Source: Gracilibacillus suaedae (lineage in GTDB: Bacteria > Bacillota > Bacilli > Bacillales > Amphibacillaceae). Taken from it: 64,000 nt of DNA. Position 1 is the stretch's first letter. Each line of letters begins with the position of its first letter. The notes under the pieces are model-generated. The model had not been told where the DNA came from. It searched no databases and saw only the letters and a program-made list of their open reading frames with translations. Shown piece by piece: positions 1-64,000 of the stretch. The translations under genes and the position numbers were made by a program. The stretch is from the NCBI RefSeq assembly GCF_017599345.1, contig NZ_JAGFVL010000044.1:1-64000 (forward strand), read 5' to 3'.

Positions 1-550
1 TGGTGTGCCGGGCATGCATCTAAACTCTAGGGTTCAAGTCCCGAACTGGGAAGGCAGTAGTACCAGTTAGCCAAGGACAAGGGTGTCTAGGGCGACCTAG
101 AATCTGAAGGAAGTCGGAGGCAAATTCCCGCCTTGAGGAACACGAACTTCATAGAAGGCTATTTATACTTGGATGAGACTGCCAAACACATCAAAGTCCA
201 TACTGCCGAAGGGTATAGGTAGTAAATGAAGCAAGGATATGGGGAGGAAGTGTAGATGCTTACCCCGGGAGGTCTGATAGCAAAGCGGTACACTTACCGT
301 AACCGGATGTGTGAACATTCACTGAACTATCAGAAGTCAGCAGAAGCCATAGTACCTGTTTCTTCTAGAGGAACAGGGAAGGGCGGAATCAGGAAAGGAA
401 CATGATCACTTGGGATACGTATGGTTTGATGAAGCAGAAACACAAGTTCCTTCCTCATGGAGGAAACGGTGAATCCCGTGGGGGACATGAGAAGGGTGGA
501 GAACACATACCACATAAAGAGAACGATCATGTACGTAGGAGAGAGAACGA

Positions 551-1810
551 ATGTTAAAACAAATACTGTCACGAGAGAATCTACTACAAGCTATATGGCG
601 TGTAGAAAAGAATAAAGGAAGCCACGGAATCGACCAAATGCCCGTACAAAACCTACGAGTGCATTTGAAAGAGAACTGGACAATCCTCAAGCAACAATTG
701 GAAACAGGAACCTATCAACCTCAACCGGTCCGTCGAGTCGAAATCCCGAAACCAGACGGTGGAAAGAGGAAGCTAGGGATTCCAACCGTGACAGATCGCT
801 TTCTACAACAAGCGATCGCACAAGTGTTGACCAAAGTATATGACCCGCAGTTTTCGGACCATAGTTATGGATTTCGTCCCCAAAGGCGAGGTCATGACGC
901 GGTGAGGAAAGCAAGAGGGTATATACAAGAAGGCTGTCGTTGGGTAGTAGATATGGATCTAGAGAAATTCTTTGATAAAGTACATCATGATCGTTTAATG
1001 CGCACCCTGAGCAAACGGATTAACGATCCAAGAGTGCTGACATTAATCCGTCGCTATCTACAAGCAGGAGTCATGGAGCAAGGACTTGTTCAGTCGAACA
1101 CAGAAGGAACACCACAAGGTGGCCCGTTAAGTCCTTTACTCTCTAATATTGTCTTAGATGAATGGGACAAAGAATTGGAGCGCAGAGGACTGCACTTCGT
1201 CCGTTATGCGGATGATTGTCAAATCTACGTTCGTTCCAAAAGAGCAGGACAGAGAGTCAGACAAAACATGACGGAATTCCTGGAAGGAAAACTAAAGCTG
1301 AAAGTGAATCAACAAAAGAGTGCGATTGATCGTCCATGGAGACGAAAATTTCTAGGATTCTCCTTCACCAGTCACAAGAAGAGACCAAAGGTTCGCATAC
1401 CAAAAGAGAGTATTAAGAGGCTCAAAGATCGAATCCGTTCCTTAACATCAAGGAAAGAAAACATCAGTATGGAGACCAGAATCGAACGATTAAATCGGTA
1501 CTTAATCGGTTGGATAGGATATTACCAATTGACCGAGGCACCAAGTGTTCTGAAACAGATAGATAGTTGGATCCAACGTAGACTCCGCATGATTCGATGG
1601 AAAGAATGGAAGTTGGTCAAGACAAGGTATCGAGAATTACAAAGGTTCGGTGTGAAGAAGGAGAAAGCGTGGGAATGGGCCAACACAAGGAAAGCCTATT
1701 GGCGGATTGCGAACAGCCCCATTTTACACAGAACCCTCGGCAACCGATATTGGGGAAGCCAAGGACTAGAAAGTTTGTTTATTCGTTATCAATTTTCACG
1801 TATGACTTGA
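551..1810 (+). CDS. ltrA: group II intron-encoded reverse transcriptase/maturase
   Basis: Intron-encoded protein of 419 residues that helps the intron RNA splice and copies it into DNA at new sites. The reverse transcriptase palm is clear: VDMDLEKFFDKVHHDRL (RT3), GTPQGGPLSPLLSN (RT4) and the catalytic YADD in FVRYADDCQIYV (RT5). The region after about residue 290 fits the maturase X domain. The protein ends soon after X (YQFSRMT) with no Cys-rich HNH endonuclease domain, so it belongs to an endonuclease-lacking lineage, which often targets replication forks or single-stranded DNA. The ATG at 551 follows a purine-rich GGAGAGAG. The ORF is intact, so the intron may still be mobile. Confidence 0.95.
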   Translation: MLKQILSRENLLQAIWRVEKNKGSHGIDQMPVQNLRVHLKENWTILKQQLETGTYQPQPVRRVEIPKPDGGKRKLGIPTVTDRFLQQAIAQVLTKVYDPQFSDHSYGFRPQRRGHDAVRKARGYIQEGCRWVVDMDLEKFFDKVHHDRLMRTLSKRINDPRVLTLIRRYLQAGVMEQGLVQSNTEGTPQGGPLSPLLSNIVLDEWDKELERRGLHFVRYADDCQIYVRSKRAGQRVRQNMTEFLEGKLKLKVNQQKSAIDRPWRRKFLGFSFTSHKKRPKVRIPKESIKRLKDRIRSLTSRKENISMETRIERLNRYLIGWIGYYQLTEAPSVLKQIDSWIQRRLRMIRWKEWKLVKTRYRELQRFGVKKEKAWEWANTRKAYWRIANSPILHRTLGNRYWGSQGLESLFIRYQFSRMT

Positions 1811-1815
1811 ATGAA

Positions 1816-1887
1816 ATCGCCAAATACGGAACCGTATGTTTGGTGATGTGAGAGGGTCGGAGGTTAGTCACCTCCCCCTATCTCGAT
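1816..1887 (+). ncRNA. group II intron domains V and VI
   Basis: Domain V is the hairpin 1816-1847. Its arms ATCGCCAAA and TTTGGTGAT pair, a 2-nt TG bulge follows, then TACG/CGTA closes a GAAC tetraloop. The CGC triad lies at the base. Domain VI (about 1850-1885) pairs GAGAGGG with CCCTATCTC and leaves one bulged A seven bases before the 3' end, the expected branch point. This is the catalytic core and it looks intact. Confidence 0.85.
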
Positions 1888-2164
1888 TGGAAACTGATTC
1901 GAAAGTAATGGAAAATAAAAGGATGATAATTAAATAGGAATATATATCTATTTTTCCAAAAAATACATATATTCCCTGGATTATTCTGCTACTTTTTATT
2001 TATAATGATTTATTAGATGAATAGTTTATTATGTGTTAATAGTGCGTAAAACTTCCACTTCAAAGTTCAAGTGAATCGAAGGAGTAAAGCGTGGCTAATC
2101 CCCTAATGATCAGTCAGCCACTGATCATAGTCTTACTCTATCATATGTTACGGAGGTGTACAGA

Positions 2165-2590
2165 TTGTCAGATTCTGATTTTTTAAGTAATGCATTTTAT
2201 ATTATTTCTAATCGTTCAGCGGATGTAGAACAAAAGATAGAAAGGTTAAAAGAAGCTAAACGTGACATAGAAGCTGAACAGGATCAAGCATTCATCGAAA
2301 TTAAACAAATTGAAAAACCTTCTTTAGATCTTTCATGGGAGGGTACAGAAGCCAATAAGTTTGACGAGGATCGCCGTGAAGCTTATCAAGTGATGAAAAC
2401 GAAGATTAGTAATTATGATCACTACATCAACCGGATAGATTGGGAAATAAGTCAACTAAACCTTCAACAAAATACACTAGATATTGCCAGTTCGATTGCT
2501 TACCAGGCGGATCGATTATTGGATCAAGGTGAAGAAGCTGTGGAAGCATTGGGAAGAAAAATTAACGAATTAAAAGGATGGTTGTTCTAA
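2165..2590 (+). CDS. DUF5082 (YwqH-like) small protein of an LXG operon
   Basis: A 141-residue, coiled-coil-rich protein (roughly residues 18-60 and 80-115), first gene of the toxin operon. Size, position and composition match the DUF5082/YwqH proteins that precede LXG toxins in Bacillus (ywqH-ywqI-ywqJ order). Such small alpha-helical partners are thought to bind the LXG head and assist type VII secretion; that role is family knowledge. TTG at 2165 is chosen because CGGAGG at 2151-2156 sits eight bases upstream; the in-frame GTG at 2156 overlaps the ribosome binding site. The stop overlaps the next start by one base. Confidence 0.75.
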   Translation: MSDSDFLSNAFYIISNRSADVEQKIERLKEAKRDIEAEQDQAFIEIKQIEKPSLDLSWEGTEANKFDEDRREAYQVMKTKISNYDHYINRIDWEISQLNLQQNTLDIASSIAYQADRLLDQGEEAVEALGRKINELKGWLF

Positions 2591-2883
2591 TGAACATAAG
2601 ATTAAGTAGTACTGCTGGTGGTGGAACGGAAATCAAGCTCCATTTTCATTCTGTTATGGCGCAACTTGAAAATGCGAGAAAATGCTTATCCCAATTAGAA
2701 TTACCAAAGCCTACTGACACTTATGGTAAAAATGAACTAAAATTCACGAATGAATGGTTGGAGCGGGAAGAAATGATTCATGAATTTTTATTACAATATA
2801 TTGAAACGGTAGAAAAAAACCTAGCAGACACAAGAGAAAGTGTGAAAAAACTAAAAGAACAAGATGAAGCAATTGGAAGGTAG
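2590..2883 (+). CDS. DUF5344 (YwqI-like) small protein of an LXG operon
   Basis: A 97-residue helical protein with the pattern of DUF5344/YwqI, the second small partner encoded before LXG toxins. It is predicted to act with the upstream DUF5082 protein as a helical complex with the toxin's N-terminal LXG domain for export through the type VII (Ess/Yuk) apparatus. ATG 2590 overlaps the preceding stop codon, implying translational coupling; an in-frame ATG at 2578 lies inside the upstream gene and has a poorly placed ribosome binding site. No type VII core gene is in the window, so the secretion machine must be elsewhere if it exists. Confidence 0.72.
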   Translation: MNIRLSSTAGGGTEIKLHFHSVMAQLENARKCLSQLELPKPTDTYGKNELKFTNEWLEREEMIHEFLLQYIETVEKNLADTRESVKKLKEQDEAIGR

Positions 2884-2907
2884 AAAGATGGAAAGGGAGA
2901 GGAAGCG

Positions 2908-4848
2908 ATGAGTTCAACTGAAACGTTGGAAACTAAATCGCTAGTCGAGACAGTAGAAGCTAGGGCACAAGAATATAAGGGTTTAAGTGAACAACTAGAA
3001 ACATTAAGAACTGCTTTTCAGCAAATTGTTGATTTAAATGATTTTACAGGGAAGAGTGCTAATGCAATTAAAGGATTTTATCGTGCGCAAATCGATGTCA
3101 TTGAAGCTTGGCTTGATTTTATTGATATGCAAATAGCTTTTTTTCAAGGAATAGAAGGAATGGCAGAGGATTTCGAATTAGGTGGGAAAACATTGGTGGA
3201 AGTCCCATTTTTGGAAAGAGAACTTGCCAATAGTACTTCAAAGGCATTCAATCTGGTCGATGCCCAGCAATCCAATTTGCAATCGATCTTTTCACGCATC
3301 AATGACCTCGTTTCATTAGACGTTTTTTCCAAGAGTGACTTTGAAGAACGGATGGAAGATGCTGAGGACAAACGTAAACAAACCAAACAGAAAGTAAGGG
3401 AATTTGATCAGCTCTTATTGGAGCATTATCATCAATCATCTCTCCATGAACAAGTGATTGTCGGTTTAATACAAGAAATGCTTCATGCTTCATCACAGGG
3501 TGGAGAAATTTCCCCCGTTCATTTTAATGAAATCATCTATCAGCAAAGTGAAGTCCATCAAGCAAGGCAAGATGCACAGGAGCTTACCTCATCCTATATG
3601 CAGTACCAGGAGGAACTACAGGAAAATCGCGAATTACAAGCTAAAATAGAGGAAATGGAAAATCGCCCATGGTACGAAAAAGCGTGGGATACAGTCTGTA
3701 CGTTTACAGGTGAAATAACCGGTTATTACGATGCCAAGCGTGCATCGACAGGAGTAGATCCGGTTACTGGAGAAAAATTAACGACTGCCGAACGTGTGAC
3801 GGCAGGATCATTGGCAGCAGCCGGATTTATCCCTGTAGTAGGTTGGGCAGGAAGAGCACTGAAAGGTGGAAAAACAGCTTACACGATGTCGAAAGGTGTA
3901 AAAGCCACGGATCATGTATTGGATGCCTATCAAAATGCGAAGGCATTTGATATACTAAAAAAGACAGAGTATGGTATATATGGACTGGCATCCTATAATG
4001 GATTCAGCGAATATATTACCGGCAAAGATATGTTCGGCAACGAATTAAGTGAAGAAAAACGAAACCAAAGCTTAACCCAAAGCCTATTTATGTTAGGTGC
4101 CGGTGGAGCAAGTGTAGCCGTAGATCGCATCCAGGCTAAAAACAGCCTCTCCACGATCTTCCCAACACCAAAACCACCCGCAACAGTACCTAAAACTCCA
4201 AAACCATGGTCGGTAAATTACGCGATGAAATGGTTGAAGGAACAAATACCTGAAGTTCGGATCGTACAGGATTCGATGGGTGGTTCTTATCCGGTGCTTA
4301 TGAAGAGGAGTGGTGGGGGCGAGAATGTAACTGGGTTAAGGAAATATGGTAATAGTTCGGTTAATAATTCTAAACAGGTGAATTATGGAGAACAATTCAC
4401 AAAAATAGGTGGTAAAAAAACTTTAAAACCTAATATCGAGTATACAACCAAAGAAGGATATCACTATAAGACTGATAGTGATGGTAGAATTTCCAACGTA
4501 GAAGCAAAGCTAGAACTAGGTAAAGCAGATCGTAATCAATATGCGCAAAGAACTGTCGGTGGAAAAGATAGATTATCAAACGATGATGGTGGTCACTTAA
4601 TTGCTAGCATTTTCAAGGGATCGGGTGATATCGACAATCTGGTTCCGATGAATGCAAACCTAAATAGAAGTGAATATAAGACTTTAGAGAATACTTGGAA
4701 GAAGGCTTTGGAAGAGGGGAAAGAAGTTAGGGTTAAATTAAAACCTATATATTTGGGCAATTCGATTAGACCAAGTGAATTTAAAATCAATTATACAATA
4801 GATGGGAGAAAGTATTCAGATAGACTAACAAATTATTTAGGAGGTTAG
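2908..4848 (+). CDS. LXG polymorphic toxin with DNA/RNA non-specific endonuclease-type tip
   Basis: A 646-residue antibacterial toxin. Residues 1 to about 235 form the helical LXG domain that targets type VII secretion. About 250-300 carries a pre-toxin (PT-TG-like) segment with DPVTGEKLTTAERVTAG and GFIPVVGWAGR. A proline-rich linker follows (about 415-440, TPKPPATVPKTPKPW). The C-terminal ~150 residues resemble the Endonuclea_NS_2 nucleases seen in YeeF-type toxins: DGGHLIASIF, then DIDNLVPMNANLN and a conserved KTLENTWKKALEEGK. The usual catalytic DRGH reads DDGGH here. It is preceded by AGGAAGC and followed four bases later by a YezG-type immunity gene. The linker and tip recur as orphan copies downstream. 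Confidence 0.88.
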   Translation: MSSTETLETKSLVETVEARAQEYKGLSEQLETLRTAFQQIVDLNDFTGKSANAIKGFYRAQIDVIEAWLDFIDMQIAFFQGIEGMAEDFELGGKTLVEVPFLERELANSTSKAFNLVDAQQSNLQSIFSRINDLVSLDVFSKSDFEERMEDAEDKRKQTKQKVREFDQLLLEHYHQSSLHEQVIVGLIQEMLHASSQGGEISPVHFNEIIYQQSEVHQARQDAQELTSSYMQYQEELQENRELQAKIEEMENRPWYEKAWDTVCTFTGEITGYYDAKRASTGVDPVTGEKLTTAERVTAGSLAAAGFIPVVGWAGRALKGGKTAYTMSKGVKATDHVLDAYQNAKAFDILKKTEYGIYGLASYNGFSEYITGKDMFGNELSEEKRNQSLTQSLFMLGAGGASVAVDRIQAKNSLSTIFPTPKPPATVPKTPKPWSVNYAMKWLKEQIPEVRIVQDSMGGSYPVLMKRSGGGENVTGLRKYGNSSVNNSKQVNYGEQFTKIGGKKTLKPNIEYTTKEGYHYKTDSDGRISNVEAKLELGKADRNQYAQRTVGGKDRLSNDDGGHLIASIFKGSGDIDNLVPMNANLNRSEYKTLENTWKKALEEGKEVRVKLKPIYLGNSIRPSEFKINYTIDGRKYSDRLTNYLGG

Positions 4849-4852
4849 ACAG

Positions 4853-5263
4853 ATGGAAACTAAAAAGATGGAACAAACATACCAACAAATTGCTAATACT
4901 TTAGTTAATATAGTGCCAGAAGAATGGGAAAGAATCTTATTATATGCTGAATACAGAGAAGGATATAGAAAAATATTTTTTTATTATTATCCCCAAACAG
5001 GTATAAAACCAGTATATAGCCTTGATATAATCGATTTTTTTAATATTGAAGAAGAAGAATATGATCAATTGGAAGATGAACTATATGAGTGTTTTACAAT
5101 GTTATGGGAGGAATTCAAGGAGCAAGGCCAAGAACAGTGGACGAATCTAACTTTCATTTTAGACAACACAGGTAAAATGAAAATTGATTATGGTTATGAG
5201 GATATTTCTGAGATTAGTCCAGTAGAGAAACAAGATAGATGGGAAGCTAAATACTTGAAGTAA
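4853..5263 (+). CDS. YezG/DUF600-family immunity protein
   Basis: A 136-residue acidic protein matching the YezG (DUF600) antitoxin family, the cognate immunity proteins of YeeF-type LXG nucleases. Family-like stretches include YQQIANTLVNIVPEEWE, YPQTGIKPVYSLDI and QEQWTNLTFILDNTGK. It should bind the nuclease tip of the toxin immediately upstream and protect the producer and its kin. ATG 4853 starts four bases after the toxin stop; the AGGAGG that serves it lies in the toxin's last codons, so the pair is translationally coupled. Function is inferred from family and position. Confidence 0.85.
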   Translation: METKKMEQTYQQIANTLVNIVPEEWERILLYAEYREGYRKIFFYYYPQTGIKPVYSLDIIDFFNIEEEEYDQLEDELYECFTMLWEEFKEQGQEQWTNLTFILDNTGKMKIDYGYEDISEISPVEKQDRWEAKYLK

Positions 5264-5403
5264 GTTCATTTAATCTTTGATTTACTTTGTAAATGAGATC
5301 TGATGCTTTAAATTCTAAAGGGTAGTTAAACAAACCAAAAGCAAAAGTATTAGCAGTCAAAATCTCGGTTTTTGTTATTATAGTTGAATTAGGAGGTTTT
5401 ATA

Positions 5404-5853
5404 TTGGCAAAAGAATTTGAAGATTATTTGTCTGAACTACAAACTGACATGGTAGCAATTAGCCTAGAGTATGTAGAAGATAGAGCTGATGATATTTTTA
5501 TTTATTGTTCATATGAACCAGAAGCTTATTATTTTAATGTTTTTTTTAGACTTCAAGGGAAGCTTGTTTTGAAACATCAGCTAAATGATGTACCTGATGA
5601 TTTTACTTATGACACTTCAACTGAGAGACAACTAGCTTTACAACGTATTGGTGTTCAAAATTTAGAAGAAATTCATAAAAAATGCAAAGAATATGGAAGA
5701 GATATGCCAAGCGAAATAAAATTACATTATAATGTAAAACAAAACTCATTAAAAGCAAAGTATAATTATGATATAGTTTATTCAAATGATGATGAACTAT
5801 TACCTAAAGATATTTTCATTAGATGGTTAGAAGAAGTAAAAAATAACTTATAA
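5404..5853 (+). CDS. putative second immunity protein
   Basis: A 149-residue acidic protein of unknown family, without signal peptide or membrane segment. Several features suggest immunity: it lies directly after a toxin/YezG pair, it is followed by a terminator and a headless toxin tip, and its last 35 residues (VYSNDDELLPKD, RWLEEVKNNL) recur in a decayed copy at 6778-6875, also next to a YezG-type gene. TTG 5404 is chosen because AGGAGG at 5391-5396 is seven bases upstream. It may protect against a toxin tip no longer in the genome or held by rivals. No catalytic motif is seen. Confidence 0.6.
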   Translation: MAKEFEDYLSELQTDMVAISLEYVEDRADDIFIYCSYEPEAYYFNVFFRLQGKLVLKHQLNDVPDDFTYDTSTERQLALQRIGVQNLEEIHKKCKEYGRDMPSEIKLHYNVKQNSLKAKYNYDIVYSNDDELLPKDIFIRWLEEVKNNL

Positions 5854-5876
5854 ATTAGACCTTGATTGGGTATCGA

Positions 5877-5921
5877 CCCCCGAAAGTTAGAGTGAAAGAT
5901 CTAACTTTCGGGGGTGTTTTT
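5877..5921 (+). terminator. strong intrinsic terminator inside the toxin cassette array
   Basis: A perfect 14-bp stem pairs 5877-5890 with 5901-5914 around a 10-nt loop, followed by TGTTTTT. It ends the main toxin operon and directly abuts the orphan toxin tip, which begins within its T tract. Confidence 0.92.
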
Positions 5922-6169
5922 ATGGTCCTCCTGATATTGATAATCTTGTACCACAAAACAGTCAAATTAACAGGAGGGGTGGAGTTTGGTATGATATGGA
6001 GACAGAGTGGGCGAATGCATTAAAAGAGGTACCGCCTAAGAAAGTTTCTGTAAACATTGAACCCATGTATTTAAATAATTCTATGCGTCCGAATTCTTTT
6101 ATGGTTGAGTATGAAATTGAAGGTCAATTTCCAGTGTTTCGTGAGATTGCAAATAAATCAGGAGGTTGA
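5918..6169 (+). pseudogene. orphan LXG toxin C-terminal tip (headless)
   Basis: An open frame with no start codon, fused to the terminator tail, encodes about 83 residues beginning FYGPPDIDNLVPQNSQINR. It matches the second half of the nuclease tip of the full toxin (DIDNLVPMNANLN, then the TLENTWKKALEEGK region) and ends KSGG, next to the YezG-type gene at 6175. The LXG head, linker and the GH half of the catalytic motif are missing, so it is not a working toxin. It is either a decayed tandem copy or a silent donor module with its own immunity gene. Confidence 0.8.
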
Positions 6170-6174
6170 TGTAA

Positions 6175-6663
6175 ATGAGTATTGAAATAGAACTAAACAA
6201 ATTATATAATGAAATTGCTCAACAGATTAATGATATGATCCCAACTGAATGGAATAATTTCTGTTTTAATGGAGAAGTAAAGGATGAAGAAGGAGGAGTA
6301 TTTTTCTTTTTTAGGCCTAAAGATAAAGAGCAATACGTTTATTCCCATTATATTCCTAGACTATATAATATAGATAAGAGGTCATACTATAAAGAACTGC
6401 ATACATTATTTGAATTAACCGTTCAACTTCAAAGACTTTTCATTGAAAATGATCAAGAGCCTTGGTTTTCAGTAACATTATTAGTTAATGAAGATGGTAA
6501 ATTAACTGTACATTTTGATTATATTAATTGGCATGATAGTGAATTTGGTCCGGCTGATAGAATTGAATATTTTGAATATAAATATATAAGTAATGATAAA
6601 GGTGACCTAGATTTAATTAAGAGAATGGAAGAATTTGAAAAAAACAATACTACTGTTGAATAA
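6175..6663 (+). CDS. YezG/DUF600-family immunity protein (second copy)
   Basis: A 162-residue acidic protein of the YezG/DUF600 family, clearly related to but divergent from the copy at 4853. It has the same layout: an IAQQINDMIPTEWN N-terminus, FFRPKDKEQYVYSHYIP, then QEPWFSVTLLVNEDGKL. A charged tail after residue 145 is extra. AGGAGG lies in the last codons of the orphan tip just upstream, as in the intact toxin/immunity pair, so tip and immunity gene moved as a unit. It probably gives immunity to the toxin variant whose tip is left at 5918-6169. Confidence 0.8.
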   Translation: MSIEIELNKLYNEIAQQINDMIPTEWNNFCFNGEVKDEEGGVFFFFRPKDKEQYVYSHYIPRLYNIDKRSYYKELHTLFELTVQLQRLFIENDQEPWFSVTLLVNEDGKLTVHFDYINWHDSEFGPADRIEYFEYKYISNDKGDLDLIKRMEEFEKNNTTVE

Positions 6664-6777
6664 AGTACTTGATGGCTTTCGCAACAGTTCGATTTGTTTA
6701 ACAGTTTGATATTATGTACTTATACAAAAAATGATAAAAAGGTTTACCATAATCATCAACTAAAATGAGGCTACATA

Positions 6778-6875
6778 GAATTTGATGGTAAACTTACATT
6801 TGTTTATTCAAATAATGATGAATCGGTAACTGGTTCGAGGAAGTAAAAGATAATAATTTATTAAATAAACCTTGA
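6778..6875 (+). pseudogene. decayed copy of the 5404-5853 immunity-like gene
   Basis: The frame from 6778 reads FDGKLTFVYSNNDES, then after a shift of frame at about 6829 WFEEVKDNNLLNKP and stop. This parallels YDIVYSNDDE...RWLEEVKNNL at the end of the 5404-5853 product. The rest of the gene is gone. Confidence 0.65.
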
Positions 6876-6907
6876 TTAGCTAAATGCCCTTCAAGGTTTA
6901 TTTTTTT
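6864..6907 (+). terminator. intrinsic terminator after decayed immunity gene
   Basis: AATAAACCTTGA (6864-6875) pairs with TCAAGGTTTATT (6891-6902) and is followed by a run of T. The flanking sequence resembles the region after 5853, consistent with duplication of the whole module. Confidence 0.8.
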
Positions 6908-6942
6908 GAACATCTGACGTTATAGTATGATTAGTCATCCAT

Positions 6943-7716
6943 GGAGAATACAGAGTATATATTACTGACAAAGATATATTTGGAAAGAAGTTAAGTAAAG
7001 AAAAACAAACCCAAAGCCTATTCATGTTAGGTGCCGGTGGAGCACGTGTAGCCGTAGATCGCATGCAGGCTAAAAACAGCCTCTCCACGATCTTCCCAAC
7101 ACCAAAGCCACCCGCAACAGTACCGAAAACACCAAAACCATGGTCGGTAAATTACGCGATGAAATGGTTGAAGGAACAAATACCTGAAGTTCGGATCGTA
7201 CAGGATTCGATGGGTGGTACCCATATAATGTTTGCGAAAAGAAGTGGTGGAGGAAGCGGTAGAAGGGATACTGTTAATCATTCTAATAGTAAAGGTTTTG
7301 ATGATAAAAAAAGAAATAGAGTTCATATGAATGAAGATGGAACGTTAAAGCCTAACGTTAAATATCAAACAGGTGAATATAATTACGATTATAAAACAGA
7401 TGAATTAGGAAGGTTAACTGAATTCAATGCGGACGACTTAAAGTTAACAAAGCGTGATAATAGATTACCTCACAAAACTGATACACCTGGTAAGGAACCA
7501 GGAGATCATGCTGGCCATCTAGCAGGAGATCGATTTGGAGGTCCTCCAGAATTAGATAATCTAGTTTCACAATCTAGTAGTGTTAACTTAAGTAAATATA
7601 AAAAGTTAGAAAATAAATGGGCTAAAGCAATTGAAGAAGGTAAGCACGTTTCTATGAATGTGAAAATTAATTATGAAAATAATAGTTTAAGGTTGCAGGT
7701 GGAGCATGTTGTTTAG
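6943..7716 (+). pseudogene. orphan LXG linker plus nuclease tip cassette
   Basis: Homology to the full toxin begins at about 6943 (YITDKDIFGKKLSKEK versus its YITGKDMFGNELSEEK) and runs through the linker into a different nuclease tip. 7024-7218 matches 4090-4284 with only five base differences by my reading. The tip has GDHAGHLAGDRFGGPPELDNL, then KLENKWAKAIEEGK, the same fold class as the full toxin but with a diverged sequence. It stops early (NNSLRLQVEHVV), about 30 residues short, so the tip is truncated. There is no LXG head and no ribosome binding site. An internal ATG at 7024 leaves a 230-residue ORF, but translation is doubtful. No immunity gene follows on the plus strand. Confidence 0.8.
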
Positions 7717-7811
7717 CTTTGTTAATGTCTAAACAGTTTCTTCATGATCCTTCCAAACACGAATTCACCCGCAACAATTGAAACCCATGGTTAAAAGGTA
7801 TGAGTAAAGTT

Positions 7812-8261
7812 CTATATTTGAATTTGTGCATGAGGACATCGTTTTTTCAGCTCAGTAATGAATTCTTCTTTATCGTTGGGTGAAATTTTTACACTGCCTA
7901 ACGCGGCTGTTGTATAAAAAATCTCTATTGCATCTCTTGACGACAATATTCTATAGCCTGTAAAAATATCTCTTGTAGGTGAAACTTTTGTAATATTTGT
8001 GTATCGAATCTTGCTTTTAAAGGGACCACCTTTTACTAATAAGTAATCTTGATAAAAAACATACTTGACTGAAAAGGTACACCATAAGATAAAGCCTGTC
8101 ACGATAAAGAATGTTGAAGTCAGTATAAGAATTACAGGTAACTCAGTTGCACCTTCGATGAAAAGTGGAAAAAATGAAGCCAAGGCAATAATAAATATCG
8201 TTATCCATATAAAATGAACAAAGAATGCATCGACCCTTGAACGAAAAAACATGATAATCAC
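7812..8261 (-). CDS. small membrane protein with bacterial PH-like domain
   Basis: A 149-residue protein with two N-terminal membrane helices (about 14-34 and 42-64) and a cytoplasmic beta-rich domain (YQDYLLVKGGPFKSKIRYTNITKVSPTRD) typical of bPH_6/DUF1200 proteins. Function unknown. It converges on the orphan toxin cassette. ATG 8261 follows AGAAGGTG; a TATAAT-like box lies on the minus strand at 8277-8282. Proteins of this type occur near polymorphic toxin loci and could be immunity factors for membrane-active toxins, but nothing here shows that. Confidence 0.7.
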   Translation of the reverse strand: MIIMFFRSRVDAFFVHFIWITIFIIALASFFPLFIEGATELPVILILTSTFFIVTGFILWCTFSVKYVFYQDYLLVKGGPFKSKIRYTNITKVSPTRDIFTGYRILSSRDAIEIFYTTAALGSVKISPNDKEEFITELKKRCPHAQIQI

Positions 8262-8502
8262 ACCTTCTTTCTATTCATTATACGAGTTTCTTATCATACC
8301 GGTTTCAATCTTTTTTATTGTAGAAGATATTTCTTCCATAACATAGATGTTCATGCCAGATTCACCACGCCAAACTCTCCATTGTTCAAACTCTCACTTC
8401 ATATACAGAAAATATACTTCGAAAACAATGCCGTATTATATGTATAATTCCCTCCAAAAAGGAAAGGATGAAAAATAAAAATGGAAAAGTGAGGGAATGT
8501 TA

Positions 8503-8691
8503 GTGATTTGTCCGAATTGTCGCAGCAAGAATATCGGAATTATCGGTCCTGAGCAATATTATTGCTGGGATTGCTTCATTGAATTATCTGTCCAAAATGA
8601 TATGCTGCATTTGCATGAAGTAGAAATGGATGGATCGTTAAGCTCATTAGATGATTTATTTTCTGATGAGGAAAGACGTGTAGAAAGGTAA
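8503..8691 (+). CDS. small zinc-ribbon protein
   Basis: A 62-residue protein with one zinc ribbon, CPNCRSK at the N-terminus and CWDC about 20 residues later, and an acidic tail. GTG 8503 is preferred because GAGGG at 8491-8495 is seven bases upstream; ATG 8497 is in frame but too close. The stop overlaps the next start by one base, so it is coupled to the permease gene. The zinc ribbon suggests nucleic acid or protein binding; the role is unknown. Confidence 0.72.
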   Translation: MICPNCRSKNIGIIGPEQYYCWDCFIELSVQNDMLHLHEVEMDGSLSSLDDLFSDEERRVER

Positions 8692-9764
8692 TGAAGTCCA
8701 ATCAAGCCAAAATTCGTCTCGTTCTGCAACTGATTATTCTTTGCTTAGCAGTTCTGTTTCTCTATTTAATGTACATCCTGTTTCCTTTCTATAAGCACGT
8801 GCTTATTGTCATTTTACAGGTGTTGGCACCATTTTTAATCGCAGGATTAATCGCATATCTATTACATCCAGTTGTCGAAAAACTTCATCATTTTCGTATT
8901 CCAAGGCCATTGGCTATTATTTTCATATATATCCTTTTTTTCGCACTTACTGGGTATGGTATATATATATCCTTTCCAATGTGGATGAAGCAAATACAGG
9001 AAATGCAACAGAATATTCCACAATATGTAGATGCTTATCGCACATTTATCTATGATATTTATGATCAAACATCATTTTTGCCAGAGGGATTTCATGATCA
9101 TTTAGATCAACTCTTTGAAAATATTGAAACAACTTTAGGGGAACAGTTTACCAACCTATTGAAAAATATCCCTTTGTTGTTTGATATTTTTGTTATGATA
9201 GCAGTGATCCCCATTTTAGCTTTTTACTTTCTAAAGGATTATCAGAAATTACAGAGAAGCATACTAAGAATGATCCCGCAAAAATATCAAGCTTTCACGA
9301 AAAAATTAGCTCATGAAATGGAAGAAAGTCTTGGTCAGTATATTCGCGGTCAAATATTAGTCTGTTTTCTTGTAGGCTTAGTGAGTTACTTTCTGTTAAG
9401 ATGGGTTGGGATGAATTATGCAGTTGTGTTGGCAACGATTATCGGTTTTACAAATTTTATTCCTTATTTTGGACCGATCATAGGAGCTATCCCTGCTGTG
9501 TTAATTGCCTTTACCATGTCAACAAAAATGGTGTTATATGTACTATTGGTCGTGCTAGCAGTCCAAATAACAGAAGGTAATCTACTTTCACCATTTATCG
9601 TAGGAAAAAGTATTCACATACACCCTGTGTATTTAATTTTGGCATTATTTATTGCAGCCAAGACTGCAGGAGTGGTTGGGATGATTTTTGCAGTTCCATT
9701 CCTAGCTGTTGCTAGAGTAGCTGTGCCTTTAATGATTAGACAAGTGAAAGCAATTGACAGATAG
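8691..9764 (+). CDS. yrrI: AI-2E family transporter (YrrI-like)
   Basis: A 357-residue polytopic membrane protein of the AI-2E/PerM family, with about eight predicted helices: paired helices near residues 10-65, a central soluble stretch, then a hydrophobic C-terminal half ending in AAKTAGVVGMIFAVPFLAVA. Family members export varied substrates; some act as sodium/proton antiporters. Position directly upstream of the alanine T-box and alaS is as for B. subtilis yrrI, which supports orthology. The substrate cannot be told from sequence. Confidence 0.88.
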   Translation: MKSNQAKIRLVLQLIILCLAVLFLYLMYILFPFYKHVLIVILQVLAPFLIAGLIAYLLHPVVEKLHHFRIPRPLAIIFIYILFFALTGYGIYISFPMWMKQIQEMQQNIPQYVDAYRTFIYDIYDQTSFLPEGFHDHLDQLFENIETTLGEQFTNLLKNIPLLFDIFVMIAVIPILAFYFLKDYQKLQRSILRMIPQKYQAFTKKLAHEMEESLGQYIRGQILVCFLVGLVSYFLLRWVGMNYAVVLATIIGFTNFIPYFGPIIGAIPAVLIAFTMSTKMVLYVLLVVLAVQITEGNLLSPFIVGKSIHIHPVYLILALFIAAKTAGVVGMIFAVPFLAVARVAVPLMIRQVKAIDR

Positions 9765-9804
9765 CTTAAAGTTATCTATAATATGCTAGCGAAGTTAAAT
9801 AAAT

Positions 9805-10038
9805 CAAAAACGATGAAAAACCTGAGTACTGGATTATCGTTTCAAAGAGAGGAATTTCCGTGGCTGAAAGAAATTCTAAATGCTCTGATTCAGGAAGCTA
9901 GTTTGAAGTGCAGCGAAATACTGCCGGTTCCATCACCGTTACAGATGTTAAGGTGACAGTCACGTTGGCTGTAATTAGGGTGGTACCGCGGAATATAACT
10001 CTCGTCCCTGCTGAATAAGGCAGAGATGGGAGTTTTTT
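9805..10038 (+). promoter_or_regulatory. T-box riboswitch, alanine-specific
   Basis: Controls alaS by sensing uncharged tRNA-Ala. The T-box sequence AGGGTGGTACCGCG is at 9977-9990. In stem I, CTGGAT (9829-9834) pairs with ATTCAG (9888-9893). Below it an AGTA/GAA loop-E motif carries GCT at 9897-9899 in the specifier position, an alanine codon. A terminator hairpin with a T run ends at 10038. Pairing was done by eye. Confidence 0.93.
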
Positions 10039-10074
10039 ATTGAAAAATAAGCAAATAAATGGAGGCGATTAATC

Positions 10075-12708
10075 ATGAAGCATTTAACATCTGCTCAAGT
10101 GCGACAAATGTTTTTAGACTTTTTTAAAGAAAAAGATCATGGTATTGAACCTAGTGCATCATTAGTACCAAAAGATGATCCGACATTATTGTGGATCAAT
10201 AGTGGTGTGGCTACATTAAAAAAATATTTTGATGGTCGTGTAGTACCAGAGAATCCCCGTATAACCAACGCACAAAAATCAATTCGTACTAATGACATCT
10301 CCAATGTCGGTTATACTGCACGACACCATACATTCTTTGAAATGTTAGGAAATTTCTCGATTGGTGACTATTTCAAGGAAGAAGCAATTGACTTCGCCTG
10401 GGAATTTCTAACTGGTGACAAATGGATAGGATTTGATCCAGAGAAATTATCGGTTACCGTACACCCAGAAGATGAAGAGGCTTATGAGCTTTGGCGAGAT
10501 AAAATTGGCTTACCAGAGGAACGTATTATTCGTATAGAAGAAAATTTCTGGGATATTGGGGAAGGACCAAGTGGACCAAATACCGAAATTTTCTATGATC
10601 GTGGCGAAGCTTATGGTAATGATCCAAGTGACCCAGAACTATACCCGGGCGGTGAAAATGAACGTTATTTAGAGATTTGGAACCTGGTGTTCTCACAGTT
10701 TAATCATAATCCGGATGACACGTATACACCATTACCGAAGAAAAATATTGATACCGGGATGGGACTCGAGCGTCTAGTTAGTGTAATCCAAGATACGAAA
10801 ACAAATTTTGAAACAGACTTATTTTTACCTATTATTAAAGAAACAGAAAAGTTCGCTAATACTACTTATCAAGCAAAAGAAGAAACAGATGTGGCATTTA
10901 AAGTGATTGCTGATCATATTCGTACTGTAACGTTTGCGGTGAGTGATGGCGCATTACCTTCAAATGAAGGTCGTGGCTATGTATTGCGTCGTCTCCTGCG
11001 TCGTGCTGTACGCTATGCTAAACAAATTGGAATCGAGAAGCCGTTTATGTATCAGCTAGTTCCGACGGTTGGTATGATTATGGAAGCTTTCTATCCAGAA
11101 GTGAAGAATAAAACAGACTTTATTCAAAATGTGATAAAAACAGAAGAAGAACGATTCCATGAAACATTACAAGAAGGCTTACAAATCTTAAACACGATCA
11201 TTGAACAAGAGAAGACAAAAGGAAATAAAGTATTCCCTGGTGAGGAAGTCTTCCGCCTTTATGACACGTATGGATTTCCAAAAGAGTTAACCGAAGAGTA
11301 TGCAGGTGAAGCAGGATTTACGCTTGATGAAGCAGGGTTTGAAAAAGAAATGGCTAAGCAACGTGACAGAGCACGTAATGCTCGTCAAAAAGTCGATTCC
11401 ATGCAAATTCAGGATGGCGTATTAAATGAAATCAACGCGGAAAGCACTTTTGTAGGTTATGAATATTTACAAGCGGAAACAACGGTACTGGAAATAGTCG
11501 CTGATAAAGATCGAGTAGAATCTGTTACAGCAGGATGTGAAGCATACGTTATCTTAGCTGAAACACCTTTTTATGCTGAAAGTGGTGGTCAGATTGCTGA
11601 TAAAGGTACGATCTCCTTTGACGGTGGACATGCAGAAGTACAAGATGTACAGAAAGCTCCTAACGGACAAAACCTTCATCGTATTTTGATTCAGGAAGGT
11701 GCGCTAACAAAAGGACAGGCTGTAAAAGCACAGGTTGACAAAACCTCCCGTCAGTACATTATTAAAAATCACACGGCAACCCACCTCTTGCATCAAGCAT
11801 TAAAGGATGTATTAGGGGAACACGTTAACCAAGCTGGTTCATTAGTAGCGAGTGAGCGTCTCCGTTTTGACTTCTCACATTTTGGTGCGGTAACAGAGCA
11901 AGAAATTACCAATATTGAACAGAAAGTCAACGAAAAAATCTGGGCTTCTATTCCGGTTTCGATTAGTAATAAAGGGATTCAGAAAGCGAAAGAAATGGGT
12001 GCTATGGCATTATTCGGTGAAAAATACGGCGATATTGTACGTGTAGTCCAAATTGGTGATTATAGTATGGAACTTTGTGGTGGTTGTCACGTTGAGAACT
12101 CTGCTGAAATTGGTTTATTTAAGATCGTTTCGGAATCAGGAATCGGCGCAGGTACACGAAGAATCGAAGCAGTCACTGCTAAAAGTGCTTATCAATACGT
12201 GAATGGTAAACATCAATTGTTACAAACAGCTGCCAATCAACTGAAAACAAAAGAAGACCAAGTACCTGAGCGTATCGAGCATCTATTTAATGACATGAAA
12301 GAACAAAATCGTCAAATCGAATCATTACGAGCCAAGCTTTCCCAATTAGAGGCTTCATCGATCTTAGATGATGTTCAAGAAGTAAATGGAGTAAACGTGT
12401 TAGCGAAAAAGGTAGATGTTTCCGACATGAATCAATTACGTCAAATGGTAGATGAAATGAAACAAAAATTAGAATCAGGTATTATTTTGCTTGCTGCGGT
12501 CAATAATGACAAGGTACAGTTAGCATCAGGAGTTACCAAAGATTTGGTAACGAAAGGGTATCATGCAGGGAATTTAATTAAAGAGACTGCCAAGATTTGT
12601 GGTGGTGGCGGTGGTGGCCGTCCAGATATGGCACAAGCTGGTGGTAAAGATGCGACTAAATTATCAGAAGCTCTTGCTTATGTAGAAAAATATGCGCAAG
12701 AGGTATAA
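10075..12708 (+). CDS. alaS: alanyl-tRNA synthetase
   Basis: Charges tRNA-Ala with alanine in the cytoplasm. The 877-residue product has full family length. The N-terminal class II catalytic core contains [16 protein letters not shown] (motif 2 region) and [10 protein letters not shown] (motif 3). The editing domain shows [11 protein letters not shown] and the zinc-binding CGGCHVE, and the C-Ala domain ends with [18 protein letters not shown] 10075 follows GGAGGCG. The upstream T-box explains its regulation, and the downstream ireB-ruvX-DUF1292 order is as in B. subtilis. Confidence 0.98.
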
Positions 12709-12713
12709 TAATT

Positions 12714-12743
12714 TTGGTAATTTTTATTAATAAAAGGTATAAT
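12714..12743 (+). promoter_or_regulatory. probable sigma-A promoter for ireB-ruvX
   Basis: TTGGTA (12714-12719) and TATAAT (12738-12743) with an 18-bp spacer, 40 bases before the ireB start. Confidence 0.6.
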
Positions 12744-12785
12744 AGATAGATACAAATCGTTGTAATATTATTTGGGGGTGCTTCC

Positions 12786-13052
12786 ATGGATGGAATGGAC
12801 AAGACAATGAAATTTGATTTTTCTGAAGAGCCCATTGAACAGAATGTGGAAGAAGTGTTGTTGTTAGTGCATAATGCGCTCGAAGAAAAAGGATATCATC
12901 CAATCAATCAAATTGTTGGATATTTATTATCAGGTGACCCGGCTTATATTCCACGACATAAGGATGCACGAAATTTAATAAGGAGAATTGAGCGCGATGA
13001 AATCATTGAAGAGTTAGTCAAGTATTACATTAGCGCCAATAACAAGAAATGA
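12786..13052 (+). CDS. ireB: IreB family regulatory protein
   Basis: An 88-residue DUF965/IreB protein (YrzL in B. subtilis). In enterococci IreB is a phosphorylation target of the IreK Ser/Thr kinase and modulates cephalosporin resistance; in Bacillus its role is unclear. The product is colinear with the family, with MKFDFSEEP at the start and [28 protein letters not shown] in the middle. Its ATGA stop/start overlap with ruvX implies translational coupling. It has its own promoter 40 bases upstream. Confidence 0.93.
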
Positions 13053-13468
13053 CAAAAGTATTAGGACTGGATGTAGGATCAAAAACGATCGGTGTGGCGA
13101 TCAGTGATGCATTAGGCTGGACTGCACAAGGTTTAACAACGATTCATTGGCAGGAACCGGATTATAAATCGGTAGAAGATACGTTTAAACAATTGATCGA
13201 TGAACATACTATAGAAAAAGTCGTCATTGGCTTACCTAAAAATATGGATGGCTCTATCGGCTTTAGAGGTGAAGCATCGCAAGATTTTGCGAAGTTTATA
13301 GAAGATACCTTTTCGAAAGAGGTTATTCTTTGGGATGAACGACTCACAACGATGGCTGCTGAGAAGGTGTTGTTAGAAGCGGATATGAGCCGTTCGAAAC
13401 GCAAGAAAGTAATTGATAAGATGGCAGCCGTCATGATTTTGCAAGGTTACTTGGATAGTCAACCATGA
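13049..13468 (+). CDS. ruvX: RuvX/YqgF family Holliday junction resolvase-like protein
   Basis: A 139-residue RNase H-fold protein. [15 protein letters not shown] at the N-terminus holds the first acidic residue, [12 protein letters not shown] the middle strand, and [15 protein letters not shown] the conserved DERLTT motif. The family is credited with Holliday-junction resolution or pre-16S rRNA 5'-end processing; the latter is established for E. coli YqgF. It overlaps ireB by four bases and is followed 13 bases later by the DUF1292 gene, the conserved Bacillus order. Confidence 0.94.
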
Positions 13469-13481
13469 AGGAGGATTACAA

Positions 13482-13766
13482 ATGGCACTAGAAGAAAAAG
13501 AACGTATCATCATTCCCGATGAGAACGGAGAAGAACATTTATTTGAAGTTCTGTTTACATTTGATGTTGATCAGACACAAGAATCTTACGTAGCAGTAGT
13601 ACCCGCAGAACAAAAAGAAGACGAAGAAGTAGAAGTATTCGCCTTCCGTTACGAAGAGAAAGAAAACGACGATGATCTCGCACTATATCACATTGAATCT
13701 GACGATGAATGGGATATGGTCGAAGAAGTTCTAAACACAGTAGCTGAAAACGATCTAACAGAATAA
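13482..13766 (+). CDS. yrzB: DUF1292 family protein
   Basis: A 94-residue, very acidic protein of the DUF1292/YrzB family, which follows ruvX in most Bacilli. It has a short beta-rich core (EHLFEVLFTFDVDQTQESYVAVVP) and an EYR-type tail DDEWDMVEEVLNTV. Function is unknown; it has no signal or membrane segment. ATG 13482 follows AAGGAGG at good spacing, and a strong terminator closes the operon 10 bases after the stop. Confidence 0.9.
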   Translation: MALEEKERIIIPDENGEEHLFEVLFTFDVDQTQESYVAVVPAEQKEDEEVEVFAFRYEEKENDDDLALYHIESDDEWDMVEEVLNTVAENDLTE

Positions 13767-13772
13767 GAGAAA

Positions 13773-13803
13773 AAAACTGACTGGGTTTGCCAGTCAGTTT
13801 TTC
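13773..13803 (+). terminator. intrinsic terminator after the alaS-region operon
   Basis: AAAACTGACTGG pairs with CCAGTCAGTTTT and is followed by T residues, a few bases after the DUF1292 stop. Confidence 0.9.
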
Positions 13804-13837
13804 ATTAGTTGAATTCAACTGGTTACAAAGGAATGCT

Positions 13838-13942
13838 ATTTCGCAATAAACGAGAGTAATTTCGCAATAAAGAAGTAGGATTTCGCAATAAACAAGAGCA
13901 ATTTCGTAATAAACAAGTCCATTTTCGCAATAAACAATTGCA
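13838..13942 (+). repeat. five tandem 21-bp repeats (ATTTCGCAATAAAC core)
   Basis: Five units of exactly 21 bp start at 13838, 13859, 13880, 13901 and 13922. Each shares ATTTCGCAATAAA (one has ATTTCGTAATAAA, the last starts with T), followed by a variable 7-8 base tail. The reverse strand is open and would encode LLRN every seven residues, but it lacks a ribosome binding site, so I treat it as non-coding. Confidence 0.9.
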
Positions 13943-14128
13943 ATAATGATAAAAAGGTGAACTTTTTAAAAGAGGTAAGCTAATATATTTAGCATACCTC
14001 GAACTATGATAAACTAACTTCTTACGCGGAAAACTGTTCATTTGCATGGACAGATTTCCACGGAGAACTTACAGTTTTATATGGCTGTTTTTCTCGTTTG
14101 GAAAGAATATATAAAATTGGTGTATTAA

Positions 14129-14260
14129 CCACACAACCTCCACGCCGGCTGCCCTCTTTCCTTTCCATGGATTATGCACTTCAGCTAACTTTTTTCGAGT
14201 TAAAACCATTCGACAAAGTGGACATTCAGGTCAAATCCAATGTAGTGATATTTATTACTC
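14129..14260 (-). repeat. copy of a Bacillaceae-type interspersed repeat
   Basis: About 130 bp similar, in opposite orientation, to 32095-32225. It shares GCCGGCTGCCC, CCTTTCCATG, CTTCAGCTAACT and a degenerate TTCGAG...TTCGA hairpin. Related cores lie at 42505-42540 and 45290-45320. The overlapping 66-codon plus-strand ORF (14098-14298) is not considered real. Confidence 0.65.
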
Positions 14261-14330
14261 CCTTTATCCCTTATGTTTCCCTTTTGCAAAATTTGTAGTA
14301 TAATATATCGGGTGAAAGGGGGAGACCTAT

Positions 14331-15482
14331 ATGAGTAAAGAACAAGAAGAGAAAAACAACAAGTCTAAAAAGAAACTTACATATAAAGAGATTTCTCAAG
14401 AACGGGCAAAAGAAGCTAGTGTTGCACGAAAAATCATTTTAATTGTGTTTATAGTATTAACAGCAATTATCATAATTGGTGGCTTTAGCGGTTATAAATA
14501 CGTAAAAAAAGGTTTATCACCAGTTGATCCTGACAGTGATGAAACGGTCAATGTTACGATACCATTAGGGTCAACAAGCTCAGATATTGCTAATATACTC
14601 GAAGATGAAGGCATTATTGCCAATAGTTTGATATATCGTTTTTACGTTAAGTTTAATAATGCTTCCGATTTCCAAGCAGGGGATTACAGTTTGTCACCTT
14701 CTATGACATTAGCAGAGGTGACAGCAGAGCTGGGAACAGGTTCGCTTCAGCAGGAAGCACAATTACGTGTTACAGTACCGGAAGGTAGAAATATTGAAGA
14801 AATTGCATCCATCTATCAGGAAAATGCAGGTATCGACAGTGAAGAATTTTTAGAAAAAATGACAGATCAGTCGTATATCGAAGACTTGATCGATCAATAT
14901 CCAAATATTTTAACGGAAGAGATTTTAGCTGAAGATATTATTTATCCATTAGAAGGATATTTATTCCCGGCAACATATGAATTTTATACGGATGAACCCA
15001 CTATCGATGATATCATTACCCAAATGCTCAATAAGACCAATGACGTAATTGTTGCATACTATGACCAGATAGCTGCTTTGGACTTCTCTATCCATGAAGT
15101 GATTACATTCGCATCTTTAGTAGAGGAAGAAGCACCATCAGAAGAAGATAGAAAAGAAATCGCGGGTGTGTTTAATAATCGATTAGCTGAAGGTATGAAA
15201 TTACAAACAGATCCAACTGTTAGCTATGCCCATGGTGAGCATATCTCAAGATTAACGTATGATCATTATGAAATAGATTCACCATATAATACGTATCAAG
15301 TACAAGGATTACCAGTTGGTCCAATTGCTAATTTTGGGGAAAGCTCTTTAGTTTCAGTCCTTACACCTGAGAAAAATAACTACTTATATTTCTTAGCAGA
15401 TTCAGATGGGAACGTACATTATTCTACTACGTATGAAGAACATCAAAACTTAGAAGATGAGTATATTCATAATGAGGAATAG
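14331..15482 (+). CDS. mltG: endolytic murein transglycosylase MltG
   Basis: A 383-residue membrane-anchored enzyme that cleaves nascent glycan strands and is thought to set the end of peptidoglycan chains. A basic cytoplasmic head of about 35 residues is followed by a single transmembrane helix (about 36-56) and an extracellular LysM-like/YceG domain. Family motifs include LEGYLFPATYEF, the catalytic glutamate region ASLVEEEAP (about residue 262), the GVFNNRL loop and LQTDPTVSYA. It corresponds to B. subtilis YrrL and keeps its place after the DUF1292 gene. A TATAAT-like box at 14299-14304 and GGGGGAG upstream of ATG 14331 suggest its own transcription start. Confidence 0.95.
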   Translation: MSKEQEEKNNKSKKKLTYKEISQERAKEASVARKIILIVFIVLTAIIIIGGFSGYKYVKKGLSPVDPDSDETVNVTIPLGSTSSDIANILEDEGIIANSLIYRFYVKFNNASDFQAGDYSLSPSMTLAEVTAELGTGSLQQEAQLRVTVPEGRNIEEIASIYQENAGIDSEEFLEKMTDQSYIEDLIDQYPNILTEEILAEDIIYPLEGYLFPATYEFYTDEPTIDDIITQMLNKTNDVIVAYYDQIAALDFSIHEVITFASLVEEEAPSEEDRKEIAGVFNNRLAEGMKLQTDPTVSYAHGEHISRLTYDHYEIDSPYNTYQVQGLPVGPIANFGESSLVSVLTPEKNNYLYFLADSDGNVHYSTTYEEHQNLEDEYIHNEE

Positions 15483-15486
15483 TGAA

Positions 15487-15513
15487 AGCAGGGGGGAGTA
15501 GCCCCTGCTTTTT
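15487..15513 (+). terminator. intrinsic terminator after mltG
   Basis: AGCAGGGG pairs with CCCCTGCT around GGAGTAG and is followed by TTTTT. Confidence 0.9.
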
Positions 15514-15541
15514 ACCCTGTTTTAGAAGGGAATGACAAAAA

Positions 15542-16180
15542 GTGAACCATACAGATGTTAGCAAATATCTGGATACAATAACTCCAAGCCAAGCTGATTG
15601 GATTCAACAATTAGAGCAAGAGGCGGAGCAAAATCATGTACCGATAATGGACAAACAAGGGATTGCTTTAATCCAACAATTAATTCGTCTCCATCAGCCA
15701 ACCAAAATACTTGAAATTGGTACTGCAATCGGGTACTCTGCTTTAAGAATGTTAGAAGCAAAATCTGATGTCCGAATAGTCTCAATTGAAAGAAACCAGG
15801 AAATGTATGATCGGGCGATGAAAAATATACAGAAGCAAAACCAAGAGGAACATATTGATGTCATTTTTGGGGATGCTTTAGAGGTAGATGAAAAAGTCGC
15901 AGCAAAAGGGCCATTTCAAATGATTTTTATCGATGCAGCAAAAGGGCAATATCGCCATTTCTTCGAAAAATATGGACAAACAATAACCGATAAAGGCATG
16001 ATTGTGACTGATAACGTCCTTTTTAAAGGGTGGGTAGTAAATCCGGAGGAAGCACCGAAAAGGTTACAAAAGCTCGCACATAAAATCGATCAGTATAATC
16101 AATGGTTATTGCAGCATCCGTCTTATCATACTACTATCTTACCGGTTGGTGACGGTGTGGCAATCAGTGTGAAAAAGTAA
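15542..16180 (+). CDS. trmR: tRNA 5-hydroxyuridine methyltransferase TrmR (YrrM)
   Basis: A 212-residue class I SAM-dependent O-methyltransferase. [13 protein letters not shown] is the SAM-binding loop, with [19 protein letters not shown] (metal/substrate loop) and [10 protein letters not shown] as further family motifs. B. subtilis YrrM/TrmR makes 5-methoxyuridine at tRNA position 34 from 5-hydroxyuridine. GTG 15542 is the start. In B. subtilis the next genes are the U32 peptidase-like trhP1/trhP2 hydroxylation genes; here udk follows directly, so hydroxylation must come from elsewhere in the genome or from the oxygen-dependent TrhO route. Confidence 0.9.
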
Positions 16181-16197
16181 AAGTAGAGGTGCACAAC

Positions 16198-16827
16198 ATG
16201 AGTAAGAAAAAACCAGTTATAATTGGAGTTGCAGGTGGATCGGGATCAGGGAAAACCTCTGTAACAAAAGCTATTCAAAATCGATTTACAGATCAATCTG
16301 TGCTAGTAATTGAGCAAGATTATTATTATAAAGATCAGTCAGATATTCCTATGGAAGAAAGACTGCAAACAAATTATGACCATCCTTTAGCTTTTGATAA
16401 TGACCTTTTGATTGAGCATATTAAGCAGTTATTACATCATCAATCAGTAGAAAAACCGGTATATGATTACACGATCCATACTAGGTCTGACGATGTGATT
16501 CCAATTGAACCAAAAGATGTTATTATTATTGAAGGGATTTTAATTCTTGATGATCCTCGGTTAATGGAATTAATGGATATTAAAGTTTTTGTTGATACAG
16601 ATGCGGATTTACGCATTATTCGTCGCTTATTACGTGATATAAACGAACGAGGGAGATCGATTGATTCTGTGATTAATCAATATATCCAAACAGTACGTCC
16701 TGCACATTTACAATTTATTGAACCTACTAAACGATATGCAGACGTCATTATTCCTGAAGGAGGACAGAATGTAGTTGCAATTGATTTATTAGCAACAAAG
16801 ATCGAAAAGATATTAGAGTTTGAATAG
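16198..16827 (+). CDS. udk: uridine kinase
   Basis: A 209-residue kinase that phosphorylates uridine and cytidine with ATP or GTP for pyrimidine salvage. The P-loop [12 protein letters not shown] is at residues 8-19; QDYYYKDQ, a [10 protein letters not shown] substrate loop and [18 protein letters not shown] follow. Length is usual. ATG 16198 is preferred over the in-frame GTG 16189, which overlaps the AGAGGT ribosome binding site (16185-16190). It sits 17 bases after trmR, so both are likely cotranscribed. Confidence 0.96.
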
Positions 16828-17155
16828 TATAAGCATGCAAGGAAATGAAAACAATTCGTGCATTTGTTAAACTTGAAGAAAATTTTTGGTAGTCGTAGTG
16901 GAATTTTGGATGGCTAAATATTAGAAAATAACTAAGGCTTTCTATATTGTTTTGGGATAAGTCGAGTTTTCTTAAATACTACAAATAAAACTATTGAAAA
17001 AAATGAAAAAATTTGAGATAGTAGTGGTTAGTAAATAAAGCATTTACATAATGATAAATGCTGTAAAAGAGTGTTCTTTTTTAAGCAGATATCATACAAT
17101 GTAAAGGATATTTGCAGAACTGATTCAAAGCAGTAGATTGAAGGAGTGTAGGATC
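16828..17155. other. udk-greA intergenic region
   Basis: No convincing gene. An 8-bp inverted repeat AGCATTTA/TAAATGCT lies at 17039-17062. A TACAAT box at 17095-17100 is a plausible -10 element for greA without a good -35. Confidence 0.5.
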
Positions 17156-17632
17156 ATGCCAGAAGAAAAAGAGTTTTACATGACAGAAGATGGTTTAAAA
17201 AAATTAGAAGAAGAATTGGAATATTTAAAGACTGAACGAAGACAAGAAGTTGTCGAACGCATCAAGATTGCCAGAGATTTCGGTGATTTATCCGAGAACT
17301 CAGAATATGATGCAGCAAAGGATGAACAAGCTTTCGTTGAATCTCGAATTGTACAAGTAGAGAATATGATTCGAAATGCAGTTATTATTAAGGACGAAGA
17401 TGTAAACCCTGATGTCGTATCATTAGGTCGAACCATTACATTTCAAGAATTGCCTGATGGAGAGGAAGAAAGCTATACTATTGTTGGAAGTGCAGAAGCA
17501 GATCCCTTTGAAGGGAAAATTTCCAACGATTCTCCTATCGCCAAAAGTTTATTAGGTCACTCCATTGGAGAAGAAGTCGTGGTACCAACTCCTGCAGGTG
17601 ATATGAACGTAAAAATAATTAGTGTACAGTAA
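17156..17632 (+). CDS. greA: transcription elongation factor GreA
   Basis: A 158-residue factor that inserts a coiled coil into the RNA polymerase secondary channel and triggers cleavage of backtracked RNA. The N-terminal coiled coil carries the conserved acidic tip in [20 protein letters not shown]. The C-terminal FKBP-like domain includes [22 protein letters not shown] 17156 is chosen over an upstream in-frame TTG (17138) because AAGGAG at 17141-17146 lies nine bases before it. A terminator follows. Confidence 0.97.
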
Positions 17633-17638
17633 GTAATA

Positions 17639-17676
17639 AAAATGGATGTCTGTTTGAAAATAGACATCCATTTTTC
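17639..17676 (+). terminator. intrinsic terminator after greA
   Basis: AATGGATGTCT pairs with AGACATCCATT and is followed by TTT. Confidence 0.9.
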
Positions 17677-17732
17677 ATTAATGAATAATATAGTGACATG
17701 AAGCTAGTTTCCTGCTCCTAGGTTGACACGCA

Positions 17733-17960
17733 TTAAATTTTAGAAGATATTAATAATGGTTTAAGTTCTTTTTCAATGAAATATTCTTTGTTCTTAGCGA
17801 GTATAAATTGAAAGACAAGCTCTTCCGTAACAGAGCAGAATTGCAGCGTGGTGTCATCGAGAAAATGAATAAATAAGACCTGGTTTTCTTTATCATAGCT
17901 AATCGATTCAAAGGTAGTTAGTTGCCATAAATTGCGATCAAACGTAGTCGTTCTCAACAT
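17733..17960 (-). CDS. KTSC-like small protein
   Basis: A 75-residue protein on the opposite strand to its neighbours. The core ESISYDKENQVLFIHFLDD followed by a hydrophobic strand and a helical end resembles the KTSC fold (SIxYDxxxxxLxVxFxxG). Function unknown; no signal or membrane segment. GGAGCG precedes ATG 17960. Family assignment is by pattern only and is moderately sure. Confidence 0.62.
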   Translation of the reverse strand: MLRTTTFDRNLWQLTTFESISYDKENQVLFIHFLDDTTLQFCSVTEELVFQFILAKNKEYFIEKELKPLLISSKI

Positions 17961-18128
17961 AGCACACGCTCCTTACTTTTTCTTTCATTTTATTATATTC
18001 CATATCTATGGACAAACTCCTGCAAGTATGACAAAAAAAGAAAAAAATCGATCGATTTTCCTAAAAATAGGGATGGTCATGGTGAAGGAAAATAATTTTT
18101 AGTATAATTAAGATTGGGAGGGCGGAAA

Positions 18129-18848
18129 ATGGCGGATGAATTTGGAAGAATAACAAGAAAAGACAGGTTTGAGAAAAAAAGAACAAACACAAAAGCTATT
18201 ACATGGTTAAGTATTGTCGGTGGAGTCTTAGTTGTTGTGATCATTTCACTTATTGTTTTTGGTGGAGATGATCAAGACGCGCCAGTAGCGAATGATGGTG
18301 AAGAAAATAATGATACAGAAGAGATTCAAGATGAGGATCCAGATGAACATACGTTAGCAGAAGACCAGGATGAATTGGAAGTAGAAGAGGAAGAATTGGA
18401 AGTAGAAGAGGTTGAAACAGAAGAAGATGAGAAGGAACAAAATAACGAAAGTGTTCAGCTTAATGAAGTAGAATCAGATGATGAAAATGTAAGTTATGCA
18501 TATGAAGGAAACTGGGAGCCAATTGGAACCGAACAAGAAGAGCCTCATACGACAACATTTGAGGAAGAAACGGTTGACTGGCAGGAAATGATGAAAGCAG
18601 TGGAAGTAGCTACAAGTATTCCGACAGATGAACAGATTACCTGGTGGTTTGGCCGAGCTGGAGATCAGAGGGTAGAAGCAACTGTTTCACCTAGATCAAA
18701 TCAGTCTGAAACTTACCGTGTGACAATGCAATGGGTGGAAGAACAAGGATGGCAACCACTTTTAGTGGAAGAACTAATCGAAAATAAACACAACGACAAC
18801 TCGAATGATGAAGATGAAACAGATCAAGAAACATCAAGTACAGAGTAG
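18129..18848 (+). CDS. yrrS: YrrS family (DUF1510) membrane protein
   Basis: A 239-residue protein with a basic cytoplasmic head, one transmembrane helix (about residues 28-47), a long Glu/Asp-rich linker (about 50-135) and an extracellular DUF1510 domain (EGNWEPIGTEQ, TWWFGRAGDQRVEATVSPR). In B. subtilis yrrS lies downstream of pbpI (sporulation penicillin-binding protein); here pbpI is not adjacent. ATG 18129 follows GGGAGGGC; a TATAAT box is at 18103-18108. The stop is 14 bases before mtnN. Confidence 0.88.
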   Translation: MADEFGRITRKDRFEKKRTNTKAITWLSIVGGVLVVVIISLIVFGGDDQDAPVANDGEENNDTEEIQDEDPDEHTLAEDQDELEVEEEELEVEEVETEEDEKEQNNESVQLNEVESDDENVSYAYEGNWEPIGTEQEEPHTTTFEEETVDWQEMMKAVEVATSIPTDEQITWWFGRAGDQRVEATVSPRSNQSETYRVTMQWVEEQGWQPLLVEELIENKHNDNSNDEDETDQETSSTE

Positions 18849-18862
18849 GAGGAGGACGAAAC

Positions 18863-19561
18863 ATGATTGGTATCATTGGTGCAATGGATGAAGAAGTAGA
18901 ACTACTTAAGGAGAAAATGGACATAACAGAGACGGAGAGAATTGCCAATAGTGACTTCTTTGTCGGTAATTTAGAAGGACAAGACGTAGTATTATTAAAA
19001 TCCGGTATCGGTAAAGTTAATGCTGCGATTGCTACGACTATTTTATTTGAAAGATATCAGCCTGACTATGTGATTAACACTGGATCAGCAGGTGGTTTTC
19101 ATCATGAATTAGAAGTAGGAGATATTGTCATATCGACTGAGGTAGTACATCATGATGTAGATGTAACTGCATTTGACTATAAGTATGGTCAGGTTCCGGG
19201 CTTACCTGCTTTATTTCAAGCAAATCCAATATTAATCGAAAAAGCTATGCTCGCCGCCAAACAATTAGATGGAATAGAAGCAATGAAAGGCTTAATCAGT
19301 ACGGGAGATGCATTTATGCAAGACGAAAAGAAAGTTCAATTCGTTCGTGAAAAATTCCCAGAAATGATTGCAGCGGAAATGGAAGCAGCAGCGATTGCAC
19401 AGGTATGTTATCAGTACTCCCGACCATTTGTTATTATTCGAGCACTATCAGATATAGCGGGGAAAAATTCTTCGGTATCATTTGATTCCTTCCTTGAAAA
19501 AGCAGCGGCAAATGCAGCGAAGATAATTATCGATGTTGTTAGAAATACGAATAAAGCATGA
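18863..19561 (+). CDS. mtnN: 5'-methylthioadenosine/S-adenosylhomocysteine nucleosidase
   Basis: A 232-residue hydrolase that cleaves adenine from methylthioadenosine and S-adenosylhomocysteine, feeding methionine salvage and the activated methyl cycle. The signature IIGAMDEEVELL is at the N-terminus; VINTGSAGGF and ISTGDAFM follow, AAEMEAAAIAQV is the ribose-binding Met-Glu region, and RALSDIAG holds the catalytic Asp. AGGAGGAGG precedes the ATG at 18884's reading frame start (18863). Likely cotranscribed with yrrS. The cysteine-salvage genes that neighbour it in B. subtilis are absent here. Confidence 0.96.
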   Translation: MIGIIGAMDEEVELLKEKMDITETERIANSDFFVGNLEGQDVVLLKSGIGKVNAAIATTILFERYQPDYVINTGSAGGFHHELEVGDIVISTEVVHHDVDVTAFDYKYGQVPGLPALFQANPILIEKAMLAAKQLDGIEAMKGLISTGDAFMQDEKKVQFVREKFPEMIAAEMEAAAIAQVCYQYSRPFVIIRALSDIAGKNSSVSFDSFLEKAAANAAKIIIDVVRNTNKA

Positions 19562-19593
19562 GAAATAGCTGTCGAAACTTCGACAGCTATTTC
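19562..19593. terminator. bidirectional terminator between mtnN and sigK
   Basis: GAAATAGCTGTCG pairs with CGACAGCTATTTC around a 6-nt loop. It overlaps the sigK stop on the minus strand, so it probably serves both convergent genes. Confidence 0.8.
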
Positions 19594-20285
19594 AGTTCAT
19601 TACGGTAATACTCATGAAACACTTTCATCAAAGCTCTTTTTTCAATACGAGACACATAACTGCGCGAGATATTTAACTTTCTGGCAATTTCTCTTTGTGT
19701 TAATTCATCAGTCTTTCCTAATCCAAAACGGTCAATTATCACTTCTTTTTCCCGTTTATCTAACACCCGTAAGTATTTTTGAATCTTTTTTAATTCCATA
19801 TGCAATTGAATTGCTTCCGTAATATCTTCGTTCTCCGCTTCTAAAATATCAATCAGACTGATTTCATTTCCTTCTTTGTCCTGACCAATCGGGTCTTGTA
19901 ATGATACATCTTTTTTCGTCTTTTTCATTGCTCTTAAATGCATGAGAATTTCGTTTTCTATACATCTTGCGGCATATGTGGCTAATTTAGTCCCTTTACC
20001 ACTGGAATAGCTCTCTATGCCTTTTATAAGGCCAATGGTGCCAATCGAAATTAAGTCTTCAGCATCTTCTCCGGTATTTTCAAATTTCTTCACAATATGT
20101 GCTACTAATCTTAAATTGTGTTCAATTAGTTTGTTGCGAGCATTTTCATCGCCTTCCTGCATTTTTTTAATCATTTCCGCCTCTTCATCTGCAGGTAGTG
20201 GTTGTGGAAAGGTATTGTTTTTCACATAGGCAACGAAAAATAAAGCTTCTTTAATAATCGCCAAAATCCCGAACAATATTGACAA
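19587..20285 (-). CDS. sigK: RNA polymerase sigma factor SigK (pro-sigma-K)
   Basis: The late mother-cell sigma factor that drives spore coat and mother-cell lysis genes. The 232-residue product has a hydrophobic pro-sequence (about 19 residues, [19 protein letters not shown]) ahead of [11 protein letters not shown], the point where SpoIVFB is expected to cut. Region 2 ([26 protein letters not shown]) and region 4 ([28 protein letters not shown]) are complete. TTG 20285 is chosen because AGGAGG at 20293-20298 (minus) is seven bases away; the longer ORF to 20360 lacks a site. The gene is intact and uninterrupted, unlike the skin-split B. subtilis gene. Confidence 0.95.
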
Positions 20286-20470
20286 TATGACACCTCCTAG
20301 ACAGACAATAGGTATTCGCCCATATTTCATCCTATGCCGAACGTTTGTCCATTGTGTCATATGGTCAAGTTATAATTTAGTTGTTTTTTTATAATGGAAG
20401 TTTTTTGGCCATCACAAAATCCACATAAAAAGCCTTGTGATCCACAACGGATTACAAGGCTAAAATATGA

Positions 20471-20848
20471 TCATTCATCTTTGAAAGAATCTGCATAAGC
20501 GTCTCTTGTTTTGCCATCATGGGACCATGGCTTTACACCAGTTGTATGGGCTGCTCGACCGATCATATGAGCTGAAACAGGAGCTGTAAGTAAAATGAAA
20601 ATAATACCTAAAATTAATTTACCACTTACAATCCCGTGCTCAACATATAGAAAGATAAACGCACCAATCATAATTCCGGAAATCCCCAAAGTTGCCGCTT
20701 TAGTGGAAGCGTGCAGGCGGGTGTATACATCCGGGAAGCGAATGACACCAATAGAGGCGGATAACACGAAGAATGTTCCGATCACAAGAAACAAGATGAT
20801 AATGATTTGAATGATGAACTCAATCGTCGTCCCTGTCAATGATAACAC
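20471..20848 (-). CDS. mrpG: Na+/H+ antiporter subunit G
   Basis: A 125-residue Mrp complex subunit with three membrane helices (about 10-32, 48-65, 70-92). GVIRFPDVYTRLHASTKAATLG is the family signature. It is the last gene of the mrp operon and overlaps mrpF by 29 bases. The Mrp complex exchanges cytoplasmic Na+ for protons and supports salt and alkali tolerance and sporulation. Subunit G is small and needed for assembly in Bacillus. Confidence 0.95.
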   Translation of the reverse strand: MLSLTGTTIEFIIQIIIILFLVIGTFFVLSASIGVIRFPDVYTRLHASTKAATLGISGIMIGAFIFLYVEHGIVSGKLILGIIFILLTAPVSAHMIGRAAHTTGVKPWSHDGKTRDAYADSFKDE

Positions 20849-21110
20849 CCTTTTCTAAGTATTTTGCTATCGCAATCGTCCCTATGAATAATAAGACGCC
20901 AATTAATAATATAACATCATTTAAACGTGTAGTGACAAGCATAATTGCAACTAGACCAGCCATCCCCATCAAGTTAATCCCTATTGCATCCAATGCGACA
21001 GCTCTGTCTGGGTTAGTAGGTCCCTTGACCACCCGGTATAATAGTAAGGAAATCGATATGGTGATGACAATCATACAAACGAGTGTAACCAGATAGATGA
21101 TATCATTCAT
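20820..21110 (-). CDS. mrpF: Na+/H+ antiporter subunit F
   Basis: A 96-residue three-helix subunit of the Mrp antiporter. The conserved RVVKGPTNPDRAVALDAIG between the first and second helices is diagnostic. It overlaps mrpE by four bases (ATGA) and mrpG by 29, so translation is coupled. Besides its antiport role, B. subtilis MrpF has been linked to bile-salt (cholate) efflux. Confidence 0.95.
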   Translation of the reverse strand: MNDIIYLVTLVCMIVITISISLLLYRVVKGPTNPDRAVALDAIGINLMGMAGLVAIMLVTTRLNDVILLIGVLLFIGTIAIAKYLEKGVIIDRDDD

Positions 21111-21583
21111 CTCGTCACCTCCATAATCGCGTTTTCAAATGTTGTTTTAATTGCTTCAATTGCTGTTTCATTATCATCAATATCCATTGCATGAATATAG
21201 ATGGTATCATTATTTTCTGAAACAGCTACTGAAAGTGTACCTGGAGTAAGTGAAATTAATGATGTTAACATCGTGATTTCCCAGTTGCTTTTTAAATCAG
21301 TAGGTAAAGCGAAAATACCAGGCTTATAATCTTTATTTGGCTTGTATACCCATTTTACTATGTCAATATTAGATATCAATAGCTCTTTTATAAAAAGGAA
21401 CACCAGTTTAATCATTTTCCAGACGCGTTCCAAGTAGAACGCATCTGGAATAAACCTTCTTAACATAAATAACAGTAATGCCCCAATTATATACCCAGTC
21501 AGGAATGATACAAATGTATATGTCTCGCCCAAAAACATCCACATGATCGCGATAACTAAATTTAAGATTATTTGAAGAGGCAT
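21107..21583 (-). CDS. mrpE: Na+/H+ antiporter subunit E
   Basis: A 158-residue subunit with two N-terminal membrane helices and a cytoplasmic beta domain (LTSLISLTPGTLSVAVSENNDTIYIHAMD). Length matches the family. It starts six bases after mrpD ends. MrpE is not related to the quinone oxidoreductase subunits and is required for antiport in Bacillus. Confidence 0.95.
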   Translation of the reverse strand: MPLQIILNLVIAIMWMFLGETYTFVSFLTGYIIGALLLFMLRRFIPDAFYLERVWKMIKLVFLFIKELLISNIDIVKWVYKPNKDYKPGIFALPTDLKSNWEITMLTSLISLTPGTLSVAVSENNDTIYIHAMDIDDNETAIEAIKTTFENAIMEVTR

Positions 21584-21589
21584 AGTGAT

Positions 21590-23074
21590 TTACTCCTTTA
21601 AAATAGATTCAATATAGTTTTCTGGATTCATCAAGTAGTCCCCAATCGATTCTATACTTGGGTAGAACCATTCTGCACCAACTCCGAGTAGTACCGAGAA
21701 AAAGAGCAGAAATGCTACAGGCATAATAAATCCTCTTGCTGCGTTTCTATTAGGGGTAATCGATTCGTCTTTCTCTCCCCAAAATCCACGAATAAAGATT
21801 CGTATCACAGATAGCAAAATCAGCAGGCTTGACCCTAGACCAATAATTGCAATGATGATTCTATCAGCTTCCATTGCACCTTGTAATAATACAAGTTTTC
21901 CTACAAATCCACTAAAAGGTGGGATTCCTGCTAGTACAAAGGCGGAAATAAAGAACATCCAACCAAGCAATGGGTAATGATGGATTAATCCCCGTATTTT
22001 TCTTAAATCACTGGTGCCAGCAAGGTATGCAACAGCCCCAACCAATAAAAATAAGGCTGCTTTAATGATCATATCATGGACTAAATAATATACGGTCCCA
22101 CTAAATCCAGTACTGTTATATACTCCGATACCGATGAGCATAAACCCGACAGCAGGTATGATATTGTAGGCAACAACGAGCTTAATATTATTGGTAGATA
22201 ATGCCCCAATCGAACCAAAAATTAAGGTGAGGGCAGCAATCCAAATAAAGAATTCGTGTGTTACGTCACGCTCATGGACAAATATTAATGAAAACACACG
22301 TAGAAGTGAATAAATCCCAACCTTAGTTAAAAGAGCACCAAAAAGGGCAGAGATTACTGGATTCGGTGCGATATAGGGTTTTGGTAACCAATAATAAAGC
22401 GGGAACAGAGCAGCCTTTGTACCAAATACAAAGAATAATAAGATACCAATCGTAGTCAGAATACCAGTCTGTTCTACTTCTCCAACACGCTCTGCTATTT
22501 GAGCCATATTAACTGTTCCGACAACGGAATATAAGAATGCTATCGTTGTAACAAACAGCATCGATGAAAAAAGATTGATCAACACATATTTCATTGATTC
22601 CCGTAACTGTACTTTTTCCCCACCTAATACAATCAAACCGTAGGAAGCCATTAATAACACTTCAAAGAACACGAATAGGTTAAATAAATCTCCTGTAATA
22701 AACGCACCAGATACACCGGAAATTAATAGGAAGTAAAACGTATAGAAATAAAATTCTTCCTGTTTTTGACTAAGTGATTTAGGTGCATAGAAGATACATG
22801 CAATTGCGACAATATTAGTAGTTAATACTAGTGTCATGGATAACATATCTGCGACTAAAACAATCCCAAATGGTGCCATCCAATCCCCAGATTCTAATAC
22901 AACAGATCCGTTCTGATGAACATAAAATAAAATATACGCAACTACACCCGTATTGATTAATGTAAGTACTTGAGCATATACACGCACTAATTTTAACTTT
23001 TTATGAAAGAGTGCGGCAAGTACACCAACAATCAACGGTATGACAATTGGTAAAGCTGCTAAGTTACTAATCAT
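21590..23074 (-). CDS. mrpD: Na+/H+ antiporter subunit D
   Basis: A 494-residue, about 14-helix antiporter-like subunit homologous to NuoM/N of complex I. SGVSGAFITGDLFNLFVFFEV holds the conserved membrane glutamate region. GTKAALFPLYYWLPKPY carries the key lysine helix, and PPFSGFVGKLVLL is the late conserved motif. It overlaps mrpC by eight bases. Together with MrpA it carries the proton path. Confidence 0.96.
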   Translation of the reverse strand: MISNLAALPIVIPLIVGVLAALFHKKLKLVRVYAQVLTLINTGVVAYILFYVHQNGSVVLESGDWMAPFGIVLVADMLSMTLVLTTNIVAIACIFYAPKSLSQKQEEFYFYTFYFLLISGVSGAFITGDLFNLFVFFEVLLMASYGLIVLGGEKVQLRESMKYVLINLFSSMLFVTTIAFLYSVVGTVNMAQIAERVGEVEQTGILTTIGILLFFVFGTKAALFPLYYWLPKPYIAPNPVISALFGALLTKVGIYSLLRVFSLIFVHERDVTHEFFIWIAALTLIFGSIGALSTNNIKLVVAYNIIPAVGFMLIGIGVYNSTGFSGTVYYLVHDMIIKAALFLLVGAVAYLAGTSDLRKIRGLIHHYPLLGWMFFISAFVLAGIPPFSGFVGKLVLLQGAMEADRIIIAIIGLGSSLLILLSVIRIFIRGFWGEKDESITPNRNAARGFIMPVAFLLFFSVLLGVGAEWFYPSIESIGDYLMNPENYIESILKE

Positions 23075-23405
23075 TTTCGTTACCCCTCAATTTTTCCATA
23101 TTGTCTGTTCCATTCTCTTTAGATGCCCGGTATGCAAGTACTAATAAAAGACTTGTTACACCAAAACTGATAACAATAGAAGTCAGGATCAGTGCTTGTG
23201 GCAATGGATCTGTGTAAAGCTCGATGTTATCTTCAAGAATAGGGGGAGCACCAGTCTTTAGTTCTCCCATCGTTAAGATAAATAAGTGTGCACCGTGTGA
23301 AATTAGTGCAGTCCCTATAATTATTCGAAGCATTTGTTTCTGTAGCAAGTTATAAACACCTGTTGTAAACAATACGCCTGCAAGAATCGACATGATAATT
23401 TCCAT
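23067..23405 (-). CDS. mrpC: Na+/H+ antiporter subunit C
   Basis: A 112-residue three-helix subunit related to NuoK. NLLQKQMLRIIIGTALISHG and DPLPQALILTSIVISFG are family signatures. Its ATG is the base right after the mrpA stop codon, and its AAGGAGG ribosome binding site lies within the last mrpA codons. There is no space for mrpB, which normally sits between mrpA and mrpC. Confidence 0.95.
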   Translation of the reverse strand: MEIIMSILAGVLFTTGVYNLLQKQMLRIIIGTALISHGAHLFILTMGELKTGAPPILEDNIELYTDPLPQALILTSIVISFGVTSLLLVLAYRASKENGTDNMEKLRGNEND

Positions 23406-25742
23406 TTATTCTGCCTCCTTCTTGTTGCGCAATTTAATTAAACCGTAAATGGCAAAGGCAGCAATACCTAGTACGACAATTTCAAATAAGGTATCAATGC
23501 CACGCATATCGACTAAGATAACGTTGACGACGTTATCGCCACCTCCAAGTTTATAAGAGGTTTCTAAGAAATAATCTGAAATTTTATCAAATAACTTTGT
23601 ACTATGAGCAGAGATTGCTACTACTGTCATCAATGTACCGAAAGCTACAGAGATAACAATATTGATCCATTTTTGTGAAGTTTTTTCTGTTCGTTCACGT
23701 AAATTCGGTAGATGATAGAAACATAACAGGAACAACGCTACAGTAATGGTTTCTACCACTAATTGTGTTAACGCCAGGTCTGGTGCCCGGTATATAACAA
23801 ATAATAAGGCTAAACCGTATCCGACAACACCTAATATTAGAATCGCTGCAATTTTGTTTCTTGTAAAGATCGTACAAATGGCAGCAACAGCCATTGTTAA
23901 GGCGATTAATACTTCATGTACTGTGATTTCAGCAAGTCCAGATGTATCGAATGCAAATCCATCTGTAATCCATAGCACACTGAAGCTGCACACTAAAATA
24001 GCAATTAGAATTAGTGCCATATATAGACGCAGTGAACCGGTCATATACATATTGGTAATTTTAGCAGATGCCTTCTCAGACTGATCTACTAAAAAATCAT
24101 AGACTTTGTTGAAGCTTAGTTTTCCTGGAAAGAAGCTGTAAATGCTATTCCAAGATTTTCTAGTGAAAGCAAGCACTACTCCAACACCTACTACAATTAA
24201 TGACATGTAAAGTGGTGGAATCCAACCATGCCAGAACTGAATATGTTTTGCTTCCATTGGCTGACCATAAATCGCTTCTGCGGTATGAGCTAGAAAAGAG
24301 CTATTTACCGAGTTAGGGAAAAGACCAATAATAATAACGCCTAACACTAAGATAATTGGCGAGATAAGCATTCCAAAAGGTGCTTCGTGTGGTTTCTTTT
24401 TAAGCTGATCTAACTTCTGTTCACCTGTAAAAGTACCGAAAACAAGATACATCGAATAAACAAATGTAAAAATACTTCCGAATACAGCTAAGTATGGAAT
24501 GGCTTGTGCCAAGATATTTGCAAAAGGTATTGATGATTCATGGATCTCTAATGTTGCTTCAAAAAACTTCTCTTTACTATAAAACCCGTTTAAGAATGGT
24601 AATGGGACACCTGCCATAGAAAAAGTACCAAAAAATGCAAGTGTGGCTGATATTGGCATTAAAGTAGCCAATCCACCTAAACGGCGGATATCACGAGTAC
24701 CTGTTTCATGATCGACGATACCTGCAATCATAAATAAGCTACCTTTAAATGTAGCGTGGTTTAAAATATGGAATACAGCAGCAAATATTGCTACACTCGT
24801 GCCGAATCCAAGCATCGACATAATCATACCCAACTGACTGATCGTAGAAAAAGCAAGTATTCCCTTTAAATCTGTTTGACGAACAGCCATATATGAACCC
24901 CAGACAAGCGTCAGGATTCCGATTCCACTGACAAATATGAAAAACCAATCACTTCCTGAAAAGATTGGTGTAAACCGAGCAACAAGGAATATCCCTGCCT
25001 TAACCATTGTAGCAGAGTGTAAATACGCACTTACTGGAGTAGGTGCTTCCATTGCATCTGGTAACCAAATGTGAAAAGGGAACTGAGCTGACTTTGTAAA
25101 AGCCCCTAATAAAACAAGTGCTAAAATTAAGCCAAAATATTCACTGGATAGAATTACATCTGCTTGTTCCATCATTGCTTGAATACTTGTTGTTTCGGTT
25201 ATAATAGATAACAGGATAAAACCACCAAGCATACTTAAACCACCAAAAACGGTAATAAGCATGGATTTCAAGGCACCATATCGAGATCCTTCTTTATAAT
25301 TCCAATAACCGATTAACAGGAATGATGAAATCGAAGTAAGTTCCCAAAATGAGTAGAGAACAAATACGTTATCTGATAGGACAACCCCAAACATGGCTGT
25401 CATAAAAATAAGGAGATAAACGTAAAATTGATCCAATCTTTCTGATTTGTGCAAATAAAAAATGGAATAAAATGTGACTAATGTTCCAATCCCGCTAATC
25501 AATAAGACGAACAATAAACTTAACCCATCTAGATAAAAATCTAATCCAATATTGAGAGACGGGATCCAGTTGTACGATTGACTAATTGGTGAAAAATCAT
25601 TCCCTACGTGTGGAATGAAATAAATAAATACTGATAATGGAGCTAAAAGGACAAAATAGCCAGTATGTATTTTTTCCTTCCATTTGCTAAAGAATGGGAT
25701 AAAAATCGCCAGTAAAACTGGCAAGAATACTGCAAATAACAT
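23406..25742 (-). CDS. mrpA: Na+/H+ antiporter subunit A
   Basis: The large subunit, 778 residues, homologous to NuoL. The N-terminal antiporter core has SGAF-type motifs (FVLYSFWELTSISSFLLIGYW, TKSAQFPFHIWLPDAMEAPT, AGVPLPFLNGFYSKE). A C-terminal MbhD-like region (IYRAPDLALTQLVVETITVA) and a domain ending GGGDNVVNVILVDMRGIDTLFE follow. Length is about that of B. subtilis MrpA, so mrpB is not fused on. It is the first gene of a six-gene minus-strand operon A-C-D-E-F-G. GGGGGATC precedes ATG 25742. Confidence 0.96.
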   Translation of the reverse strand: MLFAVFLPVLLAIFIPFFSKWKEKIHTGYFVLLAPLSVFIYFIPHVGNDFSPISQSYNWIPSLNIGLDFYLDGLSLLFVLLISGIGTLVTFYSIFYLHKSERLDQFYVYLLIFMTAMFGVVLSDNVFVLYSFWELTSISSFLLIGYWNYKEGSRYGALKSMLITVFGGLSMLGGFILLSIITETTSIQAMMEQADVILSSEYFGLILALVLLGAFTKSAQFPFHIWLPDAMEAPTPVSAYLHSATMVKAGIFLVARFTPIFSGSDWFFIFVSGIGILTLVWGSYMAVRQTDLKGILAFSTISQLGMIMSMLGFGTSVAIFAAVFHILNHATFKGSLFMIAGIVDHETGTRDIRRLGGLATLMPISATLAFFGTFSMAGVPLPFLNGFYSKEKFFEATLEIHESSIPFANILAQAIPYLAVFGSIFTFVYSMYLVFGTFTGEQKLDQLKKKPHEAPFGMLISPIILVLGVIIIGLFPNSVNSSFLAHTAEAIYGQPMEAKHIQFWHGWIPPLYMSLIVVGVGVVLAFTRKSWNSIYSFFPGKLSFNKVYDFLVDQSEKASAKITNMYMTGSLRLYMALILIAILVCSFSVLWITDGFAFDTSGLAEITVHEVLIALTMAVAAICTIFTRNKIAAILILGVVGYGLALLFVIYRAPDLALTQLVVETITVALFLLCFYHLPNLRERTEKTSQKWINIVISVAFGTLMTVVAISAHSTKLFDKISDYFLETSYKLGGGDNVVNVILVDMRGIDTLFEIVVLGIAAFAIYGLIKLRNKKEAE

Positions 25743-26080
25743 CTAATGATGATCCCCCTTATGTAAATTTATCACGGACCTAACTGTCCGTAATCCACCA
25801 TTCAAGCAGGTATGTCTATGAAATTAAGTGGAGAATAACCGGTAGCTAACCTTTTTGAAAAGCTTTGCTAGCCATCAATGGAGGGCAAAATTCCGCTAAT
25901 GGAAGCATCACTTTATCAATATATAAGTTAATTTTGATGGTATCCTATTATATTTTAATCTAAAAATATCAAAGAATACAAGAGAGGAGTTCTTCTCATC
26001 GGTGTTGATAAAGTATTTTTGACGAGAAATATCCTATTTATATTATACCGAAAAAATTTTTTTCTACTAAGGGGATTGAG
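25743..26080. other. region between mrpA and sda
   Basis: Non-coding as far as I can see. It should hold the mrp promoter on the minus strand; a TATAAT-like box is present but without a well-spaced -35. A short hairpin ACGGAC/GTCCGT lies at 25773-25790. Confidence 0.45.
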
Positions 26081-26118
26081 AAATAAAAAAACACTTAGTC
26101 GGAAATACCGCCTAAGTG
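26081..26118 (-). terminator. intrinsic terminator of sda
   Basis: On the minus strand CACTTAG (26112-26118) pairs with CTAAGTG (26092-26098), followed by a T run opposite 26081-26091. Confidence 0.85.
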
Positions 26119-26133
26119 AGAATCCATTCTTAT

Positions 26134-26274
26134 TTAATTCGGGAATTCGAGATAGTCCATTAAGGAACGACGTCTCATCTCTTCTTCCATTAACTGTATA
26201 AATTCATAACTGAGTCTTAGTTCTGTAGCTTTTTTATAGGATTCAATTAGCAATTCATCCGATAAGTTTTCCAA
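26134..26274 (-). CDS. sda: sporulation checkpoint histidine kinase inhibitor Sda
   Basis: A 46-residue protein, [20 protein letters not shown] followed by a second helix [15 protein letters not shown]. It is colinear with B. subtilis Sda, which binds the dimerisation domain of KinA/KinB and blocks Spo0A activation when replication is disturbed. Length is the same as B. subtilis Sda. The start is TTG 26274, with GGAGGG seven bases upstream on the minus strand. A terminator follows, and a cluster of DnaA-box-like sites lies upstream, fitting the known direct DnaA control of sda. Confidence 0.92.
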
Positions 26275-26312
26275 GGCTTGTCCCTCCAATAGATAGGATG
26301 TCTGCTACATGT

Positions 26313-26337
26313 TATAGTTAATGTAGCATGAAATAGG
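26313..26337. repeat. inverted repeat in the sda upstream region
   Basis: GCTACAT and ATGTAGC flank a 10-nt spacer, 40-60 bases before the sda start. It could be an operator or an mRNA hairpin. Confidence 0.45.
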
Positions 26338-26356
26338 AAAACGGACAACTGTTAAC

Positions 26357-26456
26357 TTATCTACATCAACCTGTTTATAAGTTGTGTATAAATAGTGAGG
26401 AAATCTTCTGGAACTTGATAGGATAAGTGTGGATGATGTGAACAAAGTTATCCACA
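26357..26456. promoter_or_regulatory. DnaA-box cluster upstream of sda
   Basis: A perfect box TTATCCACA is at 26448-26456. Three one-mismatch sites are TTATCTACA (26357-26365), TGTGTATAA (26383-26391, reverse orientation) and TGTGGATGA (26428-26436, reverse). Direct control of sda by DnaA is established in B. subtilis; these sites suggest it is conserved. Confidence 0.7.
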
Positions 26457-26649
26457 AGAAAAACTTTTGTAAGAAAATGTCGAACGATTTTACGAATACA
26501 GTTCAATTTTCCTATAATTATAAGGCATTTTGTCATAATATATGATATACTTTCGACTTTGTAGGAGATATCTTTGAACATAATTAGAAAATTGTTTATG
26601 ATAGGAAAAGATATGAATATTCTGAAGAAAATAGTAGAGGTGGACCTAA

Positions 26650-27168
26650 TTGCTGAAAAAATTTTTACCAAATGAACATGTGCAACGTGTTTTAGATATA
26701 ACCCCAGCGAAACTTCGTGATATGGGAATTAAAGGTGTGATCACAGATTTAGATAATACATTAGTTGCATGGAATGTGAAAGATGCAACACCTGAAGTAA
26801 TTGAGTGGTTTAAAGAGATGAAGGAAAACGATATAAAAGTAACGATTATTTCTAACAATGATGAAGAGCGAGTCAGTGTATTCTCAGAGCCGTTAGAAGC
26901 ACCATATGTATATAGTGCGAGAAAACCGCTCGTCCGTGCATTTAATCGGACGGCCAAGCAAATGGGATTACCTAAAGAAGAAATTGTCGTAATCGGAGAT
27001 CAGCTTTTGACCGATGTTCTAGGAGGAAATTTTGCAGGTTATCACACGATATTAGTAGTACCGATTGTCGAGACGGACGGAAAGATAACTAGATTTAACC
27101 GAATGATTGAACGTCGAATATTAAACTGGATGCGTAGAAAAGGCATGATCACGTGGGAGGAAAAATGA
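26650..27168 (+). CDS. yqeG: YqeG family HAD-IIIA phosphatase
   Basis: A 172-residue HAD-superfamily phosphatase. GVITDLDNTLVAW holds the nucleophile DxD; IISNNDEERV is motif II and VVIGDQLLTDVLGG the metal-binding acidic motif. The family acts on phosphatidylglycerophosphate or related phosphates in some lineages; the Bacillus substrate is not settled. TTG 26650 follows AGAGGTGG at good spacing. It is the first gene of the conserved yqeG-yqeM operon and overlaps yqeH. Confidence 0.92.
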   Translation: MLKKFLPNEHVQRVLDITPAKLRDMGIKGVITDLDNTLVAWNVKDATPEVIEWFKEMKENDIKVTIISNNDEERVSVFSEPLEAPYVYSARKPLVRAFNRTAKQMGLPKEEIVVIGDQLLTDVLGGNFAGYHTILVVPIVETDGKITRFNRMIERRILNWMRRKGMITWEEK

Positions 27169-28268
27169 TGGAGAAGGTTTTTTGTGAAGGCTGTGGAGCC
27201 GAAATTCAAACGGAAGATAAATCGAAATCAGGCTATGTGCCAATGAGCGCGTTAGAAAATGAACAGATTATTTGTCAGCGTTGCTTCCGTTTGAAGCATT
27301 ATAATGAAGTGCAAGATGTGGAATATACCGATGATGATTATTTAAGAATGATTAACCAAATAAGTGATACCAATAGTTTAGTTGTTAAAATTGTTGATAT
27401 TTTCGATTTTAATGGCAGTTTTATTACAGGATTACAGCGTTTGACCGGAAATAATCCAATCATACTTATTGGAAACAAGGTAGACCTTTTGCCAAAATCG
27501 ACAAATAAAAACAAATTGATTCAATGGATGAAAAAAACTGCCAGCGATTATGGCTTGAAAGTGCAGGATGTCTTTCTTGTGTCAGCGGCTAAAGGGCAAG
27601 GCTTTGATAAGGTAGAGGAAGAAATCGAAGCGAGAAGAAACGAAAAAGATGTCTATGTGGTTGGTTGTACGAATGTTGGTAAGTCTACTTTTATTAACCA
27701 ATTGATTAACCGATCCAGTGGAATAAAAGATGCGATCACTACCTCCTATTTTCCAGGAACTACGTTAGGGTTTATTCAAATACCATTGGATAGAAAATCT
27801 TACATGTACGATACACCTGGTGTTGTCAATCGCACACAACTTGTCCACTATGTTACAGATAAAGATTTAAAAGTGATTACACCTAAGAAGGAAATTAAGC
27901 CAAAAATATATCAGTTACAAGACAAGCAAACGCTCTTTTTCGGTGGTTTTGCTCGCTTCGATTTTGAAAAGGGACTTAAACAATCCTTTGTTTGTTATTT
28001 CTCGAATCAACTGATGATTCACCGCACGAAACTCGAACATGCAGATGATTTTTATGAAAAGCATGTCGGGGATTTATTAGAACCACCTAGTCCAGAGACA
28101 CTTGAACAGCTGCCACCTTTAGAGAAACAAAGCGTGAAAATTTCAAAAGATAAAACAGATATCGTCATACCAGGTCTTGGTTGGATTACTGTACCTGAAG
28201 GAGGTATAACCGTTTCGGTTCATGTACCGAAAGGGGTACAGATCTCATTACGTCCTGCTTTAATTTAA
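27168..28268 (+). CDS. yqeH: ribosome biogenesis GTPase YqeH
   Basis: A 366-residue circularly permuted GTPase required for 30S subunit assembly. An N-terminal zinc finger (CEGCGAEIQ ... CQRCFRLKHYN) precedes the G4 motif NKVDLL, then G5, the P-loop GCTNVGKST (about residue 170) and G3 DTPG, the permuted order. A C-terminal domain binds RNA or protein. ATG 27168 is preferred (GGGAGG seven bases upstream); ATG 27165 is also possible. It overlaps the yqeG stop. Confidence 0.96.
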   Translation: MEKVFCEGCGAEIQTEDKSKSGYVPMSALENEQIICQRCFRLKHYNEVQDVEYTDDDYLRMINQISDTNSLVVKIVDIFDFNGSFITGLQRLTGNNPIILIGNKVDLLPKSTNKNKLIQWMKKTASDYGLKVQDVFLVSAAKGQGFDKVEEEIEARRNEKDVYVVGCTNVGKSTFINQLINRSSGIKDAITTSYFPGTTLGFIQIPLDRKSYMYDTPGVVNRTQLVHYVTDKDLKVITPKKEIKPKIYQLQDKQTLFFGGFARFDFEKGLKQSFVCYFSNQLMIHRTKLEHADDFYEKHVGDLLEPPSPETLEQLPPLEKQSVKISKDKTDIVIPGLGWITVPEGGITVSVHVPKGVQISLRPALI

Positions 28269-28316
28269 GAGTAAAACTTATCAGGTGTAAGCGATAAAAA
28301 GGGAAGGGGAGAAGTC

Positions 28317-29156
28317 ATGTTATATAAACTTGGATTGATCGGCCATCCAATTAGTCATTCACTTTCACCATGGATTCACCAACAATTTTTGGATTTAGCT
28401 GAATTAGATGGGGAATATAAATTATATGAAGGAGAACATGAAGCACTGCCAGGGGTATTAAAGCACCTGAAAGAAATCGGAATCGATGGCTTTAATGTGA
28501 CCGTTCCATATAAACAGATCATAGTAGATTATTTGGATGAAATTGATAAAGATGCAGAAATTCTTCGTGCCGTAAATACGGTCGTTAATATCGATGGAAA
28601 GTGGAAAGGCTATAGTACAGATGGAGAAGGATATGTTCGCTCGCTAAAGGAGCCGTATCCTAACCTTTTAAATCATGAGACAACTGTGTTATTATTAGGT
28701 GCTGGTGGAGCGACACGTGGTATTTATCGGGCGTTAATGGGGCAGGGTGTGGCCACCATTGATATTGCCAATCGTTCTCAAGATAAAGCGAAAGACCTAT
28801 TGTCATTACGCCTTGGTGATGTGAATTCTAACGTGTTAAGCTATCAAGAAGCAGAGCAACAGCTTGCGAAATATGATTTAATTGTTCAGACCACCTCTGT
28901 TGGAATGAAACCGAATGTAGAAGATCAAGTCATTCAACTTGATCATATAAATAAAGATGCGGTGGTAAGTGATATCGTCTACCAACCGATCACAACACAA
29001 TTGTTACATGATGCAAGTGAGCGCGGTGCCAATATCCATCATGGGCATGCGATGCTGTTATATCAAGGACAATTAGCATTTGAAAAATGGACAGGAAAAA
29101 ATCTTGATGTTGCACATTTAGTTGATAAACTGGAAAATAAATTAAGAGGTGAATAA
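28317..29156 (+). CDS. aroE: shikimate dehydrogenase
   Basis: A 279-residue NADP-dependent enzyme reducing 3-dehydroshikimate to shikimate in aromatic amino acid biosynthesis. The substrate site includes GHPISHSLSPWIHQ and GFNVTVPYKQ with the catalytic lysine. The cofactor loop is LLGAGGATRGIYRAL, and NRSQDKAKDL binds NADP phosphate. GGGGAG precedes ATG 28317. It lies in the yqe operon as in B. subtilis. Confidence 0.97.
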   Translation: MLYKLGLIGHPISHSLSPWIHQQFLDLAELDGEYKLYEGEHEALPGVLKHLKEIGIDGFNVTVPYKQIIVDYLDEIDKDAEILRAVNTVVNIDGKWKGYSTDGEGYVRSLKEPYPNLLNHETTVLLLGAGGATRGIYRALMGQGVATIDIANRSQDKAKDLLSLRLGDVNSNVLSYQEAEQQLAKYDLIVQTTSVGMKPNVEDQVIQLDHINKDAVVSDIVYQPITTQLLHDASERGANIHHGHAMLLYQGQLAFEKWTGKNLDVAHLVDKLENKLRGE

Positions 29157-29157
29157 T

Positions 29158-29451
29158 TTGAAACTAACTGGAAAACAGAAGCGCTTTTTACGCGCAGAAG
29201 CACACCATTTGAACCCAATCTTTCAGGTAGGAAAAGATGGTGTCAATGACAACATGATTAAACAAATCGGCGAAGCATTGGAAAAACGTGAATTAATTAA
29301 AGTCTCCGTTCTGCAAAATTGTATGGAAGATAAAGACGATGTAGCAGAAGCGATTGCAGAAGGTACTGAAGCTTATATTGTGCAAATCATTGGAAATACG
29401 ATTGTGTTATATAAAGAATCAGAAGAAAATAAAAAGATAAAGTTACCGTAA
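29158..29451 (+). CDS. yqeI: YhbY/YqeI family RNA-binding protein
   Basis: A 97-residue single CRM-domain protein that associates with pre-50S ribosomal particles in E. coli. The GKDGVNDNMIKQIGEALEKR segment contains the GxxG loop typical of KH-like CRM domains. TTG 29158 is preferred over GTG 29149, because AAGAGGTGA (29144-29152) overlaps the GTG and is well spaced for the TTG. The resulting N-terminus MKLTGKQKRFLR agrees with family members. Confidence 0.93.
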   Translation: MKLTGKQKRFLRAEAHHLNPIFQVGKDGVNDNMIKQIGEALEKRELIKVSVLQNCMEDKDDVAEAIAEGTEAYIVQIIGNTIVLYKESEENKKIKLP

Positions 29452-29466
29452 AAGAAGGTGGGAAGC

Positions 29467-30030
29467 TTGAAACGAATAGGTTTGTTTGGAGGTACGTTTG
29501 ATCCACCTCATTATGGACATTTATTAATGGCGGAACAGGTCTATCAGCAATTAGATCTTGATGAGGTCTGGTTCATTCCGTCTTATCAACCGCCACATAA
29601 AGAAATGGCCAAAACAACAGCAAAAGAACGTGTCGAAATGACAAAAGCTGCTATTCATGGTCACCCTGCTTTCCAAGTTCAAACGTTGGAAGTGGAAAGG
29701 GAAGGTAAATCATATACATTAAATACAATTCAAACATTGAAAGAACAATTTCCTACTTATCAATTTTATTTTATTATTGGTGGCGATATGATCGAATATT
29801 TACCAAAGTGGCACCAAATTGAAGAATTGATGGAGTTAGTTACTTTTGTAGGTGTGGATCGTCCAGGCGCAACGACGAATACGTCATATCCTGTAGAAAA
29901 GGTTGAAATGCCCTTAATCGACATTTCTTCAACGATGATTCGTAAGTGCATCAGGGAAGGACAGTCGATCCGATATTTAACGACACCAGAAGTGATCGCA
30001 ATTATTAATAAATACGAGTTATATTCATAA
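29467..30030 (+). CDS. nadD: nicotinate-nucleotide adenylyltransferase
   Basis: A 187-residue enzyme that adenylates nicotinic acid mononucleotide in NAD synthesis. The nucleotidyltransferase signature GGTFDPPHYGHLLMA (with HxGH) is at residues 7-21 and the ISSTMIRKCIREG motif near the C-terminus. TTG 29467 is preferred: GAAGGTGG ends about six bases upstream, and the in-frame GTG at 29458 overlaps it. Confidence 0.95.
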   Translation: MKRIGLFGGTFDPPHYGHLLMAEQVYQQLDLDEVWFIPSYQPPHKEMAKTTAKERVEMTKAAIHGHPAFQVQTLEVEREGKSYTLNTIQTLKEQFPTYQFYFIIGGDMIEYLPKWHQIEELMELVTFVGVDRPGATTNTSYPVEKVEMPLIDISSTMIRKCIREGQSIRYLTTPEVIAIINKYELYS

Positions 30031-30074
30031 AATGTATTAATCCTTTTTCTAACAAAAAGGGAGAGTGTAGAAAA

Positions 30075-30647
30075 TTGGAAAGAAAAGAAGCACTAAAAAT
30101 AGTAGAAAGACAACTAACGAAAAAAAGGTACGAGCACACTGTACGTGTAATGGAGATGGCATTGGAACTAGCTAATCATTATGATGTCGACTTAAAGAAG
30201 GTGGAGCTTGCAGCTATTTTTCATGATTATGCCAAATATCGTCATCCAGAGGAAATGAAACGATGGATTATTGAAGAGAAATTACCTCAAGATCTTTTGG
30301 ATTACCACCAAGAATTGTGGCACGGTCCTGTCGGAGCCAAGATGATTGAACGGGAAGTTGGTATTCGTGATCCAGAAATACAAAGTGCGATTTATTGGCA
30401 TACTACAGGTAAACGGTATATGTCGCGTATAGATCAAGTGATATTTATTGCCGATTATATTGAACCGGGACGTGATTTTCCAGGAGTCGCAGAAGTAAGG
30501 GAAATCGTATTCGATGATATTGGTCAGGCATGCTGGATGGCAGCGCGTAATACGATTAGCTTTTTAATGAGTAAAAACCAATCGATTTATCCAGATACAT
30601 TTCAATTATATAATGAAAAATTAGGGAGGAACATGAATGGAAAGTAA
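30075..30647 (+). CDS. yqeK: HD-domain Ap4A hydrolase YqeK
   Basis: A 190-residue HD-superfamily hydrolase. In related Firmicutes YqeK cuts diadenosine tetraphosphate symmetrically to ADP. Metal-binding HD motifs are visible: H in YEHTVRV, HD in IFHDYAKY, H in HGPVGA and D in FIADYIEPGR. It starts at TTG 30075 after GGGAGAGTG. It overlaps rsfS by 11 bases, so translation is coupled. Confidence 0.94.
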   Translation: MERKEALKIVERQLTKKRYEHTVRVMEMALELANHYDVDLKKVELAAIFHDYAKYRHPEEMKRWIIEEKLPQDLLDYHQELWHGPVGAKMIEREVGIRDPEIQSAIYWHTTGKRYMSRIDQVIFIADYIEPGRDFPGVAEVREIVFDDIGQACWMAARNTISFLMSKNQSIYPDTFQLYNEKLGRNMNGK

Positions 30648-30981
30648 ACAATTAGTTGATTTAGTAGCAAAAGCGTGTGATGATAAGCGAGCAGAGGATA
30701 TTGTTTTATTAGATATGCAGAATGTTTCTTTAATTGCTGATTATTTTCTAATCTGTGAGGGGACCAATGAACGCCAAGTCCAAGCAATCGCACGTGAAGT
30801 AAAAGATATTGCGGATGAACAAAACATTGATGTGAAGCGAATGGAAGGATTCGAGCAAGCAAGATGGGTGCTAGTCGACTTGGGAGACCTTGTTTGTCAC
30901 GTATTTCACCGCGATGAACGCCAATATTATAATATAGAAAAACTTTGGGGAGATGCTCCTCAGCTAGAAGTGAAATTATAA
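30637..30981 (+). CDS. rsfS: ribosome silencing factor RsfS
   Basis: A 114-residue RsfS/YqeL protein that binds ribosomal protein uL14 and blocks subunit joining when nutrients are short. Family motifs are LDMQNVSLIADYFLICEG, RQVQAIAREV, and GDLVCHVFHRDERQYYNIEKLWGDA. AGGGAGG precedes ATG 30637, inside the end of yqeK. It is followed one base later by yqeM. Confidence 0.96.
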   Translation: MESKQLVDLVAKACDDKRAEDIVLLDMQNVSLIADYFLICEGTNERQVQAIAREVKDIADEQNIDVKRMEGFEQARWVLVDLGDLVCHVFHRDERQYYNIEKLWGDAPQLEVKL

Positions 30982-30982
30982 A

Positions 30983-31708
30983 ATGGCATATTCCAAATTA
31001 GCATATATTTATGATGTATTGATGGATGATGCCCCATATGATCAATGGCAATCATTTGTCGAACATTTTTGTAAGCAAGGCAAGATGCTTGACCTTGGCT
31101 GTGGGACCGGGAGACTAAGTCATCAATTTGCGGATTCAGGTTTTTCCGTTACAGGTGTTGACTATTCAGAAGATATGCTTGCTTTTGCCCAGGCCAATAC
31201 ATCTGGCGTCCAATATATTAAACAAGATATTCGTCTATTACAAGGATTAACTGAATTTGACATCGTCGTGAGCCTCTGCGATGTGGTTAACTATATTACT
31301 ACTACAGCTGACTTGGGAAAAGTATTTACAAATGTTAGGGAAAGTCTCGTAAACGACGGATTATTTATATTTGATGTCCACAGTTTAAACCATTTTAATG
31401 AGAATATGGTCGGACATACATTTGCTGAGATTTATGATGATATTTCATATGTTTGGTTTTGTGAACAAGGCGGAGAAACTGGAAGTGTCGAACATGATCT
31501 TACCTTTTTTCTGTTGAATGAAGAGACTGGTCAATACGAACGCTTTGATGAACAACATTATCAACGAACTTTCACTATTGAAACATACAAAGAATTACTT
31601 GAAAAAGCGGGTTTTCACTCTGTCACGGTTCATGGAGATTTTTCAGTCGAACAAGCAGAAGATCCCGAAGAGAACCAACGCATCTTTTTTGTATGTAAGA
31701 AGAGATAA
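30983..31708 (+). CDS. yqeM: class I SAM-dependent methyltransferase YqeM
   Basis: A 241-residue methyltransferase, last gene of the yqeG operon. LDLGCGTGRLSHQFADSGF is SAM motif I, VDYSEDMLAFA motif II, and ISLCD-like VVSLCDVVNYI the motif IV region. The substrate is unknown. Overlap of its stop with the terminator hairpin marks the operon end. The comER and competence genes that are near yqeM in B. subtilis do not follow here. Confidence 0.9.
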   Translation: MAYSKLAYIYDVLMDDAPYDQWQSFVEHFCKQGKMLDLGCGTGRLSHQFADSGFSVTGVDYSEDMLAFAQANTSGVQYIKQDIRLLQGLTEFDIVVSLCDVVNYITTTADLGKVFTNVRESLVNDGLFIFDVHSLNHFNENMVGHTFAEIYDDISYVWFCEQGGETGSVEHDLTFFLLNEETGQYERFDEQHYQRTFTIETYKELLEKAGFHSVTVHGDFSVEQAEDPEENQRIFFVCKKR

Positions 31709-31731
31709 GCCACATTTGGTTTATCTTTTTT
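31704..31731 (+). terminator. intrinsic terminator of the yqeG-yqeM operon
   Basis: GATAAGCC pairs with GGTTTATC (one G-T pair) around a 6-nt loop and is followed by six T. The yqeM stop lies in the stem. Confidence 0.85.
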
Positions 31732-31873
31732 CTTAACGCTAAAGGAATCGAAACGGTCGGCCTTCGCTATAATTTTTTTCTACAACGCATAACAGAAAAA
31801 GCATATTGATTTTAATAACCCCTATTAGTGATTTCCTTTACCATACTTTGTACTTTCACAGGGATAATAACCT

Positions 31874-32002
31874 ATGCCACCTAGTCTGGCAAATGTTGTA
31901 GCACATGCATATAGCGTAGGTCGCCCACTTCCACTCGAGGCTACCGAAAAACATATTATGGAAATTATATCTCCCACTTTGATGGCTATAAATGCATATT
32001 AA
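31874..32002 (+). pseudogene. possible gene remnant (42 codons)
   Basis: An open frame MPPSLANVVAHAYSVGRP ... LMAINAY that stops exactly at a terminator hairpin. The ribosome binding site is poor. It looks like the 3' end of a former longer gene, but I do not recognise the family. Confidence 0.3.
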
Positions 32003-32026
32003 AAGGGGAGTATTCTCCACTTTTTT
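32001..32026 (+). terminator. intrinsic terminator
   Basis: AAAAGGGGAG pairs with CTCCACTTTT (one mismatch) around TATT, then T residues. Confidence 0.7.
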
Positions 32027-32094
32027 ATGCTATTTCCGTTAAAATTTAGGATTACATTTTCAATGTTTAAAAATTAGTGGGGCTTTTCAGTAGG

Positions 32095-32420
32095 CTCCTT
32101 CCACTCCTGTGGGAATCGTTTGGTCTGAAGATCCACTGTTTCGAGCGATTTTTGCTCGAAACAGTTAGCTGAAGGGCAAACCTCATGGAAAGGGAAGTGG
32201 GCAGCCGGAGTGGTGGTCAGACAGCCTATATATTTCTTAATGGTCACTAGAGGAGTCAGATCTACTTAGCATATAGTGATAATAACTGAGCGGTTTTTTG
32301 CTCAGTTTATCTTATAAGCCAACGGTATCACAGCTTTTAGACAAGAAAGGTAGGAAAAGGTTGATGCAAAGCCGGTGGTCATACTGTCCATATATTTCAC
32401 CAAAAGCATTCAATCCTCCA
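32095..32420. repeat. fullest copy of the interspersed repeat plus a partial second copy
   Basis: About 200 bp (32095-32300) related to 14129-14260, 42421-42540 and 45203-45320. It contains an 11-bp perfect hairpin CTGTTTCGAGC/GCTCGAAACAG (32136-32164) and the core GGGCAGCCGGAGTGGTGGTC. A shorter, diverged copy in the same orientation lies at about 32345-32400 (GCCGGTGGTCATACTGTCC). Confidence 0.7.
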
Positions 32421-32534
32421 CTAATTTTGTTGCATCATAGTTCAATCATTTGACGTTTATTACCAATATCCGTTATTTTTACTATGTGCATGAAAGTAAA
32501 ACATGCCAATTACTTTCTAAAGGAGGAAAAAATA

Positions 32535-33191
32535 ATGTCCAAACATATTTTAATAGTAGTTACAAATCACACAACCATTACAGATGATCATAAAACAGGA
32601 TTATGGTTAGAAGAATTTGCTGTTCCATATTTAGTATTTAAAGAAAAAGGTTATGACATCACAGTAACCAGTATGGAAGGTGGAGAAGTTGCCTTAGACC
32701 CTAACAGTATCGAAGATAAGCCAGAATGGAAAGAAGCAGAGGAAGAATTAAAATCAACAACCAAATTAACTGAAGAACATGCCATTGGTTATGATGCAGT
32801 ATTCTTGCCAGGTGGTCATGGTACGATGTTCGATTTTCCTGATAATGAAACACTACAATATGTATTACAACAATTCGCTGAAGATGATCGTGTTATCGGC
32901 TCTGTCTGCCACGGTCCAGCAGGAATTGTGAATGTTACTTATAAAGATGGTACACCACTAGTGAAAGGTAAGAAAGTTACGGCATTTACAAATAGTGAAG
33001 AAATGGAAATGCAATTAGAACAACATATGCCATTCTTATTAGAAAGTAAAATCCGTGAAAAAGGAGCCGAGTTTCAACAGGATGAAAACTGGTCTGACTT
33101 TTCTGTACGTGATGGTAACTTAGTTACGGGTCAAAACCCACAATCAAGTCGTAGTACTGCTGAAAAAGTAATTGAGGCACTGGAAGCATAA
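32535..33191 (+). CDS. DJ-1/PfpI family hydrolase (Hsp31-like)
   Basis: A 218-residue class I glutamine-amidotransferase-fold protein. The nucleophile elbow is GSVCHGPAG with Cys125; AVFLPGGHGTMFDFPD and TSMEGGEVALDPNS match the Hsp31/glyoxalase III-type subgroup. Such proteins convert methylglyoxal to lactate without cofactors or act as deglycase/chaperone; which applies here is open. ATG 32535 has a perfect AAAGGAGG site; the longer ORF to 32484 lacks one. It stands alone with its own terminator. Confidence 0.9.
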   Translation: MSKHILIVVTNHTTITDDHKTGLWLEEFAVPYLVFKEKGYDITVTSMEGGEVALDPNSIEDKPEWKEAEEELKSTTKLTEEHAIGYDAVFLPGGHGTMFDFPDNETLQYVLQQFAEDDRVIGSVCHGPAGIVNVTYKDGTPLVKGKKVTAFTNSEEMEMQLEQHMPFLLESKIREKGAEFQQDENWSDFSVRDGNLVTGQNPQSSRSTAEKVIEALEA

Positions 33192-33198
33192 ATTTTAA

Positions 33199-33224
33199 AA
33201 GGGGAGAGTTACTTAACTCTCCCT
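33199..33224 (+). terminator. probable terminator after the DJ-1 family gene
   Basis: GGGAGAGTT pairs with AACTCTCCC around ACTT. The T tract is weak. Confidence 0.6.
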
Positions 33225-33639
33225 ATTCCTTGTAATTATGTGTAAGTGCTAACGAAATGAATAAGGTGCTACATGAAGTCGATGTCATTAGGGAATCATC
33301 GCATTCGAGAAATATGTTACACCAAAAGGGATTGTATGGAAAACAGCAGATTCTGCATTTGAAAACATGGAGTTATTATATGCCTAAACCATTCTTGGAC
33401 TGACAAACAGTAGATAACAAGAATGGGTACATACAGGTGTTCATGCATTATTTCTGCTTGCTATGGAAAAACTACTCATTTAATCAAGATATTAGGTGAT
33501 TTTTCAACAGCTAGACGTGGCAGATTCACTTTCTTTCATATCCAGAATCTTTAAGTTTGGTAGATTGAGCATATTTGTCATATATCCCGTACCTTTCATA
33601 AATAGTTCATCAGTTTTCAAGAGATCAAACCGATTCAGT
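33225..33639. other. intergenic region without a supported gene
   Basis: A 50-codon frame from about 33253 to 33403 (NEMNKVLHEVDVIRE ...) has no ribosome binding site and matches nothing I know. It may be a gene remnant. Nothing else is visible. Confidence 0.4.
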
Positions 33640-33891
33640 TTATTCCTTTTGTTGGGTCTTATCTATAAATAATAATACGTAGAAACCTTGTCCCGTAAGA
33701 ATAATCAGCCATATGATAGTAATAAATATCCCCGTTTCTTCGTGATAAACCCATATTTTACCTTCCTGAATAGATTGTTTAATACCAGAAAAAAATTGTG
33801 GTGAAGATTCCATCCTTATCAACACATTAATAAGGATGTGAGCTATTATAAACAACGTTAAATGTTTAACAAAATCCTTGCGAGTACCCAT
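33640..33891 (-). CDS. small membrane protein
   Basis: An 83-residue hydrophobic protein with two predicted helices (about 8-26 and 54-74) separated by a hydrophilic loop. No known family. Its ATG lies five bases after the stop of the next small membrane gene, so the pair is probably cotranscribed and coupled. The ribosome binding site is weak. It could be half of a broken larger membrane protein. Confidence 0.5.
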   Translation of the reverse strand: MGTRKDFVKHLTLFIIAHILINVLIRMESSPQFFSGIKQSIQEGKIWVYHEETGIFITIIWLIILTGQGFYVLLFIDKTQQKE

Positions 33892-33895
33892 TTCT

Positions 33896-34084
33896 TTAGC
33901 TAAACTCTAATCCATAAATAAGTCCGATACCTAACACGAAGTAAAAGCCTGCAACTGTTAAAAGATATATAAAAATCCGTAAAGGTGCAAAGTTGGTTTT
34001 AGAAAGCAATAAGTAAATGGTAATTACAATTGATGCGAAACTTAGGCTGTCTAAAAGAGCTAATCCAGTTATAACGATCCACAT
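33896..34084 (-). CDS. small membrane protein, Sap/GAP-like N-terminus
   Basis: A 62-residue protein with two helices. GLALLDSLSFASIVITIYLLL and the following FIYLLTVAGFYFVLGIGL resemble the first two helices of GAP/Sap-type membrane proteins, which are normally more than 200 residues. It is therefore either a truncated relic or a small two-helix protein working with the downstream gene. The frame of the next ORF differs, so a simple stop mutation does not explain the split. Confidence 0.5.
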   Translation of the reverse strand: MWIVITGLALLDSLSFASIVITIYLLLSKTNFAPLRIFIYLLTVAGFYFVLGIGLIYGLEFS

Positions 34085-34372
34085 AGTTACTACTTCATGA
34101 TTATGTCATATAGCTATTTATAACATTAACATTAACGTATAGGTCAAGTGAAAATAAATACAATATAAAAAAATTCATTAAAAAAGTAATACCATGCGAC
34201 AATTTTGAAATGTTGTTTTAGGATAAGTTTTAAAGAAAGATTTCTTAGTGAGGCATTTGTGAAAGATTAAGTGAATTCCACACTATTATCCGATTTTCAA
34301 TAAGATAAACTTTATCTATTTATTTGGAGGGGTCTACACGATAATCCGAATACCTGAAATTATAAACTAAAT
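34085..34372. other. AT-rich intergenic region
   Basis: No gene seen. It holds a short palindrome AGATAAACTTTATCT (34302-34316) and a GGAGGGG at about 34326 with no usable start codon after it. Confidence 0.4.
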
Positions 34373-34407
34373 AATCCAGCTCTTTCCGTAAAGGCCAGAG
34401 CTGGATT
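34373..34407 (-). terminator. intrinsic terminator of the alcohol dehydrogenase gene
   Basis: AATCCAGCTCT (34373-34383) and AGAGCTGGATT (34397-34407) form an 11-bp stem just after the stop. Confidence 0.85.
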
Positions 34408-34410
34408 TCA

Positions 34411-35544
34411 TTATGGATTTAAGACAACCTTTATACAATTATCTTTCTTTTGATTAAAGATTTCGTATCCGTAAGCAGCTTCTTCTAACGCAAGCTCATG
34501 TGTTATCATGGTTGTTGGATCAATTTCACCATTAACAATTTGTTTGTAGATTGGTTCCATTAAAGATCTTGCATGAGCTTGTCCCATTTTGAGTTGAACA
34601 TTTCTTGAAAAAAATGCGCCTAAAGGGAAGAGGTTGTAATTGCCTCCATACACCCCTGTAATTTGGTAGGTTCCACATTTCTTGACAGCCTTTGTCGCGA
34701 TTTGAATAGGGCCAAGTGTACCACCTTGTAGCTTTAATTTTTGCTCGACAAACTCTAAAGGCGATTTTTTCCCATCCATACCGACACAATCAATTACAAC
34801 ATCGGCACCACCTTTTGTCACTTCTTTTAATGTCTCACCCATATCATCATATTCCGTAAAATTGAATACTTCTGTTTGATGATACTTTTTAGCATGCTCT
34901 AATCTGTAAGGAATATAATCAACTGCAATGACACGTTCTGCCCCTTTTTGCCAGGCAAATTGTTGTGTCATCAATCCTACTGGACCACACCCGAGAACAA
35001 TTACGGTATCGCCAGCTTTTACTTCAGCATTTTCAACACTCCAGCGGGCAGTCGGTAATACGTCAGATAAGAATAAAAGAGAGGAGTCTTCTAATTCACA
35101 ATCCTCTGGTACCAGAAAGGGAGTATAATTACCATAGGGTACACGTAAATATTCTGCTTGTCCTCCCGGATAATTACCAAACTTCTCAGAGTATCCTAAA
35201 TATCCTCCAGAGTCATAGTGCGGATTTGCGTTGTCACATTGGCTTTCATGAAGGGATTCACAATAAGGGCATTTACCACAGGCAACGGTAAATGGTATAA
35301 CTACACGGTCCCCTTTTTTAACTTTTGTTACGTCGGGACCTACCTCTTCAACAATCCCCATTGGTTCGTGTCCAATCTGATAACCGATAGGTAGGGGGAA
35401 ATTCCCTTGATATAAGTGTAGATCCGAACCACATATAGCTGTCGAAGTAATTCTAACAATAACATCCTCTGGTTGTTGAATATCTGGAAAAGAGACGTCT
35501 TTTACTGCTATTGAATATTTCCCTTGGTATGTAACAGCCTTCAT
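34411..35544 (-). CDS. zinc-dependent alcohol dehydrogenase
   Basis: A 377-residue medium-chain dehydrogenase of the AdhB/formaldehyde-dehydrogenase-like group. CGSDLHLYQG and GHEPMGIVEEVG hold the catalytic zinc ligands, and CGKCPYCESLHESQC gives the four Cys of the structural zinc. VIVLGCGPVGLMTQQFA is the NAD-binding loop and AVDYIPYRLEHAKK the following strand. Likely oxidises short alcohols or aldehydes. AAAGGCGGTG precedes ATG 35544. It is divergent from the WYL regulator at 35781, which may control it. Confidence 0.92.
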   Translation of the reverse strand: MKAVTYQGKYSIAVKDVSFPDIQQPEDVIVRITSTAICGSDLHLYQGNFPLPIGYQIGHEPMGIVEEVGPDVTKVKKGDRVVIPFTVACGKCPYCESLHESQCDNANPHYDSGGYLGYSEKFGNYPGGQAEYLRVPYGNYTPFLVPEDCELEDSSLLFLSDVLPTARWSVENAEVKAGDTVIVLGCGPVGLMTQQFAWQKGAERVIAVDYIPYRLEHAKKYHQTEVFNFTEYDDMGETLKEVTKGGADVVIDCVGMDGKKSPLEFVEQKLKLQGGTLGPIQIATKAVKKCGTYQITGVYGGNYNLFPLGAFFSRNVQLKMGQAHARSLMEPIYKQIVNGEIDPTTMITHELALEEAAYGYEIFNQKKDNCIKVVLNP

Positions 35545-35780
35545 TAAACTTCACCGCCTTTGTTAATTATCTTTTAGGATTCCAACACAGATCCAAGTTA
35601 TACATCAAACCAAAAGAATGACCCTTTACCAATGCATTAAAAATGGGATGTAAACTTAGTAAAACAAATCATGTTGTGTATTACATTATTAAATAATTTG
35701 AATTATGACAAAAATAGTGCCTATTATCATGGTAAAATAGTCTTATGAAATTTACATACCAATAAAAAAGGAAGTGCTTT

Positions 35781-36731
35781 ATGGGCAAACTAAGTAATTG
35801 TCTCAGTATGATTCAAATTTTAATGGCAAGACCGAAAGTAAAAATTGACGATTTAGCAGCAGAACTTGAAGTGAAACCTCGTATGATTCGCGTCTATCGT
35901 GATGAACTCGAGAAAGCAGGTATTTATATCGAAAGTGTACGAGGGGTGAACGGCGGTTATTCACTAGACAGGCGGGCGATTCTACCAATACGGAACTTCA
36001 ATTCGACAGAGGTACAAGAACTGCAAATCGCAATTAAATCCTATCTTTCCAAACAACCAGATCATGATAGTACGCTCGATAACGCATTAGAAAAAATCAA
36101 AGCAGCACAGCGTGATCAATCGTTAAGCAGCAAGCATTTCTATTTTGCCAATGACTATTTAATTAATGCTGAAGTGGGTAATGAATCACAACATTATAAA
36201 AGATTGTACCAAGCATTTAATCATCGAAAAAAAGCGATGATTACATATGAAGCGGCATCGACAAATAGTGTAACGAAAAGAATGATACATCCTTATGCCT
36301 TTGTCGTTTATGATGAAAATATTTATTGTGTTGCATATTGTGAACAGAAAGAAGCGCTACGTACTTTTAAAATTATTCGTATTCATGAGGTAGTATTAGT
36401 GGATCAAAGTTTCTACCTACCTGAGAATTTTGATATAAGAAAACAATTTCCGCACTTGGGATTTATTCATCAGCCGCAAGAAGTGGAATTAATCATTGAT
36501 ACACCTTTCTCTAACCAAGTGAAAGAATCCATTTACAGCACCGATCAAATGATTGAGGAATTACCTGATAATGCGATTCGATTTAAAGCGACTTTAAATG
36601 GTGAACAATCGATTAAGAAATGGATTTTAGGGATGGGGACAAAAGCAAGAGTAATAGCACCTGAGCATTTGAAGAAAGAAATTCAGTTAGAAGTTGAACA
36701 AATGTTACAGAATTATCAAAAAAATAGTTAG
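35781..36731 (+). CDS. HTH/WYL-domain transcriptional regulator
   Basis: A 316-residue regulator. The N-terminal winged helix (residues 1-60; KVKIDDLAAELEVKPRMIRVYRDELEKAG) resembles DeoR-type HTH. The WYL-type sensor (about 145-230; MITYEAAS, IHPYAFVVYDENIYCVAYCE) is followed by a C-terminal WCX-like extension. WYL domains bind ligands or nucleic acids. Its divergent position suggests control of the adjacent alcohol dehydrogenase. AAGGAAG precedes ATG 35781. Confidence 0.88.
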   Translation: MGKLSNCLSMIQILMARPKVKIDDLAAELEVKPRMIRVYRDELEKAGIYIESVRGVNGGYSLDRRAILPIRNFNSTEVQELQIAIKSYLSKQPDHDSTLDNALEKIKAAQRDQSLSSKHFYFANDYLINAEVGNESQHYKRLYQAFNHRKKAMITYEAASTNSVTKRMIHPYAFVVYDENIYCVAYCEQKEALRTFKIIRIHEVVLVDQSFYLPENFDIRKQFPHLGFIHQPQEVELIIDTPFSNQVKESIYSTDQMIEELPDNAIRFKATLNGEQSIKKWILGMGTKARVIAPEHLKKEIQLEVEQMLQNYQKNS

Positions 36732-37017
36732 AGTTTAAAACGAATCTGAGACATAACTAAACAGGAAGAATGTGAATCGGAACAAATTTTATCTAGCTTA
36801 GGTAAAATACGCAGACTCTGTGCGATCACACATGCTAAAGCCGTATCCACGGTATAGAGGATACACTGTGAAAGCAAAGTGTTTTGTCCAAGCGGTATCT
36901 GTACTCAAATATAAATGTTCAAATTTTTCTTCCAACTGACATTCTTATTGCCTCTTTATTCTCTATAATCAAGTTTGTAATTAATCAATACGTTTCAATT
37001 AAAGGGGGCGAAGTACT

Positions 37018-37434
37018 TTGTTTGGGAAAATTATTTTCTCGCGCTCAGCATGTTATGAAAGTTGTCCTGAATTTGATGTGATTGTAAATAGTAATGGTGT
37101 GGCCAAATGGTTCGGGAGTATGCACGTATATCATGGTGGTGAGGAAGTGTTCTGTATTGATCAGGGACGCTTAAAGCAATTATTTGAAAAACTACAGTCA
37201 ATAGATTTTCGTCATTTTATTTATCCATCTGCTACTATAATTGCAACGGATCAACCATACTGTACGATCTGGGTAAAGTATGAGGACGGATTCGTAAAAG
37301 AGGTGGAACATTATTTGGGAGATAGTGCAGAGAAAGGTTCGAAAGCAAAACAAGATTTGCACAAACTTGAAAAGTTAGAAAATGAAATCGAGTTGCTTCT
37401 TGGTTTGAAAAAGTTTATTGAATGTCCAAGTTAA
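37018..37434 (+). CDS. DUF6438-like protein
   Basis: A 138-residue protein with the DUF6438 pattern: IIFSRSACYESCPEFDVIVNSNG at the start, then GSMHVYHGGEEVFCIDQGRLKQLFEKLQSIDF. The family has no assigned function. No signal peptide is seen. TTG 37018 follows GGGGG at 37004-37008. A terminator follows 25 bases after the stop, so it is a single-gene unit. Confidence 0.72.
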   Translation: MFGKIIFSRSACYESCPEFDVIVNSNGVAKWFGSMHVYHGGEEVFCIDQGRLKQLFEKLQSIDFRHFIYPSATIIATDQPYCTIWVKYEDGFVKEVEHYLGDSAEKGSKAKQDLHKLEKLENEIELLLGLKKFIECPS

Positions 37435-37462
37435 CTAGATTTTGGTGAAAGTTTAGAATCAA

Positions 37463-37492
37463 GTGGTCACCAATATGGTGGTCTCTTTTTTT
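37463..37492 (+). terminator. intrinsic terminator
   Basis: GGTCACC pairs with GGTGGTC (two G-T pairs) around AATAT, then a T-rich run. Confidence 0.75.
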
Positions 37493-37765
37493 GCAAGAAT
37501 AAAGTATATGACGATAAGCTTATTCTTTCAGATCTCTGAATATCTTAAGACTATTCAGATAATTAGGAATTCATGCTAAAACCAGTTATCATAAAAATAT
37601 AAACAACCTTGTCTAAGTGAAGGGAAGAAGTGATGTCGGTTTTCGCTATAGATGCATGGAGAGGAGTAATAGGACTTAACAAGTCTGTTTTTCAGTGAAT
37701 AATAGAAGCTGAAAAAAGGAAATACACTTCCATGAAAAAAACATTTACTTCATGAAACATGGGGA

Positions 37766-37879
37766 ATGAAAATACAATACTTGGTAGAGGGATTAGGTGC
37801 TGGTTCAACTGTTAATGATATCTTAAACGAAGATTCCACTTTGCTTCAAGGAGGGCATGCCTTGTGTACGAGGAAGTAG
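37766..37879 (+). pseudogene. DUF433-like fragment
   Basis: A 37-codon frame (IQYLVEGLGAGSTVNDILNED) resembles the C-terminal half of DUF433 antitoxin-type proteins, which have AAGLSVEEILEDYP-like helices. The N-terminal half is missing and the ribosome binding site is weak. It overlaps the start of the next gene. Probably a remnant. Confidence 0.4.
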
Positions 37880-38016
37880 GACGTTGTGCAGAATGTGATG
37901 AAACGATTTATTGTAAAGATGGCTTTTTAGATGGTGTTCATCATAATGGTAAAGTTTATTGTTGGCAATGTGATCATATAAGTAATATGCAAAAGTTAGA
38001 GAATGAAGAGGAGTAA
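37864..38016 (+). CDS. small zinc-ribbon protein
   Basis: A 50-residue acidic protein, MYEEVGRCAECDETIYCKD ... VYCWQCDHI, with two CxxC pairs that should bind zinc. GTG 37864 has AAGGAGGG (37848-37855) eight bases upstream, strong support for translation. A terminator follows. Function unknown; it may have formed a unit with the upstream DUF433-like fragment. Confidence 0.65.
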   Translation: MYEEVGRCAECDETIYCKDGFLDGVHHNGKVYCWQCDHISNMQKLENEEE

Positions 38017-38070
38017 ACCAATAACCATCCGTTCAAATATTTTACACATACTCTTAATATTTATTCGTAA

Positions 38071-38113
38071 GAAAAAGAGCATTCTCAAGGTGCGGGAATG
38101 TTCTCTTTTTGAG
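38071..38113 (+). terminator. intrinsic terminator
   Basis: AAAAAGAGCATTC pairs imperfectly with GAATGTTCTCTTTTT. It overlaps a 94-codon ORF (38003-38287), which I therefore regard as spurious. Confidence 0.75.
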
Positions 38114-38312
38114 AGAAGCCCAATCGAGCATGTACAATTGAAACCTTTGGTAATACGAGTCGTTAGGTGTTATGAAATGAAACAATTTCCTAAAGAGATT
38201 CAATTCTGTGACACATGGAGAAGCTATCAAAAAAATGTAGTGGGAAAGGGGGAGCTGATGGTATTTCCTCCTTTCCTAAATGTATGATTTCAGGAGAGTT
38301 TTATATGAATCT

Positions 38313-38990
38313 TTAATATGTATCTTTTTGTTCCGTATAAACTTTTAGCTCATAATCTTTATCTCTGACCGTAGCAAACAGTATCTTCTCAATTTGATCA
38401 TATCCTTGAGAAGTAAGTTCTTCTCGCAACCAGTCTTCATCTTTATCCATAATGGTTAAATTATTATGTTGTATTTCGCCTTCCATAACGACTATAATTG
38501 GTAAGCCTCGATCTTCTGTATTTATTCCTAGGTGATAAGGTGTTAAATATACCTTGTTTTTTTTGGGTAGGATACTAATCTTTCCATTTGGTTCAAGAAT
38601 CGCGTAATCCACTTCACTAATATCAAAAAATCCAGCGTTACGAATAGTTGCTAGTAGTTCTAATATGGTAAAATGACTTTTTCGTAAACTATCAATATTT
38701 ATTTTACCATCTCTGACTAAAAAAGTTGGTTCTCCAATAAGAAGTCTATCCAACTTATTCCAAAGACTCAATTTTGAAATAATTAAATATAGTACGATGA
38801 TTGTAATGCCTCCAACTATACCTTGGGTGATACCATCAACCTTTAATGAACCAAAAAGTATATATGCCAAAAAAAATAATGCTCCAAAATCATGTGGTGT
38901 AAGCTGTGCTAATGCAATTTTTCCTAAAATTCGAATAGCGACAACATAAATAATAAATAGGATGATTATCTGACCAATAAATAAAAGCAA
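38313..38990 (-). CDS. DUF421 (YetF-like) membrane protein
   Basis: A 225-residue protein with three N-terminal membrane helices and a cytoplasmic DUF421 domain. Typical features are RILGKIALAQLTPHDFGALFF, GEPTFLVRDGKINID, EVDYAILEPNGKISILPK and the late LREELTSQGYDQIEKILFA. Some Bacillus members (YetF, YdfS) have been tied to the spore germination channel family. The longest ORF begins with GTG 39002, but that codon lies inside AAAGGGTG; TTG 38990 has workable spacing, so I use it. Start uncertain. Confidence 0.85.
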   Translation of the reverse strand: MLLFIGQIIILFIIYVVAIRILGKIALAQLTPHDFGALFFLAYILFGSLKVDGITQGIVGGITIIVLYLIISKLSLWNKLDRLLIGEPTFLVRDGKINIDSLRKSHFTILELLATIRNAGFFDISEVDYAILEPNGKISILPKKNKVYLTPYHLGINTEDRGLPIIVVMEGEIQHNNLTIMDKDEDWLREELTSQGYDQIEKILFATVRDKDYELKVYTEQKDTY

Positions 38991-39181
38991 AATGAATGAC
39001 ACCCTTTATGTTAAAAATCTTAGATTATTACTTCAATAATAGTGTGTAATAAAATTGGAGACTCATACGTTATATTTCAACATGTAATTTCAAGTCTCAC
39101 TTTATAATTTTGCCTGTTCTTTGTAACATTAGCAGATAAATTGAATATTTTAGTTATGAATAACATCATAGGAGTGATAGC

Positions 39182-39550
39182 ATGTATCAAGAGAGACCAC
39201 ATCATTATAATAATCCATACCATCAACAACCTTATGGTCAAATGATGGAGCCCCAACAAATGGATTATCATCATTATCAAAAGCAGATGTATGAAATGTG
39301 TAAAAACTACCAGCTGTATTTTATGCAATTTCAAACAACAGAAGGGGAAACATTCGAGGGAATTATCGAAGAATTGGATGATGACGGTGTAATCATACTC
39401 ATTCCAGTTGGAGATACGGAAAGAGGAGATGAAGCAGAACGGCAATACGGTTTTGGTTATGGATATTTTCCTAGAAGATTTCGTAGGTTTAGACGACGTA
39501 GACTTCCATTTTTCCTATTACGCAGTTTGTTTTTTCCATATTATTATTAG
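39182..39550 (+). CDS. conserved hypothetical, LSM-like domain with Tyr/Arg-rich tail
   Basis: A 122-residue protein. The N-terminal 45 residues are rich in Tyr, His and Gln; a central small beta-barrel (FQTTEGETFEGIIEELDDDGVIILIPVGD) looks LSM-like. A Gly/Tyr stretch, an Arg-rich run RRFRRFRRRR and a hydrophobic FFPYYY end follow. Similar proteins are common in Bacillus, sometimes misnamed phosphatidylinositol kinase. The composition fits spore-coat association, but this is inference. It is divergent from the DUF421 gene. Confidence 0.72.
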   Translation: MYQERPHHYNNPYHQQPYGQMMEPQQMDYHHYQKQMYEMCKNYQLYFMQFQTTEGETFEGIIEELDDDGVIILIPVGDTERGDEAERQYGFGYGYFPRRFRRFRRRRLPFFLLRSLFFPYYY

Positions 39551-39590
39551 TTCTTTCTTTATTTTGAACCATTTACAAAAAAAGGATAAG

Positions 39591-39625
39591 AATGCCTCTG
39601 TCATTGTTGATAAGAGGCATTTTTA
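39591..39625 (+). terminator. intrinsic terminator
   Basis: AATGCCTCT pairs with AGAGGCATT and is followed by TTTT. Confidence 0.88.
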
Positions 39626-39859
39626 TATTTTAAAACATAATTGAAATAGCAGTACAGCGGATTCGGTTAAAAGTAAAAATGGTACTTATGTTGATAATAT
39701 ATGCAGCTATATTTAATATGAATGGGTGAATGAAGATGGAATAAAGTCTATTTTTATCTGCTACAGACACTAACGTGAGAAATTTGTATGCAAATAAAGG
39801 AATACACCTTTATTTATGGTGTTGAGATGAATACTCTCTATGGAAAAGAGAATAGAAAG
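39626..39859. other. intergenic region between convergent genes
   Basis: No gene seen. A weak ACACC/GGTGT hairpin near 39812-39832 may end the MFS transcript. Confidence 0.4.
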
Positions 39860-41017
39860 TTATCTCTGTTTCCATTTCTCCTTTCCCGCAATTATTGCAA
39901 AAATAATCAAGAATAGCGCGCTAATTAAATAGAAAAAGCTTACAGATGGTACAGATTGGATAAATAATCCACCGACTGATGGACCTATCAAGCTGCCAAA
40001 GCTGAAAAATACACCGCATAACAGGTTACCCGTTGGTAATAATTCTGTTGGTGTTAAGTCTGTCATATAAGTAATTCCTAAAGAAAACATTGATCCAACA
40101 AACATTCCAACTAAAAATAAACAAATAAATAAGCCATAGAAAGACTGCTCTAATAATCCCGCTGCGGAAAAACATATAAATCCTAACTGAAGCACTGCTG
40201 TTAATACTTTTCTTCGTCCAAATTTGTCACTCAACATCCCGAGGGGCAGTTGAAAGATGATAGCTCCGATTGCAAACGCGAATAACAATGCTGATACATT
40301 TTCTACTTCAATACCAATTCGAAGCGCATATACAGGAAAGTTTCCATTTAGTGATGTTTCTAAAAAACCATAAGCAAAAGGTGGCAAAAAAGCAACCCAT
40401 GCATATTTCCAAGCTTGTGCAAAACGTTTGAACGTATTTTTGAAAGTGCTCATGCGCATATCCTGTTCCGGCAATTCATTTCTAAGTGCAAATAAGAACA
40501 ACCAGCCAATAAGACTTAATCCAGATGCAAGTACGAATGGCAAGCTTTCGTTAATATTTACTAGGGGGACCATTAATGGTCCGACGGCAAATCCAATCCC
40601 GAAAAATAAACCATAGACGGCAATGTTTCTCCCCCGTTTCTGTTCCGGAGAAAATGCGGTGATCCATGTCTGTGCACCGAAATTAAGTGCATGGTCACCG
40701 ATTCCGATCAATAAACGTAATAAAAACCAAAACCAAAAGGAGTGCCACAAAGGAAACAGTGCTAACGAAACCAGGACGAGCAGTCCACCAGCTATAATTA
40801 ATGGCTTGTATCCGAATTTTCTTAACGGTTGTTCCATAAATGGGGAAGCTAACAGGATTCCGATATATAATCCCGTTGCATGTAACCCGTTTAAAAAGGA
40901 AGACACACCGCTACTTTCAAAAATTACTGCAATTAATGGCAAAAGCATACCTTGACTAAAACCAGAAACAGCGACAATGCAAACTAAAATCCAAAAACGA
41001 AATCGATTTTTCAACAT
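39860..41017 (-). CDS. major facilitator superfamily transporter
   Basis: A 385-residue, 12-helix MFS permease. The loop between helices 2 and 3 is EQPLRKFGYKPLIIAGG, and the repeat in the second half is LGMLSDKFGRRKVLTAV, the canonical motif A. WFLLRLLIGIGDHALNFGAQTWI resembles sugar-phosphate/drug exporter members (YfkF-like). Substrate unknown. GAAGGTGATT precedes ATG 41017. Stands alone. Confidence 0.9.
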   Translation of the reverse strand: MLKNRFRFWILVCIVAVSGFSQGMLLPLIAVIFESSGVSSFLNGLHATGLYIGILLASPFMEQPLRKFGYKPLIIAGGLLVLVSLALFPLWHSFWFWFLLRLLIGIGDHALNFGAQTWITAFSPEQKRGRNIAVYGLFFGIGFAVGPLMVPLVNINESLPFVLASGLSLIGWLFLFALRNELPEQDMRMSTFKNTFKRFAQAWKYAWVAFLPPFAYGFLETSLNGNFPVYALRIGIEVENVSALLFAFAIGAIIFQLPLGMLSDKFGRRKVLTAVLQLGFICFSAAGLLEQSFYGLFICLFLVGMFVGSMFSLGITYMTDLTPTELLPTGNLLCGVFFSFGSLIGPSVGGLFIQSVPSVSFFYLISALFLIIFAIIAGKEKWKQR

Positions 41018-41213
41018 AATAATCCAATCACCTTCTTTCTATACAGATAAATATCGTACACTAAATAAAAACATAATAGAAACAATTTGTTTGAAGTATG
41101 AACTCCCTACTAACTCTTAGCGAAAGTTATCAAGGTGATTTAGCTTCCGTGTATAAATGGAAGCTTGAAGAGGGGGCTTACAGCCGATTAGCACCGTTAT
41201 AAATATAAAAAGA
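41018..41213. other. region upstream of a hairpin, possible small RNA
   Basis: Hairpin GCTTCC/GGAAGC (about 41149-41165), then GGGGGCTTACAGCC, lie before the terminator at 41214-41270. No ORF. A small RNA or leader is possible. Confidence 0.3.
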
Positions 41214-41270
41214 CTCCCATTCATTTTATTTTTAATTATTACGAATAGTGATTTTCGAATGATTGGGAGA
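41214..41270 (+). terminator. terminator-like hairpin without an assigned gene
   Basis: CTCCCATTCATT (41214-41225) pairs with AATGATTGGGAG (41258-41269) around an AT-rich loop, then ATTTTAT. It is perfect over 12 bp and preceded by AAAAAGA. Confidence 0.6.
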
Positions 41271-41436
41271 TTTTATATGATAAATCCGTTATTTTTAACA
41301 TCGATATTATATACATTTTGAAGAATGAAAAAAATAAATCTTTCTATAAATTATTCAATATTCAAAACTGGAATTGAATGAAAAGCTGTTGTATCATGTA
41401 CATATTGTAAATTATAGGAAAGTAAGAGGCGATAGA

Positions 41437-42291
41437 ATGAGAGACGTTGGACTGGTGTTAGAAGGTGGAGGAAGCAGAGGAGTTTATACAGGGGGAGTGC
41501 TACAATATTTAATGGAACAGGAGATTTACATACCTTATGTGATCGGCGTTTCAGCGGGAGCTTGTAATGGCTCATCCTATATTTCTCGTCAAAAAGAACG
41601 AAATAAAACAGTTAATATAGATTATGTCGGCCACCCTGAATATTTATCATTCCGAAATTGGGTAAAAAAACGGGAAGTATTCGGAATGGATTTTTTGTTT
41701 GATACGTTACCTAATGATTTGGTTCCATTTGATTATGAAACATTTAATAAAGCAACGGAAGAATTCGTGGTAGGTGTAACAGATTGTAAAACGGGAGATC
41801 CATTATTTTATCATAAATCAGGTTATGCGAATGATATGCTTACACTTCTTCGTGCATCAAGCTCTCTGCCGATGGTAGCACCTATTGTACATTATGATAA
41901 CCTTGCTTTAATGGATGGTGGTATTTCAGCACCACTTCCTATTAAGCAATCTGAGAAAGATGGAAATAGAAAAAATGTAGTGATTTTAACGAGAAATAGA
42001 GGTTACTATAAAAAACCGCAATCATCATTCAGTTGGTACATAAAACGGAAGTACCGTGACTACCCAGGGTTATTGAAAGCCTTGGAAGAAAGACACATAG
42101 TATATAATGACACATTAAACTATTTGTATGAAGAAGAGAAAAAGGGAAATGTCTTTATCATTTCTCCGACAGAGAAATTAACTGTCGGCCGCGTTGAAAA
42201 GAACAAGAAGAAGTTAATGGATTTATATCAAAAAGGCTATGAAGATGTAAAAAAACTTGGAGAAGATTTAAAAAGATTTTTAGCAAGCTGA
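41437..42291 (+). CDS. patatin-like phospholipase family protein
   Basis: A 284-residue serine hydrolase with a Ser-Asp dyad. GLVLEGGGSRGVYTGGVLQYL is the oxyanion-hole region, GVSAGACNG the GxSxG nucleophile, and LMDGGISAPLPIKQ the catalytic DGG. It resembles the E. coli YjjU group; substrates are probably lipids, unproven. ATG 41437 follows AAGAGGCG at good spacing; the longer ORF from 41374 has no site and gives no family-like sequence. Confidence 0.9.
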   Translation: MRDVGLVLEGGGSRGVYTGGVLQYLMEQEIYIPYVIGVSAGACNGSSYISRQKERNKTVNIDYVGHPEYLSFRNWVKKREVFGMDFLFDTLPNDLVPFDYETFNKATEEFVVGVTDCKTGDPLFYHKSGYANDMLTLLRASSSLPMVAPIVHYDNLALMDGGISAPLPIKQSEKDGNRKNVVILTRNRGYYKKPQSSFSWYIKRKYRDYPGLLKALEERHIVYNDTLNYLYEEEKKGNVFIISPTEKLTVGRVEKNKKKLMDLYQKGYEDVKKLGEDLKRFLAS

Positions 42292-42420
42292 AGATTATTC
42301 GTTCATTCTCAATATAATACGGAAGAAGATCTTCTTCCTTTTGTGAAAAAAGCACACACATTTTGGCGAAGGATTTCTGCGTAATGCAGTGCAGTCAATA
42401 GAAGACTCAGAAGAAATGTA

Positions 42421-42540
42421 AGAAAAACCGGCAAACCTCGCCGGTCCATCATTAAATGAGAAGTAGATGTCGATTACTTTGTAAGTAACGATGAAATATT
42501 TAAACAGCTTGGCCACCACTCCGGCTGCCCTTTTCCCTTA
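42421..42540 (+). repeat. interspersed repeat copy A
   Basis: About 120 bp very similar to 45203-45320 in the same orientation. Shared landmarks: AACCTCGCCGGTCCAT, TCGATTACTTT, GATGAAATATTT, CACTCCGGCTGCC. It contains ACCGGC/GCCGGT, a 6-bp stem. Confidence 0.8.
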
Positions 42541-42545
42541 CTTAT

Positions 42546-42593
42546 AAAAAAGAGCTGTCGACAAGTCATAAAAACTTGTTGGCAGCTCTTTTG
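42546..42593. terminator. bidirectional terminator between patatin and VOC genes
   Basis: AAAAGAGCTGTCGACAAG pairs with CTTGTTGGCAGCTCTTTT (two non-standard positions) around TCATAAAAA; A and T runs flank it on both sides. Confidence 0.85.
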
Positions 42594-42597
42594 CTAA

Positions 42598-43008
42598 TTA
42601 TTCTACGTAATCCTCATCCATATAAACAACTTCCCAAATATGACCATCTAAATCCTGAAAGCTCCAACCATACATAAAGCCATGATCTTGTTTTTCATTT
42701 GCGTGGCTTCCGCCAGCTTCTATAGCCTTATTCACCATTTCATTTACTTGCTCCGGGCTTTCAGCAGATAAAGCAATTAATACTTCTGTTGCTTTTGTTG
42801 CATCAACAATGTCCTTATTAGTAAACGTTTGAAAACGACTTTCTTCTAACAACATCACAAAGATATTATCACTAACAATCATGCATGTTGTTGTCTTATC
42901 TGTGAATTGTTGGTTAAACTCAAAACCTAACGTACTAAAGAATTCAACGGACTTTTTTAAATTCTTAATTGGTAAGTTTACGAAAATGTTGCTAGATCTA
43001 AAACTCAA
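42598..43008 (-). CDS. VOC family (glyoxalase/bleomycin resistance-like) protein
   Basis: A 136-residue protein of two beta-alpha-beta-beta-beta modules. IFVNLPIKNLKKSVEFFSTLGFEF begins the first; GGSHANEKQDHGFMYGWSFQDLDGHIWEVVYMD ends the second with the conserved DxDGHxWE metal glutamate. The COG3607 subgroup is likely; activity unknown. The longest ORF starts at ATG 43041 without a ribosome binding site; TTG 43008 follows GAGGTG at good spacing and matches the family start, so I use it. Confidence 0.85.
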   Translation of the reverse strand: MSFRSSNIFVNLPIKNLKKSVEFFSTLGFEFNQQFTDKTTTCMIVSDNIFVMLLEESRFQTFTNKDIVDATKATEVLIALSAESPEQVNEMVNKAIEAGGSHANEKQDHGFMYGWSFQDLDGHIWEVVYMDEDYVE

Positions 43009-43041
43009 TTCCTTCACCTCTTTATCATTTGTTTCTTTCAT

Positions 43042-43183
43042 ATTACTTTAAATGATAAAAAGATATTTCTTATATTTTGCTGTATTTTGGGCTAAATTGG
43101 ATTCAGTAAGTAGAAATGACAACTTGTTTCTTTGCCATCAAGATACATAAATCAAATTAGGTATGAAAGGATAAGCATGTATG
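43042..43183. other. intergenic, nothing recognised
   Basis: No ORF or hairpin of note between the VOC gene and the holin-like toxin promoter. Confidence 0.4.
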
Positions 43184-43210
43184 TTCTTGCTAAGTGCTGT
43201 ATGGTACAAT
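43184..43210 (+). promoter_or_regulatory. promoter of the holin-like toxin
   Basis: Extended -10 TGGTACAAT (43202-43210) with TTCTTG (43184-43189) 15 bp upstream of the hexamer. It is 55 bases before the toxin start. Confidence 0.5.
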
Positions 43211-43265
43211 AAAGTTGGATAATGTTCTTTTAGGGAAGGTCGGCTAATCTCCGGGGAAGGGGGTG

Positions 43266-43367
43266 ATGCCTCTGGGTATGTATGAAAGTTTCATGGTGCT
43301 GTTTAGTTTTGGAACTTTCTTGATAGCATTACTCGCTTTGATCGTTTCTATGATCAAACGAAAATAG
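43266..43367 (+). CDS. putative holin-like toxin (type I toxin-antitoxin)
   Basis: A 33-residue membrane peptide: MPLGMYESFMVLFSFGTFLI then a hydrophobic run and a basic KRK end. This pattern (MYESFMVLxxFxTFLIALLALIV) matches the putative holin-like toxin family related to TxpA of B. subtilis type I systems, which damages the membrane when not repressed by antisense RNA. AAGGGGGTG directly precedes ATG 43266; the second ATG (43278) may be the true start. A terminator lies 80 bases downstream, and a good promoter on the opposite strand at 43506-43534 would yield an antisense transcript across the 3' end. Confidence 0.8.
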   Translation: MPLGMYESFMVLFSFGTFLIALLALIVSMIKRK

Positions 43368-43448
43368 ACCTCCCTATTTACCTTGACAGATGACTAGGTG
43401 AGGCCTATCTAACAGATAGCCGAACCCTTCTGGGGGAACCGCTTATCC

Positions 43449-43477
43449 AAAGCCCACAGTTACCGCTGTGGGCTTTT
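43449..43477 (+). terminator. terminator of the toxin mRNA
   Basis: AAAGCCCACAG pairs with CTGTGGGCTTT around TTACCG, then T. Confidence 0.88.
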
Positions 43478-43505
43478 AGTATGAGTATATGCTTTACCTA
43501 ATGCA

Positions 43506-43534
43506 ATTATAGCAATATTTTGTTGATTTGTCAC
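43506..43534 (-). promoter_or_regulatory. promoter for a likely antisense antitoxin RNA
   Basis: On the minus strand GTGACA (43529-43534), a 17-bp spacer and a perfect TATAAT (43506-43511). Transcription would start near 43499 and run back across the toxin terminator and 3' region, as RatA does to txpA. Confidence 0.65.
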
Positions 43535-43602
43535 TAACTCTGGTAGGATAATAGGCAAATAGGCAGGAGAAAAAATTAGCATAAATAAAAGAGGGAGATG
43601 TC

Positions 43603-43749
43603 ATGTCTGAAGATAAACAGAAATTTAACGGTTTTAAGAACTGGAGACATCTTGACGACATTTCTTATGGGTTTGTTTTGTATGGATTGGTCTATTGATT
43701 AGTCTTTGTTCTCCTCTTTTTCCTTAGATTATATTTGTCTAGCTTTTAA
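43603..43749 (+). pseudogene. small membrane protein interrupted by TGA
   Basis: GAGGGAG precedes ATG 43603, giving MSEDKQKFNGFKNWRHLDDI ... FVLYGLVY, then TGA at 43696-43698. The same frame continues LVFVLLFFLRLYLSSF to TAA 43747-43749. Replacing the TGA with TGG would give one typical 48-residue protein with a long hydrophobic helix. So it is either a recent nonsense pseudogene or a 31-residue peptide. Confidence 0.5.
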
Positions 43750-43851
43750 CATAGCTACAAAATAACAGCTGATTAAATGATGGGCTAGGAATAGTGGGGT
43801 ATAATACTAATAGGCTTCTGAAATTACTATTCAAGAACGGAGAGTTGCTGG

Positions 43852-45180
43852 ATGAAATACGTTATAATCGGTGGAGTAGCGGCAGGGATGAGTGCAGCGA
43901 TGGAAATTAAGCGAACAGATGATTCCGCTGAGATCACGGTGTTGGAGCGTGGTGAAGATTATTCATATGGGCAGTGTGGACTGCCATATGTAATTAATGG
44001 ACTTGTACCGTCTACCAAAGATGTAATTGCGAGGACGATTGAAACGTTTAGAGAAAAATATAGTATTGATGCTAAAATACTTACGAAAGTGACAAAAGTA
44101 GATCCGGAAAAACAACAGATCATTGGTTTCCATCTAGATTCGAATCAATCTTTTACTTTAAAATATGATCGCTTGTTAATCGCTACAGGCTCTGATCCTA
44201 TTTTGCCAGAATGGCCAGGAATTAATTTAGAAGGAATTCATACGTTAAAAACTTTACAAGATACAGATGGATTAATGACTGATTTAACAGAAAAAATCAA
44301 ACATGTCACCATTGTTGGGGCAGGTTATATCGGATTTGAGATGGCAGAGAGTTTTCGATCAATCGGAAAAGAAGTAACGCTGATTCAAAGAGGCGATCAG
44401 TTAGCGAAAATTTTCGACGAAGATATGTCAAAGTTAATTGAAAAAGAAGCATTGCATCATCAGGTTGATATTAAGTTAGAGGAAGAAGTAACAGGTTTTT
44501 CTGGTAAAGAACGTGTGGAAGCAGTTATAACCAACAAGAGTAGATATTCAACGGATTTAGTTCTGCTAAGTGCAGGAGTAAAACCGAATACGGATTTTCT
44601 AAAAAGTAGTGGGATTCAGATGAACAAGGAAGGTGCGATTCGTGTAAATGCCTATATGGAAACCTCGATTCCAAACATATATGCTGCAGGTGATTGTGCC
44701 ACACATTATCATATGGTCAAACAGTTGGATGACTATATTCCATTAGGTACTACTGCCAACAAGCAAGGTAGAATTGCTGGTGCAAACATGGCTGGAAATG
44801 CGATTACGTTTAAAGGGATAGTAGGTACATCCATTATAAAATTCTTTGACTTAGATCTAGGCAGAACCGGAATTACCGAAATAGAAGCAAAAAGGTTGAG
44901 CATACCATATCAGATTGAAAAAAGAGAAGACACAAGTCATGCAGGTTATTTTCCAGGAGCAGAAACACTATATATTAAGTTGATTTTTCATCAGAAAACG
45001 AGCCAATTGTTAGGTGGTCAGATTATCGGGAGAAAAGGTGTCGACAAACGGATCGACGTATTGGCCACAGCGCTATACAATAAAATGACCATTCAACAAT
45101 TGCAAGACCTTGACCTTGCATATGCTCCGCCATTCAACAGTGTTTGGGATCCAATTCAAAAGATTTCCCGGAAAACGTAA
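43852..45180 (+). CDS. CoA-disulfide reductase-like pyridine nucleotide-disulfide oxidoreductase
   Basis: A 442-residue flavoprotein. FAD binding: IIGGVAAGMSAAMEIKR at residues 5-21 and IYAAGDCATHYH. NAD(P) binding: VTIVGAGYIGFEMAESF. A single redox-active Cys42 lies in SYGQCGLPY, as in the CoA-disulfide reductase/NADH oxidase group, and the C-terminal dimerisation domain ends APPFNSVWDPIQ. It probably keeps CoA or bacillithiol-type thiols reduced. No rhodanese domain is fused. ACGGAGAG precedes ATG 43852. Confidence 0.9.
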   Translation: MKYVIIGGVAAGMSAAMEIKRTDDSAEITVLERGEDYSYGQCGLPYVINGLVPSTKDVIARTIETFREKYSIDAKILTKVTKVDPEKQQIIGFHLDSNQSFTLKYDRLLIATGSDPILPEWPGINLEGIHTLKTLQDTDGLMTDLTEKIKHVTIVGAGYIGFEMAESFRSIGKEVTLIQRGDQLAKIFDEDMSKLIEKEALHHQVDIKLEEEVTGFSGKERVEAVITNKSRYSTDLVLLSAGVKPNTDFLKSSGIQMNKEGAIRVNAYMETSIPNIYAAGDCATHYHMVKQLDDYIPLGTTANKQGRIAGANMAGNAITFKGIVGTSIIKFFDLDLGRTGITEIEAKRLSIPYQIEKREDTSHAGYFPGAETLYIKLIFHQKTSQLLGGQIIGRKGVDKRIDVLATALYNKMTIQQLQDLDLAYAPPFNSVWDPIQKISRKT

Positions 45181-45202
45181 GATTTATTGAGCGTATAAAT
45201 AA

Positions 45203-45320
45203 GAAAAAAACGCCAAACCTCGCCGGTCCATTATTAAATGCTAATTAGATATCGATTACTTTGGTAGTAATGATGAAATATTTGAACAGCTTGACCTCCA
45301 CTCCGGCTGCCACTTCCCTT
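45203..45320 (+). repeat. interspersed repeat copy B
   Basis: About 118 bp closely similar to 42421-42540, from AACCTCGCCGGTCCAT to CTCCGGCTGCC. It sits just after a gene, like copy A. Confidence 0.8.
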
Positions 45321-45328
45321 CAATGAGT

Positions 45329-45358
45329 AAAAGACTTCCAATACCGTGGAAGTCTTTT
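45329..45358 (+). terminator. intrinsic terminator after the flavoprotein gene
   Basis: AAAAGACTTCCA pairs with TGGAAGTCTTTT around ATACCG. Confidence 0.88.
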
Positions 45359-45426
45359 ACTTGTATGGAAAGAAAGTATAAAATCAGCGCAATGACCGTG
45401 CTATAAAAGCAAGTATAAAAATTAGG

Positions 45427-45580
45427 CCTTGTCTAGCTCCGAGCACCCAAAAACTAGGCGACTTCACGGATTTCCCTACGATAAGTCATCATCGATTGGA
45501 AAACTCACCGTGATTCCTTTATCTCAGTTAATCCTGAAGCCGATACGTTTCTAAACGGGCGCTCTGCGCTTTTCTTATGG
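45427..45580. repeat. Bacillaceae intergenic repeat ending GCGCTCTGCGCTTTTC
   Basis: The block CTTGTCTAGCTCCGAGCACC to GGGCGCTCTGCGCTTTTCTT has the look of the intergenic elements found in many Bacillaceae genomes, whose ends are CTTGTCTAGCTCC and GCGCTTTTC. Assigned from memory of that family; only one copy is in the window. Confidence 0.5.
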
Positions 45581-45586
45581 TTACAC

Positions 45587-46708
45587 TTATTTGCTTAATG
45601 GTTCTTTAGCCAGGATAGCAAGTTCCATCTTTTCCAATGATTCACAATATTCATTTTGAATATCTCCATTTACTTTCGAAGGATCTTTTCGCAAATCATG
45701 AATCACTCTCCAATTGGAATACCAGTCGCCTTTTTCTGCTGGTTTCTGTTCAACATTACTCCATGCATTCTCTAATGAAGGACTGTACAAACGGTGTGCT
45801 CCAGGTTTTAATTGGCAACCTTCTATACTTGGCTGAAAAGGTTCTTCAGGATTGGATTCGTTGATGTCATTAAACATGTTTGGCCAGTAGTCTTGCCTTG
45901 ACCCTGTGTGTGGTTGTCGCAGTGCCATATCATAAATGTCTGAGAAGAAATTATCATCAAATAATAATTGATATAATCGTTTACCTAATAGAATCCGCTC
46001 TTTTAAAGAAGCAAATTGATGTACAGATTGCCCGACTAATTTAACTTGCTTTCCATCTTTGAAGGGAAACAGTATTTGATTCAGTTGCAATAACTCTTGC
46101 ATTTTAAATTCTAACGACTCCAACAAGGTAGCATGATATTCTTTGTTCTGAATGACTCTGTCTTCGATATAGTTTTGTTCGTTAATAATAAGTGCGACAG
46201 TTATCAGGTAATTATCTTTCTTTTGATAATAATGATCCCACATCACCTTCATAAAATAAGATATACCGAATTGCGGAAGTAAATAGAATAAACTTTTGTT
46301 TGCTTTTATACTTTCCTCATATAAAAGTAATTGAGGATATGCATCATGAAAAATGAGCCAATTACTCCTTTCTAAAAATGCAAAAAAATAAGCTTGTTGT
46401 TCTTTAGTCATGATCCGTGTTAACAGGCTACCCTTCAAATCGGTCATGTTCCATCCAGCATTTCGGGATACCATATGTGCCAGAAATGCCCATTCGATTT
46501 CAGGGTTTCTTTTAAAAAATGCAAGATATGCTTTCGTCCTTATAACGTTATTCGTATTATTTTCCCTTGTCTGCCCTTTGATAAATTGTACCAGTTTTGC
46601 TTCATCGTCTGAAAGACCGTCGAAGTCAGTAAAGGAATCTTTCTTTTGCTGTAATGTTTTTTTAATTGACTTCAGCTCAGTGGGTAATCTTTTAAATCGG
46701 TTAAATAT
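45587..46708 (-). CDS. DUF2515 (YppC-like) protein with an ATA start position
   Basis: A 373-residue protein of the DUF2515/YppC family, function unknown. Motifs include MVSRNAGWNMTDLKG, NEQNYIEDRVI, RQPHTGSRQDYWPNMFND and SPSLENAWSNVEQ. The first in-frame ATG (46474) lies inside conserved sequence, but the frame stays open for 78 more codons with protein-like sequence (AYLAFFKRNPEIEWAFLAH). It begins at ATA 46708, eight bases after AAGGAGG. No ATG, GTG or TTG occurs in between. So the gene either starts at ATA or has lost its start by an ATG-to-ATA change. Confidence 0.75.
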   Translation of the reverse strand: MFNRFKRLPTELKSIKKTLQQKKDSFTDFDGLSDDEAKLVQFIKGQTRENNTNNVIRTKAYLAFFKRNPEIEWAFLAHMVSRNAGWNMTDLKGSLLTRIMTKEQQAYFFAFLERSNWLIFHDAYPQLLLYEESIKANKSLFYLLPQFGISYFMKVMWDHYYQKKDNYLITVALIINEQNYIEDRVIQNKEYHATLLESLEFKMQELLQLNQILFPFKDGKQVKLVGQSVHQFASLKERILLGKRLYQLLFDDNFFSDIYDMALRQPHTGSRQDYWPNMFNDINESNPEEPFQPSIEGCQLKPGAHRLYSPSLENAWSNVEQKPAEKGDWYSNWRVIHDLRKDPSKVNGDIQNEYCESLEKMELAILAKEPLSK

Positions 46709-46891
46709 TCGTGATCCCTCCTTTATTATCTTTATGTTTAGGTTATGTAGCCATACTATTATGTTTACTATATGAAAAGGGATTTATACAATCAGTTGGT
46801 AGTGAATGGACTCTAAGCAATATATATTTTATTAACTAGAGTGCTTGTAGGAAATTATGTTTAATAAAAGATGGGGATTATATAAAAAATA

Positions 46892-46913
46892 TAGGGATGA
46901 ACGTACATCCCTA
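46892..46913 (-). terminator. intrinsic terminator of the zinc-ribbon gene
   Basis: TAGGGATG/CATCCCTA with a 6-nt loop; the minus strand continues into T residues (opposite 46884-46890). Confidence 0.85.
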
Positions 46914-46921
46914 AAATAAGT

Positions 46922-47125
46922 TTAGCCAAAAAATAAGTCCAAAATGTTGGAGCCTGTAGTAGATTCTTTATTATAAAATTCGGAATAACCACAGTCCTCA
47001 CAATACACAACAAGAAACCGATTGTTTTGCACATCAAACATTTTGGAGAGACCTGTTCCAGTCATTGCTACTTCTTTTTGTGCTGCTCTAGTGCTTCCGC
47101 ATTTAATACAACCTTGATGTCCCAC
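46922..47125 (-). CDS. zinc-ribbon nucleic-acid-binding-like protein
   Basis: A 67-residue protein with CIKCGS and CEDCGYSEFY zinc knuckles flanking KEVAMTGTGLSKMFDVQNNRFLVV, and a conserved end GSNILDLFFG. This is the COG3478-type zinc-ribbon family common in Bacilli; function unknown. GTG 47125 is chosen because AGGAGGT lies nine bases upstream; the ATG at 47134 overlaps the ribosome binding site. A terminator follows. Confidence 0.8.
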   Translation of the reverse strand: MGHQGCIKCGSTRAAQKEVAMTGTGLSKMFDVQNNRFLVVYCEDCGYSEFYNKESTTGSNILDLFFG

Positions 47126-47763
47126 TATGTTCATACCTCCTAAATTGTTAACTGAATACATTTATGAAGTATTCTTTACTAATGTTTACGATTCAGACAT
47201 CAATATGTTTCATTTTTTCCTGAACAAATCCATCTTCTCATTTTTCATTTACCTGTTAAAATAAGTTGTCGCTCGATCTGTAACATGGATATTTTTAGGT
47301 CTTGTCAATAAAGACGAGATTACCTTCACGTAAAAACTTTTGTATTACCTTTCATTGAATTCATTAACATACAAAATACCAATTTCACTACGACATGACA
47401 GTGCAAATGTATGAGAAGTCGGTGAATTAACTTTACGAGTGAACAATATAGCTCTTGCAAACTTGCCAGAAGATTTAATTGTGACAAAGAGGTCGCAGAA
47501 GAAATATGGGGGTAATAGTTTAATTACAAGCGGATAGGGAGGTTTTATCATCTTTATCCTTTTTGCATTTGATAACACAAAAGGATGTAATGGTATAAGG
47601 CGTTAATTTAATTGTCTTACCAGTTGGGGGAATGAAATAAATGTTTAGTATTTCTGTCAGAAGGTAAGCTGGAGCAGAAGATTAAAAAATGATTACTAGA
47701 TTTAAAGAGTGGAATTAAGGAGTATTTTTTAGAGTAGGTATGGAATACGGTTATAAGACCTAT
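47126..47763. other. long intergenic region with decayed coding traces
   Basis: No supported gene. A plus-strand frame 47439-47537 (NNIALANLPEDLIVTKRSQKK) looks protein-like but has no ribosome binding site. At 47630-47735 a frame-shifted trace (KLEQKIKK, LLDLKSGIKEYFLE) precedes a strong terminator. Both look like remnants. Confidence 0.4.
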
Positions 47764-47816
47764 AACGAGTTAGAAAGTGTATGTAGTTTCGTCACTTTTA
47801 AACTCGTTTTTTTTTG
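47764..47816 (+). terminator. intrinsic terminator of a decayed gene
   Basis: ACGAGTT...AAAGTG pairs with CACTTTTAAACTCGT and is followed by nine T. Confidence 0.85.
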
Positions 47817-47957
47817 CTTGATAATCATTTACTCAAGAATGAATTGAATTTATCACGCATATACTATAATAAGCACTTTTGGAAAAATCAGGGCATCCAA
47901 GTGACGTGATTATGGAAAAAATCTATCTTCTTTACAGGAGAGAGGGTGTGAATAAAG

Positions 47958-48848
47958 GTGGAGAAAGAAACTGTTATTATTTCAATTTTGGTAGGGGTTC
48001 TCCTGTTGTTCATTTTATTCGTTTACATCCAAAGTTTGAGGAGTTTCCATGATAAAGAGGATAATCGATTTACTGAAAATCTATACCAGTATCGAAAAAC
48101 ATTGTATTTTCTGTTTGTCTTAGCGATTGGAGCTTTGTGGCTAGTTGAAATCGTTTCTATTGACGATTGGAAAAAATTAGTGATATTAGCTGGAATGGCA
48201 GTGTTTATCGATATATTTGTATTTTCTACCCCAACAATAAAAAAGATTTGGAAGACAGAATTTCAAAGCTATGATCCATTAAAAACATATATACAAGAGA
48301 ATAGTTTAATAGAAGAAAAGCAACAAGATAAGTTAAATTATTTCTCCCAATTGCTACAAATCGCTCCATTTATCAAATCCGATATTGATAAGAAACAACT
48401 TGATTTTCCGGATTCACTTAATTTATTTCTCAGTTATTATGCCGATACTTTTGGGCTACGCGTTCATCTTTATGAGGTGAAACCGAAAGATTTCGAAACA
48501 GAGTACGAACCTATCGAGGTATTTATAAAAACGGTTCAAACCATTAAACAAACACACACGTTGGATTGGGAAAGTATGCCGGACAACTTGGTGGTAGACA
48601 ACGAGGCTAATATTGAAAGGATTATTATGGAAACATTATGGAACGGAGATATTGTGGCATTGGATCGTGAAGAAAAACATGGAAAGGGTATGGCACACAT
48701 ATGTCCTGTTTTTGTAGGCGAAAATCATATGTTTATTATATTCATAGAGGAAATACATGAAAGAGTTTATGAGATTGATGCCTTATTTATCACCAATCTA
48801 GCTTGTCTTTTCTGTTTTCTTGAAGATGAAAATTTAGTGACAAATTAA
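47958..48848 (+). CDS. spoIISA: SpoIISA-family membrane toxin
   Basis: A 296-residue protein with three N-terminal membrane helices (about 6-25, 48-64, 70-90) and a cytoplasmic GAF-like domain (about 130-290), the SpoIISA layout. YRKTLYFLFVLAIGALWLVE followed by LVILAGMAVFIDIFVF matches the family. B. subtilis SpoIISA kills cells by membrane damage during sporulation unless bound by SpoIISB. It is about 50 residues longer than the B. subtilis protein. GTG 47958 follows GAGGGTG. The basic SpoIISB-like gene follows 107 bases later. Confidence 0.82.
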   Translation: MEKETVIISILVGVLLLFILFVYIQSLRSFHDKEDNRFTENLYQYRKTLYFLFVLAIGALWLVEIVSIDDWKKLVILAGMAVFIDIFVFSTPTIKKIWKTEFQSYDPLKTYIQENSLIEEKQQDKLNYFSQLLQIAPFIKSDIDKKQLDFPDSLNLFLSYYADTFGLRVHLYEVKPKDFETEYEPIEVFIKTVQTIKQTHTLDWESMPDNLVVDNEANIERIIMETLWNGDIVALDREEKHGKGMAHICPVFVGENHMFIIFIEEIHERVYEIDALFITNLACLFCFLEDENLVTN

Positions 48849-48955
48849 ATAAAAAAGTAATAAATCGGGAGTTATTCCCGTAAAATGATGAAGAGTATCT
48901 TAAAATCGAGGTATTTTAAGAACGGTAATGTAAGAAGTTGTGGAGGAGGAGTTTT

Positions 48956-49168
48956 GTGATTGAGTCAGTGATCGAAGCCAAGATAAAAAAAGATGAAAAG
49001 AAGGAACTTAAATCACATAATGCGAATACACTATATCAAGAAACCACTCCCTTAAGTGATATTCTAAGTCGTAAGAAATCGCCAATTACCCAAATAGCGG
49101 AGGCATCGAAAACCCGATATACGAAAGATTTGGAGAAATTACGGCAAACAGCATTAAAAAAGTTATGA
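48956..49168 (+). CDS. spoIISB: SpoIISB-like antitoxin
   Basis: A 70-residue, very basic, low-complexity protein (IEAKIKKDEKKELKSHNANT ... TPLSDILSRKKSP). Size, charge and position match SpoIISB, an intrinsically disordered antitoxin that wraps the cytoplasmic domain of SpoIISA. Sequence identity to SpoIISB is low by eye, so the call rests largely on context. GTG 48956 follows GGAGGAGG; the TTG at 48938 is upstream of that site. Confidence 0.65.
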   Translation: MIESVIEAKIKKDEKKELKSHNANTLYQETTPLSDILSRKKSPITQIAEASKTRYTKDLEKLRQTALKKL

Positions 49169-49270
49169 CGGAAAAGCGACCCTTTTCTTTCTAATTAATG
49201 TGAGAAGGGAGATGGGGTGTATTTTTTTTTTGTTAAAAAGTAAGAAGATTGATGAGGAGAGATGGAAGAC

Positions 49271-49429
49271 ATGACTAAAATCAAAAGGGAAGGCACCAAT
49301 CTCATCAAACGAAAAAAGTTCCCTAAAGTTACGCAATGGAAAGGAAAGACTAGAGAAGAGAAACGTCATCAAGCTATGTTAAATCAAATAAAGAAATTAA
49401 AAAAAGATGATGATAGGACTTATTTATAA
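49271..49429 (+). CDS. small basic protein next to spoIISAB
   Basis: A 52-residue Lys/Arg-rich protein, MTKIKREGTNLIKRKKFPK ... NQIKKLKKDDDRTYL, with GAGGAGA about 10 bases before ATG 49271. No known family. It resembles the preceding antitoxin in charge and length and may be a third component, comparable in position to a SpoIISC-type factor, or an unrelated small protein. Confidence 0.5.
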   Translation: MTKIKREGTNLIKRKKFPKVTQWKGKTREEKRHQAMLNQIKKLKKDDDRTYL

Positions 49430-49510
49430 TTTTACAATGTTGTGATGATTCGGTTTTAAGCGTAAAGGAGTGCTGTCGTGAGACAAGTAAATACCAGAGC
49501 GTATTAATGG

Positions 49511-49553
49511 CACTTGGATAAAATTTTTGATTTTTATCCAAGTGTTTTCTTTT
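49511..49553 (+). terminator. intrinsic terminator after the spoIIS region
   Basis: CACTTGGATAAAA pairs with TTTTATCCAAGTG and is followed by TTTTCTTTTTTT. Confidence 0.9.
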
Positions 49554-49764
49554 TTTACAATAAGATAACAGTAATATAAGAATTAACCCTATAATTTATC
49601 ACCCTGATATGATATATGGTCCATCTTACTTTCAGATGTTTTATGAGAAACAGCCCCTCAACATATTACGAACATTTTACATTAGTTTACTAGTAGTTTA
49701 CCTTGAATTAACACTCAACTTGTATAGTGAAAGAGTATCTAATATGAGGAGGGGATGACGAATA
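49554..49764. other. upstream region of the surface protein gene
   Basis: AT-rich; should contain the promoter. A TATAGT box at 49723-49728 is the best -10 candidate, with TTGAAT only 14 bp upstream. Confidence 0.4.
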
Positions 49765-52700
49765 ATGAGAAAGAAATGGACAAGCAGATTGTCACTTCTT
49801 GTTATCTTTTTGTTAATTTTTACAAATGTATTGGCATATGGTCCAATTGCATATGCCAATACGGATGAAGTGATAGAACAAGAAGAGACTGCAACAGAGC
49901 AAAACGAGGAAACAAATTTATCAGAAGAAAGTTTAGCAGGTGAGAAAGTGGAAGGAGATTCATCCTCAACACAAGAAGAACAAATACATAATGAAGAAAC
50001 AGAGACAGAAAGCCAACAAGATAATGAGAAAGAAGAGGCCGTTAATGAAGAAGAAGCTTCGGAAGAAAATTCTCAAGAAGAAGTAACAAATTCCGATGAA
50101 GAGGTTGAGTCTACCCAGGAAGAGGCTACTACTGAGGAGAATTCAGACAAGAAGTTGGAAGCGCAATCCACGATTGATTATCAAACACTCCCACCACTTT
50201 TACTAACAGAAATCATGCCTAATAATGATGGTTCAGACAACTTTGAATACTTTGAGGTATATAATAACAGTGACCAAGCTGTTTTATTAGACTATTATAC
50301 CATCGCACTGCGTTATACGGATGGAAGTGCTACTGACAAAAATTTCGATTTCCCTGAAGTATCCATTCCAGCAGGAGAAACAATTGTTTTTTGGCACAAT
50401 CCAGAGCAATTAACTGTTGCTGATTTTAATGCACACTACTCAACCGAATTAACAGAAGATCAAATAGTTTCCTATCAGGGAACGAACTTTTATAACAGTG
50501 GAAACCGTGGTGTAGTTATTAAAGATGACAATGAGGATATCGTAACTAACAGCTACCTTGAGGAAGATATTGCATCTGGAAAAGTTGTAACATATCAATA
50601 TCCAACGGAATCAATCGAAATGGAACGATATCAAACAGTGACCGATCCAACTCCTGGAACGGTGGAAGAAGAGCAAATACCTGAAGAAAAAGTAATTGTT
50701 GAACAGCTTGATAAGCCTGTAATTGATCATACACCAGTGACAGAAGGAAAAGAGGGTAAAGCGATTACCATAACAGCAGAACTCTCGAGTGAAGGACATA
50801 AAGTAACAGGAACATTACACTACCTTTCAGAAGAAGGTTCATTTGAACAAATTGACATGACCTCAGTGGAGAATAATGTATATGAGGCAACCATCAACAG
50901 CGAAAATGTTCCATCTGGTGAACTTGAATACTATATTACAGCAACAAATCCGCAACAGCGTGTACGCTTACCTGAGGTAGACAGTGAAACATTCACAATT
51001 GATGTAACATCAATAGATGAATCTAAAGAAGATTTTCAGCAATATCCCCACTTACTTATTACAGAAATCTCACCAAACACAGAAGGTGGAGGTACAGATT
51101 ACTTCGAATACTTTGAACTTTATAATAATACCAACCAGACTTTATCCTTTCATCAGTATGCACATATTTATTACTACACAGATTCTGGACGTGAAGTACA
51201 GTTTAAAGTTCCTCCGGTAGACATTGAATCACAGGAAACACTAGTTTTTTGGTATAACAACGGAAATCATTCATTAGAGGATTTTAACAATCATTTTTCT
51301 ACTAATCTAACAAGTGAGCAAGTAATAGAAGTAACCGATACGACATTTCCTGTCTTTGCAAATGGAGGAAACCGTGCCTTAATTTTAAGGAATGCATCAC
51401 AAGAAGAAGTTATTTATGCAGATTATGACGGAGCAGATAATGATAATAATGGTGGTGTCATCCAATATAAATACCCATATGAAGGAACACGAATGACTAA
51501 ATTAGAAACATTGGCAGAACCTACACCAGGGATGATTTCCGATGAGCAAGTTCCTTCAGAAGTGGTAAAAATCGAAGAACCAGAAGAAGATACGACCGCT
51601 CCGGTCATAACACATGAATCAGTGACTGAGGCAGAAGCTTTTTCATCTGTCCCAATTGAAGCAGAAGTGACTGATGATTTAGCAATACCCGATGTAACCC
51701 TTTTTGTGAAAAATGGAGACTCTGAATATCGTAGCTTATCTATGTCGACAGATCCAGATGAGCCAGGTAAATATAAGGTTGAAATTCCAGGTATTTATGT
51801 GAAATCTGACTTGACCTATTATATCGAAGCAACAGATGGTGTTAATACAAAAAGAACAGAAGAATACACTGTTTCCGTTTTACAAGATGAAGTAGATACG
51901 CAAAGCTTACCTCCTTTATTAGTAACAGAGATTGTTCCCGATTCTACAAATGTAGGTACTGCTGATGGTTATGAATTTATTGAAATTTATAATAATACAG
52001 ATCAAGACATCCCTTTTGAACATTACAAAATCCAGTACCGATATGGCAATGATCCTGCAAGTGATGTTGTTTGGCCCTCGATTCCGGATGATGTCGTGAT
52101 TCCCGCAGGAGAAACATTGGTGTTCTGGATTATTAATGGACAGAATAATGATCAGACTGTAGCAGATTTTAATGCTAATTATGGATCTAATTTGATCGAA
52201 AATGAAAATATCGTGAGAATAGAGTCTGCTGGAATGGCAAATGGCAGTATGCGTGGATTAATTGTTGCTTCGAATATTGGCCGTGAATATTCGACTGCTT
52301 ATTATAATGATTTAGATACAACAGATGATACTGCCCCTAATAAAGGTATTGTCTATAAATATCCATCTGACGATTCGAATATTATGGAGAAAGTAAGTGC
52401 TGCAACGATTGATGCAACACCGGGTGCTGTGGAAGACTATCAGGTGCCGACAGAACCTGTTCAGGGAGAAGAAGATCAAACGGCACCAGTTGTGGAAGAT
52501 ATCACGAGTGTTGACACTATTAACCAGACAGATGACTTAGATGTTACAGCGGAAGCAAGTGATCAAGAAGAATTAAAAACGGTTGCGATCTACTACCGTA
52601 CAAATGCTAATGAAGATTATAAGAAAGCATTGATTGAAGAAGGAGAAGATGAAGGCGAATTTACTTATCGCATTTATGCTCCTGAAATGATTGGAAATAC

Positions 52701-55644
52701 AGAAGTTGAATATTATTTTGTAGCTTCAGACGGTGAAAATACAACAACGACAAATCCAGAGATAGTAACGATTGAAAGTAATTTGGATCATAGTCCTTTA
52801 CGCTTAAATGTCGAAAAAAGTCAAATATTAAATGGAACATTTGTGCTAAAAGGTACATCCAACTTAGATCAACCTGCAGATATGAATATGCTTATTGATG
52901 GAAATCAAGTACCCACAAAATATCAAGCAATAGAACATGAAGCATACTTCGCTTTTGAAGTGAGTGGAATTCATACCTATTTCCAAAATGGTGTAACAAT
53001 TGGTGACGAGATCATTCATATATTTGATGATTGGATGGCCCAATGGGAGACGATCACAGTACCGATAGATCCTCACTATCTGGAAATCGGAGAAAACACG
53101 ATAACAATACGTGCCGGAAACAAAGCTACACCATGGGAAGGTGATCCAGGGGAGAATCGTGATGACTACAACTTACGCAATGTACGTCTCGTATTGGCTG
53201 ATGGTACGATTCTAACAGATCCTAATCATCCAGATCCTGAAAATGTATTAGACATGGGTGATGATGGAACAAACCGGATTGCGGAGGATTTTACGTTTAC
53301 TATTTCAGAAGACCACGCACAGTCCATTGCTTATGAGTGGGATACAACAGAAGTAACAGATGGTGAGCACACAATAGAAGTAACCGATTCTAAAGAGACC
53401 ATTCAAGAACAAGTACTTGTAGATAACACAGCTCCAAATATTGAAGCTACAGTTGCAAATGAAGAAACATACAAAGGTACCTTTATAATTGATGCAGAGA
53501 TTGATGATAATGTTGCTGGCGTGGATAGTTATCAAGCAAAACTTGATGGAGAGGAGATAGATTTGCCTCTTGAAACTTCATCAGGTGAGCTTACAAATGG
53601 TGAGCATACATTAACCATTACAGCTACAGATCAAGTTGGAAACAAAGCTACAAAAGAAATTACTTTTTATACAGTTGAAGAGAATCCAGAGGCACCAGAG
53701 AATCTATCAAACATCCAAGACGGTGATCCAACTTTAAAGGTACTTGTTGATGACCCAATGGGAGACAAGATGGATGTTGGTTTCTATCAAGGATTCCAGT
53801 ACAAACCTTCTGATACAGATGCCGTGGTATCTTATCAAGGTGCTTCAGCTGTGGAACCACCAAATACAAATGAAGTAGATGGCTCAACATTACTAGAAGA
53901 AGAGGATATATCACTGGTAGCCGAAAAAGATGGCGAATATTTGGTGAATGATGCAACAACAGAATTTCCATATCACCGCTTTGACGTAACACTTGATGAT
54001 ACAGTCAATGAAGATGATTTGGTTGAATTGGAATGGAGTGGTAATTCTCTAGAAGGTAGAAAAGTAACAATGTATGCATGGAATGTTGAGTCATCTAAGT
54101 GGGATATCGTGGATTATCAGATTGCCGGCGAAGAGGATTTTATACTGAAAGGCGATGTCGAAGTTGCTTCATATAGTAAAGATCATCAAATTCAGGTTAT
54201 GATTCAAGATGAAATACCTGCTAATCGGGATGAATATGACTATACGTTTGTCTGGATGTCAGATACACAATATTATTCTGAGAGCTATCCCCACATTTTT
54301 GATCGCCAAACGGAATGGATTAAAGAACAGCAAGAAGAAATGAAGATTGAGTATGTTTTTCATAGTGGAGATTTAGTAGATGAAGCAGATCAACCCAATC
54401 AATGGGAATATGCTGACGAGTATATGAGAACATTAGATGATGCAGAAATTCCATATGGTGTTCTAGCTGGAAACCATGACGTATTACAAAAAACAGAAGA
54501 CTATGCCGAATATTATAAATATTTCGGAGAAGATCGTTTTAACGATAAGCCTTATTATGGAGGTTCATATCTAAATAATCGAGGTCATTATGACTTAATT
54601 TCTGTTGATGGCAACGACTATATTATGCTTTATTTAGGATGGGGGATTGATGATGAAGGTATCGCTTGGATGAACGAAGTATTAAGACAACATCCAGACC
54701 GTACTGCAATCTTAACGTTCCACGAATATTTGCAGGCCACTGGTACACGCCATCCATTAGGTGAAAAGCTATACCAGGAAGTAGTGCTTCCAAATGAAAA
54801 TGTAGTAGCTGTTTTATCCGGTCATTATCATGAAGCACAAACGTTAGTGGATGAAATCGATGATGATGGGGATGGTAATCCTGATCGTAAAGTTTATCAA
54901 ATGTTAGCAGATTATCAAGCAGGCCCTGAAGGTGGTCAAGGCTATATGCGTCTGTTACATTTTGACACAGACAATAATCAAATATTTGTCAACACATATT
55001 CACCATATGTGGATGATTATAATTACTATAATAAGGATGAATACCCTAATAAGGATGAATTCACTATTGATCTGGATTTAACAGCAAAAGAAAAACGAGT
55101 TGCGACGGACAGTTTTGTAGTGAATGTTTATACAGATCATGAAATAGGTAAGGTAGAAAATGTCGCGAGCGGAGATACGGCAGAAGTAACATGGGAAGGT
55201 CTTACAGAGGGAGAACAGTATTTTTGGTATGCTACATTGACTGATAACTATACAGGTGAGAGTCGCTCACCTATCTGGTCTTTTGTCAAAGGTGAAGATG
55301 ATACATCAGGAAATGACAAAGATAAGGACAAAGACAACGAAACCGATAAAAATAAACCAGAGAAGCATCCGGATTCTAATACTGACTTAGATTCTGGTTC
55401 TGGTTTAAATAAAGAAGACAACGATAATAATCAAAGTGCAAAAAGTGATGACGTACAAGAAACGGAAGACGCAAGTAGTAAACAAGAAGACGAGAATAGT
55501 GATAGACAATCACCAACAGCAAGTAATGATCATTTTAATCTGCCAAGTACAGCAACGAACACCTTTCAAAATATAGCGCTAAGTATCATATTGCTAATCA
55601 TTGGAACGATATTGTATGTCAGATATAGAAAACAGTTAAATTAA
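49765..55644 (+). CDS. cell-wall-anchored protein with three lamin-tail domains and a phosphoesterase domain
   Basis: A 1959-residue secreted surface protein. A signal peptide (1-32, cleaved after AYA) is followed by a Glu-rich stretch (35-135). Three lamin-tail-like domains begin near 143 (LLLTEIMPNN), 427 (LLITEISPNT) and 715 (LLVTEIVPDS), each followed by an Ig-like segment. More Ig-like domains follow to about 1480. A calcineurin-type phosphoesterase (about 1493-1780) has WMSDTQ, HSGDLVDEAD, AGNHDV, FHEYL and SGHYHEA metal motifs, then a fibronectin-like end. An acidic spacer leads to LPSTA (1926-1930), a helix and RYRKQ, a sortase signal of the LPxTA type. Likely an extracellular nucleotidase or phosphodiesterase for phosphate scavenging. 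Confidence 0.9.
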   Translation: MRKKWTSRLSLLVIFLLIFTNVLAYGPIAYANTDEVIEQEETATEQNEETNLSEESLAGEKVEGDSSSTQEEQIHNEETETESQQDNEKEEAVNEEEASEENSQEEVTNSDEEVESTQEEATTEENSDKKLEAQSTIDYQTLPPLLLTEIMPNNDGSDNFEYFEVYNNSDQAVLLDYYTIALRYTDGSATDKNFDFPEVSIPAGETIVFWHNPEQLTVADFNAHYSTELTEDQIVSYQGTNFYNSGNRGVVIKDDNEDIVTNSYLEEDIASGKVVTYQYPTESIEMERYQTVTDPTPGTVEEEQIPEEKVIVEQLDKPVIDHTPVTEGKEGKAITITAELSSEGHKVTGTLHYLSEEGSFEQIDMTSVENNVYEATINSENVPSGELEYYITATNPQQRVRLPEVDSETFTIDVTSIDESKEDFQQYPHLLITEISPNTEGGGTDYFEYFELYNNTNQTLSFHQYAHIYYYTDSGREVQFKVPPVDIESQETLVFWYNNGNHSLEDFNNHFSTNLTSEQVIEVTDTTFPVFANGGNRALILRNASQEEVIYADYDGADNDNNGGVIQYKYPYEGTRMTKLETLAEPTPGMISDEQVPSEVVKIEEPEEDTTAPVITHESVTEAEAFSSVPIEAEVTDDLAIPDVTLFVKNGDSEYRSLSMSTDPDEPGKYKVEIPGIYVKSDLTYYIEATDGVNTKRTEEYTVSVLQDEVDTQSLPPLLVTEIVPDSTNVGTADGYEFIEIYNNTDQDIPFEHYKIQYRYGNDPASDVVWPSIPDDVVIPAGETLVFWIINGQNNDQTVADFNANYGSNLIENENIVRIESAGMANGSMRGLIVASNIGREYSTAYYNDLDTTDDTAPNKGIVYKYPSDDSNIMEKVSAATIDATPGAVEDYQVPTEPVQGEEDQTAPVVEDITSVDTINQTDDLDVTAEASDQEELKTVAIYYRTNANEDYKKALIEEGEDEGEFTYRIYAPEMIGNTEVEYYFVASDGENTTTTNPEIVTIESNLDHSPLRLNVEKSQILNGTFVLKGTSNLDQPADMNMLIDGNQVPTKYQAIEHEAYFAFEVSGIHTYFQNGVTIGDEIIHIFDDWMAQWETITVPIDPHYLEIGENTITIRAGNKATPWEGDPGENRDDYNLRNVRLVLADGTILTDPNHPDPENVLDMGDDGTNRIAEDFTFTISEDHAQSIAYEWDTTEVTDGEHTIEVTDSKETIQEQVLVDNTAPNIEATVANEETYKGTFIIDAEIDDNVAGVDSYQAKLDGEEIDLPLETSSGELTNGEHTLTITATDQVGNKATKEITFYTVEENPEAPENLSNIQDGDPTLKVLVDDPMGDKMDVGFYQGFQYKPSDTDAVVSYQGASAVEPPNTNEVDGSTLLEEEDISLVAEKDGEYLVNDATTEFPYHRFDVTLDDTVNEDDLVELEWSGNSLEGRKVTMYAWNVESSKWDIVDYQIAGEEDFILKGDVEVASYSKDHQIQVMIQDEIPANRDEYDYTFVWMSDTQYYSESYPHIFDRQTEWIKEQQEEMKIEYVFHSGDLVDEADQPNQWEYADEYMRTLDDAEIPYGVLAGNHDVLQKTEDYAEYYKYFGEDRFNDKPYYGGSYLNNRGHYDLISVDGNDYIMLYLGWGIDDEGIAWMNEVLRQHPDRTAILTFHEYLQATGTRHPLGEKLYQEVVLPNENVVAVLSGHYHEAQTLVDEIDDDGDGNPDRKVYQMLADYQAGPEGGQGYMRLLHFDTDNNQIFVNTYSPYVDDYNYYNKDEYPNKDEFTIDLDLTAKEKRVATDSFVVNVYTDHEIGKVENVASGDTAEVTWEGLTEGEQYFWYATLTDNYTGESRSPIWSFVKGEDDTSGNDKDKDKDNETDKNKPEKHPDSNTDLDSGSGLNKEDNDNNQSAKSDDVQETEDASSKQEDENSDRQSPTASNDHFNLPSTATNTFQNIALSIILLIIGTILYVRYRKQLN

Positions 55645-55652
55645 ATGATTTA

Positions 55653-55687
55653 GAAGGGATGCGATTATGTTGCATCTCTTTTTTTTG
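55653..55687 (+). terminator. intrinsic terminator of the surface protein gene
   Basis: AGGGATGC pairs with GCATCTCT around a 9-nt loop, then eight T. Confidence 0.88.
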
Positions 55688-55838
55688 CATTAACTATAAA
55701 TTTTATCACGCTTCTAAGCGTATGTAAGCCCCCTCTGATCATAGTCTCACTTTATGTCCAAAATGTAAGAAGTTAGGAAGCTTATTCGTTTAAATATGAT
55801 TAACAATTGACCTAAACATTTCCAAAAAAATAATAGGG

Positions 55839-55867
55839 TTGTATTTTTGGATAGAATATTGTATGAT
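55839..55867 (+). promoter_or_regulatory. promoter of the S-box transcript
   Basis: TTGTAT (55839-55844), 17-bp spacer, TATGAT (55862-55867), about 25 bases before the riboswitch. Confidence 0.6.
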
Positions 55868-55892
55868 GTATTTATGGTAAAAATTGCATATA

Positions 55893-56031
55893 TTCTTATC
55901 CAGAGAGACGGAGGGATTTGGCCTTATGATGTCTCAGCAACCAGTCATATCTGACACGGTGCTAATTCCAATAGATAAGAAGATTGACTTTCGTTTATGG
56001 TAAAGGCCTTCTTCTTAGAAGGTCTTTTTTT
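55893..56031 (+). promoter_or_regulatory. SAM-I (S-box) riboswitch
   Basis: Consensus parts in order: TTCTTATCCAGAGAGACGGA, GGGATTTGGCC, CAGCAACC, GGTGCTAATTCC and GATAAGAAG, which re-pairs with the start. A terminator AAAGGCCTTC/GAAGGTCTTT with a T run ends at 56031. High S-adenosylmethionine should stop transcription of the downstream gene. Confidence 0.95.
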
Positions 56032-56082
56032 ACTGGGTAAGATATGCTGACCAAATTCATTTTTATGTTAAGGAGAGGTAAT

Positions 56083-57189
56083 ATGACAACAAAAACAGTA
56101 ACAGCACCATTTCGAGCAGATCATGTCGGGAGCTTATTACGCCCGGAGAATTTACTGAAAGCGAGAAAGGATTTCGAGGAAGGTAATATTACGAGTGCAC
56201 AGTTACGTAATGTGGAAAACAAAGAAATAGCTCATATCATTGATAAGCAGATTGAAGTAGGATTGAGTCTTGTTTCAGACGGAGAATTCCGCCGTCGTTT
56301 CTGGCATACAGACTTTTTAGAGCATTTAAATGGCATTGAAGGATATGTACCAGAAGTAGGATATATATTTCATGGGAATGAAGAAACAGAACGTTATAAT
56401 ATTCGGAATACAGGTAAAATTTCATTTAATCCTGATCATCCGTTTATCCAAGATTTTAAAGAATTTAATGCACTAGTAGATGGTCGAGCAGTTGCAAAAC
56501 AAACCATTCCAAGTCCTAATCAGCTTTTCAACGAAGGAATTCGTGATGTTAGCATCTACCCGGATATTGAAGATTATGCCAACGATGTGATTCAAGCTTA
56601 CCGTGATGCAGTAGCAGCATTTTATAATGCTGGTGTGCGTTATTTACAGTTTGATGACGTTTATATAGCAGGGTTGTCATCACCTGATATTCCATTTAAT
56701 GATGGTGAGTTTTCACGAGAATTTTTAATTGATCTGGCATTAAGAGTAGTTAATGGTGTGTTAGAAGATAAACCAAGTGATCTTGTTGTCACTACCCATT
56801 TATGCCGAGGAAACTATCGCTCCAATTGGGCTTTTGAAGGAAGCTATGATTTAATTGCTCCAACCCTATTCGCTAAGGAAAAAGTAGACGGTTTTTTCCT
56901 TGAATATGATGATGAACGCTCAGGTGGATTCAAGCCATTGGAACATATCCCAAATGATGGAGCGCGTGTGGTGCTTGGATTAGTTACATCAAAGAACGGC
57001 GAGCTGGAAGACAAAGAACAAATTAAAGCACGAGTGGAAGAAGCAGCAAAATATGTACCACTTGAGCAATTATGTCTAAGTCCTCAATGTGGTTTTGCAT
57101 CTACTCACCATGGAAACAAATTAACCGAACAAGACCAGTGGAACAAACTCCAACACATTGTACAAATTACAAAAGAAATCTGGGGTTAA
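56083..57189 (+). CDS. yxjG: cobalamin-independent methionine synthase-like protein (YxjG/YxjH)
   Basis: A 368-residue MetE C-terminal-domain protein, length as for B. subtilis YxjG/YxjH. Motifs: FRADHVGSLLRPENLL, LVSDGEFRRRFWHTDF, YLQFDDVYIAG, and the zinc ligands His in TTHLCRGN with Cys, and CLSPQCGFAS. Such short MetE-like proteins are thought to transfer methyl groups to homocysteine from a non-folate donor; the substrate is unproven. The S-box upstream confirms a role in methionine supply. ATG 56083 has AGGAGAGG at good spacing; the ORF from 56044 starts inside the leader. Confidence 0.92.
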   Translation: MTTKTVTAPFRADHVGSLLRPENLLKARKDFEEGNITSAQLRNVENKEIAHIIDKQIEVGLSLVSDGEFRRRFWHTDFLEHLNGIEGYVPEVGYIFHGNEETERYNIRNTGKISFNPDHPFIQDFKEFNALVDGRAVAKQTIPSPNQLFNEGIRDVSIYPDIEDYANDVIQAYRDAVAAFYNAGVRYLQFDDVYIAGLSSPDIPFNDGEFSREFLIDLALRVVNGVLEDKPSDLVVTTHLCRGNYRSNWAFEGSYDLIAPTLFAKEKVDGFFLEYDDERSGGFKPLEHIPNDGARVVLGLVTSKNGELEDKEQIKARVEEAAKYVPLEQLCLSPQCGFASTHHGNKLTEQDQWNKLQHIVQITKEIWG

Positions 57190-57235
57190 GGAATTATCTT
57201 TTCTTATCGGTTGAATTCAATTGAATTATAAAGAA

Positions 57236-57277
57236 CAGAACCTTTGTTGCATTAATGGCAATGAAGGTTCTTTTTTG
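57236..57277 (+). terminator. intrinsic terminator
   Basis: AGAACCTT and AAGGTTCT with an inner TTGC/GCAA stem, then TTTTT. Confidence 0.9.
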
Positions 57278-57417
57278 TCTATAAGTCCCTTAACAAAAAA
57301 TTAATGTCGCCATATACAGATAAACATAGAAAAATGTTGAAATTAGTAGTTTATTTTTTCTGTAACAGGTTATTAGATTTATGTAAAAAAAAAATAGATA
57401 GAAAGGAAGTTGCACAA

Positions 57418-58644
57418 ATGTCAGATTTTATGAATCCATTTAACAACATGCTCAACGAATTGATCCATGCGGTCCCTAATGTTATTGGCGCACTTTTATT
57501 ACTTGTATTAGCATGGGGTGTGGCAGCAATCGCAAAAGGAATTGTAGAAAAAGTTTTTGTGAAATTAAGGGTACACAAAGGGCTGATAAAAACAAAAGTC
57601 GTAAATGATGAAGAACATGGGAAAAGTATACTTGCGGGAGCTGGGAAAGTTATCTACTTATTAGTATTTATTCTCTTCCTACCAGCCATATTAGATGCTC
57701 TCGAAATGAACTCCGTTTCATCTCCGATTTCCAATATGATGAATAAATTATTAGGATTTATTCCGAATATCATAGCAGCAGCTATTATACTTATTATTGG
57801 TTACATTATTGCCAAATTAGTGAAGGACCTATTAGAGAAATTTTTGGTAAGTTTAAATATTGACAGATGGTTTCAAAAAGTAAAACCGGAGGGTAAGCAA
57901 CCTGGTTCTGACTCCATCACAATATCTTCTGTTTTAGCTAATATTGTGTTTATTCTTATTGTAATACCAATTGTCACTATTGCATTAGATACATTGGAAA
58001 TGCAAGCTATTGCTAATCCAATTACATCGGTGCTAAACCAAGTGCTAACCATTATTCCAAATCTGTTTGTAGCAATTATATTAATAATTGCAGGTTACTA
58101 TCTTGCTAATTTACTTGGCAATTTATTAACTAATCTGTTGAAAGGGGCAGGAATTAATAATATCTATTCAATCTTAAACCTGAAAACAGATGACAAAGGT
58201 ATATCTTTTGACTTATCCAAAGTGTTAGGTACAGCTGTAAAAGTATTGATTCTATTATTCTTTACTGTAGAGGCGTTAAATCTGTTACATCTAGATGTAT
58301 TGAATAAGATTGGCACAGCAGTCATTACTTATATACCTTTTCTTGTTAGTGGCTTACTAATTTTAGGAGGAGGATTATTATTAGGTCACTTCTTAGCGAA
58401 CGTGATCAAGAAGTATACTAATAGTGGTTTATCAGCTTCTATTGTAAAATATATTGTGATCGTGTTCGCAGTATTTATGACATTAGATCAATTACAGTTT
58501 GCGACATCCATCGTAAATTTAGCATTTGTCTTAATATTAGGTGGTTTAATGGTAGCATTTGCGATTTCATTCGGCATTGGCGGACGAGATTTTGCGCGCA
58601 ATCAACTAGCAAAATTAAATGCTAAGATGAATAATGAAGATTAA
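57418..58644 (+). CDS. mechanosensitive-channel-like protein (conserved TM helix repeats)
   Basis: A 408-residue membrane protein built from repeats of the MscS-associated conserved TM helix. Each repeat has a PNVIGALLLLVLAW-, PNIIAAAIILIIGYIIAKLV- or PNLFVAIILIIAGYYLANLL-type helix followed by an amphipathic segment; a fourth copy is FLVSGLLILGGGLLLGHFLA. The classical MscS beta domain is absent, so channel activity is inferred. ATG 57418 follows GAAAGGAAG; the ORF from 57304 has no site. Confidence 0.85.
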   Translation: MSDFMNPFNNMLNELIHAVPNVIGALLLLVLAWGVAAIAKGIVEKVFVKLRVHKGLIKTKVVNDEEHGKSILAGAGKVIYLLVFILFLPAILDALEMNSVSSPISNMMNKLLGFIPNIIAAAIILIIGYIIAKLVKDLLEKFLVSLNIDRWFQKVKPEGKQPGSDSITISSVLANIVFILIVIPIVTIALDTLEMQAIANPITSVLNQVLTIIPNLFVAIILIIAGYYLANLLGNLLTNLLKGAGINNIYSILNLKTDDKGISFDLSKVLGTAVKVLILLFFTVEALNLLHLDVLNKIGTAVITYIPFLVSGLLILGGGLLLGHFLANVIKKYTNSGLSASIVKYIVIVFAVFMTLDQLQFATSIVNLAFVLILGGLMVAFAISFGIGGRDFARNQLAKLNAKMNNED

Positions 58645-58648
58645 GGTG

Positions 58649-58681
58649 AAAAGCCATTAGCCTAGTGCTGATGGCTTTTTG
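58649..58681 (+). terminator. intrinsic terminator
   Basis: AAAAGCCAT pairs with ATGGCTTTT and is followed by T. Confidence 0.9.
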
Positions 58682-58770
58682 TTTGGATTAACTGAGGCGA
58701 CTACACGATTACATTTCTATCCAGTTATGTTAGAATGAGAATACATTATCCATATAAAAGAGGTTGTAAG

Positions 58771-59601
58771 ATGAGGCGTGGTCGTATGTTTTTATTTATA
58801 TTTATGCTAGTTGTTGTTTTAAGTGGGGGTGCAAAAATATATCATGATACAAATTTATTTAAGGTTGAAAACTTGGAGATAACTACATCAAAGTTAGATA
58901 GGGATCAATCTTTTACTGTGTTGCAATTAACGGATTTACATAATAAACAGTTTGGTGATAATAATGCGAAATTATTGAATAAAATAGAACAGTTAGATGC
59001 TGATGTTATCGTTATTACAGGAGATTTAATTGATCGGAAAACAGATGATTTACAGTTTAGTTTGGAGTTTGCGGACAAATTAACCATGATTAATCCTGAT
59101 ATTTATTTCGTAACTGGTAACCATGAATGGGAGAATCCCTTGAAGGAATCATTTATTCAAGGACTTAATGACAAAGGGATTCGTATAATAGATAATCAAA
59201 ACAGCGTGATTAAACTGGAGGAGATTTCTTTTCAATTGGTAGGTGTAGGTGATCCCTCAACCAATCATGATGATATGGAGCTTGCTATGTCAGGTTTAAA
59301 TGAGGATGATATGACAATCCTATTATCACACGCACCTGATTTATCTCGTGCGAAGTATCCAGAGCCGGTTGATGTGATATTAAGTGGTCATACCCACGGA
59401 GGTCAAATACGTATTCCGTTGATTGGAGGAGTTGTTGCTCCAGATCAGGGGTTTTTTCCAAAATATGATCAAGGATTATTTAATATAAATGAACATCAAC
59501 AATTATACATCGATAGTGGGCTTGGTACGAGTGTGATGGATGTGAGAATGTTTAATCAAAGTCAGATGACACTGATTAAAGTAAAGGGTGTCGGTATATG
59601 A
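58771..59601 (+). CDS. membrane-anchored metallophosphoesterase (YkuE/YaeI type)
   Basis: A 276-residue calcineurin-like phosphoesterase with an N-terminal membrane anchor (about 6-22). Metal sites: QLTDLHNKQFG, VITGDLIDRK, VTGNHEW, LLSHAPDL and SGHTHGGQIRIP. The YaeI group cleaves UDP-2,3-diacylglucosamine-like lipids in Gram-negatives; in Bacillus the substrate is unknown. ATG 58771 is preferred (AGAGG upstream) to the in-frame ATG 58735. Its stop overlaps the next gene by four bases. Confidence 0.9.
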   Translation: MRRGRMFLFIFMLVVVLSGGAKIYHDTNLFKVENLEITTSKLDRDQSFTVLQLTDLHNKQFGDNNAKLLNKIEQLDADVIVITGDLIDRKTDDLQFSLEFADKLTMINPDIYFVTGNHEWENPLKESFIQGLNDKGIRIIDNQNSVIKLEEISFQLVGVGDPSTNHDDMELAMSGLNEDDMTILLSHAPDLSRAKYPEPVDVILSGHTHGGQIRIPLIGGVVAPDQGFFPKYDQGLFNINEHQQLYIDSGLGTSVMDVRMFNQSQMTLIKVKGVGI

Positions 59602-60257
59602 AACGATTAATGTTGTTCGTTGTTCTTGCCTGTCTTGCGATGGCAGCAATTGAACTATATATTGCTCCTAACTATTTAGTCAAATCTATATGTAAGTTGT
59701 TGCTTTTCTTGTTCATTCCTTACTTATATATTCGATTTGTTGCCCATTTGTCGTTTAAAGATATATTTTCTTCTAAAATGAAATATATGAAATTACCAAT
59801 TATTCTTGCAAGTGGTGCTTCCATCATTATATTATCGTTGTATTGGATCATTGGTAGTTTCTTCGATTTTTCGAATGTGACCGTTATGTTGGAAGATAAC
59901 ATGGCAATTGATAAAAGTAACTTTCTTTTTGTTGCGATCTATATTGTACTCGTTAATTCATTGTTAGAGGAATTTTTCTTTCGTGGCTTTGCCTTTTTAG
60001 CCTTATTAAAAATGACGACAAGATGGGTGGCATACCTTTTTAGCGCTGGAATGTTTGCTCTCTATCATATTGCGATGATGACGGATTGGTTTTCTATTTA
60101 CTTGTTTGTCGTTATTCTGTTCAGTTTATTTGTTGCAGGTTACCTATTTAATAAATTAGATGAGAAAGCAGACAGTATACTGCCATCATGGCTTGTTCAC
60201 ATCAGTGCGAATATTTCCATCAATCTGATTGGAATGATGTTATTTGGAATCATTTAA
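59598..60257 (+). CDS. CPBP family intramembrane metalloprotease (CAAX protease-like)
   Basis: A 219-residue, six- or seven-helix membrane protein. NSLLEEFFFRGFAFLALL holds the EExxxR motif and MFALYHIAMM the HxxxM motif of CPBP/Abi proteases. In Gram-positives such proteins often process or give immunity to peptides. The ATGA overlap with the phosphoesterase gene shows cotranscription, so the two may act on the same envelope process. Confidence 0.88.
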   Translation: MKRLMLFVVLACLAMAAIELYIAPNYLVKSICKLLLFLFIPYLYIRFVAHLSFKDIFSSKMKYMKLPIILASGASIIILSLYWIIGSFFDFSNVTVMLEDNMAIDKSNFLFVAIYIVLVNSLLEEFFFRGFAFLALLKMTTRWVAYLFSAGMFALYHIAMMTDWFSIYLFVVILFSLFVAGYLFNKLDEKADSILPSWLVHISANISINLIGMMLFGII

Positions 60258-60272
60258 GTGAATGGATCTAAG

Positions 60273-62006
60273 TCAAGTCACCAAGTTAAATGGACAGCCT
60301 TTTTCTTTAATTCTTGTTGGTATCGTGTGAATCGTAAACTTTCTTGGGTCTAATGTTTCTGTTACCTCATTCCAGAACAGGGGTGTCGCGACAGTTGCTT
60401 CATCAGTTGCCCTTGTGGAATAGGGAGCAATGATTGTCTTGCCTGGAGCGTGCTGGACATAATCGATATAAAGTCTATTGCCACGATTTTTCTTTAACCG
60501 TTCAATGGTAAAATGATCAGGTTCAGAGTCAACTAATACTTTTGCTGTAGCCTCCATCAATGTTCTCGTTTCATCGTAGGTCATATTGTGAATCGGTATG
60601 TGAACTTGTAACCCAGTTCTACCGGATGTTTTGACTAAGGGTGTGAAGCCCTGATGTTCCATCATTTCTTTAATCAGGTTGGCAGCACGTACAGCAATAA
60701 AAAACTGATCTAATGACGGCGGATCAAGGTCGAAGACTATTTCTTCGGGATCTATTTTATTTATTTTATTAAAAGGAACATGAAACTCCAATCCACCATG
60801 ATTCCCAAACCAGATTAAACTTTGCAGATCTTGGCAAAGTATATCCATTTCCCCATCATTATTAGGAATAGTTTGAATGAAAGAAGGGGCATAATCTGGC
60901 AGATGCTTTTGATAAAAGGAATGTTCATGTATCCCATCAGGAAAACGAATTAATGTCAGTCTGCGATCCTTCAGACCAGGAAGCATAAAAGGTGCAATCC
61001 ATCTTAAATAACACAAGTAGTTTAATTTCGTAACAGCGGGAAACAATTCTTTTTCTAATCGGGATAAGTTAACCGCTGATGGAAATTGTGCCAAACCTTG
61101 ATCAATCGTAAGTTGATTACAATCGGTTGGTTTGATATCAAATCGGAACTGATGAAAAACCGGTTCACGGAGTTCTTGATCTTCAGCACTTAGACAATTT
61201 ATATCCATGCAAACAGAAGGGGCTAGCTCCCATGTTGTCCCATTTACCTTCTGACCATAACGTTTGAAAAAAGTAGTTAACGTTTCTTTCTCTCCTTGTT
61301 CTAGGCCATTCTTACATTTTCCGAGAATGCAGAGTGTTTCGTTGTGATAATATTGTAACGTGAGATAATCATTTTCGGTATTCCAATTCGTAACGATCCC
61401 TGGAATGGTTCGGAAATTTTTGATTTTCAGCCATGTATTACTTCGCTTTCCTTCGGTATAAATAGCTTTCTTTTGTTTAGCAACCATTCCTTCTGCCTGA
61501 TGGATGTCAACTACTTCAAGAATGCTATCCAGTTTTTCGAAAGTTGGTACCTTGCGAATTCTTCCTGTTATACCTTCCAAAATGGTGGATAATATTTGAT
61601 CACGTTTAGAAAAGCTTTTCTTTCGTAAATCTTGAGCTTTTGATTCTAATAAGTCAAAGGCGACAAAAGTAGCAGGGCGATTTTGACTAAACTGGTTTAC
61701 ATTCTTTTTTGTTCTGGATCGCTTTTGTATTTGTTCAAAATCCGTTCGATAGGCAGTAATCGAAATGATCAATTCTCCATCAAGAAAAAGTGGTAAATAG
61801 GATTGGAATCTAGAAGTGTGTTGCTGGCACCACGAAATGATTTCAGGAAATGAACGGCTAAGGTTATGACCGTTTCGACTCCATAAGGTAACGTCCTGAT
61901 CAGTCCATTGTAAACCACAACGAAATCCATCATATTTTACTTGATATATCCACTCATTTCCAGAAGGTGCTTCGTTTACAAGTGTAGGCAGCATCGGTTT
62001 CCACAT
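60273..62006 (-). CDS. ligD: bifunctional DNA ligase/polymerase LigD
   Basis: A 577-residue non-homologous end-joining enzyme. The N-terminal ATP-dependent ligase has Lys24 in VKYDGFRC as the adenylation residue, LFLDGELI (motif III) and EGMVAKQK and WLKIKN (motifs IV and V), then an OB fold. The C-terminal primase-polymerase domain (about 300-577) has VFDLDPPS with the catalytic Asp pair and KTSGRTGLQVHIPI. There is no nuclease domain, as in B. subtilis LigD. AAGGGAG precedes ATG 62006. It is divergent from ku. Confidence 0.94.
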   Translation of the reverse strand: MWKPMLPTLVNEAPSGNEWIYQVKYDGFRCGLQWTDQDVTLWSRNGHNLSRSFPEIISWCQQHTSRFQSYLPLFLDGELIISITAYRTDFEQIQKRSRTKKNVNQFSQNRPATFVAFDLLESKAQDLRKKSFSKRDQILSTILEGITGRIRKVPTFEKLDSILEVVDIHQAEGMVAKQKKAIYTEGKRSNTWLKIKNFRTIPGIVTNWNTENDYLTLQYYHNETLCILGKCKNGLEQGEKETLTTFFKRYGQKVNGTTWELAPSVCMDINCLSAEDQELREPVFHQFRFDIKPTDCNQLTIDQGLAQFPSAVNLSRLEKELFPAVTKLNYLCYLRWIAPFMLPGLKDRRLTLIRFPDGIHEHSFYQKHLPDYAPSFIQTIPNNDGEMDILCQDLQSLIWFGNHGGLEFHVPFNKINKIDPEEIVFDLDPPSLDQFFIAVRAANLIKEMMEHQGFTPLVKTSGRTGLQVHIPIHNMTYDETRTLMEATAKVLVDSEPDHFTIERLKKNRGNRLYIDYVQHAPGKTIIAPYSTRATDEATVATPLFWNEVTETLDPRKFTIHTIPTRIKEKGCPFNLVT

Positions 62007-62113
62007 AGTATAGACTCCCTTCTTTATTAGATACAGTTATGAGAAATATTTTTGACAAACTGTTGCATGATTATGTCATAAAAAGAAAAACTATTGTTAA
62101 AGAGGTGATTATG

Positions 62114-62962
62114 ATGCATACGATGTGGAAAGGAACCATTAGTTTTGGTCTTGTTAATATTCCAGTCAAGCTCCATTCAGCAACGGAAAATAAGGATATA
62201 AAGCTCAGAAATTTGCATAAAGAATGCCAATCTCCTGTGAAGTACGAAAAAGTATGTCCTGTCTGTGAAAAAGAAGTGGAGCAAGACGATATTGTAAAAG
62301 GATTTGAGTATACCAAAAATAAATTTGTTATTCTAGAAGATGAAGATTTAGAAGCATTAAAGGAAGAAAAAGAGGATAAGGCAGTCGATATTGTGGATTT
62401 TGTAAAGTTAGAAGAAATTGATCCGATTTACTTTGACCGCAGTTATTACTTGTCTCCAAATGAAGGTGGGGCAAAGGCGTATGGCTTATTGCGCAAAGCT
62501 CTGAAGGAAACAGGGAAAATCGGGTTGGCAAAAATTACGATTCGCTCAAAAGAACATTTAGCAGTTGTTCGCATTTATCAAAATACGTTAGTGATGGAGA
62601 CGATTTATTATCCTGATGAAGTTAGGGACTTCCAAGAGGTTCCAAATGTACCGGAGGAAGCAAATATTGTTGAGAAAGAGCTGGAAACAGCAAAATTGTT
62701 AATTGAACAATTATCGACAGAATTTGAACCGGGAAAATATCATGATGAGTATCGTACCGCATTACTGGAACTTATTGAACAGAAAAAAAATGGAGAAGAA
62801 GTTTCGACAGCAAAAGAGCCTGCAAAAAAGGACAATGTTACAGATTTGATGGAAGCTCTCGAAAAATCATTAAACAAAACCCAAAAAGGGAAAAAGAAAA
62901 CAACAACAAAACGGAAGAAAACTACAAAGAAAACAGCCTCACAAAAAGCAAAGGCAAACTAA
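62114..62962 (+). CDS. ku: non-homologous end-joining protein Ku
   Basis: A 282-residue Ku homodimer subunit that binds broken DNA ends and recruits LigD. MHTMWKGTISFGLVNIPVKLHSATEN is the family start; the ring core spans about 1-240, and the C-terminal 45 residues are a Lys/Thr-rich tail of the kind that modulates DNA binding. ATG 62114 has AGAGGTG six bases upstream; ATG 62111 and the ORF from 62039 are less likely. The divergent ku/ligD arrangement suggests shared control. In B. subtilis the pair is forespore-expressed under sigma-G. Confidence 0.95.
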   Translation: MHTMWKGTISFGLVNIPVKLHSATENKDIKLRNLHKECQSPVKYEKVCPVCEKEVEQDDIVKGFEYTKNKFVILEDEDLEALKEEKEDKAVDIVDFVKLEEIDPIYFDRSYYLSPNEGGAKAYGLLRKALKETGKIGLAKITIRSKEHLAVVRIYQNTLVMETIYYPDEVRDFQEVPNVPEEANIVEKELETAKLLIEQLSTEFEPGKYHDEYRTALLELIEQKKNGEEVSTAKEPAKKDNVTDLMEALEKSLNKTQKGKKKTTTKRKKTTKKTASQKAKAN

Positions 62963-63315
62963 AAGAGAGACTGGACATATCATCAGATAAATGGAATATA
63001 GGGTACCTTTCTTTCTTAGGTCAGATCAGTTTCTACTCCTTGGCTATACGGTTTATCCAGGGAGTAGAAAACTAATTCTAGGAGTAGGAGGAGCTTTCTT
63101 GGAAACATCCCAGTGACAAAAACACGAATTTCAGAAAATATATTCGATTTTGTCACAAATCAACTACTTCTGTCTTGTTTCTGTAAACATATTTATCAAT
63201 TTAGGAACAAAATCCATAAACTGCGAAAAACTCTGATTTTCGTTCTTCCATTCTTTTGGAAGGTATAACGTGATATCATAGTAATAAATATGTTCATTAA
63301 AAAGGAGATCATGTT
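62963..63315. other. intergenic region after ku with a long hairpin
   Basis: AGTTTCTACTCCTTGG pairs imperfectly with CCAGGGAGTAGAAAACT (63028-63073). No T run follows, so it may not be a simple terminator. No ORF seen. Confidence 0.55.
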
Positions 63316-63516
63316 ATGAATATGAAACGATTCATTATAACGGAAATCATCTATTCGATCCTTATAGGCTGTGTTTTAGGACTTGTGTTTGATAACTTTT
63401 GGTTAGGTATGCTAATTGCAATTGGTATAGGAGCAATAGCGGTTGCGGTGTTCAGTGTGGCCATTAAAAAAATGAATAAACAACAAGAAAATAATTCCAC
63501 AGAGAGCGGTACATAA
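63316..63516 (+). CDS. small membrane protein
   Basis: A 66-residue protein with two helices (about 8-26 and 29-48), a short basic loop and a hydrophilic end (NKQQENNSTESGT). No family recognised. AAAGGAG precedes ATG 63316 with good spacing. It lies 55 bases upstream of sspH, so it might be expressed in the forespore, but a separate promoter is possible. Confidence 0.7.
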   Translation: MNMKRFIITEIIYSILIGCVLGLVFDNFWLGMLIAIGIGAIAVAVFSVAIKKMNKQQENNSTESGT

Positions 63517-63571
63517 TTTACAGTTAGAAATAGTAAACTATTCTCAATAACTAGGTAAGGAGGATAGAATA

Positions 63572-63751
63572 ATGGACGCACAACGCGCACAAGAAATTTT
63601 AGATTCACCTGATATGCGTAATGTAACATATAATGGCGATAGAGTATATATTGAGCATGTCGATCAAGGAACAGGTCATTGTACCGTTCACCCGATCGAA
63701 AATCCCGAACAAAAATATATGGTAACAGTGGAACAGTTGCAAGAGCAATAA
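63572..63751 (+). CDS. sspH: small acid-soluble spore protein H
   Basis: A 59-residue SASP H protein, MDAQRAQEILDSPDMRNVTY then GDRVYIEHVDQ and a C-terminal VTVEQLQEQ. The N-terminus is nearly colinear with B. subtilis SspH (QRAKEILNSPDM). SASP H is a minor protein of the spore core, made in the forespore. AAGGAGG precedes ATG 63572. A terminator hairpin follows seven bases after the stop. Confidence 0.95.
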   Translation: MDAQRAQEILDSPDMRNVTYNGDRVYIEHVDQGTGHCTVHPIENPEQKYMVTVEQLQEQ

Positions 63752-63757
63752 CAATTG

Positions 63758-63794
63758 AGCACCCCAATTAATGGTCTTATCCGATTGGGGTGCT
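63758..63794 (+). terminator. terminator after sspH
   Basis: AGCACCCCAAT pairs with ATTGGGGTGCT around a 15-nt loop; only a weak T tract follows. Confidence 0.75.
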
Positions 63795-63832
63795 GTTACG
63801 TAATAAGTCTTCTAAAATTTTTCAATATTTTA

Positions 63833-63860
63833 TAAATATTTTGCAGGAAATAGCCGATTT
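63833..63860 (+). promoter_or_regulatory. probable sigma-D promoter
   Basis: TAAA (63833-63836), 16-bp spacer, GCCGATTT (63853-63860). The B. subtilis sigma-D consensus is TAAA-N14-16-GCCGATAT. It implies a motility, chemotaxis or autolysin gene downstream. Confidence 0.6.
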
Positions 63861-63981
63861 GTATCGAATAGTATATAGTATAACGAGCAAAAATATACAC
63901 TAGTGAAAATGAAAATTTATTCCTATATTTTGTTATGTTAGTTCGAATTCAAAAGGTTATTATCTACTCGGGGGATGCGTA

Positions 63982-64000
63982 ATGCAATGGTTTGAACCTT
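63982..64000 (+). CDS. 5' end of a gene cut by the window edge
   Basis: ATG 63982 follows GGGGGA and gives MQWFEP before the window ends. Too short to identify. The sigma-D-like promoter 120 bases upstream suggests a chemotaxis receptor or other motility-class product. Confidence 0.5.

Follow-up and report, generated by a model that had tools for sequence, protein, structure and literature searches.

Polymorphic toxin genes are described as a constant 5′ body behind which toxin-immunity pairs stand as cassettes, and strings of extra immunity genes have been explained by repeated replacement of the 3′ end (PMC3482391). Among LXG toxins, the closest described case is the type VII secretion (T7SS) locus of Enterococcus faecalis OG1RF, in which orphan toxin/immunity modules lie behind LXG toxins; full-length LXG versions of these orphans are found in other strains and in Listeria (PMC7790226). 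An orphan Rhs tip of Salmonella Typhimurium is likewise a silent fragment without a translation start that is homologous in part to the main gene and carries an immunity gene of its own (PMC3967940). In Staphylococcus aureus, the EsaD/EssD nuclease is associated with strings of EsaG genes; the portion of that report consulted describes no headless tips (PMC10941976). A literature search for Gracilibacillus together with type VII secretion found nothing, and one for LXG together with gene conversion yielded no LXG toxin in titles or abstract openings.

The locus analyzed here lies in 64,000 nt of Gracilibacillus suaedae DNA (contig NZ_JAGFVL010000044.1; "the window"), with all features on the + strand. 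We consider it likely (probability about 0.8) that the array is a type VIIb LXG polymorphic-toxin locus that has undergone repeated exchange of its 3′ end and still carries the remains of earlier exchanges downstream. A sequence-only reading of the same DNA had presented orphan tips behind an LXG toxin as a layout known from other toxins; the array is real, but the layout had already been described in OG1RF (PMC7790226), and our locus adds one more case. As in OG1RF, headless genes match the full toxin over a 5′ stretch but end in a different 3′ part. There, however, the shared stretch has >75% nucleotide identity and the part of the report consulted describes no recombination footprint, whereas here a pair of sister species shows the exchanged tip (PMC7790226). 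From polymorphic toxin cassettes in general there is no difference in principle, judging by the sections of that account used, and the present locus is a worked case (PMC3482391). The Rhs system differs in that its toxins are not LXG proteins, in that recombination was experimental there and is inferred here, and in that the spare tips here are broken (PMC3967940).

The head of the locus is intact. A single frame at 2908-4848 encodes a full LXG toxin with, by Pfam, LXG (residues 6-202; 122 bits), PT-TG (257-331) and Endonuclea_NS_2 (508-633; 142 bits) domains, the last forming nuclease tip A behind a linker; an N-terminal LXG domain is thus joined to a C-terminal toxin domain, as in T7SSb polymorphic toxins. 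A YezG-like immunity gene follows at 4853-5263 (PF04634, E 4.6e-36), so that the toxin-immunity pair that had been proposed from the sequence is borne out. Residues 488-642 align with the EssD nuclease of structure 8guo (E 4.6e-36), and tip A is an EssD/EsaD-like nuclease. The gene order is also that of T7SSb loci, with a YwqH-like gene (2156-2590; PF16888, E 2e-12) and a DUF5344 gene (2578-2883; PF17279, E 1.4e-19) upstream and the YezG-like immunity gene downstream. These two partner genes, which the earlier description did not include, are part of the locus. The T7SS gene yukC was present in all four genomes searched. The toxin is presumably exported by the T7SS of its own genome, and its nuclease would harm other bacteria. 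The toxin was matched in only 6 of the 17 genomes of the genus, which weighs against our reading of the locus; tip-A matches lay in frames of >400 aa in 34 of 57 cases, with frame length as the sole measure.

Downstream, the array is made up of intact immunity genes and broken toxin pieces. First comes a gene that we call ImmX (5404-5853), discussed below. Tip A′ (5918-6169) is only the C-terminal part of an NS_2 domain; the linker and the first part of the domain, which includes the DDGGH stretch, are missing, and its listed open reading frame (5996-6169) covers positions 90-131 of the 132 in the NS_2 profile. It is followed by its YezG-like immunity gene (6175-6663; PF04634, E 3e-40). A decayed copy of the ImmX tail, correctly recognized before as an immunity remnant, lies at 6802-6877 in two homologous pieces, 6802-6822 (21 nt at 95%) and 6831-6877 (47 nt at 81%). 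A headless linker copy (6948-7253) then leads into tip B (7255-7716), a nuclease of the DHAGH type that matches positions 1-120 of the 132 in the NS_2 profile and is truncated at its C terminus; 28 of 29 other loci have about 21 or more extra residues past its last alignable point. No immunity gene lies directly behind tip B. A third, decayed linker scrap, also new to the description, is found at 7731-7776 (74% over 46 nt). The headless tip with its YezG-type gene and the linker-plus-tip cassette that had been proposed are both recognizable by their domain matches, but each tip is incomplete, and a complete spare tip with its own immunity gene is absent from the window and present in the sister species Gracilibacillus lacisalsi.

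The claim that each module ends in a terminator was convincing for only two of five modules: an intrinsic terminator with a 16-pair stem at 5876-5915 (-29.4 kcal/mol, z -5.7) and a terminator-like hairpin and adjoining T run at 6863-6903, behind the decayed ImmX tail (-16.7 kcal/mol, z -5.9), the latter seen at about these positions when the stretch 6858-6912 was folded. Hairpins behind 5263, 6663 and 7716 did not beat shuffled sequences (z 0.41, 0.02 and 2.27), and a consensus scan of 1500-8800 gave 2 terminator-like sites, where shuffled sequences would be expected to give 4.2. An Rfam search of 1-9000 returned only parts of a group II intron, upstream. Neither tip A′ nor tip B has a recognizable ribosome site.

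Evidence for exchange comes from G. lacisalsi, in a comparison between species with one genome per species. At the same locus, its head is 97.7% identical over 2426 nt and its downstream flank 95.3% identical over 5445 nt, but identity ends at window position 4316, after which an unrelated tip and an Imm6 gene follow. The tip therefore differs between the sister species from the end of the linker onward, and the swapped head that the sequence-only reading had suggested looking for has been found. Further downstream, G. lacisalsi has an intact headless A′ nuclease cassette (252 aa) with an immunity gene. Here, 89 nt from 5924 in tip A′ are identical to the whole cassette (L040 5830), and in G. 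lacisalsi the whole A′ tip is followed by a gene 72% identical to 6175-6663. This species also carries an 18-nt linker start fused to the final 36 nt of the immunity gene of tip A, a junction that reads as what is left of a headless cassette with that tip. In a third species, G. kekensis, three linkers about 94% identical each have a different tip, and one tip of the tip-B type, a relative 56% identical to tip B, is attached to the head; tips of the kind left headless here therefore occur full length elsewhere, as in orphan-module arrays.

If the toxin gene had simply been duplicated and had then decayed, this would account for the NS_2 domain and the linker being common to the pieces. The linkers, however, are 92% identical, whereas the tips are only about 44% identical, and for each type of tip the closer relatives are found in other genera. 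Because of this mismatch in divergence and the unrelated tip in the sister species, we reject duplication and decay as highly improbable. A nuclease tip also shows 77% identity to a haemagglutinin-repeat protein from an assembly of Pelosinus, a match suggesting that tips cross between delivery systems.

The linker itself carries a second line of evidence. A whole-genome search found copies only at the head (4119-4316, ending where G. lacisalsi identity stops) and in the headless cassette, so that the cassette and the full toxin have this stretch in common. The headless copy is 86% identical to 4002-4319 with gaps and 92% identical over 246 nt, far above chance. When the copies of the two genomes are compared, grouping follows the genome for 166 nt and switches to position for the final 32 nt; five sites group by genome (4137-4251) and ten by position (4285-4308), with no mixing, an arrangement expected once in 3003. 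We read this pattern in the sequences as a footprint left when the head recombined with the headless copy. What it shows is conversion inside the linker; movement of a whole tip by that route is not implied. Together, the swapped head in G. lacisalsi, the head-attached relative of tip B and the linker footprint support tip exchange at this locus.

Could the spare cassettes be a reusable store whose tips return to the head by recombination in the linker, as has been shown for orphan Rhs tips (PMC3967940)? The footprint would fit, as would the 92-98% homology of the head linker to its headless copy. The headless cassettes would be silent unless recombined, since they have no ribosome site, which is also what a store would predict. 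Yet neither spare tip in the window is complete and tip B lacks an immediately adjacent immunity gene, and we regard reuse as possible but on balance improbable. For the present genome, the ready store of warheads envisioned in the sequence-only reading is a poor fit, because both spare tips are damaged and lack a recognizable ribosome site.

Alternatively, horizontally acquired tip-immunity pairs may simply displace their predecessors in the downstream direction, after which the toxin pieces decay, protective immunity genes stay and spare tips are never reused; such displacement has been published for T6SS effectors (PMC5361080). To this we give close to even odds. The three immunity genes of the window are intact, whereas its two spare tips are broken. 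Among 61 LXG loci, moreover, 29 of the 51 downstream linker pieces were nearest to the head of another genome and 22 to their own, a count in which L104, L113 and L115, among the 22, begin with the very first base (base 1) downstream and are the head gene continuing past a frame break, L100 lies at a locus edge, and several surveyed pieces are not headless copies but parts of second LXG genes. With 22 of 51 nearest their own head over the 61 loci, a general homogenization of linkers within genomes was rejected. Not easily reconciled with displacement alone are the linker footprint inside each genome, the undamaged headless cassette and accompanying immunity gene of G. lacisalsi, and the headless tip-A traces in that species where the window has tip A on the head. 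This alternative departs from our preferred reading solely by denying that spare tips are reused.

Under the preferred reading of repeated 3′ exchange, the head (partner genes, LXG, PT-TG and linker) is the constant part and a tip with its immunity gene the changing unit. The linker just ahead of the tip would supply the common sequence through which cassettes recombine with the head, and exchange may occur both within the array and with incoming DNA. Retained immunity genes would guard against relatives that still bear the corresponding tips.

That leaves the identity of ImmX. It had been called a second immunity-like gene; no Pfam family scores above cut-off and there is no NCBIfam match, so the assignment stands on its predicted structure, which by fold comparison has the fold of EsaG/YezG proteins. 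In sequence, ImmX has no match to the YezG-like families PF04634 and TIGR01741 up to E 0.1 and none to PDB sequences up to E 1, and profile comparison with YezG gave a probability of 0.1%, from a thin YezG profile of 4 sequences. No relationship by sequence was detected in these comparisons, and the link comes from the fold comparison. With an EssD-like tip A, YezG/EsaG-type immunity genes and, as modeled, an EsaG fold in ImmX, the locus resembles the EsaD/EssD system of S. aureus (PMC10941976; 8guo, 8gup), as far as the consulted part of that work goes. Elsewhere, 11 of 15 complete ImmX relatives lie directly behind tip-B-type nucleases, and ImmX is most likely the partner of tip B. A fuller picture can be drawn, in which the locus is an active exchange site, the linker is the shared recombination arm, head-attached and headless tips trade places within the genome and with relatives, and ImmX belongs to an unlisted immunity family, with the EsaG fold and without EsaG sequence, specific for DHAGH-type nuclease tips. 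We offer this combination tentatively, leaning somewhat against it as a whole.

With heads that are 98% identical and tips that differ at one locus, the two sister species make a clean natural case, and the pair lets the exchange point of an LXG toxin be read closely. Our findings also propose a toxin partner for an immunity family that is absent from Pfam and NCBIfam.

Comparison of the locus with its counterpart in the sister species Gracilibacillus lacisalsi (DSM 19029) gives good support to exchange of toxin tips between species. By blastn, the two loci share 97.7% identity across 2426 nt of head and 95.3% across 5445 nt of downstream flank; the identity ends at window 4316, from which point G. 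lacisalsi carries another tip. In the window, the LXG operon (2156-4848) opens with two genes, one YwqH-like and one of DUF5344, ahead of a toxin of 646 residues in which Pfam finds LXG, PT-TG and NS_2 nuclease domains. The nuclease end, tip A, matches the solved Staphylococcus aureus EssD nuclease 8guo (E 4.6e-36), and a YezG-like immunity gene (4853-5263) follows it directly; the T7SS gene yukC is found elsewhere in the genome. Just upstream of the operon lies a group II intron (86-1810; the contig starts at position 1), with two D1-D4 parts in Rfam (86-257 and 300-384) and a reverse-transcriptase-like ORF of 419 residues (551-1810). The blastn match to G. lacisalsi starts at window 1891 and contains no counterpart of the intron.

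The sequence-only reading saw here a store of alternative warheads that could be recombined onto the LXG head, with immunity kept against former or rival toxins. The array of headless tips and extra immunity genes behind an LXG operon stands, with the correction that both spare tips are truncated. ImmX (5404-5853), a predicted EsaG fold with no Pfam family over the cut-off and no NCBIfam match, is followed by a strong terminator (5876-5915) that nearly abuts the nuclease piece A′ (5918-6169). The listed ORF of A′ covers only positions 90-131 of the 132 in the NS_2 profile and is missing the DDGGH-bearing part of the domain, presumably the catalytic stretch in this nuclease family. The YezG-like gene of A′ (6175-6663) has an open frame. 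Beyond it the array continues with the decayed tail of an ImmX copy, which has a hairpin of its own, then with a headless linker copy that leads into the DHAGH-type nuclease tip B (together 6948-7716), and it closes with a third scrap of linker at 7731-7776. Tip B stops 7 residues past its last alignable position, 146; in a comparison of 30 loci, the window's included, 28 of the 29 others continue for at least about 21 residues beyond that position, the sole exception (L143) being degenerate. By AGGAGG match scoring, no ribosome site is recognisable before either spare tip of the window (at most 2/6 before 7024; 4/6 before 5996, at the unusual spacing of 13) and each of the three immunity genes has a 6/6 match, a rough measure because the LXG gene itself scores just 4/6 (spacing 8). 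Since the spare tips are truncated, the idea that this genome keeps a store of usable warheads is not well supported.

The tip on the G. lacisalsi head is 186 aa long and matches no Pfam family at an E cut-off of 0.001; its HAE and CxxC motifs we take to be deaminase-like. An Imm6 gene follows, and behind it come an ImmX scrap, a headless A′ cassette accompanied by its YezG-like gene, the decayed tail of one ImmX copy and a further ImmX that is complete. Because this cassette joins linker and whole nuclease in an uninterrupted frame of 252 aa, the piece truncated in the window is whole in G. lacisalsi; 89 nt of A′ are identical between the two. At 6833-6886 of the same locus (L040), an 18-nt linker start runs without a gap into the final 36 nt of the immunity gene of tip A. 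Though the 18-nt match is short, we infer that this junction is a trace of a headless tip-A cassette. In the window, tip A sits on the head.

In Gracilibacillus kekensis, the LXG head bears a nuclease of the tip-B type (56% identity to tip B), with a 39% identical ImmX relative after it. There follow a single frame (L041, 8185-9579) in which an Imm6 stretch continues into a linker and a WHH/colicin-DNase tip, apparently a scar of exchange, then an SMI1/KNR4 gene and a head that is without the first part of LXG and has an Ntox15 tip. Across 579 to 1179 nt the three linkers share about 94% identity, and past an RSGGG stretch the proteins soon diverge. Across the genus, 6 of 17 genomes, the window's counted, have any toxin match. 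Another genome of the genus (G001) has three successive linker-like stretches (L045, 4134-11170), each before a different C-terminal sequence; no LXG match of the window's head type lies beside them.

The linker itself bears a recombination footprint. Among its four copies (head and headless, in two species; 198 nt), five sites at 4137-4251 group by genome and ten at 4285-4308 group by position, the two sets being unmixed, as in 1 of 3003 orderings. Within the first 166 nt, 4 differences separate head and headless copy in the window, against 10 between the heads of the two species; the head at 2908-4118 differs by less than 2% between species. Gene conversion between head and headless copies would produce this pattern, which is no proof that a whole tip moves by that route. 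Parts of the literature already describe orphan modules behind LXG toxins (PMC7790226), an older, general cassette model of polymorphic toxins (PMC3482391), demonstrated recombination of tips for Rhs (PMC3967940), a displacement model for T6SS (PMC5361080) and recombining EsaG strings in S. aureus (PMC10941976).

Matches to tip A number 57, spread over 43 of the order's 397 genomes: 34 lie in frames longer than 400 aa, 19 in frames shorter than 330 aa and 4 are broken, frame length being a rough sign of a head only. In Aeribacillus composti, a headless frame of 165 residues has 83% identity to tip A. In a Pelosinus assembly (L110, 2-7462), the nuclease that closes a 2487-residue open frame with haemagglutinin repeats shares 77% identity with tip A, so that a tip of this type rides another kind of delivery protein. 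In another genus of the family (L026, 282-1947), tip A′, its YezG gene and ImmX stand in an order close to that of the Gracilibacillus arrays, and the trio may have travelled together. Of 70 loci gathered, 4 had no LXG hit in our script and 5 were too short; among the 61 examined, all but two from other genera, 24 carry one or more headless linker copies within the downstream stretch covered, G. lacisalsi and G. kekensis included. Of the 51 linker pieces in these loci, 22 are closest to their own head and 29 to another genome's head, a mixed pattern that points also to movement from genome to genome.
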